In this document: piece after piece, positions 1 to 64,000 of the stretch | Layout: the number at the start of each line of letters is the position of its first letter | Numbering within the stretch: position 1 is the first letter of the stretch | Assembly: GCA_961205875.1 (NCBI GenBank) | Contig: OY540810.1 | Span: forward strand, 20,894,001 to 20,958,000 | DNA from: Sialis fuliginosa | Lineage: Eukaryota > Arthropoda > Insecta > Megaloptera > Sialidae | Direction of reading: 5' to 3' | DNA length: 64,000 nt | Program-made: the position numbers and the translations under genes | Notes under the pieces: generated by a model | The model's database searches: none | Seen by the model: only the letters and a program-made list of their open reading frames with translations | What the model was told of the DNA's origin: nothing

Positions 1-727
1 TAATAAGTTTAATAACAATTAGCTACTTTTTCAATCATTTTACTTGAAGTTTTGGCAGTTCTGCATGTGAATACTTGCAGTTCCGAAAGATTTAATGGTA
101 TTGTCACTTCATGCAAATAGTCAATTGACTAAAAATTATATTTCAGGGTCTAGAACAATTGTATATCCACTTTAAAAATATTTCATTCACTTTAGAAGCA
201 GATAAATATAGTATGGTTTTCTGTGGTTTTATAAAAAGTAATATCAAAGTTAAACGATTTGTTTTGATTCGTTAAAAAATAAATAAAGCCACCACTGGAA
301 TATTTTCTAAACAAACCATTTTTGTTGTCCATGGGTCATGTTGTGATGTATTGTATTTTCTTGAACTATTTATGCTCCGTTTGCTAACAACTTCACGAAT
401 GTTTCTGCAAGGGTTCATCTTTATTCCTTTAAGGGTACTTTGTACAATTAATTACTCTTAAATATCCATTTCTTTTAAAGTTTTATTACATCCCCCACCA
501 ACAATTAGTGTCAGCCATTAAATATATTACAGTTATAAAGAAAAATACGATATTTGAATGAGATGAATAATAATAATAAAACCAATAATTACTTTCAAAC
601 TTTGAATAATTAAAAAATATATTTTTTCTATTAAAATTTAAATTCAAAATGTATTATGTGGTTTATTAAATACTATATACTAAATAGCAACATTTAAATG
701 TCTGATATATGCAAATATATTTTTTTT
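1..727. other. AT-rich stretch with no recognisable feature
   Basis: No long open frame, inverted repeat or recognisable transposon end was seen. The DNA is A/T-rich with short trinucleotide runs (AAT near 567-582). Confidence 0.5.
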
Positions 728-929
728 AAATTAACCATGATTAGTTAATCAGATGTTTTCAAACCACGATGTTAATTCTTAACCTATTCTGAATTTGTAA
801 ATAAACAATTTATTAAATATGATAATTGTTTACTTTATAAAATTTATCATACCCATGATTGTTTTTTAGGATTGATGTATATATAATAATGGTTTTAAAA
901 TAACTGATTAACTAATCGAGATTAATTTT
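728..929. repeat. Short inverted-repeat element (about 200 bases)
   Basis: Positions 728-765 and 891-929 are imperfect reverse complements of about 38 bases sharing the core GATTAGTTAATCAG. The spacer of about 125 bases is AT-rich and non-coding. This fits a small MITE or a stable cruciform. No clear target duplication is visible, so the family is unassigned. Confidence 0.5.
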
Positions 930-1220
930 GCTTTATGCAACCAAAGATTATACATAGTATGTTATACAATTCTTCTACTTTTTTTGAATAATTTTATTAA
1001 TATAATAATATCTCCAAAAAAAACATAAACTTAATATATGGGTAGTTCTACAAACGAGGGAATTTTGGACGGCCCGACTTATTTTGTATATTAATATTTT
1101 GTAAAATACATTTTTTCTTGATGGAAACTGTAAACTATTACTGCGCCTAGCATGCCAATGAAAATAACCCCGTTTTGAAATATGTATATTTTTTATAAAA
1201 AATAACACTTAAAATGTAAA

Positions 1221-1794
1221 ATTCTCAGTCTCCTGGCATGTCACTTCTCGGAAGTGAAAGTTAGCAGACTAAATAAGTATTGTTTCTGAATGTATAAAAA
1301 AAAAATTACACTGCAGTAGTAATCTATAATATTGGTACTTTTTTATTGTGTAAATAATTTTGAATTTTTTTATATTTTCTTTAAGAAATATTCTATTGAA
1401 TTTTGTCGTTCGATTTTTTCATCATTCTCCTGTGGAACCAAAACACTTTAAAAATATAGAGAATTTATATTCCGATCAAATCATCGTTTGTCATAGTCAT
1501 TAATTGAAATATAATAAATAAAATACTGTACATGTTTTAACTTAATTTGAGGTTGTATCAATTAACTCAGTTAACGTTGTAAGCAAAATCGTACATTGTC
1601 CAGTCAATTTCTCAGTCTCCTGGTCACCATTTTCGTAAAAAATACTGTGGATATAAGTAATTTTTTAGTTGTATGAGTTGTACATATGTTTTCTTGTGAT
1701 AGAGGACTTGTTTTTTTTTTAATATAAAACGTTATTTTGCCGATTTTTAAGGAATACGTAAAGAATTCTCAGTCTCCTGGTCTCAGTCTCCTGG
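1221..1794 (+). repeat. Four copies of TCTCAGTCTCCTGG
   Basis: The 14-mer occurs exactly at about 1223-1236, 1610-1623, 1767-1780 and 1781-1794. The last two abut. Three copies are preceded by ATTTC or ATTC. All lie in the left half of the 2-kb TIR element and point the same way, as subterminal transposase-binding repeats often do. The reverse complement was not seen in the right half. Confidence 0.8.
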
Positions 1795-1872
1795 CAGCTC
1801 TAAAAACGGGATTGGACTTAAATAATGTAAAAAAAATTAGGTAAATATCATTTGAATACGGACTTCGTTTGT

Positions 1873-2138
1873 TTTTTAACAATTTTTATTATTTATAAAA
1901 AATTCTTTTTTTTATAAACAAATCAAAATATTTTCTACCTACTCAATAATTAATATTGTGAATAGATTGTTTTAATATCAACGAATTGTTGTTTTAAATG
2001 TCTACCTATGTCTTTTAACAATTTGTATTGTTTATAACAAATTTAATTTGTTATAAACAAATAAAAATATTTTCTACCTACTCAATAATTAATATTGTGA
2101 ATTATTGTTTTAATATCAACGAATAGTTGTTTTATATG
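1873..2138. repeat. Tandem duplication, period about 138 bases
   Basis: Two neighbouring copies (about 1873-2000 and 2012-2138) share phrases such as CTACCTACTCAATAATTAAT (about 1935 and 2074). They differ by small indels around an AT-rich palindromic segment. It lies inside the 2-kb TIR element. Confidence 0.75.
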
Positions 2139-3054
2139 ACTTCAAAATACTTTTATGTTATTGCAAATGACTTTTTTATTATGTGAGTGTAATTCTACAG
2201 GAATTTCATTTTTTTTAAATTTTTTTCGCAGTAGTGGCCAAATGTAACATTTTTAAATTACAAAAAACGACATTTTAACTTATTTAACAGATTTTGGCAT
2301 ATGTTCACAAGAAAGTAAATAAAAATGTCTACAATTAAAAAAAAAATTACCCTACGCCGTTTTCTCATTAAATGGCGAACTTTTCCATTTTTTTCAAAAA
2401 TGATCGATTGTGGGTGTAAAAATCAAATTTTATTTTTGAAAATTTTATCATGTATTTATAACATAAAAATACATATTTCTTCTTATTTTCGTAAGTATCC
2501 CTTCATTTTTACGTTAATTATTGCATTATTAGTGATAAAAAAAGTTTTTCGAATTTATTTTTATTTTTGAGGTTATGATGCGTTTGAAAAGTAACGCTAC
2601 CTATGCAGTTCTATAGTCTATTAACTTATAAGTATTTTAGTATTTTTTTTATTTTCCTACGACCTATAGAACCGGAGATATTTCAAAAGCAGTGTAGCGA
2701 CACACTTGAAATGTATCAAAAATGCACAATTATGTAATTTTCTCGGGACGCACATGGTCGATTTTTCCAAATTTTTGATTTTCAACTCATCTTCGAATAT
2801 ATAAAGAGAAAATCCAAAAAAATCCAACTTCCTGAATGCATCACTTCAAAATGCTAATTTCCCTCTAATAATATCTCTTTTTAATGGCCATAAAATTTTT
2901 AATTTTTAATTTTTTGACTGACCACTTTCAGATAGTGTGAAAAATGTCATCAACTTGAAATAAAACTACTTGCCAAAGCTTATGCATAAAAAAAATTTCG
3001 TGCCGGAATTAACTCCATTTTCTTCCTTGGTGTGTAGAATTACCCATATATTAA

Positions 3055-4124
3055 ATTAATTAATACAACGATTATCCAACTATCCATTTAAATATCGTTA
3101 TCCAAAATTGAACCTTTATAAATTGAGATTTATTATCAAATATCAAAACTTAATTCAAAAGAGTGATAATTCGATGCAGCAATGGTTAAAGTACTGTAAC
3201 GTTTAAGGATATTAATTAAGAATATTGGGGTCTTAATTAGAGTAGGTAAATCACACGCATAAAAAAGTATACTTAAAACAAGAGGACATGTTAGTCTTCA
3301 AAATATTATTTCAAACAGAGAATTATTGTTTTCATCCGATAATATAATATTAATAATAATAATATAGATAATAGGTATAATATTGTTTTTGAATGAAAAT
3401 AGTATTGTCTTGATCCAATGCAGTATAAACGAAAGATTTCAACAGGTTTTTAATAGATACAGTTTTAATTTATATATCTCGTATGATACATCGGATTCTA
3501 TTGCATTAAAATAAAATTTGATCACTATTATTTTTGTGTAAGTAAAAAATTAGTAGGTAATTAAAATTATTCAGTTGAATTAATATGAATATTATATGGT
3601 GCATTTGTTTTAAAAAGTAGTTTAATAGATACTGTTATATAATTTATTATAGTCAAACTATTATTATATAGTAATTTGTTCTGAAGCTGAAAATAGCTTT
3701 TTATTATTATTAATTATAAAACCCTGCTTCGAACAGAAATAGACGAATACGTATTACAATTTTCTAAAAAAGAGTATAAAAAATATAACATTTTACAGTA
3801 ATGTATATAAATTTTAATTCTAGGAAATATTTCATTTAAAATATACTTTTTTATTACAGGTAAATAAAATTTATGTTTGTAAATTAACAGCACGCAATGT
3901 TTTAAACACGGATGGAACACAGAATGAGCTAAAGTATTCAATGATAGTGTGATACATTAGTCAATAGCTTAACACATGTTGGAATTAATGATATGAGCTA
4001 TTCGGGAATATCAAAAAAGGAAATTTCAAATGAATCACCGTCAGTATTCAGGTATGTAATGGTTTTATAAATTTGCTGTATTCATTTTTATATCTTTTAT
4101 TATTTGGTTATTAATAACTAAACT
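3055..4124. other. AT-rich stretch, nothing recognised
   Basis: No coding potential or repeat structure was seen beyond short AT runs. Confidence 0.45.
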
Positions 4125-4212
4125 AATTTGACCATTTGCAAAAAAATTAATTAATTTGACCGTTTGCAAAAAATTAATTAATTTAACCGTTTGCAAAAAA
4201 ATTAATTAATTA
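4125..4212. repeat. Tandem repeat, three units of about 28 bases
   Basis: Units begin at 4125, 4153 and 4180. Each contains AATTTGACC or AATTTAACC, then a TTTGC core, an A-run and ATTAATT. Units differ by one or two bases, so this is a young or well-preserved minisatellite. Confidence 0.85.
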
Positions 4213-6219
4213 TTTAAATATAGTAGAAATAAAATTTTTCTTACAAATAAATGCAAATTGATGGGATTAGATCATAATATAATAACTGATATTTTGATTA
4301 TTTTCAGAGAAACTCTTCTTCCGATTTAGTTTTGTGGGTTCTTTCGTTTGGTCTAAGTATCCATATATTCCACTAAAGTAAAGGTAAGACACCGACGACT
4401 TTTTTAGCTAAACCGGCTGCTAGCTGATTTATTCAAAAATTAATTTATGTATATTATTTTTAGCAAGCATACCAAATAAAGTAAAAATTAATATAATGCA
4501 TGCTGTATATTTAATTAATGATAAAATCAGAAAATACGGCTGTGATTGAGATTCGAATATTACAATCAATTGGATATCGATTCGGGCTCTAAGACTCTTA
4601 TTATGAGTACCTTTCTCTAGCTCTCCAAAAGATAACATCTCAAGACCATCGATATATCAACACAAAAATAATTTTCAGTAAGATATTTATTTTATAACAT
4701 AAAATTATTAATAATTATTATTATTATCTAATTTAAAAAATTTTATTTATATAATTTGTATAAATGTAATTTATATTAAAATTTTTTCGAATCGTAAAAA
4801 CATTACACTATCGAAAATCTATATATCTTCGTACAAAGCTATCACAAATTTTTTTTTATTAGTAATAAAAAATGTAAGTATAAATAACACTAATAAAATA
4901 ATATGAAATCAATATTGTTTTAAGACAATAAATTTTATTATATTACTAGACATAATTTCAGCTGCTTTAATAATTTACTATATTGCAAGTTCTCTATAAG
5001 TACGTTATAAATCTAAACTATTCATTTAAGATACAACATAAGATAAACGTTTGAAATTTTTGCACAAAAATATGTTATTATATTAGTATTAGTTATACGA
5101 ATAAATTATTACCTGTACTATTTAATGCTATTAAACCACAGGAAGCAAAAACAATAAAGAAAATATGTGGGCGTTAGAAATTAAACTTACATATATAACT
5201 TGTTTATAATAAGCAGTTTGGAATTCGTCAAGATATTTCGTGATGTTTTTAGTGTTATTTATAAATAAGCAAATGCTTAACTTATTATTGAAGATCAAAT
5301 TTATAAAAATATATTTCATGTTGATTCGAAAAAATATTTATTACAAAACAAGTTTAGCAGTGACACCGATTAGGGTTTTAAATATGAAATATTACTATTT
5401 TAGAAATATATTCAAGTTATATAGAAACATAGGTGTACCAATATAAATATATACAATTTTGACAAAATATGTTAATAGTCAGTACCGGACTGGCAAGTTT
5501 CAATTTTGTAGCTGCTTTCATTATAAATTATTTAAATTTTAATGTAAGATGATCAATTCAATTAATGAGAAGTTTCAATAAGCTGAAAGTGCTCCCTGTG
5601 ATTTTAGTTGGCCCTATATCCGTCTTATTTACCCAGTTTCTCACCAGTTCAAATTGTTTTTAACATTGCAAGCGGAATGTTAGTTATGTCCCCTCCTGAT
5701 TAGCAAATATTTGTTTTTGTCAGGGAAAGTTTGGAAAATTACTTTTTTAGTCTTTTTGTCTTTTCTCTCCCCCCTTTATCCCACCACAGGTAATCCCTAC
5801 ACTCGCAATGTTCAATGTATTGATTTTATTTTGATCTTTACTCATTAATTCAGGATTTTGAATGTAGTTTCTTATAATCTATTTTTAGTTATTTACAAAA
5901 GTTGGGCTCAGTCGTGATATTTATGAGAAATATCTTAACAAAAACTTTTTAAGTTGTTCCAAAAAACAGTAAATTATAATTTTTCCACTTAAAATTCACA
6001 TATGTACTACACTTTTTTAAGATGGTGGGACGGTGAGTCGGCTTGGTTATATTTTTCTCAATCCAGAAATCCAAATACGTATACAGCATGCTCCTAAAAA
6101 GGTGAAAATCATCAATAAATTCAGTTAGTAATTGATTTCACATATACCAAATTGAATCGAGTACATACACATATGTGAAACATGAACAAATATAGGTATA
6201 CATACTTGAATCGATGAAA
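4213..6219. other. AT-rich stretch with no supported gene
   Basis: Short chance frames only. Around 5480-5810 the DNA is less A/T-rich and opens with CAGTACCGGACTGGC, which resembles the start of some DNA-transposon relics. No partner end was found, so no element is called. Confidence 0.4.
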
Positions 6220-6480
6220 ACGGCGGGCGATGAGTAATAGATATAATTCACACTGTCCTCACGTAGCGAGGCCCGCATAAACAAGATACTGGTACATTAT
6301 TTGTTTTTGAAGACAGCCTCATTTGTCTTACGTGAACCTCCCAGCGGTCAGGAGGTCCGGCGGGCCTCACGCTGGACCCCCCCCCCCCTCTTGGGACCGC
6401 CTTCGGAGGTGACTGCGATCCTACCTACGTCAAACCGTGTTTTGTATTAACCAGTCTGGGAATCAGGTGTAAGTGTGTAC
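6220..6480. other. GC-rich patch with a 12-base C run
   Basis: This segment stands out from its surroundings: it is GC-rich, has several CpGs, and holds an uninterrupted run of 12 C at 6377-6388. No frame across it is long or recognisable. It could be a decayed transposon end, a regulatory patch or an old exon. Confidence 0.4.
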
Positions 6481-9400
6481 CATCGCAAGGTTATCTTGAA
6501 ACAGCTACTGCCCTATTTATAGTCATGTATGATGATTATTGTACCTTAATTCTATATACTTTACATGTGATCATTTGGTTTTCTAATGTGAAGTAGTAGA
6601 TAAAAGTATTAAGAACATTTTATTGTTAAATCAATTTTTTTTCACGTAGGTATATAATATGTATATTAACTTACAAATAAAAGTAGACCGGCGAAATTTG
6701 GTCCCTTGGTGAACAAGAATTGAACGATGTGTTTTAACAACTCTTATTATGTGAGAAGTAAAATTCAACATATTACAAATTAGTATATCTGTATTTATTT
6801 TCTTTGTATTTAAAAATCGATGTACAATGTATTTTTACATTTATGCATGTTTATAACTTTCAAAGATTTTTATTTTTGTATTCCGGAGTTCTAAAGGATG
6901 TTAGTGCCTTTCTAAAGTTTTTCATATTTAATACTACCTATAAACATTTTGTTTAGAATAAATTAACTTGAAAAAAGTAATGTGTAAACTGAGGAATTGA
7001 ATGGACGTCGTGCCTATCTTCTCCCCGGATTGCCTCAGGACACGTCCTAGCCCCCTTACCTCCAGTTATTTATTTTGTACTTTTTTACTGTCTATATGTA
7101 TATAGAAATATTAAAAAAAAAAAAAAACGTTATCAACTGTCCTTGGTTAAGACAATTTTTGCTGATCTAATATTCGGGAGTGGTTATGCAATAGAAAATG
7201 ATTTTTAAATAGTTTTCTACCTAATTGATAATTTTATGAGGATAATGACAATGTATTGTCAGGATATTGTTTATCTAAATTATGTAGGTGTGTGTATATT
7301 TTCTTATTTATTAATTTTTTGTAAAATGCAAACAATAAATTCAGTATTTTATTCGATATCAGAATGCAGTTTCTATAACATAAATTATAAGGGAAAGCAA
7401 TTATAATTGAAATATTTACACGAATGTGGCAGATATGTGCAACACTCAATAACTCGGGTAATGGCATTGGTAATAAATATAATATATAATTTATCATTTA
7501 TATTATGCAACTTTGTTTTCTATATATTACATATTGTTACACAATATGTAAGTATTTATATACATGATCATGAGCGTTTAAAAATTTTTTAGGAGAAGAA
7601 GAAGAAGAAATTAAACATAGAGTAAAGTTAGTTTAATGCAATGCCGGGGTAAAAGTAATAACGCTCTATTATTTTTTCTATGTTATCGAAGCATAAACAT
7701 TTGGTCTTCTTTTGAAAGATTTAAAATGCTAATAGAAGGGCAATCTACTCCAGCAAAAAAGGAATACTATAAAAATATCTAGTGAAATTAACGAAAAGAA
7801 CGATGGGATTTTCATTTACCCCACTTCACCCAACATATTCTTGCTACAAAAAAAATCGTTGCATCATGTTTATAATTAATCACAGTTAAGACTTATATGA
7901 CCTTATTCAGATCTAATTAATTCCTTTATAATACATATATCATATGCGGAAAAAATAAAAATAAAACTGGAGGGCAAAAAAAAAAAAACAAAAAATTATA
8001 TTCTCAAACTTGATTTTTGTTCTTATTATTCGTTTTGTAAAAAATGAACATTTTATATATATATTTTTAAATTATGTTAGAACAAGCCTCCCATACTTTT
8101 CTTTTTCAGTGGTCGCACATGTACAAGATAATAGATTCATAATGCAATTTAACGTCAAATGTGTGGCCAAGCGTGTGATGTAACCAAATAATAAATTACT
8201 TTTATTCTATAAGATAAAAGCTTGTCGAACGCCAAGAGTCATTTATTAAACGAGTCTAAGATTGTATTTATAATACAAACAACGTTTTGGAAGGTAGGTA
8301 TGTGCATGTACTTAATATATGCCAGTGACACTCAAAATGTACTAATAAATAACAAAAAAATAACAACATTTAAGTAAAAAAATCGGTCAAGATATACACT
8401 GGTATGTTACCAAATTTTTTTCAAATTTTTTGAACCAGTAGTTACCGAGTTAGAGGGGGGGGGGATAAATTAAATACTGCTTGGAGCCTCCTGTTTGCGC
8501 TATTTTTAATTTAAAAAAAACAGGGTCAAATTCTACTGATTAAGATCTACATTTAGATACCCCACACGCCTTGGTACACAATTTTTTTATTTGCTTTAAA
8601 ACCCCTTGCAGGCTCATTTGTGTTTTAAAAAAATAAGAAAAAGGATAAAATTCCATTGGTTTAGTTATACATTTTGACATGCCTTGTTTTAGCCCCTTCG
8701 CTCCCCCTACCCTTTTAAAAAAAATGTACATAGAGGGCATCATTTTACATGTGTACTAAAAATTTCAAGTTTCTAGCTTATATACATAGTTTACGAGATA
8801 TTTTGCTTTGCCAGAAAAGGACACGCGGATGGACGACAAAGTGGGATTTAATAGGGTTTCTTCAGAACTATAAAAATACCTACATTAAAGTATATATTAA
8901 AAATTAAAATAAAATAAAAATCTGTTAAGAAAAAACAGTGCATAACAACTATATGTTTGCATTTAAATTCAAATCTCGCTCTATCTATATTTAATTAACA
9001 TTTTTTTACGAATAAAAAATTAGAACCTATGTCACCTAATTTGAGATACACTGTTTTAAATGATAAACTACAATCTTATAAAGAATACTATTGATGTTAG
9101 AAATATGATATTGATGAATGTGTATACCAGTTTATGCAGATTAAACTTAAAGAGAATGTACAAAGTTTTTGTGATATCATTTATCAGTATAATTTGGTTA
9201 TATTTTATTTACAATGTGGCGTGAAATTTTCAAGAATATACATGTTTTTACAAAGAAGAATACGAAGCGCTATTAAAAAAGACATCCATAAATAAAATAA
9301 AAATGTAGTTGTCGCGTAACTTATGAATAATTGTGGTAAACGGGGTTTGTGCCGTTTGTGAGATTTTTTATATGTTTATAGTTTATTTGTTATAATTTAA

Positions 9401-9599
9401 TGAATCTTTCGTAATACGTATTTAATATCAAGATAATTAAAAATTTTATTTTGTATCAATAATTTCAAAACGCAAATCATTTGAATTTAATTTTTCTAAT
9501 TGGTTTTCCATTTATTCTTAAGATGTATTAAAATAAAACGAATTTATTTTAATTTAAAAGTTAATCTTAATTAGTTAATTTTTATTAATTATTGATAAT
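6481..9599. other. AT-rich stretch with no supported gene
   Basis: A GAA run (about 7591-7607), an A run (about 7114-7127) and a G run (about 8455-8464) are visible. From about 8390 to 8880 the sequence is moderately GC-richer and reads like a decayed dispersed repeat, with no identifiable ends. Confidence 0.4.
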
Positions 9600-9762
9600 C
9601 TTTTAAAACCGAGACTCTCAAAGTTGATATCGTCTTTGTTTTGTCTAGTCATAATTTTAGACGGTATCGTCCGAATTTAAGCCAATCTCATCTCGGTTTC
9701 AATCTTGTTTCGAGTCCGAGACCGAAAAATATATCGTTTCGGCGTGCAGTCCTAATATGTTT
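9600..9762. repeat. GAGAC/TCTCG-rich fragment, hAT-like MITE relative
   Basis: It contains CCGAGACTCTC, CATCTCGGTTTC, CGAGTCCGAGACCG and ends near GGCGTGCAGTCCTA. The same vocabulary occurs at 22199-22295 and in the better preserved copy at 52079-52478. Such repeats are known from hAT-type MITEs of insects, whose ends resemble TGCAGCCCTA. This copy is partial and diverged. Confidence 0.45.
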
Positions 9763-12700
9763 AATCTATTTAACAACTATTTTAACGATAATATCCACGT
9801 TACACAGTGGTTCGAAATTTAATTCTAGCTCGGTAAAAATTATTTAAATGTTTATAAATAAATGTTGAATAAAAATTATACAAGCAAATAGCTTTAATAA
9901 ACAAAATCTAAGTTTATTGAGGACTAAAAAAACATTCGTCATTAAATCCTGACTTTCGTCGGTAGATATATCTCAAAAAGACACAAAAATTGCAACCAAA
10001 AAAATCATGATCAATACGTCAATATCAAAAGATCTGGCCTCAATTATCCTAAAAATTTATAAAAATCTATTTTTTACATTTAAATGTGTATCTGAAAACC
10101 CAATATATTAATAATAAAAAAATGGGTGTGACAGATTATTAGGCTGGTGTGAAATACTAAACGTTATTCACGTCAAACATTAAAAATGCATTCTACTTAA
10201 ATGACATTATAATAAACCACAACTTTTTGAAGTTTTACGTAGGTGTACTTCTGTTTAAATAACAAAGTTCTCCAACCAACTTGCGAAATATGTTTTTATT
10301 TCTAAAATACAAACACACATATATCCGTACTTAACTAGCTAATGAATAGATATAATTAAATTTTTGGAACTATGAACTTTTGTCCAGCTAGTTAATTACA
10401 CGGAACCACTGTACATCGCACACCTTGAGTGAAAGTAATAAAACCTATCATACAGATAAACATAATCTTATACATACTTATACCTACCTATATAATCATG
10501 CAATTAGCAAATAAATATATCAAAAGTAAATAAGCATACATTACATATATTACAACTTTATTACACATATTTTTATCTTTATGAATTCAGATGTGTCATT
10601 CAACACGTACACATTATGATACAAGATAATAGATGATATAACAATAGAATACCTGTAAATGTTCCCAAACCTTAGAAGTGTTTCTCAAATAAAATATAGT
10701 CTTGTATATTTTAAAGAACAAATTGTTACATGTTCTTTATCAGTACAAGACACATAATTCAATTGTCTTCAAATAAAAATCCAACACCACGCGGCGAAAA
10801 CAGACTGTTCAGGGATATTGCAGAGGTCATTTTAAATCGCTTATTCAATAGATTAATATATGTTTTCTCTGATGTTTTTATTTCTTTCAAATTTATTTGC
10901 CTGTTAGTGTATAATGTTATCGACACATAGATAAAATAAATGTATTTCAGGTCGTTTCACCTAATAAAATTCCATCGTTAAATGAATTTTATAGCGTGAA
11001 CGTATTTATAAATCATTATTTAATTAATAATATGACAATACTTGTATAGATGTAAAAAATAATCAGACATAAAAAGTTTACAAGTCCTTAATCATTATAA
11101 TATAAAATAATTATTTTATATATTATTTATATATTATAATATATTATCTTAAAATAGATGTATTTTTGCATGCTTACATCACTTACATTTTTGCAAGTAT
11201 TTAAGATTTCATGACAAAATTTATTGTTTTAGCATCTACAAAGTATAAGGTTTCAAAAACAGCACACTCTAATTTATATGAATTTTATTTCATTATAAAT
11301 AATAATACCTAATATTCAAAAATATATAAGGTTTGTTATTATTAAAAAAAACACCGTGTTACGTTTTGTCTTTCTGGTCTAAAAACGGTTTAAGGTTTAC
11401 CGTTAAAAAGAAAACAATGAAAAATGACAACTTTCCTAAGCGATAAAATGTTAAGGTACATTTCTTTATAAATATTAAATATTAAACAATCATTTACAAT
11501 AAAAATATCTTCTTTCTAATTATTATCTAACGGTTAATTTCAGGATTACAAGAGTTTGTGTCAGCAGTGGTACATACTTTAAACAACTGCCTAGTACGTA
11601 TTTGTACGTATTTGTAGCCTTTTTTCTCAAATAATTTTTTTTGCTCTCACAATTTCTTGAACAGCAAAAACAGGTCTTCAAGTGTTATGAAATATATGGT
11701 TTTTAATGTTGGCTTCAATTTTTTATTTATTTTTCTTATTCGACAAATAAATTGGGGCGCCATTGTATTTCAGGATTCTATAGTTTGTTTCATTTAAGAT
11801 TGTAGTGGTGGGTGGGGATTAGACGATATGATTCACACAGACACTATTCTCGCAATAGGTTAGCTTACATAATGAAGATAGTAAGAAGCGATGCTCGATG
11901 TTAAAATACTGGTAATCGTTTTTACATTACACACTCTAAAATTTATAAGAAATAAAATTCACCTTTGCATTATGAATATTAGTTTTCTAATATCCTATTA
12001 TCGACAGTATAATACACATTTTTAGGATAATTTTAATTTAATTGCATTTATTTCCAAGGCAACATGAATTATTAAATGTATTGCGTCAGTTAAAATTGTG
12101 CTATTGTGAATCTGTTTGGCGTTTTGTCCAATCAGGAGCGCGTATTATGCTTCCTATGTTAACTACTACTGCAATCTTAAATGAAACAGACTGTAAGAAT
12201 AATATGATGATGTCGTTTGTGATACAAAAAAAATCAGTAAAATTGTCGCTTGCGATATATCTACACTTTGGTCTCGATATTTATTTGTTTCTGTAACAAT
12301 ATCACAATTTTCCAAATATAGATTAGGTACAAACTTCCAGCATAAATACATATATATACATAAGTATTTACATATAGAATTTTTAATGTTAAAGTCAAAG
12401 TTTTGCATAGAATGTTCAGAAAAGCTACTACTGAAATGTTTATGTGGTAGAGCGATTTTCAATTCACACTTCATTGAAATGTTTCCATACACTTGAAAGT
12501 TTTAACTACATTTGCAAAAGTACGTACAGCATACATTTATTCTGAATAATTGAGCAAGTAGTTTTCAAGAATGTTGATTTTTAATGTATTATATAAACTG
12601 AAATAAATTGTGGAGTTAATCTTTTGGAAAATTCTTTTACAGATCTATTAAATTAATATAATATTTCTGTTTTAATATGTAATATGTTATTAACTGTGCA

Positions 12701-13373
12701 GTGTCGGCTTAAGATGCGGTAAACGGGGAAAAACTAGGTTGCCAAACGGCCTTTTCAGTCTACATTTAAAAAAATATCTTCAATTGTTAACCGGATTGCA
12801 AAAATAAAAAATGTATTGTCTTTGTTATGAATTATTCTACAAAACTGAATTATTAATAATCCTATAAGTTCATTACATAACCTAAAAAAAATCGTTCAAT
12901 TTTTTTATAACGGGTTTTAATAAAATTTTGAGAACATATATTTCTAAAGATCATAAATAATAATAACATTTTTATACAAAAAACCTAAGAAACACATTTC
13001 AAAATCAAAATTTATTCGTTGATAACTTGTAGGCAACATATAAAAAAAATTGATTAAAAAAATTCAAAACAAAATTTCTTATTTATGTACAGCCCTCGAA
13101 AAATTGTAGGTCGTCAATGCGGCCCGTGGTGCAATTTGGGTTAGCTAGGCTTGCCCTATTACGTTGTTATTTATATAGATAAATAGATATTTATGTCTTA
13201 TCAGTACACAATATTTTTAATCCATCATTGGACATACAAATTTGGTATGTTTGTACATTGTATGTATGCAATGTACAATGTACATGATATACATTCGGTA
13301 GAGAGATTCTGACATGTAACCGCGCACAAATCATTCAAGTGGCGTGGCCATGAGTGACCACCATCACCGTAGC
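9763..13373. other. AT-rich stretch with no supported gene
   Basis: Two GC-richer patches (about 12700-12760 and 13085-13150) hold phrases such as CAGTGTCGGC and CAATGCGGCCCGTGG that resemble decayed hAT ends, but I could not pair them. A local palindrome of TGTACATTG phrases lies at about 13250-13290. Otherwise nothing. Confidence 0.35.
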
Positions 13374-13590
13374 TTATATACATATCGATGTAGTCATTAG
13401 TCAACGTTCAGCTCCTTGCCGGTTTTATTCCAGTTGTCAAATCAGTTTGAGTTATTATCAGAAATTTGCCTAATACGAGACATGAGCACGGAGCGAGACG
13501 GATGGACCGAGCTCAGTTTTGTTCGGCTGGCAAATTGAAATGTTTTATGAATTCAATTAAAAACAATCATAAATCAATGTTGTTGTTCAG
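13374..13590 (+). promoter_or_regulatory. Possible core promoter and 5' non-coding exon
   Basis: TTATATA at 13374-13380 is followed about 30 bases later by initiator-like sequences (GTCAAC near 13403, TTCAGC near 13410). A GC-richer stretch then runs to a good splice-donor match, TTCAG|GTAAAA, with GT at 13591-13592. The spacing suits an insect TATA promoter with a short first exon. The match is weak evidence in AT-rich DNA, and no downstream coding exon was found in the window. Confidence 0.2.
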
Positions 13591-13635
13591 GTAAAAAAAA
13601 CTCATATGTAAATCTTTCAAAACTTGTAGTAGTGA

Positions 13636-14857
13636 GTTCACTTTAGACTGGATACCTGTATTTATTTTTCAACATGACTGTTTGTATAAAATATTTTCTA
13701 TTGTAATTTTTTTTTGACGTAGAACTATATCTTTTCCGGGGTAATATCAAAAAACATGTCACACTTTGAAAGCTTATATCTGCGGAACTAATATTCGTAT
13801 AGCAATAAATAAAACGACAATAGATAACTTATATAGGCCCTTTTATAATAAACCAAGTTTTTATCCTACATTCTTTAACCCTTAACTACAGTAAAATAAA
13901 ACAATTTTACTAATTTCCATTGGATTTTGAACATATAGCCGACCTAATTACATACATATACATATTGTATATTAAAAAAGTGTCATTTCTATAGTTATTA
14001 GTTACGACATAATTGCTACTTTTCCTCTAATTATTTTTAGTTTTTCTGTTAGAATTATTTTTAATATTAGTAGACTAATCTACAGCTATATGTATTATTA
14101 TTTTCTGAAAATTATTTCATAAATCAAGTATAGATTAAAATTGATTTTAATCATTTTTGCAACTGATATTACATTAATAACAACAGTAGTTTGCTGTGAT
14201 CAATTGTCCAAAAAAAATTTTAACATACTTTTCAAAATTTCTATTTCTCAAAACTAAAAATTTATTTGTTGTTGAGGACTTCATTTTGAGCACCCCCTCC
14301 CTCTATTATATAATATGCCTCTGGATAACAAATTTGTGTAAATGTAACTAGGTACTACATAAATTACTGTAGATATAGTATTATTACTGGCAATTCATGC
14401 ATAAATATATAACTTTATTTTCATTCAAAACTACTTGGAAGTAAAATATAGATCTACAGGGAATCGTCTGTTCTATTTCTTATACAGAATGTTTTATACT
14501 TTTGAAATGTCAAATGCTTTGACATTTCCTAAATCGTTTGCTTATAAATGTTACACAGTATAAAAAGAGACAATAAATTTTATTCTCTACATAGGTATTA
14601 TCATTTTCTTCTTAAAAAAAATCGTATATTTATTATACAATGTATTAACTCATTTATAACGTATTGTTTAATGTCAATATTGACTTTTCAACCACGTAAA
14701 TAATTTCATATTCCTATTGTATCATGACGCATTTTACAAGGGTTAATATTAATATAAAATTTGCTAAAACATGAATATTAAATACACCATACAATTAAGT
14801 AATCATCACGTACAATATACATATGATTAATACTGTAGTACCCAGTCTAAAGTGAAC
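13636..14857. mobile_element. 1.2-kb element with terminal inverted repeats GTTCACTTTAGACTGG
   Basis: GTTCACTTTAGACTGG at 13636-13651 has its exact reverse complement at 14842-14857, and the similarity extends a few bases inward (GATACC against GGTACT). The interior has no transposase frame. Near its left end lies a block (13710-13880) whose reverse complement recurs at 50430-50605. No clear target duplication is visible. Confidence 0.55.
13710..13880 (-). repeat. Dispersed repeat, inverted relative to 50430-50605
   Basis: Shared phrases on opposite strands include CGTAGAACTATAT against ACAGAACTACG, CGGAACTAATATTCG against AATAATTAGTTCTGGAG, and AATAAATAAAACG against CGTTTTATTTATTG, in matching order over about 170 bases. 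Non-coding. Confidence 0.7.
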
Positions 14858-15115
14858 GTTTCTCTGGGCCCCAGCACACTTGATCAGCGCGAGCTGTCCA
14901 TGGTGAGTCGGAGAGAACCTGCCTCCTAATTTAATGGGCCGCATAAATAAACATGCGGCCGAGGAAAGGTATGTGTATGCATCATGGTCCGTTCAAACTC
15001 TGCTTTTTGTTTCATCCTTCCATGTGTCAGCACGCAGGCATTATAAAGCCGCCGTCCATCTACATATATGCATACATGTGAATATATATAAACACGTTAT
15101 TATATTTTATATTTA
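14858..15115. other. GC-richer patch with no assignable function
   Basis: Starts with CTGGGCCCCAGC and contains a NotI-like GCGGCCGAGG. The 60-residue frame at 14934-15116 is not recognisable. It may be unique host DNA next to the 1.2-kb element. Confidence 0.3.
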
Positions 15116-16445
15116 ACGTTCATTTATGGCACGTTTGTAATTGATATTTAATTTTAAAAATGCAATATGGATTTGAAAGCAAACGTGGGTTATTAGTAAG
15201 AAGTAAAATGAACTTTTATTCTCATAGAACAGGTATTTAATAATTTAATATAAATTATTAGTTATTTTAAAACAAAATACATTTATAACTGAGTGTAGAA
15301 TCAGAGCTGCTATGAACCTTGCGGGAAGCAGTGGCCTTGAGGTAAAAAGATGAATAGCAAAAAAGGTCTCACAATGGCTAAACTTTTTTTAGTTGGGAAA
15401 ACAAAAAAGGTGTCAATATTTTTTAATTAGAAAATTTATTTCGTTCTTCATTTGTGCCTCAGGCCTCAAGATGTGTTAGTACGGTCCTGTGTAGAATTTT
15501 ACTGCTGTACAAAATCAATGTTATTTTAGATAAATGCAAGTACTTGCTATTGTTAATTAATTATTCTTCTGTATTTGATGTTTGATCCAAATGCAATATT
15601 AGTTTTAAATTTCATTTGTTATAAACACGAGATGAAATTCTTACAAGAAAATAGAATACTTCAGATTGTTTTACAACTTCATTAATAATTTCATTTTGGT
15701 ATGATAATTCCCAATAAGTAAAAGTTTAAATTTTAAAAGTTAGTTGTAGTATTAAAAATGTATCAACGTTAATTATCACGAATATTGTTCGATATTATAT
15801 AGGAGCTAACAAAATGTTTTAGCTAAGAAGCACTTTCAACGGAGTGTTAATTCTATTTTGGAATTTAGATTCAACTTATTAAAAAATACAGTTGATGACT
15901 CTGACCGTACAAGATAATTTTCATAATATCACCACTGTTTTACTTACATGTCAAATATTACCGAAAATACATATTATTAATAATTAAATTCTAATTATTT
16001 AATATCAAAAAGGTGTTATAGGTACTATAATATTTTCTGATTTTGTTAATAATTTGTAAATTCATGTTTATGACAAAACTGAAAAATATTAATATTTCCA
16101 GCAAAAGATTCTTATTTTTCACGTAGAATCAAATCCTTAAAACAAAAATATAAACATTACCGTTAAAGACCATTAAAAAACCACAAAAAAACATTATGAT
16201 ACTGCCCGCTCCAAACGGAGTACCTACCTTTTGTCTGAAAAGTTTTTCTGTAAACAACTAACTTTTTTAAATAAAAATTCGTATAACGTTTTATTTTACA
16301 TGCATAGGTAAATAAACATACATACCTACATAGTTTTTAGATAAACTATTTAGTAAATCCCCTACTTTTCCGTTTTCAATTATTTTTAAAACTATTCCGT
16401 AAAAAGTTACACTGAAATTTATATTTCAATTCTATATTTATATAA
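15116..16445. other. AT-rich stretch, nothing recognised
   Basis: No open frame of note, no inverted repeats. Confidence 0.4.
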
Positions 16446-16930
16446 GGTATTGGTACCAGTTATGGCCGCTATAATGGCACGGTTTACAGTTTTTGTGATT
16501 GACGGGCTTCTTTTTTGTTATTCTCATGAACTCATGTTACTAATAAAGTAAAGTTATTTTGTTTCAGTTTTTTCTCCAGTAATGTATAAAGTAAAATCAG
16601 TAATGAACACGCAGTGATGGACACTTGCTAATGATTACAAAATGATAAGTAATACGACACAAAAGATATAAAAAAAAGAATCTTCAAATTTGAAAGAACG
16701 AGAAGCAGTATCTATGATAATATAATAATTAATAAATAAATTATACCAATAATTATTTTAAATGTCCACCATTTTGACACCTATAGACCGATTTTCATAA
16801 AACAGTTAAATGTATATAAATTAATAGTCAGAAATGGTATTAATCAAATATCAACAAATATTTCTAATTTAGTACATTTAATTAAAAAATAACCATTACT
16901 GGGGTCATATCCAAGACTGGTGCCAGTACC
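16446..16930 (+). mobile_element. MITE G, copy 1 (about 485 bases)
   Basis: Begins GGTATTGGTACCAGT and ends ACTGGTGCCAGTACC. The consensus terminal repeat GGTACTGGCACCAGT is itself nearly palindromic. The body matches the second copy at 18019-18550 in order and orientation, for example GATGGACACTTGCTAATGA and CATTACTGGGGTCATATCC. There is no transposase. Flanks are TA-like, suggesting a Tc1/mariner-type target, but the exact duplication is ambiguous. Confidence 0.75.
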
Positions 16931-18018
16931 TTAATTGAATATTCACTCTATATTATTTGATGGTTTCGACTGACATCATAAATCTATATCAATAGTTAAG
17001 TTCGGTCGTGTATGCGCAAATATTTTACATTAAAAACCGGATCCAAATACTCTTCTACTCATCAACGTACTTAAACTGAAGTTGTATATGAAATACTCAA
17101 GTATTGACTTTGTTCTACACAAAGAGGATCTTGTGAGACATTAGCTTTTTTGTTACCAGTAGAGACTCTTGTGCGTTTTACCTGTCTACTTAAATAAAAT
17201 GATTTGTACTCGTAGGTAAACAACTAATATAAAAATACGTTTACTCTTAAATTTGGAGAGGTTTATAAAATAAAAAGTAAAAAAATATATAAATAAAGAT
17301 GTGACAGCTTATTTTAAATACTGAAGAGAATAGGGACAGCGGTATTCTTAAATTTTATATTTTGGTACAACCTACAAAAAACGTAAATTTTGACACAAGG
17401 AAATATTAAGAGATATAAATGCATTTTAGAAAAAAAAAAAAGGTTTTGAGGCGGAAATAACAATTTAGTTAAAATAATAGTGCACTATATTCCTACCTAT
17501 TTTGATAATGTTACACCATTGAAATATTGTTTAGATGTGCTTTCAAAATTATTGTTTATTATTGACTGTTATCCAAATGTTTGTTTGTTTTTCAAGATCA
17601 TATGAAATAATAATAAAGGTGTTGCCATAATCGAGAAAAATATTACCACATATTTATTAAACATAAAACAAAACGATTGTTTGAAAAGTACATATTGGTT
17701 TCATAAATAACATTGTGCATACACACAGACATAAAAATAACATAAAATCCTTGGTGATGTATTTATGAGTTACATACATACATACATATATACATAGCTT
17801 CTATATTTTATCCTCATAAATTTGATACAATAATTCATGGAAATAAAAAGAAATATTTAAATACCAGTAGGTCGATACATACAAAAAGATAAATCCTGAG
17901 AAACTCCGAGTATTGATTTAAAGAACGGCCAATGGTTCAAAACATTTTTTAGATAATATTTTATGTTAGAAAAATATGAGTACCTATAATACATACATAA
18001 GAAACATTATTTAAAATA
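16931..18018. other. AT-rich spacer between the two MITE G copies
   Basis: Non-coding. A short ACAT microsatellite is seen at about 17772-17798 and an A run near 17430. Confidence 0.4.
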
Positions 18019-18550
18019 GGTACTGGCACCAGTTATGGTCGCTATAAGAGCAAGGTTTACTGTTTTTGTAATTGGCAGGTTTCTTTTTTGTAATTCTCAT
18101 GAACTCATGTTACCTACTACTAAAACAAATATAAAATATAATTCATTTTTTAAATTATAGCCTTTTATTTTTTTTATGTTGTTTCTCCAGTAATGAATAA
18201 AGTAAAAACAGTAATGAGCGCGCAGTGATGGACACTTGCTAATGATTACAAAATGATAAGTAATACGACACAAAAGATATAAAAGAAAGAATCGTCAAAT
18301 TTGAAACAATGTAAAGCAGTTACTATGATAGGTAATATAATAATTAATTAATAAATTATACTAATAATTAGTACAAATGTCCACCATTTTGACATCTATT
18401 GACCGATTCTCATCAAATCCCACTGTAAGACAATTAAATGTATATATGTAGATTAATATTCAAAAATGTTAGTAATCTTATATCTAATTCAGTATATTTA
18501 ATTAAAAAATAGCCATTACTGGGGTCATATCCAAGATTGGCAACAGTACC
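18019..18550 (+). mobile_element. MITE G, copy 2 (about 530 bases)
   Basis: Begins GGTACTGGCACCAGT and ends TTGGCAACAGTACC, flanked by TA on both sides (18017-18018 and 18551-18552). The body aligns with copy 1 apart from small insertions. An extra AT-rich piece follows the first 100 bases. It lies in direct orientation 1.57 kb from copy 1. Confidence 0.75.
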
Positions 18551-19833
18551 TAATTTTAGACATTTTGATATGGTTTACATTATAAAATAAATACCATTAA
18601 AATCACATTAAATACAAAGATATAAAAATAATCTGAACGGAAAATAGATTTAATGTAAATTATATGCGGTTTTATCAACATTTAAAAATGAATATATCAA
18701 TAAAACCGGTTGCTTATGTCGAGTATTAAGGGGATTGTAATCGACACCCAAAATACGTCTAAATTCAGTGGCGGATCAAGTTATATCACTGGGGATGTTT
18801 TTATAACTTAATTAAACAGTATTATTATAATTTAAATATATTTGTTTTTATAATGTATAATGTATAATTATTATTGATTATTTTTTATTTAAATTGCATA
18901 TTAAACGAAAAAAATAAGATTAGGTACAATTAATATTTTAAAATTTATGAAATGACACGTTGATAGCTGAATGATGGGGAGTTTTTTTTTTTAAATCAAC
19001 AAGATAAAGACACTACACACGCAACAACCGAGCAAATGCCCGGTTGGCCGACTAAAATATAAAATATATTTTTAAAACATTGATATATCCAAACATTTTT
19101 AATTAGGATCTTTATACCCTTTTGAATTATTTAGATTTTTAGCGAAATATTTTCTCTCGAATTTTTAAGAAATATACAGTATACATGTCATTGTGAAGTT
19201 GTTATACAGGCTGTCCCATAAACATACCGACAAATTTTTAGAAGTTGTTGGACATTAAAGCAATCGCTTTTTGTTAATAAACTCATGTCTACAAATGAGC
19301 CTTTTAGCAGTAGAGCAAAAGAAAGGACCCCGCACAAAAACAATGAATTTTGTTTTTTAGTTGACATTTTTTGTATCTTGCAGAAATGATAGTTAAAAGT
19401 ATGATGATTAAATGTTGTAATTGGTAAAACCTATGAAAATCCATAATTTCTGCACTCAAACATTATATCTTTATGTATATTTTTATGTTATCTCTTAAAG
19501 GATCATTTTTTAGAAAAAAATTCAAAAGATAAAAAGTTCTTAGAATTAACTAGACAATTTAAAAAAATAATTTTTTGATTTTTTTTATTAATTTTGTAAA
19601 AAAAATCCCAACCAAAAGGCTAAAAAAAGTCTCACTAAATGTTCTAAAAAAATATCTTTGTATTCATTGACTAATTCGTAGTACTTTTTATTCTTTGAAA
19701 ATTTATTCAAAAGTAGATCTTCCAGGAGATAAAAATAAATTAAACATTAAATTAAGATAAAATTTATTGCATTCTTGCTGGGTCCTTTCATTTACTCTAC
19801 TGTTAAAACGGCTCGTTTGCGGACATGGTTTTA

Positions 19834-20308
19834 ATGTCTCCATAGCAAACCTAGAACATATATTTATACAGTGTCCCATATATGCTCGGCAAAGGAAAAT
19901 GCTCTCTGATAACCTAGCCAAGAAAAATAAAACTATGACAACCTTACATAATTTACTCTCAGATAGTACTACATATCAAGAAATTATGACATACATAGAA
20001 GAAACAAAAATGACAATATAGAAAATAATAAAAATCGAAAAAAATAAATAAAGTAATGATTAGATACATAATATATCCTTAATTAAACCCTCACTGATTC
20101 TACCTTTCACTCCATAAACATGGCCCTCTAGCTCGTTTAACCTGCAATGATCGGCCCATATGCAACATCCTTATCCATCTGATTATCCTTTAATAATAAA
20201 TAAATAAAAAATAAAAATAAAAAATACACACACCAAATCAAGAACTTCACGAAGGAGCTGTCGGTAGAGGACAACATCCAGTCGACATTTAAAGCTATAA
20301 CCATACCA
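19834..20308 (+). mobile_element. 5'-truncated non-LTR retrotransposon (LINE) 3' end
   Basis: Inserted into the right arm of foldback MITE H. It contains the last codons of a LINE reverse transcriptase ORF (19848-20021), an untranslated stretch and an A-rich tail of AAATA/AAAAT units at about 20196-20226. About 80 bases of unassigned sequence lie between the tail and the resumed MITE arm at about 20308. Boundaries are estimated by comparison with the intact MITE copy. Confidence 0.65.
19848..20021 (+). pseudogene. LINE reverse transcriptase ORF, C-terminal remnant
   Basis: About 57 residues ending in a stop at 20019-20021. The segment NLEHIFIQCPIYARQRKMLS shows the E-H-x-F/L-x-x-C-P-x-Y/F-x-x-x-R pattern found at the C-terminal tail of Jockey/I/R1-group LINE ORF2 proteins, followed by a helical Leu/Tyr-rich tail. 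The polymerase motifs are absent because the copy is 5'-truncated, the usual outcome of incomplete target-primed reverse transcription. The upstream codons in the same frame (from 19767) belong to the MITE, not the LINE. The clade is not certain. Confidence 0.6.
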
Positions 20309-20461
20309 TACCATTAACAAAAAGTGATTATTTCAATGTCCTCGACAACTGTTGAAAGATTTGTCGATATGTTTTCAGGACACCCTGTGTATCTCAACGT
20401 TATTTTCTATACAAGAATATACTTTTATTCTTACAAGTATATTTTTTGTCGTCCGCCACTG

Positions 20462-22198
20462 GCTTCATCCTGGACACCATTCATTACGCAACAATCCACT
20501 TCTGGCCATACGTTATTAATTACTGAGCAGCGTCTCAAATATGATTAAGTTTTTGTTTGATTAGAGATTTACTTTAAATTTTAATTACACATATAAATTA
20601 CAGAAATGTCAGAACTCAGAGACAGAATCAAGTAGCGAAAGAAGCCGCGTACAAAACGTGAAGCTGATTGATTATTCTTGGTGACATTTTACTGTTTTTA
20701 TGTCGAGAACTTATCGAATATTAATTTAGTATGAACCAAAAACCTGTTTGATTGGTCCTGCCCTCTAAATAAATTGTCTTCGGAGGTGCGTTGACCTCGC
20801 CAAGACTTGAATATAAACATTAACTAGAGGAGATCTGGGATGATTTTATCAATTTTTAAAAATACATCAAATATAACAACACTAAAAATAGTGAATGTAA
20901 AAATTTTTATAATTAAAACGAATGTGCAAGGGACAGATCAGTATTATAATATAAATATAATATAATATATATTTTTATATGAAAATATAGTAAAATGTAA
21001 TAATTTTTACAATTTAACTCAAAAAAAGTTTAAAAATTTACATTAAATGAGTATATATCATAAAATATGCTATAATTTATTAAAAATTTTTAAAACTGTA
21101 TAGGAAAAAATCCAATGCTACGTTTGAATATACTTCAATTTTACGTAAATTTTACTATGCTTATTTTTAACTTTTTATGTTGGTTATGTACAAAAAATTA
21201 TTAAGTAGGTAAAAATATTTACTATAACCTCGTACTGTTCTCGGGTTACAATGCAGCATAGTAAAAAACAACATAACATTTCCTCCAGTTGTTATTTGGG
21301 TCATAAAAAACGACCCACAGCTAGAAATCAAGAGCCCCTTAAATATTTAACTCTTTAATTAAATTTCTTTCTTCTGTATTTTAAAAATTTTGTTTTCTAC
21401 TTTTAACAGATTATCATTTCTTAATTTTCCAGATAGCTAATATATTATACTGTCTCATTAACAGATTCCATTTATATTATGTATGTATTTCTGTCAATTC
21501 GACAACTAATTAAGTAAAAATATTAATTCTAAGCCATCTGATAAGAATCAATCCAGCCGACAAAATTAATACCACAATAAAAAAAACTATACAATATTTT
21601 ACTAAATGACAGTTGTTGTTTTAACACTGATTTCCCCTATAAATAATGAACTCACCGATTGCTATTATTAAAAGTAAATATTGCGTGTTTCGATGGTTCT
21701 TTTTTCCTATACCCATATAACTAATTATCTCATTTACATTTATTCTTGCTATTTTGTTAATTGCGAGAGATATAACTTGGACAGATGCCGATGACTCCCA
21801 GGTAAACCCATAAATTAAAATATCTGCTGAAATCATTTTAATCAATATAAAAAAATCTTATTAAAATTTTGAAATGCTAATACACATAGATTGAATTGTA
21901 ACTGTATATTATAAGTTAATTTTGTTATTTTTATGAAACAATTATTGTCGTTATTATTATATGTAAATTTAATTTTGCTATACATATTATTATAACAGTT
22001 AATCGAAGCTTCAATTATTAAATGAATATTTATGTAAACGGGAAAATTATACTGTATCATACTCTTGCAGTGATCGTTTGTACCCATATGCAAGCAATAA
22101 TATTACAGGTTTAAACATGGATACTAAAATTTTTATTAATACTATACTTAAAAATAAAAATTGAATAATTCATTTTTTTCAAACAATAAATGTTCTAC
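20462..22198. other. AT-rich stretch with no supported gene
   Basis: Slightly GC-richer between 20620 and 20850, with no recognisable frame. Two short minus-strand frames at 21621-22093 have no family signature and sit in AT-rich DNA. Confidence 0.4.
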
Positions 22199-22295
22199 AC
22201 ACGAGATGTGAGGATAGTGAGGTTAGTCTCCTCTCGTTTTGATCTAATCTCGTGGTAATTAAAGCCATCTCGTATTGGTCTCGTCTCGTATATAG
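22199..22295. repeat. TCTCG-rich fragment related to the 52079 element
   Basis: Contains CTCCTCTCGTTTTGATCTAA and GGTCTCGTCTCGTATATAG. Same word family as 52079-52478 and 9600-9762; short and partial. Confidence 0.4.
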
Positions 22296-23123
22296 TTATA
22301 TATAATATATAATTAATTAATTTCTAAAATATTTTTTTTCGAAAAAATACTTATGTATTTCATACATATTATGGCCGTATAAAAAAGTTAAAATATCCCT
22401 CTCTGTATCATCACATTAACAGCATAAGTTATTATTAATAAAACCAAAGTAAATATTTTTTCCAGTACAGTGGTTTCCTTTCAAACAGTAATGCTTTTTG
22501 ATAAAGTCATAGGGTATAAAAACTATGTGTGTAACTTATTTATATCTTAAAGTACAATATCAAACTACATTTATCAGTGTTACGTATATATACTTCATAC
22601 TTAATGGGGTTTGGTTCCCCTAAGTATCATAAAATATTCACCCAACATAAGATACTTCATCAGTTTTTCCGTGTTCGGTTTCAAGAGATTGTAGACATGC
22701 TATAGATGTTTGATTATATCAGCCTGTATATACGGAATAGGTTTAATAAATAATACTTGTATTTCAGTTTGTTATATTTCTCCACTGTTATCGATATTGC
22801 TTTGAAAACGAATTTAGTTTATTTCAAACATGTATCATGTATGGGATAGCAGAAATACTATTTTAAAAACTATAAAACTTTTATTGTATTGCTATTCATT
22901 TTGAGGTATTGTTGAATCTTCAAATAAAAATAATGGAGAATTTAATACAAAATAATATAAAAATAATATATTGGTCAATATGCCCCTGTTTTAAAATTGT
23001 TATTGCCTCTACATTATATCCAATAATGCGATGAAATAGTATTAATGTAACTTGTGTCGTATAACAAAAAGTTATATTACTGTTTAGTATTATTATGCTC
23101 CAATAATATCACTGTATACAAGT
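22296..23123. other. AT-rich stretch, nothing recognised
   Basis: No structure or frame of note. Confidence 0.4.
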
Positions 23124-23208
23124 CTTGAGGCTTCCGCGGTGATCATGATATGAATCTCCGATAACACGATCAAACCGACGCGGCTTACACCCAGAAGCCA
23201 AGATCCAA
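23124..23208. repeat. Repeat I, internally deleted copy
   Basis: Starts TTGAGGCTTCCGCGGTG and ends CAGAAGCCAAGATCC. Compared with the longer copy at 33770-33895 it lacks about 50-60 internal bases between GATATGAAT and CCGATAAC. The shared right half (AAACCGACGCGGCTTACACC) is almost identical. Confidence 0.75.
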
Positions 23209-23385
23209 TATCACTGTAGATTTTATAGTAAAAGCGATGATGCAATATTTAAAAATTGGCCATAAAATGCAGAACTATTTAATGATACCAAAAATTAAAA
23301 ATTAAAATATGAGTGGCAAGTTGCAATACTTGCAAATTATTAGTGATATTCTATTTGGATAATTTTAAATAGAGTTGGTTGTCTC

Positions 23386-24378
23386 GTATCCGATGGAACA
23401 AACTTGAACAGTTGATCAAAAAAAATATTTCAAGAAAAAAAGTTTATAATAAATATGTGTCCTGAAATTCTTCGTGAGGGAGTTACAGATTTAATATTTT
23501 GATAACCCATTGTAATACAGTTATGAAATTTTATAATCAGTTTATTATTAAGCACATATTAATACTAAACCGATTATAAAATGTGTTTGTCTTAACCTGA
23601 AACGGAAAGATTGAGTGAAAATTTTCTCTTTAAAAAACGATCGCAAAGCTTCTTGTATCTTCGATAATAAAACAACTCACAAAGATATAACGCATTAAAA
23701 TTTATTCATTACTGAATAAAAATCACAATTGCCATGAAAAACTAAAATATGTTTATTATAGCTAAAAATACAACAATCACTCGAGTGCAATATTATATTC
23801 AAGTCAAGTAAGCTTTGGAAAAAAGAATAGTTGATCTTTGACAATTTTATATTTATTAAAAATCGTTGTTTATTTTGTTAATGTATAATAGCAATGCTGG
23901 TTTTAAGAAGAGTGGTTGGGTAACCGCCCGGGGTGCCAGTACAGAAAGGGCGGCGGACGGCCTTAGCTTAAAATCTGGTAGAATATTTTTCTCTTTAAAA
24001 AACGATCTCTAAGCTTCTCGTATTATTCGTAAACGTTTGATCTTATGATAAATTAACAAAGCATATTTCTGTGTATTTATAACAAAAAAATACTAGATAA
24101 AAATCAAAAGGCCCACTGGCCCCGTACATCCCTGATCGAAATAATCACTGGTTGATAGTGGAAATCAATAAAACGTATAAAAACTAAACCGGGTATCAAA
24201 TTTAATTACTGTTTCACATTGGGTTCTCAAAATATTAAATAAAAACTCATTTTAGACAAAATAGGTAATTTATAGTCTGTATTTCCCTCACAAAAAGTTT
24301 CCGGATACATATTCATATAAACTTTTTTGTTTGAAATATTTTTCTCAAACAACTGTTTAATTTTGTTCCACCTGATAT
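23386..24378 (+). mobile_element. Element J, copy 1: about 1 kb with long terminal inverted repeats
   Basis: The left end (23386-23520) and the right end (24230-24378) are diverged inverted repeats of about 140 bases; both contain GGAACAAA, an AACAGTTG core and GAGGGA. The interior aligns with 62941-63740, for example CACAATTGCCATGAAAAACT and GGGCGGCGGACGGCC. A phrase near 23625 (TTTAAAAAACGATC plus AAGCTTCT) is repeated near 23995. No transposase frame is seen. Confidence 0.65.
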
Positions 24379-24954
24379 CTTACTCTGTATACTGATAATA
24401 GATTAAGTTAATTCAAAAGGAATTCTGTTGATGTTTTGCATTTTGCGACCTGTAACTTATTTCACTGGTCTAAAATCTACCTAAATTGGACATAATCAAT
24501 TTTAATTTTAATTTTATGTATAACAGAAAATTAAAACCAATCAACTAATTGTAAGTAAATGTTGAGACTGTAACGTACTATTTCAGAAAATGTAAACTTT
24601 TGAGTGGATTGCTGATAAAATTTAAGAAATAATGCTCAAAATGATGGAGAGTAGACAGTAAACCACATTACCAAGCAAAGCCTGCATGGAGTGTGTACTT
24701 ACATGTTGTCAAAATATATACCTAGTCTACATTACCCTCTTCTTTCCATACCACACATTATTGTCGATTTAATATGTTCTTATCAGAAAACCCAAGTTTA
24801 TTATCACAAGTACACACTACTTTAAACACCAACTCCATTAAAATTACAAAAGCATTTTCCTTGAAGTCATGGAAGGCGTACAACTCCTGACTCATTGTAA
24901 TGCAAAATTAAAAATACGAAATGTAGTGATCGTGACACGAGGAAGTGCGTGTGA
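24379..24954. other. AT-rich stretch, nothing recognised
   Basis: No frame or repeat structure supported. Confidence 0.4.
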
Positions 24955-25030
24955 GTAAAACGAGAAGTACTAATAATAATAGGTCTTAGAGTGTGAAAAG
25001 TCCATCGTGTTGGGTGAAGTATTAACCCAA
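24955..25030. repeat. Repeat K, copy 1
   Basis: Shares AGTGTGAAAAGTCCATCGTG and neighbouring sequence with 31590-31660, in the same orientation. The two copies bracket the nested Helitron/Penelope block. Identity of the repeat is unknown. Confidence 0.6.
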
Positions 25031-25071
25031 TAGTGGGCTCGCAATCTAGTTTTTTATTGTTCAAATTGGTT

Positions 25072-25169
25072 TATATAAATTAAAGCCATAAGAAAATTAA
25101 CACTTTGTGAATTAGAAGTGTTGTAGTGACTATTGGTTAAATATAACGACGCGCCATGCCATCGGTGCA
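25072..25169 (+). mobile_element. Foldback MITE B, left arm only (truncated)
   Basis: Aligns with the left arm of the complete copy at 39958-40331: both contain AATTAGAAGTGTTGTAGT, then GGTTAAAT or GGTCAAAT, and GGTGCAT. The match stops at 25169-25170, where the sequence changes to the presumed 5' end of a Helitron. Confidence 0.6.
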
Positions 25170-25218
25170 TCCCACTATAATATAAACCAAAACGTATATA
25201 TATATATATATATATATA

Positions 25219-25572
25219 TTTAAATATACCTATTTTGTAGGGGTTTTTTTTCAGGTCAAAATATTAATTAAAGAACTAAACCAATGTTCAAATCATTTTA
25301 ATTAATAGCGCTTATTTAATTTTCAACATTTTTGTCTTCATCAGAAATTAACAAATTATCACTATAAGAAATCATAAACATAAGTAAGTAACATAAGCAG
25401 ATGAACAAGATATTCCTAGATGTAAACATATTTTTTTTTTTACTTACAATTTAAACAGTAATTGGTGTGTACATTTGTATGTAGTAAAAGATGCATAATT
25501 ACATCAAAAAAATTTTTTTTTTTATTTTTTAATATTAAAAAGTACCCATTCTTGTACAAAAGACTAAAAATA
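25219..25572 (-). repeat. Inverted partial pseudo-LTR at the PLE 5' end
   Basis: This segment is the reverse complement of 25964-26319, the downstream half of the left pseudo-LTR, over about 355 bases with very few differences. Recognisable shared words are CAGGTCAAAATATTAATTAA and GTACCCATTCTTGTACAAAA. Transcription through both arms would give a long hairpin with a loop of about 390 bases. Confidence 0.9.
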
Positions 25573-25578
25573 TTAATA

Positions 25579-26355
25579 TTATTAATTTTTAAAAAAAATT
25601 TTTTCTAGGTTACCTTGTACTTAAAATTGACATTTAACATAGATAAGATTTTTGTTTTCCATAGATGTAAATAAATATAATTAAGTTTGTAATACTAGTG
25701 CTTTTCGTTCATTGAAACACTAGTAATTTTATTTCTTTTTTTTTTTTCATGTTTGTATAATAAATTTGTAACTATTTTTAAGTAAAAACATTTGATGTTT
25801 CTTGTTTAATTAAGCTTTATCTTATTATAAATACTTTTCAACATGTGATATAATGTGATACGAATTTTATTAATTTTTAACGTTTTTAAACTAAATTTTA
25901 AGTTTTAATTTTTAAAAAAAATTGTTTTTATATATTGTTTTATCTGTTTGATATCACATTTACATATTTTTAGTCTTTTGTACAAGAATGGGTACTTTTT
26001 AATATTAAAAAATAAAAAAATAAAATTTTTTGATGTAATTATGCATCTTTTACTACATACAAATGTACACACCAATTACTGTTTAAATTGTAAGTAAAAA
26101 AAAAAATATGTTTACATCTAGGAATATCTTGTTCATCTGCTTATGTTACTTACTTATGTTTATGATTTCTTATAGTGATAATTTGTTAATTTCTGATGAA
26201 GACAAAAATGTTGAATATTAAATAAGCGCTATTAATTAAAATGATTTGAACATTGGTTTAGTTCTTTAATTAATATTTTGACCTGAAAAAAAACCCCTAC
26301 AAAATAGGTATATTTAAATAATATCAAGATGGTCATATATATGAATACTAATATA
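25579..26355 (+). repeat. Left pseudo-LTR of the PLE
   Basis: Direct repeat of 29161-29938 (about 777 bases). It runs past the ORF start codon at 26329, so the first nine codons of the protein lie inside the repeat. In PLEs this region carries promoter activity and often a hammerhead ribozyme; a CTGATGA box is present at about 26195. Confidence 0.9.
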
Positions 26356-28998
26356 AAAAACACTGGGGATGATAAGTGTAATATGAACTCTCTACTCAAC
26401 AAATATAAAAATGAAGACATCCAAGATAGAATGAAACAAGTAAGAAAATTATATAGTGCAAAGGCAAGACTAGATATAAAAAAATTTTTCCTTATAAGTT
26501 GTAAAAAGAATAATCTTTTTCCTAAATTTATGAATAGTAAATTTGATAATAAAAAAAACTTTATTTCTTTAAGTAATAATAGCAATAAACATAGATATAA
26601 CAATATTTTAAATAATTTTAAGTACAAGCTATTAAATCTGTTAATTTCAGAAACCTTTAGTAATTTAAAAAATAACAAAAATTGTATTAATGAATGTCAT
26701 AGTTTGCTAAAACAATATCTCACTATATCTGATTTACAACAAGTTTTTTTCATTGAAAGTTCTATTTATCAATTTACTTATTATAAATCATTTAATGTTG
26801 TCATTAATAAATTTAATAAATTGAAGTCTGAAGCCATGGTTAATGAAAACCAATATATTAATAATTGTATCAATAGTTCTAAACAGATAGTAGATAACTA
26901 TAATAATAATAAAAATAGAAATTTAATAATAAGTAATAACCATGTTTCTAAATATAATAACAAATATAATTGTAAGCTACCAATAGATATTGAATTTAAC
27001 CCTCTTAAACACAATGAGGAGAATTTTGTTGTTAATTTAACCTCTAACAAGATACCAGATAATATTAACAATTTATTAAAACTTGGATCAAATTTCAATT
27101 TACCCTATAATAATAATAATCTACCTATCAATGATATGATTATTTCATTTGAATATGGTATTGACAACCTAGATGAAAATGAAAAAAACTTAATTAGAAA
27201 TAAATTTATATATAATGTTAATCAGTACAAGGATAACATGAAAAAAAACAATTTTTTGAATAATAAATATAATTGTTCTCTAATTAAGGATGTTTCTGAT
27301 GCAAGGAAGTTTTTTAAGGAGAATGAAAATATCAAAGTGATTCGTGCTGATAAAACTAATAAAACCGTATTGATCGATAAAGTAGATTATGATAATAAAA
27401 TGTATGAGCTGTTAAATGATGGTGAAACATATCTTAAAATACATAAAGACCCCACTAATATTTTCCAGAACAAAAACAATAACATTATTCAAAAATTTTA
27501 TGAAATGGGTTATATTGATCAAAATTTGAGTAACCAACTTAAAGTGCATAATAGTACTCCTCCACAAATTTACGGGTTGATAAAATTACATAAAGTAAAT
27601 AATCCTGTCAGACCTATAGTTGCTTCATATAATAGCCCACAACAAAAATTGTCAAAATTTTTCTCTGATATTTTAAAAAATATTACTGCTAATAATAATA
27701 CCGTGAAAGACTCGTGGGAATTCCATGAATTTATTAAAGATTTTCATATACCTAATAAATATAAATTAATTTCACTTGATGTTAAATCATTGTTTACTAA
27801 CATACCTATTGATACTACTATTGAGATTATCACTAATAAATGGGAAGAAATAAAAAAATACACTAATATTGAGAAGGACGATTTTATTGATGGTTTGAAA
27901 TTTTGTTGCAATACGTCATATTTCCAGTTTAAAAATCAATTTTATTCACAAATTTATGGAGCACCTATGGGTTCATCTCTATCTGTTGTTTTGGCTGATA
28001 TTATTATGAACGAACTACAAGATTCTGTTTTGAAAAATGTAGATTATGAGATTCCTTTTTTTAAAAGATATGTTGATGACATCATTACAGCAATACCTTC
28101 GGATAAAATTGAAACTTTATGCAATAGCTTTAATTCTTTTCATAATAGATTACAATTTACTTATGAACTTGAAAATCAAAATAGAGAAATTAGTTTTCTA
28201 GATATTAAAATTTTGATTAATAAACATAATAAAGTTGAAACCATATGGTATACCAAACCTACCTGGTCCGCTAGATATTTGAACTACAATTCTAATTCCT
28301 CTATTGAACATAAACGTAATGTTATTACTGCTATTTTAGACCGGGCAATTAAATTCACTAATTTTAAATATAGAAGTCAAATACTCAACAAAGTTTACAA
28401 TATTTTCTTATTAAATGGTTATCCCATTAATTTTCTTAAAAACACTATAAATAATAGACTCAAAAGTATACTTTATGGACATAATAAAAATAGTAAAAAT
28501 TTGGCTGTTGCAGATAATTCCAATTACTCTTATGATGATCAAATATATTTTTCATTCCCGTATATACCTATTTTATCTGAAAAAATGAAAAGAGTTGTTT
28601 CAGGACATAATATAAAAATGATAAACAAAAATAAGTATACTACAAAAATTTTTTATTCTAAATTGAAAAATAAAACTGATAAGATGAAATGTTCTAACGT
28701 TATTTATAAACTTAAATGTTCTTGTGATTATTCTTACTTAGGGCAATCTAAACAATACTTGCAAAAGAGAATCAACAGTCATAAATATGCTAAAAATGAA
28801 GTTACTGCACTTCGTACCCATATACAACAGACTGGTCACGAAGTTGAATATGGTGATGTTGAAATTTTAGATTTTCAGCCTATTTTAAAAAAAAGATTAC
28901 TTAGTGAATCGTTACATATCTTAAAAGAACCTAAATGTCTTAACTCTAGAGAAAATCTTAATCACCTAAAAGAATCATATCTAAATTTAATTAAATAA
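26329..28998 (+). CDS. Penelope-like reverse transcriptase with C-terminal GIY-YIG endonuclease
   Basis: This 889-residue protein should copy the element's RNA into DNA and nick the target. Visible parts in order: an Asn/Lys-rich N-terminal region (1-330); the PLE-specific block RADKTNKTVLID (about 340-351); an RT block QIYGLIKLHK...NPVRPIVASY (412-434); motif A LISLDVKSLFTNIP with catalytic Asp (480-493); motif B YGAPMGSS (543-550); motif C YVDD (581-584); FLDIKI (623-628). A GIY-YIG domain follows: VIYKLKC (791-797), YLGQS (803-807), Arg814, His818 and Glu860, plus a Cys/His set (C797, C799, H831, H837) seen in PLE endonucleases. Length and C-terminal endonuclease fit the Penelope/Poseidon or Neptune groups. 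The frame is uninterrupted, has no introns, and the ATG lies within the left pseudo-LTR. An upstream ATG was not seen in frame. Codon use is extremely A/T-biased (AAT, AAA, ATT). The family call is firm; activity is inference. Confidence 0.95.
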   Translation: MVIYMNTNIKNTGDDKCNMNSLLNKYKNEDIQDRMKQVRKLYSAKARLDIKKFFLISCKKNNLFPKFMNSKFDNKKNFISLSNNSNKHRYNNILNNFKYKLLNLLISETFSNLKNNKNCINECHSLLKQYLTISDLQQVFFIESSIYQFTYYKSFNVVINKFNKLKSEAMVNENQYINNCINSSKQIVDNYNNNKNRNLIISNNHVSKYNNKYNCKLPIDIEFNPLKHNEENFVVNLTSNKIPDNINNLLKLGSNFNLPYNNNNLPINDMIISFEYGIDNLDENEKNLIRNKFIYNVNQYKDNMKKNNFLNNKYNCSLIKDVSDARKFFKENENIKVIRADKTNKTVLIDKVDYDNKMYELLNDGETYLKIHKDPTNIFQNKNNNIIQKFYEMGYIDQNLSNQLKVHNSTPPQIYGLIKLHKVNNPVRPIVASYNSPQQKLSKFFSDILKNITANNNTVKDSWEFHEFIKDFHIPNKYKLISLDVKSLFTNIPIDTTIEIITNKWEEIKKYTNIEKDDFIDGLKFCCNTSYFQFKNQFYSQIYGAPMGSSLSVVLADIIMNELQDSVLKNVDYEIPFFKRYVDDIITAIPSDKIETLCNSFNSFHNRLQFTYELENQNREISFLDIKILINKHNKVETIWYTKPTWSARYLNYNSNSSIEHKRNVITAILDRAIKFTNFKYRSQILNKVYNIFLLNGYPINFLKNTINNRLKSILYGHNKNSKNLAVADNSNYSYDDQIYFSFPYIPILSEKMKRVVSGHNIKMINKNKYTTKIFYSKLKNKTDKMKCSNVIYKLKCSCDYSYLGQSKQYLQKRINSHKYAKNEVTALRTHIQQTGHEVEYGDVEILDFQPILKKRLLSESLHILKEPKCLNSRENLNHLKESYLNLIK

Positions 28999-29160
28999 AT
29001 TTTCTTTTTTCCTCTTTCTTCTTTTTTCTACGTTTCTTTTTGCTTGTATTGTATGCCATTTTTTGGTTTTTCTATTAATTTTATCTTTTTTCATTTTTGT
29101 TTGATTAGGTATATGTTTTAGTTTGATTTTGATGGTTTTATGTTCCTTTTTTTCTCTCTT
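28999..29160 (+). other. PLE tail between the stop codon and the right pseudo-LTR
   Basis: About 160 bases, T-rich on the plus strand (TTTCTTTTTTCC-type runs). No frame. It is internal to the element because it lies between the ORF and the direct repeat. Confidence 0.7.
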
Positions 29161-29930
29161 TTATTAATTTTTAAAAAAAATTTTTTCTAGGTTACCTTGT
29201 ACTTAAAATTGACATTTAACATAGATAAGATTTTTGTTTTCCATAGATGTAAATAAATATAATTAAGTTTGTAATACTAGTGCTTTTCGTTCATTGAAAC
29301 ACTAGTAATTTTATTTCTTTTTTTTTTTTTCATGTTTGTATAATAAATTTGTAACTATTTTTAAGTAAAAACAATTGATGTTTCTTGTTTAATTAAGCTT
29401 TATCTTATTATAAATACTTTTCAACATGTGATATAATGTGATACGAATTTTATTAATTTTTAACGTTTTTAAACTAAATTTTAAGTTTTAATTTTTAAAA
29501 AAAATTGTTTTTATATATTGTTTTATCTGTTTGATATCACATTTACATATTTTTAGTCTTTTGTACAAGAATGGGTACTTTTTAATATTAAAAAATAAAA
29601 AAAAAAATTTTTTTGATGTAATTATGCATCTTTTACTACATACAAATGTACACACCAATTACTGTTTAAATTGTAAGTAAAAAAAAAAATATGTTTACAT
29701 CTAGAAATATCTTGTTCATCTGCTTATGTTACTTACTTATGTTTATGATTTCTTATAGTGATAATTTGTTAATTTCTGATGAAGACAAAAATGTTGAAAA
29801 TTAAATAAGCGCTATTAATTAAAATGATTTGAACATTGGTTTAGTTCTTTAATTAATATTTTGACCTGAAAAAAAACCCCTACAAAATAGGTATATTTAA
29901 ATAATATCAAGATGGTCATATATATGAATA

Positions 29931-29938
<8 letters not shown>
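29161..29938 (+). repeat. Right pseudo-LTR of the PLE
   Basis: Matches the left pseudo-LTR almost base for base and ends nine codons into the ORF (ATGGTCATATATATGAATAC), then runs directly into TA repeats. The short frame beginning here therefore reads MVIYMNTN and then Ile-Tyr repeats; it is not a gene. Confidence 0.9.

Positions 29939-30027
<89 letters not shown>
29934..30027. repeat. TA dinucleotide microsatellite (about 47 units)
   Basis: Uninterrupted TA tract abutting the right end of the PLE. A shorter TA tract (about 25194-25219) abuts the left end. The simplest reading is one TA tract near the Helitron 5' end, split by the PLE and later expanded on one side. Confidence 0.95.
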
Positions 30028-30029
<2 letters not shown>

Positions 30030-31400
30030 TTGTTTATATGTCTGTCCGCCGACAATCAATTTATAGCCCGTTAAACCTTTCACTGGATTTTTATCATACT
30101 TTGCCTGTTTAAAGATTCGTCCTTCATGCAGTTAACAGGCTTATATTCTTATGCAAAACTAGAACAGTTTCTGTGATGTGTATTTTTTTCCGAGAAACGA
30201 CATGTAAAATTGGCACAAAATTTTGCTTTCTGACGTTTGATTTGAAATTTAGCAGTTTCGACACTCGGCTTTTGTTTTTGAAATTCTTATAATTTCGTCG
30301 CTATGATTGGTTGAAAATGGGCATTTAATATGAATTTTAAGCACTCCACGTGGACTTGATATTTGCCTGTCATAAACAGCTGTTTTTTATTTGAAATACG
30401 TCAGGGGCGTGTACAGAAATGTGTCAAATTGGTACATTACAATTAAATTGTTTATAAATGAAAATTTTCACCAAAATTGGTTAGTATCTTGATGTAATTA
30501 GTCTAATTATTTATGTTTAACATCAAAAAGTTTATATTTAATAAGAATTACGTCAGGAGCGTGGTTACAAGAACATTTTTTATTGCTTTTTTTGATATAA
30601 TTGTATTAAAATGAAACGGTTATTTTAGTCATTGGGGATTGATGTAATTTACCCAAAAATTTATTTTTATAAACAATCAAGTCAGGTGCGGCGTAATAAA
30701 AAATATTTTAAATTGTTATTTTTGAGAGAGTTGTATAATAAACATTTTTGAAAATCATTTGGTAGTTCACAGATATATGCAATGTATCAAAAAATTTATA
30801 TTAAATAATAATAAAGACAGGGCTGGAGTATTAAGGGGAAACACCAGATATGGTGAAAAATTGATGATTTTTGCGTTTTTTAAAATTTATTTAATAAATT
30901 CTTTTAGTATTGTCAGTGGCATCGCATTAAAAAATATTTAAAATTGCTATTTTTTAATCGTGATGAAAAACCATATTAAACATATAATAAAAATCGTAAT
31001 AAAATAATTTAACCTAATAAATAACATCGAAAATTCTTCAACGCATTCATTGAATATGTTGTATGCAAAAAAATGTGGAAATTGATATTCACAATGATTT
31101 TTTTGTAATTTCTTAAAAGTATTATCAAAATAATGGTAAAGGTATAAATTACGATCGATACGAGGGTCGCAGCCGAAGGCTGAGACCCGAGTACGTCTGA
31201 GGTTAGGGTGATTTGTATATGTAAATTGTAATATTACAGGAAAGGTATTAATGATAAATGATTATCACCGTCAAATTCAAGAATTATTTACTTATCAGCA
31301 TTTAAAACAATTACAATGAAATATTTTATGAAAATTTGATATGACAAAAGTTAATATAAAAAAATAATTTATATTTTATCAAATGTGGCACGATTTGGGG
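30028..31400 (+). mobile_element. Helitron body with four degenerate tandem modules
   Basis: Starts CTTTGTTTATATGTCTGTCC. A motif like TACGTCAGGGGCGTG recurs at about 30397, 30549, 30679 and (as TTGTCAGTGGCATCGC) 30908. The sequence after the third and fourth copies (TAAAAAATATTTTAAATTG and TAAAAAATATTTAAAATTG) is nearly the same, so units of roughly 130-230 bases are degenerate tandem copies. A hairpin GGGTCGCAGCCGAAGGCTGA lies at 31164-31188. Non-coding. Confidence 0.6.
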
Positions 31401-31434
31401 TTGGGGCGCGTAGCGCCCAGGGGCAAAGCCCTAG
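31401..31434 (+). terminator. Helitron 3' terminal hairpins and CTAG end
   Basis: Stem GGGCGC/GCGCCC with a GTA loop, then GGGC/GCCC, then CTAG. In Helitrons the 3' hairpin close to CTRR marks where rolling-circle transposition stops; here the end is CTAG|T. Confidence 0.7.
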
Positions 31435-31589
31435 TTTCAAAATATCACCGTGAAACGTACTGATAAATTTTAAATTAGTCAATAGTGTTTTGTTTTTAAC
31501 TTTAAAATCCAAAAATAGTTCAATTTTTAAACGGGTCGTCCAATGATGAGGTCCGTTTTATGTTCTGGAATTGATAACATATTGCGCCT

Positions 31590-31930
31590 ACTTCCAGGAT
31601 AAAAATCAGCCTTACAGTGTGAAAAGTCCATCGTGTTAGGTGGAGGGTGTTAAAGAGGTGAGTGTGGGGGTGTGATTGAATGGCAAGGGTCTTGCAGACA
31701 CCAGACGGATGTGCATGCGGCCCGAACACCGCGCGGGTTGCGTGCCGAGGCGAAAGTGCATCAAAAATCAATTACCGTTCCTCGCGGAGAGGGTCGTCGC
31801 CCGTACGTCGTAGATTTTCATTTACGAGAGGAAAAAAGTAACGGGGAAGGCGAGAACTCCATTTCATTCGACACGTCACTTGTTCGGAACGGGGTTTCGA
31901 ATCGCCAGGGATGGGAAAATAAAAAGAACA
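31590..31930. other. CpG-rich island following repeat K copy 2
   Basis: After the repeat K phrase (31616-31635) comes about 240 bases with roughly 25 or more CpG dinucleotides, in sharp contrast to the AT-rich surroundings, for example CCGCGCGGGTTGCGTGCCG and GGGTCGTCGCCCGTACG. Overlapping open frames exist on both strands (31672-31962 plus; 31520-31771 minus) but neither product is recognisable. It could be a host promoter or exon, or a GC-rich repeat. Confidence 0.4.
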
Positions 31931-32692
31931 ATCCATTAATTAACACTTCTTCTGATTTATGAACTTTGCACCGAAAAATTAAATTGCAAGTTATATATTG
32001 TTCTAATACAATCATTAAAATATATATTTCAGCAACATACATTTCAAATAGATTATTGCATTGAAATTGATTAAAATGGGAATAAATCGTAAAAACGAAT
32101 TTATTTTTGAGTATCAATGGTTTTTTTTTACGGAAAGCTATATTATCAAATCCTTTAGGATTCAGACGTTGCTCTATTAATGAAATACTTTTAAAGACAA
32201 TTTTAAAATATATTATCAAATTTCATACAATTGATAATATTTTAAGACTTGAATGATATGCCGATGATTAAGACCCCTTACACCTTAGACAAGGAAAGAT
32301 AAAGGACAGCGTTGTTACCATATCGCACCACGAAAAATCGCCCCACGGATCATTGACGTATCATTCAGATTTTAAAATAACTATCAATTGTTTTGAATTA
32401 TAAAATGAATTAATAATAAATGTTTTATGTTGAGTTTGAAAGTATTTCAGTGATAATTGATGAACAGAGAAATGTGGATTTGGAACTATCATCTCTCATA
32501 CATACTAAATTCAATTGTAATTTAAAGCATATTTGCATATTATAAATTTTCAACTGACGCCTATGGGATAATATGCGATTTTGACAATTGACAAAAGATA
32601 GCCGCCGACAAATTTTGGTAAGACTTTCATATACGGACTAGCATTGGTTGTTATGTATCCATAGGCTTTCCTAATCTAAGTCTTACACAATG
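31931..32692. other. AT-rich stretch, nothing recognised
   Basis: No supported gene. A minus-strand frame at 31818-32219 overlaps the CpG island and has no family signature. Confidence 0.4.
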
Positions 32693-32731
32693 GCGATTTA
32701 GCAGCGTGACTTAGTCGCGCTGCTAAATCGC
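32693..32731. repeat. Near-perfect 18-bp hairpin
   Basis: GCGATTTAGCAGCG (32693-32706) pairs perfectly with CGCTGCTAAATCGC (32718-32731). The loop itself contains GAC/GTC, with a single T/G position that can wobble-pair in RNA, leaving a TTA loop. It is too GC-rich to be chance in this background. It may be the core of a tiny foldback repeat or a structured RNA. Confidence 0.8.
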
Positions 32732-33630
32732 ACAGTACACGATAAATTAATTACGAATAAACTTTATAATTACGAAAATTATGAATAAGGTCGATTGCCT
32801 AAAAAACTCAATTTTTATGATTCCTTGCTGGTTTGATAGTTTATCGAATTATTATTTAATTAAATACTAAGAATTTAAAAAAAATCAAATATATTTGCGT
32901 GTGTGTATAAAAGTAAGAAGAGTATAAAAACAGGTAATTAAACATCTTTCAAAATCATTATCTAACCGTTATCTTTAGTTGTTAATAAGTGCATCGTTGG
33001 CATCCCTAGATGCGTCGTTCGGGGTTCGAACCTCTGGTATGCGGACGTGCGTTTTATTAGTGGGCTCACTGACAGCGGCGCAGATGAGAGATTATTTGAT
33101 TAAATATTTGCGAAAATAAATTAATGCGATGCGTGCTCTGCGTCGTTTCTACAGAATACGGACGTCTTTTTAATTTTGAGGTCAATTTAATTCTTGAAAA
33201 CTCGTTCCGTAATTATCACTAGAATTTACCCTTAATTTGTTTTATTTAATTAAATATTGTTCTGTAGTATTCGTTTACAGTTGATCGGTTTTAATAATTT
33301 CTTACATTTTAATTAACCCTTTGTTGAATTCATACTTACTGGGACATTAATGAAACATGTATAACGAAGCAATTATTTTTACTTATTAAAAATTGTATTG
33401 GTGACGTATTTCATAAAAAATTTAAATTGGAAATTTTAATTAAACGTAGATATTATTTTTTTGTACATGTATTGACATATTTTTATTAATTATTAATAAT
33501 TATATACATTAACAAATTTTTAGTGTGAATTATTTGTTATTTTCGGGTAAGTATTGTAAAAAGTTCACAAAAAGTAGGTACGTAAAAATCATAATCGTTG
33601 GTATTAAATTCTGATTTTTGGCAGAAACAA
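32732..33630. other. Mostly AT-rich; GC-richer patch at 32990-33170
   Basis: The patch contains GGTTCGAACC (33022-33031), a good RNA-polymerase-III B-box match, but no cloverleaf can be built around it. Otherwise no feature. Confidence 0.35.
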
Positions 33631-33639
33631 CACTGAAAT

Positions 33640-33769
33640 ATTGCATTGAATTTGAATTCCCCACCCTCTTGGAAAATTTTCTGTGGACGGATAGATTCAG
33701 GGAAGGCCAAAACAGATATTTTATCTAACTTTCGAATTAAAAAAATCGTCTTAACAATTCTTGAGGCTT
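33640..33769. repeat. Repeat D fragment
   Basis: Shares GATTCAGGGAAGG and the following order of phrases (a TTTCGAA core, AAAAATCG, TTAACAAT or TTTACAAT) with 48560-48640. It directly abuts repeat I. Confidence 0.5.
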
Positions 33770-33895
33770 CCGCGGTGGTCTTGATATGGATCTTGGCTTC
33801 AGGGATAAAGATGTCCACTGCAATGTGTGACGAAACGTTGGCCGATAACACGACCAAACCGACGCGGCTTACACCCAGAAACCAAGATCCATGTC
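33770..33895. repeat. Repeat I, longer copy with internal inverted repeat
   Basis: Starts TTGAGGCTTCCGCGGTGG. Inside, ATGGATCTTGGCTTC (about 33785-33799) is inverted as GAAACCAAGATCCAT (about 33878-33892), so the block can fold into a long stem around TGTGACGAAACGTTGGCC. The deletion copy is at 23124-23208. It is CpG-rich relative to its surroundings. Overlapping frames on both strands are not convincing genes. Confidence 0.7.
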
Positions 33896-34620
33896 TTAAC
33901 AATATCCTACTTTATACTATGTATGTATGTATTTAATACATATGGTCATTTTATATATAAGAAAGTAATTTAAATAAAAAGACTAATTTAGTCCAGATTT
34001 ACATTGTATAAACATACACACGAACCAATCTGAAAACATCAACAACTTGCACACAAGTGTTAGTCATACAAGTTTTGTCTAAATCAAACTATTTCTACAT
34101 AAAACAAGCATTAAACCGAAATTGATTTATGCGTTAGTTAAGAGTCTTGGCAAAGAGAACGAATGCGATTTGTCTCCATAAGTCACGCGAGTCACCCAGT
34201 AAATTTAAATGTTTAGCACCTACATAGATACCCCGTCACACATCCAAATATCTGATACTATAAATAGCGCACGCCTATCAACCGTTTTATTTACTGAAAT
34301 ATGTCCACGAGAATAAATATAGGGTAATAAAACAAACATAGTGAGTTTCCAGTTTTTGCTATTAAATTTAAAACGCTCGATTTGGTTAAATGGGTACAAG
34401 CAGTTTTGGAATGGGCATGAGTTTATTTTTATTGTGCTGTAATGGGATGGGAATACAACAGTATTTTTTTAAATATTTATTAAAATAGCTTTCCCTATTC
34501 TTTCGGATATTATGAGGAAGCAAAAACGAAAAATCGTATAGTATCAGAAAATTAACAAATGGAGCCGGGGGGATGATATTGTTTAAATAATTGATATATT
34601 TAAATTCAATATAATTCAGA
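33896..34620. other. AT-rich stretch, nothing recognised
   Basis: A short GTAT run near 33920; otherwise no feature. Confidence 0.4.
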
Positions 34621-34745
34621 TAACGAAAGCGGACAAAGGTTCGACAACGGGCAGAGCACGGCCGAACGCGAACGAATACCCTTCTTTGGACTTGCTTGCT
34701 TTCGTCGAAGCTTCCACACTGATTTGTTCGTGTCCGTTGGCTAAT
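34621..34745. other. CpG-rich patch
   Basis: GCACGGCCGAACGCGAACG and GCTTTCGTCGAAGCTTCC give about a dozen CpGs in 120 bases. No frame or repeat partner was found in the window, so it may be unique host regulatory or exonic DNA. Confidence 0.35.
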
Positions 34746-35649
34746 TTACAAAAAAACGTTACTATATTACAAAAGTTACAGTCTTTTTGATTACATTTTT
34801 TTAATTACCTTTTTAATATTATTATAATGGCACCGGACAATCTTTCTATTCTAGATCTAAATTCTACCTTGAAAAATTCCTATCTTTGTTATACTGTTAT
34901 TAATTAGGGATTAGAAACTGACAATTCCGTGTCTTTTGAACAGGTGCAGGTGGTCGGAATTGAATTTTGTTTGCGAATTTTGAAATCTATCTTTTTCAAC
35001 AAAAAAAATTTCGCCAAAAATCGGAATAATTCCAAAAAAGTTTATGGGTGTGCATTTTATGACCAAGCTATGTTATTTCTTTCTGCAATCCAGCATGTGA
35101 TGATAAAAATACGTTTTTGTAGTACTATTTCCAAATGTTTGCTTTTCTCATTGCATACATATATTTCAAGAAAATGCAATTCTATGAAGCGGAAAATTAA
35201 AAATTCCAAACACATTATGTATAAGTAATGTCGCACACTTAAAAAGAAGTAAAATAAAAATGGTGGGTGTATTTAGAAAAGCCGTCATAAATATAACACA
35301 GATAAAAATCTACGTGCATCATGTAAATTTTTGCTTACGAGATTCTACGGTGTGTAATAATAATTATGGACGGACGACAGGTGCATACTGTTTTGGTTCT
35401 GGAATCGTGGAAACGATTACTGATGTATCATACAGTCCGTGTCGCATGGTAGCGTATCAGGTGACGTACTGAATAAACAGAATAAATCAAGCGGATCTTC
35501 TCGTCGTGGAATGTATAACAAAGAAAAAAATAACTGACAGATTTATTTTTAGTTTTAAATTTAGATATATGTATGTATGTATTTATTAGTATATATGTTT
35601 GCATATACGAATATTGTCATATACATAGGCGCCGACTTTTCATTTTACA
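34746..35649. other. AT-rich stretch with unassigned short frames
   Basis: Plus-strand frames at 34929-35228 (99 residues) and 35260-35472 (70 residues) lack any domain signature. Base composition is mildly less A/T-rich near 35360-35500. A host exon cannot be excluded but is not supported. Confidence 0.3.
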
Positions 35650-35960
35650 AATATTAATAAAAAAAACATCTGTCAAGTAAATGCACAGTACTTAATTCAC
35701 CAAAGGTAGTTATTTATTGAACAATTTAAATAAAAACCGATAAAGTGTTCAGACATAGGTATCTTAAAAAAATAAATATGTTGGAATGTCACCCCTCCCC
35801 GTCACACACGATTTGAATCATTTTGAAATGGGACCGTCCTCAAGCCAGACCCAACCAACCAACCAAGTTTCATTAATATCGGTTTAGTGGTTCATGAGTT
35901 ATGCGTGTGACAAGGATTCAGGGAACAGACAGAAAAGACGCAAATGTTGTGATAATAAAT
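35650..35960 (+). repeat. Repeat A, copy 1
   Basis: Shares with 45800-46300 the phrases AAAAACATCT, AATGCACAGT, CAACCAACCAA, AAGTTTCA, GTGGTTCATGAG and GTGTGACAAGGATT. Non-coding dispersed repeat, possibly derived from a LINE or SINE because it carries the tail-like TTTCATTAATATCGGTTTAG phrase. Confidence 0.65.
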
Positions 35961-37819
35961 TCCGTTTATACATTTATGAAATATACGTTACTTATACGGC
36001 GTATGTGAGTTTAAATATTCTGTATGTATATACATATAAATTATTTTATTTAATCTTCGTTTGTTATTTAAGATTTTTAAGTGGACGGGGAAAACAACTC
36101 AAATGAAATTATAATGCCTCTGGTAAAAGTCGTGCCAAACTGTTAAGTACTTCTGGCCCTTATACTAATATTATAAATAGACATATAACGTGTACTTGTA
36201 TATTAAGTATATGTAAAAGTATTTAATAAATATATTTTCCGTATATATTTGAGATATACGAAAAGTGGCAAAGTTCATGTATTTCGCGTATAAGTAAAAT
36301 AAATATTAGAACTTTAGTGTCTAAATTTTTCCGTGTGGGCATGACGGTGAAATTTTCATGACCAGTTTAGAGCTGGAGTGCAAGCATTTTAATTTTTTTA
36401 ACAAAATTAGTCTCTCCCTAAATAAAATCCTTTGTATACGTACATGCATTTGTGTATTGTACAATTTATTCAGGTACTCAAGTATATTATAGTATTTACT
36501 CTAAGTTCAAATGCAAATAAATTATTATTATAACCACTACAATGTTTTATAATTTCCAGCTAACCCGTATTAATAAGTTGCATATGAGAACTTTTATTAA
36601 ATTAAATTTTAATTTTCGTAACTGCTAAATACAAAATGAGTATCCACATAATTCCTGGTCAAAAGCACGTTTTGCAATTTAATACGATTATAAAATAAAT
36701 TAGTTTTCATAACATCCGCAAAAGCGCACTTGTTTGAAAATATTCATTTTAATTGTAATCAACGTATACAACAAATACTGTTATTCAAAATTCATTAGAA
36801 ATCAAGTGATTCACCTGGTAAATGTATAATATTATTCTTTAATTATATACTTGTAATTTAAATGCGTATTTAAATACAAATTACATATATTAACTAGAAT
36901 TTGCAATTCGTTTATAATTGCAAATCAGGTTTATATCTAATCGATAATATTTAGATGCTTAATTTCTTATACTATCTAATTTTCCTATATTAATTTAAAT
37001 GTCAGCAACAATTGTAGTATTTATATGTAATAGTTTAATGATATGTTCATTTTTTGTTTACATATTCATTATTTTTAAACATTACCTAAATTATTGGTTA
37101 AGTTAAATGAATTTTAACGAAATAAATATAATTTGCACATACGTACATATTTAATTTACTGATCTATAATTTTTTTATAACTAAAATTAAAACAGTCTAA
37201 TAATATTTGTATAGTTATAAAATAAAGGTAGATTTTTAATTTAAATTCCCTATTAAAACTTTTTGTTGTAGCCTAGTATATATACTGTGTGTGTTCTTTT
37301 GTATAATATAATATAAACAGGATATGAATAATTATAATTATCTAAATATAGTACTTGCGTTATTATCATGCTAGAATACATGTTTCTTTTTTATAAATAT
37401 TTATTTGAAAATTTACAATTCCTTTAAAATATACATTTAAGAAAATACAAATCATTAATAATTTCATGCCAACAAATATGTTTCAATAGTTGATAGATAT
37501 CTCTATTGTAATTATTTATAAAAAAATATATATGAAAAATATCTTTCCATTTTTGGGTTATATGTATATAAGACTATACAACATACTTAATATTGATAGT
37601 TTTTAGAATTTTTTATGTCTGCCAGAAATTCACAATTGATAATTTTGTATAAAATTGAATATGACTCTCAATGGCAGGTGTGATGTTAATGATTTTGAAA
37701 GTCTAAGACCCTTATAAGTATTAGTTTAGGCTAAATGATAATTGATATAAGGTAGACTGGTATTAGAGAAAATTTATAATTTATCTATTCCAATAAAAAG
37801 TTATATATTTCTGTAATTT
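35961..37819. other. AT-rich stretch, nothing recognised
   Basis: No supported gene or repeat. Confidence 0.4.
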
Positions 37820-37960
37820 AACCAACAGATTATGTCAGGTACGTGATAAAAAGAATATAATTGATTTTTCTTTTAAATAAAAATTGATGTGATTCAATTT
37901 CTCTATAATATTTTAAACTATATTATAGCTCCATAAATTTTTAAATATATGTTTGTAATT
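37820..37960 (+). repeat. Possible diverged Helitron-like module
   Basis: ATTATGTCAGGTACGTGATA followed by AT-rich sequence resembles the GTCAGG-GCGTG modules at 30397-30950. The match is short, so the relation is tentative. Confidence 0.3.
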
Positions 37961-38610
37961 TATGAAACTGCAATGTAACGAGTAGTCAGTAGCGTTGATA
38001 ATTATTTTGTACAATACATAAAAGAACAACAATCAAATGTAATAAATAAAAATATTAATATTTCTATATTTAAAATTGGTATATTCATTTAAATAATACT
38101 ATGTAGATACATTTGAAATTATTGAATTTAAATTTTAAATTAGATGGCATTATACTTGTGACCCATTGAAGTTTGTCACATTGCCAATTCATTTGATCCG
38201 CCATTCATTCCGATTCGAATTGTTTCATATAAACAATTATATTTAGCTCGCGGTTCGGTGAGGACAAAACGTATATAAATTAAATTCAGCGGCAATTCGA
38301 AATTCGAAAAATCTTCATTGTACGAAACGTTTGGCACCGCGGCAAGCATTGTTCAACGATACACCTATTTGCATTCCACAGAATATATCTGTAACAATGA
38401 AATCATTAACTCAATGGGAAATATGTCGTCATTTTTGTTGTTGGAAAACAAAGCTCTTGTACTCGTACGTATTAATAGAAAAGTCAAATTTATCGAAATA
38501 TTCGAAAACAAAAATAGGTGTATATTTCATGTCTGTTTTAAAAGAAAATCAATTTAACGTAAATATTTTTTTACTATATTTCAGAAAGGTAATTATTTTA
38601 GCAATTTATT
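37961..38610. other. AT-rich with a GC-richer spot at 38170-38350
   Basis: GTATATAAA at 38271 lies upstream of two overlapping frames (38318-38557 and 38331-38621), but initiator spacing is poor and the peptides are unrecognisable. No gene is called. Confidence 0.3.
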
Positions 38611-38614
38611 GCAT

Positions 38615-38845
38615 TTTTTAATCAGTGAATAGTCACTGATGATTAGTAATTATACCCTACTCTGCATTATGAAATAATATTGAGTAAGTCACTGCTAATC
38701 AGTGGATAATAACTGAATAAATCAGTAGATTATTGTTGCAGGTAGTCTCAATATGGCCAAAATCACTGGTTTATCAGTGAGTATTGGTATAGACCACTGT
38801 TTTTCTGTGACTTTTATGTTCACTGAAGGAATTTTCATTGATTTA
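38615..38845. repeat. Cluster of CAGTG/CACTG motifs in both orientations
   Basis: About nine ATCAGTG- or CACTGAT-like words occur in 230 bases, including the perfect hairpin ATCAGTGAATAGTCACTGAT (about 38621-38640). Such clusters resemble subterminal binding sites of a hAT-type MITE. Outer ends were not identified. Confidence 0.55.
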
Positions 38846-38889
38846 TTTTAAGAAAGTGAGTACTTACGTCATAAAATACATTATATATC

Positions 38890-38975
38890 TCTAAATTTAA
38901 CTTTTATAGGTTCAAGAGTTTGAGTTGGACGTGATAAGTAGTCACTAGGACTTTTATTTTTATATATGATAAGTA
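38890..38975 (+). repeat. SINE-like 3' tail fragment
   Basis: AGGTTCAAGAGTTTGAGTTG, then GTCACTAGGACTTTTATTTT matches in order the better copy at 59815-59890 (AGGTCCAGGGGTTTAAGCTG, then TCAGGACTTCTC). Partial copy. Confidence 0.5.
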
Positions 38976-39530
38976 AAATAAACCCAGCCATCAATATATT
39001 ATTTTAATCCAGTAGAACAGAAAATCACTGGACCAACGATAGAAATAAAAAATAGTTTTTATTCAGCAGATTTGCAATCATTCAACTAGTTTGTTGAATA
39101 GACAGACAGACTGACAGACAGTAGATACGACTAACTCTTTTAATTCTCAGCAAAAAAACTGTATTTTATAATATATTATTATAATAATCGGATTAGAATG
39201 ACACATATCGATTTTTTACCGAACCGACAAAAAAAGCAAACGTGTGAAATTTCATTTCTTTCATACCATTCGGTTAGTTTATCGGACAGACCGACAGACA
39301 TGCATATTTTTCGGATTGTAGGAATCAGGTTCATTTAAAATTGAGCAAGGTTACTTTTTTAACCAAAACCAATTCTTTTCTTAACACACTGACATGGCCA
39401 AAAGTAAAAAACACTTTAAGATATTCGTAAGCAAGGACAATTCAATTCCACAATCCTCTCCAATAAAACAACACACACTTAAAATGCAACAATTCTCGCA
39501 TGTGTTGAAATAACAAAATGGAATCCTGAT
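38976..39530. other. AT-rich stretch with two CAGACAGAC-type tracts
   Basis: GACAGACAGACTGACAGACAG (about 39100-39121) and GGACAGACCGACAGACATGC (about 39283-39303). Such tracts terminate several insect dispersed repeats, but no family is assigned. Confidence 0.35.
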
Positions 39531-39750
39531 CGTACGAAACGTTGGCATTAGCGCGCATCGGCCGTTTCGCCGCATTCCAACAAGGATGACAATAAAATGT
39601 TTGACTGAACGCTACGTGTCTTCCCCGCTATTTTAAATTGTTGTTTAGCTCTCTGGTTGTAGAAATTCGTGCTCAATGGTGTATGTACAACGTACAAAAC
39701 AAACATGCCAGAACAAATAAATGTCGTGGGCTCTCTCGCGAGTACCAGGT
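39531..39750. other. CpG-rich patch
   Basis: CGTACGAAACGTTGGC and GCGCGCATCGGCCGTTTCGC give about ten CpGs in 60 bases; a further GGCTCTCTCGCGAGTACCAG follows. The minus-strand 88-residue frame across it is not recognisable. Possibly host promoter or exon. Confidence 0.35.
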
Positions 39751-39776
39751 GTGTGTGTGTGTATGTATGTGTGTAG
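39749..39776. repeat. GT microsatellite
   Basis: Interrupted GT/GTAT tract of about 28 bases. Confidence 0.8.
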
Positions 39777-39957
39777 TTGTAGTTAGGTCTTTTACCTAAC
39801 TGATGAGACTGCATATATCACGGTGTAAAAGTTTAGTTCTTGTCGTTTGCCAAATTGCTCTTTGTTAAATGATTCGATAAATGTTTTGTTGTGAATAAAA
39901 TTGTTTTCTTCGTTTTTCGATTAGATATCCGTAGACTCATGAATTAACTTTACAAAG

Positions 39958-40331
39958 TGATTCCAAGTTGATTAAGACATAGGAAATTTAACATGGTGGC
40001 AATTAGAAGTGTTGTAGTAACCTTTGGTCAAATTTAACGATGTGTGATTGGTGCATTTTGAAATGCCGCCACAAAATTTAATAAAATAGTCATTAATTAG
40101 TAGTCAAAAATATTATTTTAATTTTATCTAGAATTTACTTTAATAAATTTCATTAATGTATTTTGTTGTTGAAAACAAAATACTGTTGATTAATTTAAAA
40201 TTTATCAGTTAGTTTCGAGGCGGCATTTCAAAATGCACCAATCACACATCGTTAAATACCAAAGGTTACTACTCTACATTTCTAATTGTTCCCATGTTAA
40301 ATTTCCTATGTCTTAATCAACTTGGAATACA
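39958..40331. mobile_element. Foldback MITE B, complete copy
   Basis: Arms of about 110 bases (39958-40070 and 40219-40331) are inverted repeats, for example TTCCAAGTTGATTAAGACAT against ATGTCTTAATCAACTTGGAA, with CATTTTGAAATGCCGCC at the inner edge and its complement on the other side. The spacer is AT-rich. A truncated copy lies at 25072-25169. Confidence 0.8.
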
Positions 40332-40376
40332 CTGTATAGTAACTAGTGAAAGTTCTTGAAGTACGAGCACCAAATA

Positions 40377-40700
40377 GGCAGGGCCGTAACTAGAGTCTCG
40401 GAGGCCCCGGGGTAACAAGTGACCAAGATATTTTTTTTTGTTGCCAGCTTCAATTTTCCACTTATTACTAATTTTAATTTTAATGACCTTTTCAATCAAT
40501 CAAAGTTCACCTTAATTGCTGCAAGGACTCCCTACTCTACGGTAAAAAAATATAAAACCTGGGTAAAAAACCAATATATTTATTGTATATTATTATTAAA
40601 TAATCTACTAGTTATACATTTTTAGTAGGTGTCATTTTTAACAAAATATAAAAAAAAATGAAAATTAAAGACAAAAACAAAACCCTATGTGTTCCTGATT
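40377..40700. other. Repeat-like stretch starting CAGGGCCGTAACTAGAG
   Basis: GC-rich start (GAGGCCCCGGGG) resembling common arthropod transposon debris, then AT-rich DNA. No coding potential. May be the 3' flank of the transposase relic that follows on the minus strand. Confidence 0.3.
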
Positions 40701-40727
40701 ACCCGATTAGCATGGGGTAGTCACGAA
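40687..40727. repeat. Hairpin downstream of the transposase relic
   Basis: TGTTCCTGATTACCC and GGGGTAGTCACGAACA are imperfect reverse complements (about 13 of 15) around a short loop, located just past the relic's stop codon on the minus strand. Confidence 0.5.
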
Positions 40728-40744
40728 CAGTGGAATAATTAAAC

Positions 40745-41083
40745 CTAATTAGTACAAAATTCACAGCAAAAGCCTCTGGATGTACTTTGAACACTGGTAC
40801 ACTAATTATTATATGCCCATAAATTGCACTCAATGCACATTATCCAGTCTTCAACAGAAGGATTTTGATATTTTTCATTATAATATCAAAAATAGTTAAG
40901 TATTTTCTTTATCAATATCTTTCTTCCTCTTTTTTTACTTGGCACGATTCCTCGCCCTTTTTAGTTTTTATCAGTATTTTTTTACAACATTCGGAATTGC
41001 CCCATTTAATTAGTTCGTCATTACCCTACGAGTTTTTTTTAGGATTATTTAATAAACAAGTTGTACTACCGCCGCCATCTTGA
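40745..41083 (-). pseudogene. Relic of a pogo-like transposase C-terminal zinc finger
   Basis: Read on the minus strand, one frame gives NEKYQNPSVEDWIMCIECNL then WA, and a neighbouring frame gives CTSVQSTSRGFCCEFCTN followed by a stop (40745-40747). Together they show the E-x-W-I-x-C-x-x-C-x-x-W-A...C...F-x-C-x-x-C pattern found at the C-terminus of many arthropod pogo/Tigger-like DDE transposases. There is a frameshift between the two parts, an in-frame stop ahead of the first, and the expected leading Cys pair is replaced by Tyr. Upstream codons are Lys/Glu-rich, like the linker in that family. The catalytic domain was not found. This is a dead DNA-transposon fragment. Confidence 0.55.
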
Positions 41084-41360
41084 AAAAATGGTGTACGAGT
41101 TACATTTTTCCATAGTTTTTCGCGTTTTTCTCTGAAACCGTTCATTTTACGAAGACTTTTTTATAGAACATAAAATTTTCTTTTAAAAATTAATCCAAGG
41201 CCGTTAATATTGGTTTAATAGTAACACAAGCAGTGCAAATCATAGAAAACGGAGAAAATAAAGTTTTACGTATTTTTTTCAATTTTACTTGTCTTTCGAT
41301 GCTATCACGATAATTTTATATGTACATTTTATGAAATATAATATTAAGTATTAATGTACG
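41084..41360. other. AT-rich stretch, nothing recognised
   Basis: No frame or repeat identified. Confidence 0.4.
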
Positions 41361-41363
41361 TAG

Positions 41364-41466
41364 GTACCTATATTAATAAATAATTTAGTTTACTTTGTTT
41401 GTAAATGTACCTATATTAATAAATAATTATTTATTAATATAGGTACATTAATAAACAAAGTAAACT
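41364..41466. repeat. 80-base near-perfect palindrome beside its own template
   Basis: 41387-41426 and 41427-41466 are reverse complements over 40 bases with two or three mismatches and no spacer. The segment GTACCTATATTAATAAATAA also occurs just upstream in direct orientation (about 41364-41383). The pattern fits a replication template switch rather than transposition. Confidence 0.85.
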
Positions 41467-42872
41467 CTACTCGTTTTCTTTTTAACAATAAGTGTTCTGC
41501 ATTTCATGGTAATCGGTTAATGCATACCTACTTCCAGACTTCACTACTTTAAATATCGTTTTAAATTACCATCTAAACTATGATAAAGCGTGCGAATTGG
41601 GATTTGCATTTAAAGCTCTGCTGTGTGTTGATAAAACTTTAAATTAAAATAGTGATTAATGGTTTCTTTTAACATATCGTAAGAAAATACTCATTTACTA
41701 TTCCTAAAGAGAGCATTTATAAAAGTTCATTCTTTGTTGCAGGTTTTGATTTAACATATTTGAATATTAAAATACCACATTATGTGATTTGAACATAGAT
41801 TTTTATTAGCATATTAATAGTATTTTAATATTCATAAAGTTGGGAATATGCATGCGTTTATTATTTGCTTTTTAATGTTATAATTATTAGCTAATAAAAA
41901 TTGTGATAAATTCAGAATATATGTATATACAAATATTTAATAACTGAATAAATTATTTGTATACAAATTTGAATCAATAGTAAACGTACTAGGGATGTTT
42001 ATTTATATTTAGATTGTAAGTTCACATACAAATACATACAATTTTACGAAACTGTACACCAAAACGATTCCAGCATTTTTCCCAAACGTATTTCTATGAA
42101 TATATATCATAGACAGAGAAATACGAGTATCTATTTGATGGTTAAAAATCTATATTTCTGTTAAAGTATTTTCACTGAAATTCTTTTAACTTTATAAGTA
42201 ATTTCAAATAACTGATATTTATTTTAAGACACGAATGATATGTCGCTTACTTTTTGGAGCGTATTATTGCGCTCCGCACAGGTTTTTATTTAGTGTGTTA
42301 ATTATGGATCCTATAAATACCTAGTATTTCCTTGTCCAAGCAAAATAAACTGTTCTTAGTTTCTTTGTATTTTTTTTATTTCTTGAGTTTTATATATTTA
42401 TAATTGTAATTAAATCAATATAATGCTATTCTAAATTTTATTATCACATCAAATAATCAATAATTGTCTACAAATACCAATATTTTTGGTATTAATAGTT
42501 AATATTAATTTATTACTAGAAAACGATCAACTTTGAAAAGTGCAAAAAAATATTTATTTTCATTTAATTACCCTACAATTTGTATTAGATCAAAATAAAC
42601 ATTATTTGGTTTTTGTACTTTTCTCTAATTTTCAAAGATAAAAATAAAAATTATAAATATTTTATTAATTTGTTAATTGTTTTGGAAAACCAAACATTTA
42701 AACCTGAAATAATCAAAATAAAAATTACGATATTGAAAATATTGGGAACAAATACTGAATCTTCTTTTATTTAACCATCATTATGTACCCAGATATATAG
42801 ATATACATAGTATTGTATAAACAACTATATCTAGAATACAATATACTGTATCAAATGTCCAGTTGAAACATA
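41467..42872. other. AT-rich stretch with one short hairpin
   Basis: GGAGCG (42256-42261) pairs with CGCTCC (42270-42275) around TATTATTG. No gene supported. Confidence 0.4.
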
Positions 42873-43415
42873 CAGGGTGGGAAATTTAAAGTGTTGCAGA
42901 TTTTTATCTCAGAACCACTGCATATTTGAAAAAAATACCTATACCGAAGAATGATTGGTTGTGAGGGAGTAATCGAATAGTAATATTTATTTGTTATTTT
43001 AACGTGATCTTCATGGATATTTTTAAGTTAACATTATTTTTTTAAATCGGAACCTATAATTTTTATTTAGTATTCTTCTTCTACGTGAAAAACACGAAAC
43101 TTTCATCAAAACTTTTTTTTGAACAACTTAAACTTTCCAAGATATCTAACAAAATAATTCGAGATTTTGGACTTTCAAGATTTTTTTACTCAGAAACCAT
43201 AAACTTTAGAAAAAAAGACACAAAAAATATTTATTTTGATCTAATAAAACTTGAAAAAAATACGCAATGTTAAAAAAACCTAGAATAATTCTCCAAGTTT
43301 GATTGAACTAAAGTAAATATTTTTTGTGTCTTGTAATTTTTCTCTAAAGTTGATTTTTTCAAATATGCGATGATTCTGAGATAAAAATCTGTAACACTTT
43401 AAATGCCCCACCCTG
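42873..43415. mobile_element. 543-base TIR MITE with CAGGGTGGG ends, TA duplication
   Basis: The left end CAGGGTGGGAAATTTAAAG and the reverse complement of the right end (CAGGGTGGGGCATTTAAAG) begin inverted repeats of about 65 bases sharing CAGATTTTTATCTCAGAA and GCATATTTGAAAAAA. TA lies on both sides (42871-42872 and 43416-43417). This fits a Tc1/mariner-type MITE. Short internal frames on both strands are by-products of the arms. Confidence 0.85.
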
Positions 43416-45799
43416 TATAAGCATTGTTCCGAGAATCGTAACATATTTTTTGAGATCAGAAAAATATAAAAAGAAGCAGTCACTTATAGCTTTTCACACG
43501 TATTGACATTCCACAGTTCAGCACTTCTATACATTTTGTAATTTCTATATAAAATATAACTCAATACTGTGTTGTCAATTAAATGTCAAATTTATTTCTT
43601 CTATCTTGCAAAAGCTGGATTGAGCCAATTCTCAAGTAACACTTCGTATAATAATACAATAAACTACAGTGGCTACTGCAATACTTTTTATACATTATTA
43701 TACGCAGAAACAAATATCTTGAAAACGGTTATCTGTACAAAAAATAGTTAGAACAGTTTTAGATAATAGTATTCTCTATAAAATTTATGTATAACATTTT
43801 TTTCTATGTCCCATATTTTTAAAACTATTTGAAAAATAAAAAATAAACATCATATTCCAATTTAGTGATGTTCTTTGAAAATAGTAGGTGCACATCTATA
43901 AGAACTACCAATTTTAAAATGTATGTTTTTGTACATTTCAACATTTTGGCTCTAAAGCATTCAGAGACAGATCGATAGATACACAGACGTCATTAAGATA
44001 ATGGTCATACTCGATTCCGTTGAAATATACGAGTTCGAAATTTTCTATGATTACTATACTTTTTTATTATTATTCCTTGCATGTATAAAAAAGAAAAATA
44101 ATACTAATCTCAAATATACCTACTTTCATACATATGATTTCCACAAGAAAGGAAATTTAATAAAATTAATTTAATACTATTTTGAATTTACTTCTATTTA
44201 TTTGTAATTTGAAGTATCTAATCTTTTTCTTCTTCTTACTTTCTTGGAAGACGCAGACTCTTTGACTATTCTTAATAATAATAATAAATAAACATCGAGT
44301 TTTTCATTTATTCCCTATTATCTAACACCATGGTTTCACATGAGTACCTTCGTTATAGAAACAGGGGTATTACAGAAATGTACACACATCTTCAATACAA
44401 ATCTGTCAGATGACACTGCACACTGCGTCATTATTTGGTTTAGGCACAACGGCCAATCATATTGTTTGTATTAATCTTTTCTTCCCTTTCACAAATTAAC
44501 GAGCTAAGTATATTTGATTGTAGTTTCAATTTGATTCAATCCCCTTTATTAAAGAGCGTGATATGCTGTTATTGTGTAAATAATAAAATAAATATTATAA
44601 AAAAACTTGAGAAGCTGTAATGTTATTTAAAACTTTTTCATTTTATTTTTTTTAGTATTCTATTTTATGTATTCTACCAATGTTGTGATTTCAACCCAAA
44701 AATCCTTGACTCAGGCCACCTTGTTCGTTAACACCTATTATGTTCGACCCATCAACAATTTTCTTCTCTATCTTGTATCCTCGTGACACATTTCAGACTA
44801 ATAAATTATCTACATAAATACTACTGAGCTGTCAAAATACTATATTTAGCCAAGCGGCATGAAGCAGAATAAAAAAAATATAAATTTCCATGCCTAGTAA
44901 ATAAAATGACGTTCTTTAATTGGATACAACTCATAAAGACATACGGTAACTCAAAAATGTTGCTTAGTCGAAGCAACGTTATTGATCAGTGAGCAGATTT
45001 ATGCTGCTAAAGAGACGCAACTCCTAATCAAGCATCTCAAATTCGGGGATTGGTAGGAATTGAAACCGAACGTTAATGAGAAGTGCTAGCAAAACTAACT
45101 AATGTACATACATCTATGATAATTACTAAATTTAATTATAACAATAATATTCAGAGTATTTAACTACGGTAATTTAAGTACCTACGGAAATATAAAATAA
45201 GTTTAACTAAAAAAAGGAAAACTAATGATATTTAAAACTCCTTGAAACAATAGACGTTCACTCGTAAATATATTATGGTAATAAATTCCTCTTTTTATAT
45301 GAAGCCGCTAGAATTTTTATGAACCTTACCCTAATTTATAAGTATTTCGTTCAGATGTCAAAGTTCTATTAATTCATGAGCGCGTCTGTCGTGAAGGGTC
45401 TCAAGAACCAAAGCCCCATAATCCCTTTCCAGTTCAACTAAAATCTTCTTAAGCCTAGACTAAAGATCTTTAAAAATAGTTTACATTTCTCACATCTATA
45501 AATATTATCTAATGGATGGTGATTACACTGAATTAATGTTAACTCGTTTATTTTATTTTGAAATATATTTAATTGGTTTACATATTTTTTTATATTTTAT
45601 CTACGTATCTACTATATACTGAAGATAAAAATAAAAGATATGTATTTAGAAAATAAAAACGAACTGCGAATTTTAGTACAACATTTTACCGATTAAATAT
45701 TTGTCTACATAAATGTTACAACAACGAATAAATGTTTGGATATTTTTTTATATAAAAACATATAAAAATGAAAGGCAATTGATTTCAAAATAAACGCGG
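43416..45799. other. AT-rich stretch with one possible repeat D relic
   Basis: Around 43960-44070 the order of phrases (a CAGA tract, ACACAGACGTCATTAAGATA, TTCGAAATTTTC, ACTATACTTTTTT) resembles repeat D at 48480-48640, strongly diverged. No gene supported. Confidence 0.35.
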
Positions 45800-46300
45800 A
45801 AATTTCTAAATGAAAAACATCTACCAAATGAATGCACAGTGATATTTTTAGTTTATTTTTTTAACAATTTCAATGTAAATTTAAGTTTTTCTGATATGCA
45901 AACGTTAAAGTAAATAACGATTGAAAAAAACAAACGATGATTTTTTTTTAAATTGAGATAAATCTTTCTGGAATATTTTACTATGAAAATGTGGTAACCT
46001 TTATTATAGAAAATTGAATGCTCTACAAAAAGATTCTATAAAAATTTTACGAAATGTCTCATCTCCCCCTTACAAACGATTTTGATGATTTTAATATGGA
46101 ATTATCTTCTAGCCAGATCCAACCAACAAAGCAAGTTTCAGTAATATTAATTCAGTGGTTCATGAGCGTGTGACAAGGATTTAAAGGACTGGCACAAAAA
46201 AGTGTTTTTCATCACCTAAAACAAAAAAATAAAATGAATTTTTTTTCACATAGCTTCTTTTATCTTTCAGTTATTGGAAAGGAAGCAAAATTAGTTTATT
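45800..46300 (+). repeat. Repeat A, copy 2
   Basis: The longest of three copies. It aligns at its left part with 35650 (AAAAACATCT, GAATGCACAGTG), in the middle with 53515 (GGAATATTTTACTATG against GGAATATTTCACTAC), and at the right with both (TCCAACCAAC, GGTTCATGAG, GAAAGGAAGCAAAATTA). Non-coding. Confidence 0.65.
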
Positions 46301-47734
46301 TGCAAACATTGTTACAGTTATATGAACACAGTATATCACGATATCTAAATATATCTTGTAATATAGTTATTCTAAAATAATTTCTATAGTTATAAATACA
46401 ATATATCATTTATTTATTTAATTTTAAATCTATCTACCTAATAGTTACCTCATAAACCGCTAAACATATGTTAGTTTTTATATAACAATTAGATCACCCC
46501 ATTAGCTAATAGAGCAACAAATAGTAATTTAATAAAACCTAATAGTAAACAGTAGCCAAATAATGTTTGACAATAGAACCTCTTTTAATTATTGTAGCAT
46601 TCATTTCAGCTCTTCATCTATTTCATTATGATAAATTTGTATCGCAGTGTGATACCATCAAACATCGACAAATAAAGGCGATGAATAATTGAAATGTACC
46701 TATTGACTTTAATTGATACCAACATCACCATTATAAATTGAAATTGGTTAGCATCGATTCAATGCATAATTAAATTGATGGACCGCAGGGATATTTAGTT
46801 TACCTACACATAAATACATACAGTGTGTGATCTAAGTAGGTACAAATTGCAGAATATTGTTCATGCATGTACTCGACTATTCAAGGACATCAAATAACGA
46901 TACAGCTTCTTGATTTCAGTCTTATTTGAATTTGATTTCAAAACTATTAGATAAATAAAGAATACTAACATGTACTTTTATTGATCTACTTATATATTTA
47001 TTTGAATAAGTCCTAATTCTTTCTTCACTCGATATTTTTCTAACGTTTTTGATTCCTGTCTATCATATAGTTAATATAGAGAGCTTAAAATTCGTTTTAT
47101 TTTTAAATCTTGATATAATTTTGTTACATTATGGTTGTTTTTATTTCAGACAAGAAACAGCATTTTATTATTATTAAAAGTGTTGCCGCCGCATTTTAAA
47201 ATAATGTAGTTTAGTAAATAACCGCACGTAGCGCTGCAACTCGCAACCGTCTTACAATAAGTTTTTAAAACAAGTTGAGACAACAATTCAATTTAACATA
47301 TAACGTGCAATACGTGTAAAAGGTTAATTGATGTAAAAAAACGGTCAATCCGCAGACTTTTATATTGTTAGAAGTACATCTGAGTGTTGGTGACCACCGC
47401 AACCTAAATTTCTACACATCGGTGTATATATTTGTAGTTTTATTATCAGACATTTGTCTGTAAAATTTTAATTTTTTGTGTTACTGTGAATGTGCAGAAT
47501 TTGTGACTGGTTCGTGCCTAGATGTCACATACATATATTCCTCCTTAACAACATATCCTATCCCTAGTATATGCAAGAGCCAACATCTATTCAAGGTGAA
47601 TACCATTTTACAATTTCTGCATGTGAAAAGTTCAATCCGAACCAGCAAAAAATTAGTTTGTTTCGCAATGCCGCTGATGACATAATTTTTAAGAGCAAAA
47701 ATTAAATTATCTCGGCGCCAACAAAAGTATACAG
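46301..47734. other. AT-rich stretch with no supported gene
   Basis: Slightly GC-richer at 47185-47260 and 47380-47420. Short frames at 47476-47741 on both strands are unrecognisable. Confidence 0.35.
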
Positions 47735-48003
47735 CAATCATGTCAAATGCGAAGGCTAAAATGGGCCAAAATAAAAAAAAGTTTTAAGTTTAGACAATTT
47801 TTATTTTTTTTCTTCTTGACACTTGATATCTCTTCTCTGCTACTATATTTCCTACTTCGGGGGTAATATTGTTCGCAGTGATTACTTTCAAAACTGACCC
47901 AAGGTGGGCGTCATTAAATCTGGATCTGATAGAAGACTTATTTCCTTTCATATTGGTTGGGTCGCAAAAATATTCGTTGTGGGTCATGAGTTTGACATGC
48001 TTG
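47735..48003. mobile_element. 269-base hAT deletion derivative
   Basis: CAATCATGTCAAATGCG at the left and, inverted, CAAGCATGTCAAACTCA at the right are terminal repeats. The 8-base flanks GTATACAG and GTACTCAC agree at five of eight positions, as expected of a decayed hAT target duplication. The interior still encodes the end of a hAT transposase on the minus strand. Confidence 0.6.
47790..47951 (-). pseudogene. hAT transposase, C-terminal dimerisation-domain end
   Basis: The frame reads SSIRSRFNDAHLGSVLKV, then ITANNITPEVGNIVAEKR and YQVSRRKK. It matches the well-known end of hAT-family transposases (L-R-x-R-L-x-x-E-H-L-x-x-L-L-x-I-A, then P-x-I-x-x-L-V-x-x-K-R-x-Q-V-S). The stop at 47790-47792 fits the natural end of the protein. 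The BED finger and the catalytic core are missing because internal sequence was deleted: the codons before MKGNK (upstream of 47951) derive from the element's terminal non-coding end. No function remains. Confidence 0.65.
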
Positions 48004-48099
48004 GTACTCACTACAAATATTTTTTTAAATACACATATTAGTATTACTTATACAGAATAATCCGTAATTATTTATATCAGAAACTTTAACCGGAATTTA

Positions 48100-48235
48100 T
48101 TTAATGTTCAGGTTCGGTTCGAGTTCAAATATAAATTTTGGTTCAGATTCGCTTTTGGGTTCTGCATGGTGCAAACTTTAGTTCAAAAACCGTTATTTTT
48201 CAAGATTCAGGTTCGGGTTCGAGTTCAAGTTTGTA
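48100..48235. repeat. Two copies of a TTCGGGTTCGAGTTC-type block
   Basis: TTCAGGTTCGGTTCGAGTTC (about 48108-48127) and TTCAGGTTCGGGTTCGAGTT (about 48205-48224), plus intervening GGTTCAGATTCG. It resembles GTTCGG-rich hAT MITE interiors. Confidence 0.55.
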
Positions 48236-48269
48236 ATTAAAAGAAAGATATTTAGTTCTAAAAAAATTT

Positions 48270-48640
48270 TCTAAAACATTTTTCTAGCAATATTTTAAAG
48301 ACTAAAAAAATTTTGCTAGAAAAAGGGTAACAATGTGCCGCGATGCGCTTAAAGAAGTATGACTTCAAAAATATGTATTTATGTACACGTGTTAGAAGTT
48401 AAGCTTCTTTAATGTTATTGAAAAACAAGTACGAAAAATTACATTTATCAAAATTTAATTAATTTTTCAATACAACTTCACCCTTCTACAATTTGTCGTA
48501 TTTTAGTTACAGCGTCTACAGACAGACTGGCAGACACACAGATATCATAACGAAAATAAGATGGATTCAGGGAAGGTCATAATGGATAATTCCATCAAAA
48601 TCCGGATTTCGAAAAAAATCGGCTTTACAATACTTTTTGC
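48270..48640 (+). repeat. Repeat D, best copy
   Basis: Contains GCGATGCGCTTAAAGAAGTA (about 48340), repeated as GCGATGCGCCTAAAGAGTAT near 48897. Then AACAAGTACGAAAAATTAC, CAGACAGACTGGCAGACACA and GATTCAGGGAAGGTCATAAT. The CAGA tract and order of blocks fit a LINE/SINE-derived insect repeat; family unknown. Confidence 0.5.
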
Positions 48641-49414
48641 ATATTTCATACACAAATATACATGGGTATAAAAAAGTAAAAAAACCTAAATGTAGATACT
48701 GGTATAATGTAAACGTAACACGAATAATAATTCGTGTAAACATATTGCGTGTCATACACGCTACCAAAAATACAAATCACTTCCACCGAATCTAACAGAG
48801 ACTAGCATATGCGGTAGTGTAAACCACTGAGAGAGAGCGTTATGTATTTGCGAAGACAGACGAAACAGACTTCTCAATGCCCAGCAAAAATGTATTGCGA
48901 TGCGCCTAAAGAGTATAACATCAAAAAATACAATATAATATAATTTAACTTCACGTTGAAATTATTGTTACATATGTCTAAAACCGCAACGTGGACCAAC
49001 CTGTACGTATATTGTACATAGGTACATATATATAAATTATACATATAATCATGTATGTACATTATGCATATTGGTTTATGTGGATATTGCAGCAGGTACA
49101 AATCCATTATCGGACGTGAGAACCTTATTAATTATTGCAACGCGTTGCTCCCTCATCGTATTATTGTAGTTACTATTTAATACCACAAAGTAAATTCAAA
49201 TATTTGCCTACGTTTATTAGTCAAGTTTTGCTGTAGATCTCTGTACGCAAATAGTAAATTGTAATCAAGTTCGAAAGTAGGACAACGGTTCACTGCAATT
49301 ACTATTAACACTTGTTAGCGTGGATGTACGCGCGTTGATTTGTCACCATGAAAGTTGTGTTGTCGAAAGTTTATTTGCTACAGTTAAGGGACTGAGATAT
49401 TCATGTATGTATAT
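48641..49414. other. AT-rich stretch with a repeat D echo at 48890-48930
   Basis: Apart from the GCGATGCGCCTAAAGAG echo, nothing is recognised. Confidence 0.4.
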
Positions 49415-50171
49415 ACAGAGTGTCTCGTAAACATACCGAGGAGTTGTCAAGAACATTAAACAAACGTTTTTTTGTTAATAAACCGAAAGACCCCATACTA
49501 AAGCAATGAATTTTGCCTTTTGACTGAAATTTTTTGTGAAAATGGTAGTTCAAAGTGTGCTAATCAGAAGTTGGTGCAACCTATGAAAATCTATAATTCC
49601 TGCTCCAGGGGGTATCAAAACATTTTATGTTTATATTTATTTTCATCATCTAAAGGGCCAACTTTTAGTAAAAGTAAAGAATAAAAAGTACTTCCAATTA
49701 GTCATTGTACACAAATAATTTTTTTATAAAATTTGTTATAAAAAATCAAAAAATATTTCTTTATATTGTCTGGTTAATTCTAAAAACTCTTCATTCTATG
49801 CAAATTTTTCTAAAACTTGATCCTTTAGTTTGTTATTGTCCAAAAGGGGGTCCCTAGACCATATAAGTTTAAGAACCGCTGCTTTAGGAGATAAACATAA
49901 AAATATACATAAACATGGTCTTCTAGAGCTGAAATTATGGATTTTCGTAGGTTGCATCCATTACAACTTTGAATCAGCATACCTTGAACTATAATTTCCC
50001 CAAGTAATAAAAAATTTCAAAGAATCCATTGCTTTTGTGCGGGGACCTTTCTTTTGCTCTACTGCTAAGACAACTCGTTTGCGTGCATGAGTTTATCAAC
50101 AAAAAAAAACGATTATTTTAATGTCCACGACAACTCCTGAAGTTTGTCGGTATGTTAACGGAACATCCTGT
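49415..50171. mobile_element. Foldback MITE H, copy 2 (complete)
   Basis: The left end ACAGAGTGTCTCGTAAACAT and the reverse complement of the right end (ACAGGATGTTCCGTTAACAT) begin arms of about 300 bases: for example CTATGAAAATCTATAATTCC (about 49582) against GGATTTTCGTAGGTTGCA (about 49939). TA flanks both ends. The right arm carries a foreign hAT-like fragment at 49846-49881. No coding content. Confidence 0.8.
49846..49881 (-). mobile_element. Embedded hAT terminal fragment
   Basis: On the minus strand it reads CAGCGGTTCTTAAACTT, then a GGTCTAGGGACCCCC block. CAGNGGTTCTTAA followed by GGACCCC is the classic terminus of many hAT/Charlie-like elements. It is absent from the corresponding left arm of the MITE. 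Confidence 0.5.
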
Positions 50172-50429
50172 ATATGCATATCCTTTGTAACACATTACAA
50201 GAGAAATAGTTATGAATACAGCCCTATATTCATCGTCGAGACGAAACTTTTCTCGGTCCGTGAATTACCTTAAGAGGGAACACCACCGTGATGGAGTGAA
50301 AAATACCTTTCGTGCGTTTAAAAAAATACATTTAATAAATTATTTTAGGATACTTTGAACTATGTTTATACAAATGTATATAGAAAAATATTAACAAATA
50401 AATACTTTTTTGTATATTATATTTATTAT
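50172..50429. other. AT-rich stretch, nothing recognised
   Basis: No frame or repeat. Confidence 0.4.
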
Positions 50430-50605
50430 ATTATCCTATATATAATAAATAGGACTATAATATAAGCTATCTATCGGCGTTTTATTTATTGCTCTACAAT
50501 AATTAGTTCTGGAGATATAAGCATTCCAAATGTGAAATATTTTTGTTGCATTTGTTTCCCCGAGGTTATCAGGAAAGACACAGAACTACGTAAAAAAATG
50601 GAAAA
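50430..50605 (+). repeat. Dispersed repeat, inverted relative to 13710-13880
   Basis: Same order of shared blocks as described for 13710-13880, on the opposite strand: ATAAGCTATCTATCGGCG, CGTTTTATTTATTG, TTAGTTCTGGAGATATAAGC, then CAGAACTACGTAAAAA. Confidence 0.7.
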
Positions 50606-51418
50606 ATCATGTTACAAAGTAGTTACATATCTATATTCTTTTTACATCTATTAATATCATATAATAAAAAAAACATAACAAACTTAGCAAACTAATCTAA
50701 CATTTTCTAAGCAGTATTCCCCCGCCCCCCAAACATCCCGTATTAACCTTATATTTGTCTGCACAAGGCGTATCTCTCCAATCATCGGTGCATGAAAATA
50801 TATTGGTTGTTTGCAAATTTAATAGCAGTTACCAACACAACATAAAACAGAAACACACACAAACATGCATGTGTATCAGGTAGATAATGTTCGATTAAGT
50901 TCCACACATTCGGTAAAGCATCGGGAAGATACAGGATCGTAACAGGAACAATGTTAGCATAATCTTAAACTATGTTGTAATAGAAATGATATATAGTTCT
51001 AATTGGGTGAAGGGTTAATGGTTTGACCCCAAAGCCCCACCGAATTTGAGAATATGCATTATTTAACTTAATAATCACGATAGATATAATGATAATAATT
51101 GAAATAATAGATAAATGAAAATAATAACATTAAACAAATTTTGAGCATTTGCGAATTTTTTTTGTGAGAGCTGCTAAAATTACTATAACATGGCACCTCC
51201 AAACGACTTTGCATTTGTTTCTTGTTTCTAGGTGCTCATAAAGCTTTCAAAAATCAATTCATTTACGAAAGTCTGAAACTATCAGATTATTATAAATATT
51301 TAAACTGATAAAGTTTTTAACAAAACGGTGTTTTAGAATATTGCATATCATTAATTAATATGTTTTTTTATTTGGGTGTTCTGTCCATCGAGTCGCTAGA
51401 CTCATTTAGACTATAATA
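50606..51418. other. AT-rich stretch with no supported gene
   Basis: A short C-rich spot (50719-50728). No frame or repeat of note. Confidence 0.4.
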
Positions 51419-51813
51419 TGTACAGTCGCCTGCAGAACTCGTCTGGCACCCTAAAGGCTAGAATCGCTTACAACAGATTTCAAATTTAAAGACAAACATC
51501 ATCGGTTATCTTTTTCTATCATGTTTAATATATTTAAATACTAAAATTCGGAATATCAAATATTTATTGCCACAAAATTGACGTATACAATTTTCAATAG
51601 ATTACATAATAATTTAATTGCACAAATATATATGAGTACTATAAACGAAGAGTAGTTCTTTATCTAGCAAATGAATTTCTAAATATCTGTCTTTGTTTGA
51701 TACATGGAGAAATGATTTAAATATTATAATAATCAAATGGGAGGAGCCTACTAAGTTTGTGATAAACGAAAATGAATACAAACTGCAAGACGATTAATGC
51801 AGGTGACTGTACA
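51419..51813. mobile_element. 395-base MITE with TGTACAGTCGCCTGCA ends, TA duplication
   Basis: The left end TGTACAGTCGCCTGCAGAA and the reverse complement of the right end (TGTACAGTCACCTGCATTA) begin inverted repeats of about 33 bases including TCGTCT-GCA. TA lies on both sides (51417-51418, 51814-51815). No coding content. Confidence 0.8.
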
Positions 51814-52078
51814 TATGGTTTTCATTCAAATTGAAATGATATTATGTATTTATAGAGAAAAGTGTCCTAAATAGTGCTTCATAACTGATTTCAATATTTT
51901 GAAAACTTTTTGAAATAGATATAAACAGTCAAACTTCTAGGTATTACAAAGTTTTTTTTAAGTAGATTGTCTGCCACTATCCATATAAATCGTTAAAAAC
52001 ATCAGCCTTTGAGTTAAGAACTTTAATGTTCAATTAAATAATACAATTGTAATGAATGAATCAACACACTTCACTTAT

Positions 52079-52478
52079 TAGAGCTGCATACGAGATGAGT
52101 CGAGATGAGACTTACCTGATTCTCGTCTCGTCTCGGTTTTTGGAACTGAAGTCTCGTGAAGTCTCGTCTCATAATCGTCTTGTACAAGAAATCGAGACAA
52201 AAAAAAGATCGAGACTGAAAAAATATTGGTGAATTTTTATACAAAAATTTTTTCTCCTATTATTCTAATAAATAATTCTAAGTTTAAAATATAACGAATC
52301 TTATTATATAAATTTTACTGTAATTATTGATTAAAAAATTAATAACAAAAAATGAATTTTGACAAACTGTTTTTAAAAATCGAGACTCTCGACGAGACAT
52401 AAATAAAGTTTTTTGAAAATTTCAGATAATCTCGTTTCGGTCTCGTTTCATCCAAATCTAATCGACATACAGCTATAA
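52079..52478. mobile_element. 400-base GAGAC-rich hAT-like MITE
   Basis: Ends TAGAGCTGCATACGAGAT and, inverted, TATAGCTGTATGTCGATT are imperfect terminal repeats. Subterminal parts are crowded with GAGAC/GTCTC words (CTCGTCTCGTCTCGG, AAGTCTCGTGAAGTCTCGTC, GAGACTCTCGACGAGAC). This matches a hAT MITE type seen in insects. Related fragments are at 9600 and 22199. Confidence 0.65.
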
Positions 52479-52536
52479 CACGTATGATTATTTCATATTT
52501 ACCCAATCAAAGATGTTGGTTGTAACATTATAATTT

Positions 52537-52870
52537 ACTAGTTGTTATACGCGTGACTTCGTCCGTGTGATAATATAAATTTCTGTTCAGTTTCGATTTT
52601 AGTTTCGCATTTACTCGCTAGATGTCTACGCGAAAATAGTATAACCTATAATACGTACAAATGTAACACACTTATTTTTTTATCTAATAAATTTTCGGGA
52701 TATAATGTAGCCTATGCCCTTCCTCAGTATGCAAGCTATTTTCCTGAAAATTTTCATCAAGATCGGTGTAGCGGTTTAACCGCGAAAAGGTAACAAACAG
52801 ACGAACAGAGAGACAGACACTTTTTTGTATTTAGAACATTAAAATAATATTAAAAAATTAACGATAAATA
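52537..52870 (+). repeat. Diverged SINE/LINE-like repeat (GACTTCGTCCG type)
   Basis: Begins ACTAGTTGTTATACGCGTGACTTCG and later has ATAATGTAGCCTATGCCCTT, TTTTCATCAAGATCGG and ACAAACAGACGAACAG. The same succession occurs in abundant RTE-like or SINE repeats of Hemiptera and Lepidoptera. There is no frame. Confidence 0.6.
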
Positions 52871-53509
52871 ATTAGTAAAATCTTTTCCTGATAATTCAAA
52901 ATTGAGTTCCGTCCCTGGGAAGACGCGGGCAAGCATAGTGAGCGCGCCTAGCACCACATGATACCGCGTATCTCATCATATTAAACCTGTGTCTGATGAC
53001 GTCAGCCATTCTTCACCTGTTCACGCTACGTTATTTAATCATCAAGCTACCTCAACTATCGACCGTAATTCAGCGTTAGCATTGTAATATAACAGTTATG
53101 GCTTTTACGATATTTAGTCCCTCCATTGTGTGTACTGTTGTATATTATCTCTATTTTATTGGTTTTTGCTATATGTAAAGAACGCGCACTAATCAATATG
53201 CACAGATAAATTTAATGTATAATTTAAATACATGTAACAAACAACAAATACATGTATGTATGTTTTTATCGTCTTCCATATTTTACTGTTTAACGCTTAT
53301 TTCATTGTATTTGAAATTTTATTTAATTATTATATATTACGATTTTTTAGTTAATATGTTTGTATGTGCATTTGTAATTTCCAGCAGTATTAAGATTTTG
53401 AACTAGAATTTTACAAATGTTTTCTATAGGGTATCAAAATTAAATTACATTTGTATTTTGATTTTATTACTGATATAAAGAGAAATCAGCGAAGTAAGGG
53501 AGATTATCT
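52871..53509. other. Unassigned; GC-richer at 52905-53060
   Basis: GGGAAGACGCGGGCAAGC and GTGTCTGATGACGTCAGCC are candidate unique host DNA. TGACGTCA (52998-53005) is a perfect CRE palindrome. No exon recognised. Confidence 0.35.
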
Positions 53510-53900
53510 TCATAAGGGAATATTTCACTACAAAAATTGTAATGATTTTTACTATAGAAAAATGAATACTCTTTAAAAAAATGTGTAAAATTTTCACGTT
53601 ACATGCGTTGATCCTAAGATATTTTGATAAATTTTGGGAGACCACACCCTACACACGATTTTTATATGTGTCAATTACTAACCAAACTCAACTAAGAAAC
53701 CAGCTTTCATTAAAATCGGTTCAGTGATTAGATTTTAGAGGACAGACAGTCAGACACTCTCACACACTTTCGGATGAAAACGATCTGTCTTGACCTAAAA
53801 CGAAAAGATCAAGTGATTTTTAAATTAGAGATAATTTTTTTTCTGATTTGATAAACGATCACATAACTTCCCTTATCATTTGGATATGGCGAAGACATAA
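53510..53900 (+). repeat. Repeat A, copy 3, continuing into an element J-like phrase
   Basis: Aligns with the middle and right of copy 2 (GAATATTTCACTAC, ACACACGATTTTTAT, TTTCATTAAAATCGGTTCAG). After a CAGACAGTCAGACACTC tract it reads CTTGACCTAAAACGAAAAG, ATCAAGTGA and AAACGATC, the same order as in element J at 23595-23645. Repeat A and element J therefore share a segment. Confidence 0.6.
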
Positions 53901-54567
53901 AATTAAATAGGTTTACTCTAACTATTATAAATCATTAAAAATAGATGATGATGTTTAATTTCTTATAAACAATATATTCGACAATATCCATATAATAGGT
54001 GATCAAAAATAATGCTTACGTAAGTTTTTTCTAATTAATTATTTTTAACGTTAACTGAAACCAGTTTCGGCTGTTGTAATTGTTTTTTCGGTATTAATTC
54101 GATAAAATATCAACGTACTTTGCTACTTCTTATAAATATATTACAAAAAACTTACGTAAGGATAAGAGGGGTGACTTTATACTTACAAAGGGGAAGAGAG
54201 TTTAAAATTTCCAAAATCACCCTTTCGTAATTAATAGATGCTTCCTTAGGTATTTGTTTTACTATTTTGAAATGTTGCCAACAAAAATGTCTCCAAGTAT
54301 ACCTACTACTAAAAATGCACAATACGAACGTAAATATACACAATATATGTGACAAGAAGATTTGGAAACGAGCGAAATGAATGGGTTAGATCGGGGACCC
54401 ATGTTACTGACATTGACAAGGATCGAGTCATTAAATCGGAAATAGGCCGGACAGATTGTCGGAAGAATCAACGCTCGTTGAACAAAAGAAGTGAAGTTAT
54501 CGAGACTGTGTATTAGATCAAGTATGAAACGAATAGTTCAATTAATAAATACATTTTTTATCTAGTA
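53901..54567. other. AT-rich stretch with no supported gene
   Basis: Two overlapping minus-strand frames (54152-54471) carry no family signature. Confidence 0.35.
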
Positions 54568-57500
54568 GTCCGGACGTTAAGAGCGATATTTCGACTAATC
54601 TCTGCACTTTTTGATAGAAGCATGAAAATTGGTATAGTTGTACATTAAAACAAAACATACAAAACTAGAAATGGCGACATTTCAAAAACCCGTGTGGTCC
54701 CCCTTTTAGGGGCAAAAATATCTCCGCGGATTTAGTTTTTCTTATTTATCTCGCAAATGGTTATCCGGACGACACAAATAGAAGACACTCAAAATAATGT
54801 TTATTAGATTCTAAACAAAAGTTGTTATTATAAATTTTACGATAAGAGTCACCGTTGCCGTATAAATGGGGGTTAAAATTATGAGAAAATTTGCGCGCGA
54901 CGTGAAACTTGCGTTCATGCTCAAATATCTCGTAAACGGGTTTTCTCACGAGAAAAATTAATAGGACAAATATTAAAGAGCAGACAATTCTCTATCTGAT
55001 GTATGAATCTGTCATCCTGTAAAATTATTTTTTAATTAATTTTGGTCACTACAAGTAGAATGACATATATAACAATTTAAGAAAAGTAACGGTTCTCGTC
55101 CAATTTTGTTTTCGTTATGTATAATTAAGCACTTGTATAGTTAAGTTATGATTATTTTATGATAATTTATGAATATATAGAGAAAGAAAGAGAAAAAAAT
55201 TGTGTAAAATTGACCTGCATTTATCAATAAATCAAAAAATAACTATACGAACAAAAAAAATTTTTTTTAATTATAAAGTACACCCTGTATAATATATTAT
55301 ATGTACTTATGTTATAAATATGACAAAACATTAAAATTATAAATATTTATAGGCTACAAACATGTTTTCTATTCTCTTTAGCTGGAAAAACTTATATAAA
55401 CACTAGTGCAGAATCTCTTGATAGCTCCTATTTGTTAAACAAACCTTCAAACGCCCAAAACTTTAGGATGAATATATTCGTTATAAAGTTTAGAATAATA
55501 AACAATTAATTATTTTTTACTTAATATTGTACATTTTGAGTAATTTGAAGTTGAAATTGATTACTATTAGACGATAACAGTAAGAATTGTGTCGGATGTA
55601 TTCTTTTTTGTTTCAAATCTCGTGAACGGTCAATTGGATGTAAAAAATGTACTGAAACTGAATTGTCGGCAATGAAATTTTGAATAATATTTCGGTATGT
55701 TTCACATGCCAAATATTAAAGTTTCCGAGTAAATAAAGGTCAAAGTTACAAATTAATTAATATATACATGAACGGTGTAAAGCAGGGCATATTTGTCACA
55801 CAATATTTTATGACCAGTTTTTTACAATTCAAAAAATTATAGAAAATATAATAGAGTGAACTTATATCTACCATACATAAATTTTACTTTTACAAAAAAT
55901 ATGATAGTTTTACTGTTAAACATGATTTCTCAGCATTGTTACTTTGTATGATATTTTTAGTATGTATGGTAATTATTATTTTTTATTCCGGCCGATCATT
56001 AGGAATTTCTCTTTATTTAAGTTTTGTAAATAATATTATAAATAAAATATAAAAATCGTATTACACAATTCAAATATTGCATTTTAATAGAGAGATGAGT
56101 AAAATGCACAGATGTATATGTAAATGTATGTATATATTTATCGTATTATTTTCAAAAATTAAAATTAAAAAATTTAAATAAAGAAAACTTGTGGAGATAA
56201 TATGTTAACCTCTGAATGGGGGACCGCACAAGATTTGAGGGTAGAGTCATATCTAGGTTTGTAGAGGTGGGTTTGATGTACCTACAACTGTATAAAATTT
56301 TATATTTCCATCATGAATCGCAGGGTTGAATTCCTAATGATCGGCCGGAATAAAAAATAATAATTACCATACATACTAAAAATATCATACAAAGTAACAA
56401 TGCTGAGAAATCATGTTTAACAGTAAAACTATCATATTTTTTGTAAAAGTAAAATTTATGTATGGTAGATATAAGTTCACTCTATTATATTTTCTATAAT
56501 TTTTTGAATTGTAAAAAACTGGTCATAAAATATTGTGTGACAAATATGCCCTGCTTTACACCGTTCATGTATATATTAATTAATTTGTAACTTTGACCTT
56601 TATTTACTCGGAAACTTTAATATTTGGCATGTGAAACATACCGAAATATTATTCAAAATTTCATTGCTGACAATTCAGTTTCAGTACATTTTTTACATCC
56701 AATTGACCGTTCACGAGATTTGAAACAAAAAAGAATACATCCGACACAATTCTTACTGTTATCGTCTAATAGTAATCAATTTCAACTTCAAATTACTCAA
56801 AATGTACAATATTAAGTAAAAAATAATTAATTGTTTATTATTCTAAACTTTATAACGAATATATTCATCCTAAAGTTTTGGGCGTTTGAAGGTTTGTTTA
56901 ACAAATAGGAGCTATCAAGAGATTCTGCACTAGTGTTAATATAAGTTTTTCCAGCTAAAGAGAATAAAAAACATGTTTGTAGCCTATAAATATTTATAAT
57001 TTTAATGTTTTGTCATATTTATAACATAAGTACATATAATATATTATACAGGGTGTACTTTATAATTAAAAAAAATTTTTTTTGTTCGTATAGTTATTTT
57101 TTGATTTATTGATAAATGCAGGTCAATTTTACACAATTTTTTTCTCTTTCTTTCTCTATATATTCATAAATTATCATAAAAGAATCATAACTTAACTATA
57201 CAAGTGCTTAATTATACATAACGAAAACAAAATTGGACGAGAACCGTTACATTTCTTAAATTGTTATATATGTCATTCTACTTGTAGTGACCAAAATTAA
57301 TTAAAAAATAATTTTACAGGATGACAGATTCATACATCAGATAGAGAATTGTCTGCTCTTTAATATTTGTCCTATTAATTTTTCTCGTGAGAAAACCCGT
57401 TTACGAGATATTTGAGCATGAACGCAAGTTTCACGTCGCGCGCAAATTTTCTCATAATTTTAACCCCCATTTATACGGCAACGGTGACTCTTATCGTAAA

Positions 57501-57758
57501 ATTTATAATAACAACTTTTGTTTAGAATCTAATAAACATTATTTTGAGTGTCTTCTATTTGTGTCGTCCGGATAACCATTTGCGAGATAAATAAGAAAAA
57601 CTAAATCCGCGGAGATATTTTTGCCCCTAAAAGGGGGACCACACGGGTTTTTGAAATGTCGCCATTTCTAGTTTTGTAGAGGAAGGTTTAATGTACAACT
57701 ATACCAATTTTCATGCTTCTATCAAAAAGTGCAGATGAAAAGTTCTTAACGTCCGGAC
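54568..57758. mobile_element. 3.2-kb foldback element (near-perfect palindrome)
   Basis: The left arm 54568-56007 and right arm 56329-57758 are reverse complements over about 1.43 kb with very few differences, except in the outer 100 bases. Termini are GTCCGGACGTTAAGA with TA outside both (54566-54567, 57759-57760). The arms contain CACCCTGTA (left, about 55280-55288; mirrored right), like the end of a CAGGGTG-type element. Frames of 62-63 residues occur as mirror-image pairs and have no family signature. No transposase is present. Confidence 0.85.
55988..56348. mobile_element. 361-base inner element at the palindrome centre
   Basis: CCGGCCGATCATTAGGAATT at the left and its exact complement at the right form 20-base terminal repeats around the 321-base unpaired centre. 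The centre's right side (GGGGGACCGCAC, then CTAGGTTTGTAGAGG, 56218-56268) resembles the subterminal part of the outer element (GGGGGACCACAC, CTAGTTTTGTAGAGG, 57633-57682), and the terminus resembles GTCCGGACGTTAAGAA. Inner and outer elements thus belong to one family. Confidence 0.65.
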
Positions 57759-57760
57759 TA

Positions 57761-58000
57761 TAGATAACAAGGTTGACACAGTCAGATTTTTTTTTGTAAA
57801 ATTTATTTTCTCGTATGAAATAAATAATACAATTTCTAAATTATTTTTGATCTAGGTAGGTGTAATTTATCTAGAGCTTGCTGCAATATTTTAACTAATT
57901 TTAAGTGAAAAAATGTTCTTTATTATCTCACGAATAAATCTGCATCAACAAAATATTTGTATTTTACTTTTATAATATTCATGTGATTATATTGGAGTCT
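57761..58000. other. AT-rich stretch, nothing recognised
   Basis: No feature. Confidence 0.4.
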
Positions 58001-58019
58001 ACATAACGTTACTGGCTTA

Positions 58020-58145
58020 TTGTTAGTTTAAAGTTAGGGTTGGATACCTCACCTGTCGAACTGCCCGTGCCGCGCCACTGGCTTGCATTCGTGCGTACGT
58101 GTGTGTGTGTGTGTCTACGATGCCGCGTAAAAGTAACTCCCACAT
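58020..58145. other. GC-richer patch with a GT microsatellite (58099-58114)
   Basis: CTGCCCGTGCCGCGCCACTGG precedes the GT run and CTACGATGCCGCGTAAAAG follows. An ATG at about 58119 opens a 17-codon frame (MPRKSNS...) that cannot be assigned. Possibly host DNA. Confidence 0.3.
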
Positions 58146-59623
58146 TAATATTAATTGTTCAATCATTTGATCTTTTATTACAGAATGAATTGTGAAGCTT
58201 CGAGTATTATTCTGAACGTCAACACTCAAGAATTACATGGACTGAAAAATGATTTCCTCGTTATTGTTGTTTCCGAACATAAACATTTCAATTACTGTCT
58301 GTTAATATTTTGACAGGTGTTCTCTGAATAAAATTCTTACTCATTGTTTCTTTTTTTTTATTTCTTACATTTCTGCCCTGCTGTGTCAAAGTTTTCAATC
58401 GTTTGTATATGAATGGGAATTTAATTTTTGTTATTCAATTAAAATAAATATTGTTTTGGGTAGATTAATAAAAGCAAAATTATTGACGTTTAAAAACAAC
58501 TACAAAAAGTAAAGTACGAAAAAAATATTTCAATTTTTCTATTCTTCCAATGTAAGATAATTGATTGGCAGAAGTAAATAACTTTTCATTATCAAGAACG
58601 TAATAAAAGATATACTTATCTTATCTTTCTTACACGCATATTATATATTATTATCATATTAATTTTTTTTTCATTATTGAAAAATATATAATAGGTAAAA
58701 AATGCAATTATTTGTTTTCTTAGTGGCGCAGCAAAAAGTCGCAGTGCCGCAGTGGTTCAGTTGTCAAACAAATATAACATCTATAATTATAGCTTAGCGC
58801 CATATCATTTCGCCGAGATATAGTGCCCCCCCCCCCCTACACACATAATCCTCGTTGCTGATATAAGTTGTTAAAAGAATCGATCTCATGATATCTCTGT
58901 CACTTGGCAAATTTAAACGTTTATCTACAATTTATAAGAAATGTTTTATAGTTTTATAACATCATTTTACAAACAATACAAAATATTCAATATATTTGAC
59001 TCATAAATAAAGCTCAAAAGTAAATAAATACAAGATAAACATGAAGAGAATATCTTGCGTTGTTTATACCTCATACAATATGCAGGTCACAAACAGATGA
59101 CAAAGACAACATGTTCCACGTAATATCAAACAATAAAAAGCAAAATTCATGCTTATATAAAAGGGGCATACACTCAAACGTTTGCAGGCATACATTTTTT
59201 ATAACGAAAAATTCCCAAAACGTGCATAATAAAATCACGTAACATTGTATAAAGAACATACCCACCCACCCCCTCCCTCCAACTGCCCCGTGTTGTTTGC
59301 TTGTTCTATGAGCATTTTCACATTTGCCAGTTGCAAGTTAAATTTTATTGTCAGTAATTTTAAGTGGTAATTATTCAAGTACCTACCATTTTCTTCAAAT
59401 TCTTGAAAAAACTGTACCAGTTATTAAATATTTTAATATTTTATAATGTTTAATCAATCTTAATACACTTATGTAGGTAAATTAATAATGTATAATTTTC
59501 ATGATACCTAAAGCCTGTATTACACTTTAAGATCATTTCTAAACTTAATATGATCGCATTGATATATAATAGATACTTATAATTTTTTTTGACTAATCAG
59601 TGAATAAACTATTTTATATTATA
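58146..59623. other. AT-rich with a 12-base C run and C-rich spots
   Basis: The C run is at 58826-58837 after GGCGCAGC and GTGCCGCAGTGG phrases (58724-58757). CCCACCCACCCCCTCCCTCC is at about 59261-59280. No gene. Confidence 0.35.
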
Positions 59624-59890
59624 TGAAACTAGCGATCCGCTCGTGTCTTCAGTCGCGTTGTATTTGATTTTATAAACAATATAATATAATTTATAAAATT
59701 GAAAAATAGTGATACATGTGTATTTTTATTTTAATACAAAAATGTTTTAGATGAATTTCATCCTTATAATAAGTATGTAATTATGCAGTTAATGTTATGT
59801 CGGTGTTATATTTTTAGGTCCAGGGGTTTAAGCTGGACGTTGAGGAGTCAGTTACTCAGGACTTCTCTTTATATATCTTTGTGTATTCAA
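59624..59890 (+). repeat. SINE/LINE-like relic
   Basis: Begins ACTAGCGATCCGCTCGTG, related to the GACTTCGTCCG start at 52537, and ends GTCCAGGGGTTTAAGCTGG then GTTACTCAGGACTTCTC, TATATATCT. The 3' part recurs at 38890-38975. Confidence 0.5.
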
Positions 59891-61199
59891 AAACTTAAAC
59901 ATTTTTTTTCATTGTTTAGTATTTAAGTATTTGTACATGGGTATGTAATAGTATGTATATTGTATGTGTTTTGAGTTATTCTACAGGAACACCAGGAGGA
60001 TTAGGATGTTGCTGATGGGCCATTCATAGCAGGTTTTTACAAACATGAGGAGAGGATCTAAAGAATGTAGATGTAAGGGTACTTGGGGGTTGTTTAGCTT
60101 TATAAAAAAAAATGTTTTTCAAAAAATTTTAAAGGTTAAAATCAATCCGAATCACCCAAAAATTGACGATAAAAAAATTGTATCAATAAATTAAACTTAA
60201 CATTGCACGTACATTGCCAATTGTAACACAGACTTCAATGAAACCTGATAAAATAACATAAATTTTTACAATTACATATTCATTTATTTGTATATCATCG
60301 AACAAAAATTGATTGTGATGTATGAAAATAGATTTTAACTAAATTAATTTTAAAATAATGTAAAAAATTAAATAGATATCTATAAAAATTGATACAAAAT
60401 TGATCGTAAGTAAATATTATTTTTAACAACGACATTTCATTAAAAATATTAAATTGATCCAGCATAATAGAAAAGAGGAACATAAAAAAGTTTTATAAAC
60501 TTTTCTATCTAGAGATTTTAATATACTTTTATATACAATATACATACATGATAATTAAATTTCAATATCCTGGAACATGAGAAGTATACACTGGCTTATA
60601 AAATAATTATAAATGATCATTTTAATTACAAAATTATTGATAATTATATTCTACTCAATAATTTTATAAAATTGAACATTTTATTTTCATGTTTGATTAA
60701 TAATTCCAGCTAATAAAATTAAACACTGATTAATTATAAATATAATAATTTGGCTAAGTTTTTTCACATGAAGAAAAATTTATGATTCATTTGACGGCGC
60801 TTCATCTTTTTAATTATATAATTAACTATATATGTCATTATTTTTAATAAGGATGTCTCAGATTAAACACAGTTATCATTTTGCAAACGCTATTTTATGA
60901 CATAATAATAGATAAAGTAGAATCATGTCGCCTAAAGTCTGCCCTTGAGAATCGATTGTCTCAATAGAAATTTATATGTTTTTTATTAATAATGATTGAT
61001 CAAATTAAACTGTACTAACTTTCAGTTCTCGATACGAGAAAATATGTTGCTAAGATTATTATTTCTATAAGAAAATTTCATCTCAGTTCAAAGTTCAAAG
61101 AAAATTTGTTGATGAAACTTTGTTATTATTTTTTTTGCAAATTTTAACATTTTTTTCAAAAAGTTTCTTTCTGATAAAAACTCCTTAATTTCAATGCAG
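59891..61199. other. AT-rich stretch, nothing recognised
   Basis: No supported gene or structure. Confidence 0.4.
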
Positions 61200-61990
61200 T
61201 AAGATGAGAAAGTAACAATAAATGTTTGGGCGCAAATAACTCGATCAAAAATAAACATACAGCAAAACAAAAAAAATAAAATCGAAGAAAAAAGTCTGAT
61301 TTACAAAAACAATCCATTAGATTTGGTAAAAAAATGTATCTCGGCCCATGGAGGATCTCAAAATTGTTATAAAATTTTGCAATTTTTTTCAGTGTTTCAT
61401 AAAAAAGATGTTATCCTGAGGTACAAAACAAATTTCTACTAATTATTAGCTAACAAGAACACTTTAGCTTCTTTTTATAATATATATATGCTTTAGTTCT
61501 CTCATAGCAATATGGCATGTTTGATCGCATAAGGTACACAAAAAATCTAAGCGATTCAGGGTTTCGCAAATATTTTAGGGATACTTTTAACTTAAATAAA
61601 ACATAGACATTTTATGCAATTTTTTAGGTCACTTTTAAATGGATTTTACAGAATGAAATTTTTATATCAAATGAATAACCAAAAGTGCGTTAATCTGCCC
61701 TTGGATTTTTTTTACGATTATTTGTTCCTTAGTTATAGGCGCTCAAAGTTAAATATGTGATTTTTGCGTTGATTGTAAATAACTTGGTCAAAAATGGTCG
61801 TATTAGAAAAAGATCAAATAAAAGAAAAAAGTTTGATCTATAATACAAAAATCATTTGATCAAAAACAAATTTCAAGTCCCTTGGAGCCTCTAAATATAT
61901 ATAAATTTTTGAAAAAAAAAATTGTTGTTTTATCTTCCGAAAAGAGGTTATCCTGAGAGATATTAAAATTTTCAATAAACTATTAGAAAA
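61200..61990. repeat. Diverged direct duplication, units about 560 bases apart
   Basis: Units at about 61228-61450 and 61778-61990 share AAATAACT-GTCAAAAAT, GAAGAAAAAAGT-TGAT, a (C/T)CC-TGGAG-C-TCT block and GGTTATCCTGAG or GTTATCCTGAGG, in order. AT-rich, non-coding; probably an old repeat with internal duplication. Confidence 0.55.
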
Positions 61991-62940
61991 CTAGAATATC
62001 AAGATTTACAACCGTTTTTTTAAAACTGTTATACGACCATTTTTGCGGAGATACAGCCATTCAAAAATACCTAAAATATTTAAAAAAATTTAGTGATCCC
62101 ATAATTTTGAACTTTAGTGTATACATATTTACGATTTTGACGCAAAATTACAAATATTTGCATATATCTAAAACAACAATGATTACCCTATGTTACGTAG
62201 TTAAATTCTAGATATAGTATGAATATATTTATAAATCAATAAATACTATTTATAATGTACAATAATATGTTGCATTTAATATTGATTAAATATATGTATG
62301 ACCAAATTCAATTTAATCCTGTTAAGCTGGTATGCTAAAACGAATTCGTTGACATCTGCTTTTAATAACACATATGAATGACTCGACAATATTTATACAA
62401 TACGAAAGTAATAGTCAGCGGGTGTGGTGAACCCTTCAAAAATGTGCCGTATCTGATACAAATATCGGTTCTATTGAATTTGTGGCACGCATAAGTATGT
62501 ATATATGTAGAATGGTATCTTTATCTCTTTTCTTTATTATGTATTGAAATTTTATTAACATGTTCAGAAATATAAAAGTCTATTCTCCCAAATATACAAT
62601 ATTTATAAAGAAAGTGAACATAATAAATGTTTATGATTAAATACTATATTTTATGATCTCTGCAAAACATTTTTGCGAGTAAAAAAAAGGAAAATTTCAG
62701 CGAGCAAAAAAATGTATTTTATGCACTCGCGGACTAAAGAAGATTGGTAGCCGGATGAAATATTAGTTATACGCCCCTTCCCTGAGAAAAATTAGTATGT
62801 GCAATTGAATGTCCTTTTTTTGTTGTCAGGTCAATTTTGGTGACCCTTAAAAATTACTTTTGCGCACTCCTGTAGTTTGTGAAGATCTTTTTTTAGTCCT
62901 CATTTTAACATTCCCCTGTACCTTGCTACTCGGAGTGAAC
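61991..62940. other. AT-rich stretch with no supported gene
   Basis: Slightly GC-richer near 62700-62940, with no recognisable frame or repeat partner. Confidence 0.4.
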
Positions 62941-63740
62941 CAGTTTAGTATTAAACACGTATTAATACTAAACCGATTATAAAATTTTTGTTTCTATTGA
63001 CCTGAAACGGAAAGATCGAATGTAAATTTTAAAATCGGAGAATTGTTTTTCTCCTTTAAAAAATTATTGCAAAGTTTCCCATATCTTCAATAATAAAACA
63101 ACTCATAACAAAGATACATCACATTTTATTCATTATTGATTAAAAATCACAATTGCCATGAAAAACTAAAATATGTTTTTTATTCGAGGTGTCAGCCAAA
63201 ACTACAACAATCACTCGAGTGCAATATTAAATTCAAGTCAAGTAAGCTTTGGAAAAAATAATAGTTGATGTTTGAAATTTTTATATTTATTCAAATTCGT
63301 TGCTTATTTTGTTAATGTGTAACAGCAATGCCGGATTTAAGGAGGGAGGTTGGGCGACCACCCCGGGTGCCAGTTCAGAAGGGGCGGCGGACGGCCACAT
63401 GGAGAAAAACTTAGCTTAAATTCTAGTAGATTTTCTGTCTCTTTGAAAAAAGATCACTAAGCTTCTCGTATTGTCGATGTGGCGAGGAAGCAAAATTAAT
63501 AATTTTGAATAAATAAGTGGAAAAAATACGATAAGTCGTATTAATACCAAACAAAGAATCAAAATTTAATGTATCGTAATGGGTTTTCAAAATATTAAAT
63601 AAAAACTAATTTTAAACAAAATCATTGAGAGTCTGTAGCTCCCTCACGAAGAGTTTCTGGACATATTATTATGTTCAAATGAACTTTTTTACTTGAAATA
63701 TTTTTCTCTATCAACTGTTCAAGTTTGTTCCGTATGACAT
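62941..63740 (+). mobile_element. Element J, copy 2, lacking its left terminal repeat
   Basis: Aligns with 23545-24378 throughout (TATTAATACTAAACCGATTA, CACAATTGCCATGAAAAACT, ACAATCACTCGAGTGCAATA, GGGCGGCGGACGGCC). It ends in the same right terminal repeat (TTTGTTCCGTATGACAT). The left inverted repeat present in copy 1 is missing, so this is a truncated copy. Confidence 0.75.
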
Positions 63741-64000
63741 ATAAAATACTTTAAAATTAGGAAAATAAATTGACCAAAAATCAATATATTTTTTTATTTT
63801 TCGTTTAATTTGTTTTATAATTATATAAGTAGTACTCGAATGTCTGTATATAGATTTTGACACGCTGATATCAAATCCGTCAACTAAAGAGAATTCCGAC
63901 TACCGCACCAGTTCAAATGTTATAGCCATTTTTCTTCAAAATGTTGGAAAATGTAATACATTTACCTAGGGTTGCATAAAGCAAAATTAACTAAAATTAG
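63741..64000. other. AT-rich window edge, nothing recognised
   Basis: No feature. Confidence 0.4.

Follow-up and report, generated by a model that had tools for sequence, protein, structure and literature searches.

Structure of the palindrome

The window, which is the whole stretch of 64,000 nucleotides of Sialis fuliginosa DNA that was analysed, contains a 3.2-kb palindrome with near-identical arms at 54568-57758 (ends included), as the earlier note had described. The arms, at 54601-56007 and 56329-57735, are 1,407 nt each with a complementarity of 99%, and are separated by a spacer of 321 nt. With the terminal TA dinucleotides included the element occupies 54566-57760 and reads TAG - TAGTCCGGAC...GTCCGGACTA - TAG. 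Near the tip the left arm contains an 11-bp stretch with no counterpart in the right arm, and approximately 85 bp inward from the tip the arms differ by a block of about 7 bases; elsewhere the differences are scattered single substitutions. The highest-scoring tandem repeat within the arms reached a score of only 43 (10 bp x 3 copies). No open reading frame of 100 aa or more overlapped positions 50000-62000 of the window (standard code, ATG/GTG/TTG starts), and as the element contains no 100-aa open frame the protein that moves it must be encoded elsewhere. The individual features are given in Table 1.

Table 1. Positions of the element and its parts within the window.
Feature	Positions	Strand	Basis and remarks
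TSD TAG, left copy	54563..54565		sequence; exact 3-bp duplication at the same place in 30/31 copies
L-type tip TAGTCCGGACGTTAAGAGCGATATTTCGACTAATC	54566..54600	+	17 outermost bases common to the other end; L/R differences fixed 17/17
Left arm	54566..55983	+	outermost ~185 bp similar to M's inverted repeats (M, central element)
Central element M including flanking TA, shortened	55984..56352		tips TATTCCGGCCGATCATTAGGAATT, inverted at the opposite side
Right arm	56353..57760	-	inverted repeat to the left arm
R-type tip, minus strand = TAGTCCGGACGTTAAGAACTTTTCATCTGCAC	57729..57760	-	sequence
TSD TAG, right copy	57761..57763		sequence; family-wide duplication test

A separate structure is present at 25212-29907 of the window, where inverted repeats of 362 bp (99%) surround an 896-aa open frame at 26308-28995. 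This frame contains what we take to be reverse-transcriptase-like stretches and a GIY-YIG-like tail, and probably belongs to a Penelope-like element; a Pfam search of the frame gave nothing significant (best E 0.26).

Copies of the element in the genome

The genome (392 Mb, 20 contigs) was searched using the left arm, giving at least 43 matches (40 scored out of 591 candidates), 30 of which formed 15 close pairs on opposite strands when counted by hand. The 16-base end TAGTCCGGACGTTAAG gave 80 forward and 96 reverse exact matches, while the control, the same 16 bases read backwards, gave 0 + 0 matches in the same genome. A search for other elements with the same ends had been named beforehand as a check, and the 176 tips found, together with the arm matches, answer it positively and do not bear out, for this genome, the description of the structure as rare. 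Among the 100 tips listed of the 176, 70 made up 35 inward-facing neighbour pairs and 30 were unpaired under the neighbour rule; there were 2 same-strand neighbour pairs and 0 outward pairs within 6 kb. The inward pairs among these listed tips spanned 3,150-3,340 bp in 23 cases out of 35, with an overall range of 316-4,979 bp. The length of the family copies peaks near 3.33 kb, and there are a few shorter deletion derivatives.

Loci were read if they were close to the window arm or centre, or had an exact tip. The 20 loci fetched and the window gave 21 copies, of which 18 had both ends; one end was not found in L009, L017 and L027. Complete copies were picked by a pattern tolerating only few tip variants. 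No transposase or autonomous partner was seen at 30 tip loci searched 1.5 kb to each side for family homology and open frames, with incomplete coverage of the longest two tip pairs, of 4,779 and 4,979 bp. An open frame at L050, presumably THAP-like, sits outside the element, and the copies at L012 and L026 adjoin frames that we take to be histone-like genes (H2B, and H1 and H2A, respectively).

At positions 207-1828 of L027 the tip listed above as not found is interrupted by a different palindromic element of 1.62 kb, with the 3-bp target site duplication GTT. This element has the ends TAGTGCGAGAGC...GCTCTCGCACTA and arms of 573 bp at 98%, and was also seen in the flanks of L010; a further palindromic family, with TAGT ends, is therefore present in the genome.

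Near-perfect inverted repeats are a recognised assembly hazard, so the palindrome could in principle be an assembly or library artefact in the form of a fold-back chimera. However, the copies lie on many contigs within different flanking sequences, and they share a consistent asymmetry of the tips, 3-bp duplications and the length peak near 3.33 kb. An assembly artefact is thus very unlikely at the level of the family, and as an explanation of the palindrome it is scarcely credible.

Target site duplication

An exact 3-bp duplication was found outside the TA in 26 of 27 copies, made up of 18 loci together with 9 tip pairs from contig C1, and in all four further copies, giving a total of 30 of 31 with L026 as the exception. 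The duplicated 3-mers were of 19 different kinds among 26 copies and include TAG, CCT, CTC, AAT, TAA, CTT, GCG and TGG, indicating that the insertion targets are varied. Offsets of 0, 1, 3 and 4 from the GTCC end gave 3-mer duplicates in 0, 0, 0 and 1 of the 31 copies, respectively, and no duplicates of 6-10 bp were found in these copies at any offset tried (0-4 for 7-10 bp). L024 and L025 lie on different contigs and have a left flank identical over 400 bp and a right flank that matches at 92% over 132 bp, to be explained either by a segmental duplication or by both copies having inserted into the same repeat. As these two copies are not independent, a fairer count of the 3-bp duplication is 29 of 30.

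TA was present on both sides in all 31 copies examined, as the earlier note had described for the window copy, and it was at first a candidate for the target duplication. It was dropped on the evidence of L011 and L020: with their flanks joined, these loci align to unfilled relatives of the repeats in which they lie, and the unfilled relatives lack the element, the TA and one copy of a 3-mer (CTC and TAT, respectively). A comparison of L010 with L027 was less clean, with 12 gapped bases of which 5 are accounted for by TA and one 3-mer. Because the 3-bp duplication lies outside the TA and the unfilled sites agree with it, the TA belongs to the element, so that the TA flanks stand while their reading as a target duplication does not. 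This bears on whether the family is a palindromic non-autonomous element of the Tc1/mariner type with a TA duplication, like those of Callosobruchus maculatus. The universal TA would suit such an origin, and palindromic elements of up to 2.2 kb in this seed beetle are described as Tc1-Mariner (PMC10849321), but the TA travels with the element and the duplicated bases are found outside it; by its 3-bp duplication the family falls outside Tc1/mariner, and that assignment is regarded as very improbable.

The terminal bases GTCCGGAC are identical to the target motif of P elements (PMC3276498), and could be taken for an 8-bp target duplication made by an element of the P superfamily. Against this, GTCCGGAC is present at 40 of the 42 ends of the 21 complete copies while the outer flanks differ (the end pattern allows one variant position), the variant GTCCAGAC occurs only at the L end of two sister copies at different loci (L016 and L018), and the two unfilled sites lack GTCCGGAC. 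A P-superfamily duplication thus deserves almost no weight, and the likeness to the P-element motif is probably a coincidence. The dispersed copies, fixed ends, 3-bp duplications, unfilled sites and absence of a 100-aa frame all agree with the suggestion in the earlier note that the structure is a mobile foldback element.

The central element

The full-length central element, M, is 506 bp without TA (L013, element positions 1419-1924) and lies at the dyad of the palindrome; the window copy of M is shortened relative to that of L013. M has inverted repeats of about 178 bp that resemble the outer ends of the element. Alignment of the M end with the outer R end extended over at least 185 bp with a score of 138, compared to a mean of 34 (sd 5.7, maximum 57, n=500) for shuffled controls, and each tip of M is bordered externally by TA, in the same register as the outer tips. 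Using a 153-bp asymmetric core, the orientation of M was assigned as '+' in 16 of the 21 complete copies and '-' in five (L014, L018, L023, L024 and L025), corresponding to at least 4 changes on the tree as judged by eye.

Insertion of M into a ready-made palindrome was considered and rejected. In L013 the bases bordering M (its TA included) are TTT and AAA, which represent the inverted arms and not a direct duplication; this speaks against insertion weakly, as conversion between the arms could erase a duplication.

A copy of M is also found at C11:892724-893220 (L062), where its first 18 bp are missing and its opposite end extends into 21 bp of arm. Over 509 bp it is letter-identical to the neighbouring element 1.4 kb away. 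This copy is flanked by two identical 539-bp stretches of non-element DNA in inverted orientation (the whole at L062 957-2572; C11 ~892180-893800), with a gap of 5 bases to one of them and of 24 bases to the other. This single locus is read as a fresh inverted duplication that pivoted on M and was later trimmed asymmetrically, although the palindrome around M may be an assembly error. Read as a duplication, the locus suggests that M can seed palindromes.

Divergence and recombination of the arms

The differences that distinguish the L and R tips are confined to alignment columns 16-33 and were fixed in 17 of 17 complete copies (L010 omitted). With L066, L067, L068 and L070 added to these 17, one L tip and one R tip were present in each of the 21 complete copies compared. 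The 11 neighbouring tip pairs of contig C1 comprised nine L/R pairs, one L with a variant R tip, and one R/R pair (L041/L042), which belongs to a nested case with the outer L tip L040. Since each of the complete copies compared has one L and one R tip, they trace back to a single palindrome in which the two tips already differed.

The L and R arms within one copy differed by a mean of 0.66% (21 copies). When L and R arms were randomly re-paired the mean was 2.64%, and none of 10,000 permutations, in which kinship is ignored, was as low as 0.66%. Without exchange between them, the L and R arms should have diverged no less than any two copies have. The arms of L014 had no differences over 1,230 sites while the closest other copy was 2.2% away, and those of L016 also had 0 differences over 1,230; L021 had 2 differences over 1,230 (nearest copy 1.8%) and L022 had 4 over 1,228 (nearest copy 2.0%). 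The distance between the arms was smaller than the distance to the nearest copy in only 7 of the 21 copies, and each of the remaining 14 has a relative within 0.6% to which its arms are at least as close as they are to each other. In the tree the two arms were strict sisters in 6 of 21 copies, while in L019/L020, L024/L025 and the group L026/L028/L066/L067/L068/L070 arms of the same type (L or R) tended to cluster. Such clustering would follow if both arms are transmitted faithfully during transposition and are homogenised at a slower pace. L018, in which M is inverted, and L016, in which it is not, differ by 0.08% between their nearest arms, and the opposite orientation of M without a change of the tips fits a crossover between the arms. 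Taken together, the low difference within copies and the inversions of M point to recombination from arm to arm.

An alternative is that each copy had its palindrome re-formed by a recent inverted duplication, without any recombination between the arms. The arms of L014 and L016 that show no difference would be explained in this way, and the C11 locus hints that inverted duplications around M do happen. However, rebuilding would place one and the same tip at both ends, yet all 21 complete copies compared carry one L and one R tip, which makes the palindrome ancestral; the inversion of M without a change of tips also fits arm crossover rather than rebuilding. Repeated rebuilding is therefore considered unlikely, and given the same tip asymmetry the proposal that the window copy is the product of a recent inverted duplication is not supported. 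The earlier description of the palindrome as recent is correct in so far as the arms look young, apparently because they have been homogenised, but the palindromic form itself, judging from the shared asymmetry of the tip sequences, predates the divergence of the copies compared.

Model for the family

The evidence gives good confidence that the window copy belongs to a family of non-autonomous DNA transposons that are near-perfect palindromes of about 3.3 kb, produce a 3-bp target site duplication and have arms that appear to be homogenised by mutual recombination. The architecture is tip, arm, M, inverted arm and tip. A transposase supplied from elsewhere would recognise the ends, probably within the ~185 bp that they have in common with M, and the element would move by a cut-and-paste mechanism. 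Once it is inserted, its arms may pair and recombine, which would homogenise them to within about 34 bp of the tips and occasionally invert M. The identity of the arms would in that case reflect ongoing mutual repair rather than the fresh formation of a palindrome.

The origin of the palindrome may lie in M itself. A broken end carrying M would fold back on the ~178-bp repeats of M and prime DNA synthesis, turning a fragment with one tip into an immediately mobile mirror-image transposon with two, after which recombination would maintain the palindrome; the C11 locus would be a second product of this process. This origin is put forward tentatively, as a possibility that we consider rather doubtful. 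Seeding by M would be like the known process in which a short inverted repeat beside a break seeds a large inverted duplication, and would differ from it in that the seed would be one transposon lying inside another, with a product able to move. If M does seed palindromes, this would provide a concrete path by which a broken element gives rise to a new one with two ends.

Large palindromes are expected to be unstable, yet dozens of palindromic copies persist in this genome. The copies form a natural series for measuring gene conversion and inversion between arms, in which the tips serve as fixed markers. The family also serves as a warning that the identity of the arms is an unsafe basis for dating inverted duplications, and that a TA beside a transposon need not be its target duplication.

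Comparison with other transposons

Palindromic non-autonomous transposons are a kind already known; no description of the Sialis family, or of palindromic transposons seeded by a nested element, was recognised in the searches made of the open-licence literature. The Foldback and Galileo elements of Drosophila have very long inverted arms that frequently lack coding sequence, and long inverted arms are also present in the Sialis family. Foldback arms contain internal tandem repeats, and the target duplications of Foldback and Galileo are 7-9 bp, whereas the Sialis family gave no exact duplications of 7-10 bp in 31 copies at offsets 0-4. The ends of CACTA/EnSpm elements begin with CACTA or CACTG, while the Sialis ends begin with TAGTC / TAGTCCGGAC. 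The 8-bp duplication of the P element superfamily is likewise absent. Harbinger elements duplicate TWA.

Constrained 3-mers are also described for other PHIS elements (Pangu ANT, NuwaI CWG, NuwaII TNA; PMC4482050), in contrast to the varied 3-mers of the Sialis family (19 kinds in 26 copies). Target duplications are given as 2-4 bp for CMC (PMC4482050), 3 bp for Academ (PMC5199201) and 3 bp for Zator (PMC10045372), so that the Sialis family matches CACTA/EnSpm (CMC), Academ and Zator by the length of the duplication only. MITEs are described as under 800 bp (PMC5199201), while 23 of the 35 listed tip pairs of the Sialis family span 3,150-3,340 bp. The composite KolobokP elements (PMC9587614) were considered and set aside, as their long repeats are described as direct and not inverted.

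Among the 32 MITE-like clusters of Anopheles gambiae that have no known relatives, 6 are reported to be palindromic repeats (PMC3212995). In Callosobruchus maculatus, 5.2% of the genome is reported as large non-autonomous elements assigned to Tc1-Mariner, which are often fully palindromic with consensus lengths of 654-2,199 bp (PMC10849321). As far as that description goes, the likeness to the Sialis family is one of structure only: both are non-autonomous, dispersed, of kilobase scale and almost fully inverted, in an animal genome. The Sialis family differs from the elements so described in its length of about 3.3 kb, compared to at most 2.2 kb, and in its 3-bp duplication, compared to TA. 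In addition, the Sialis family has a related element at its dyad and evidence for the homogenisation of its arms, features known here for the Sialis copies only.
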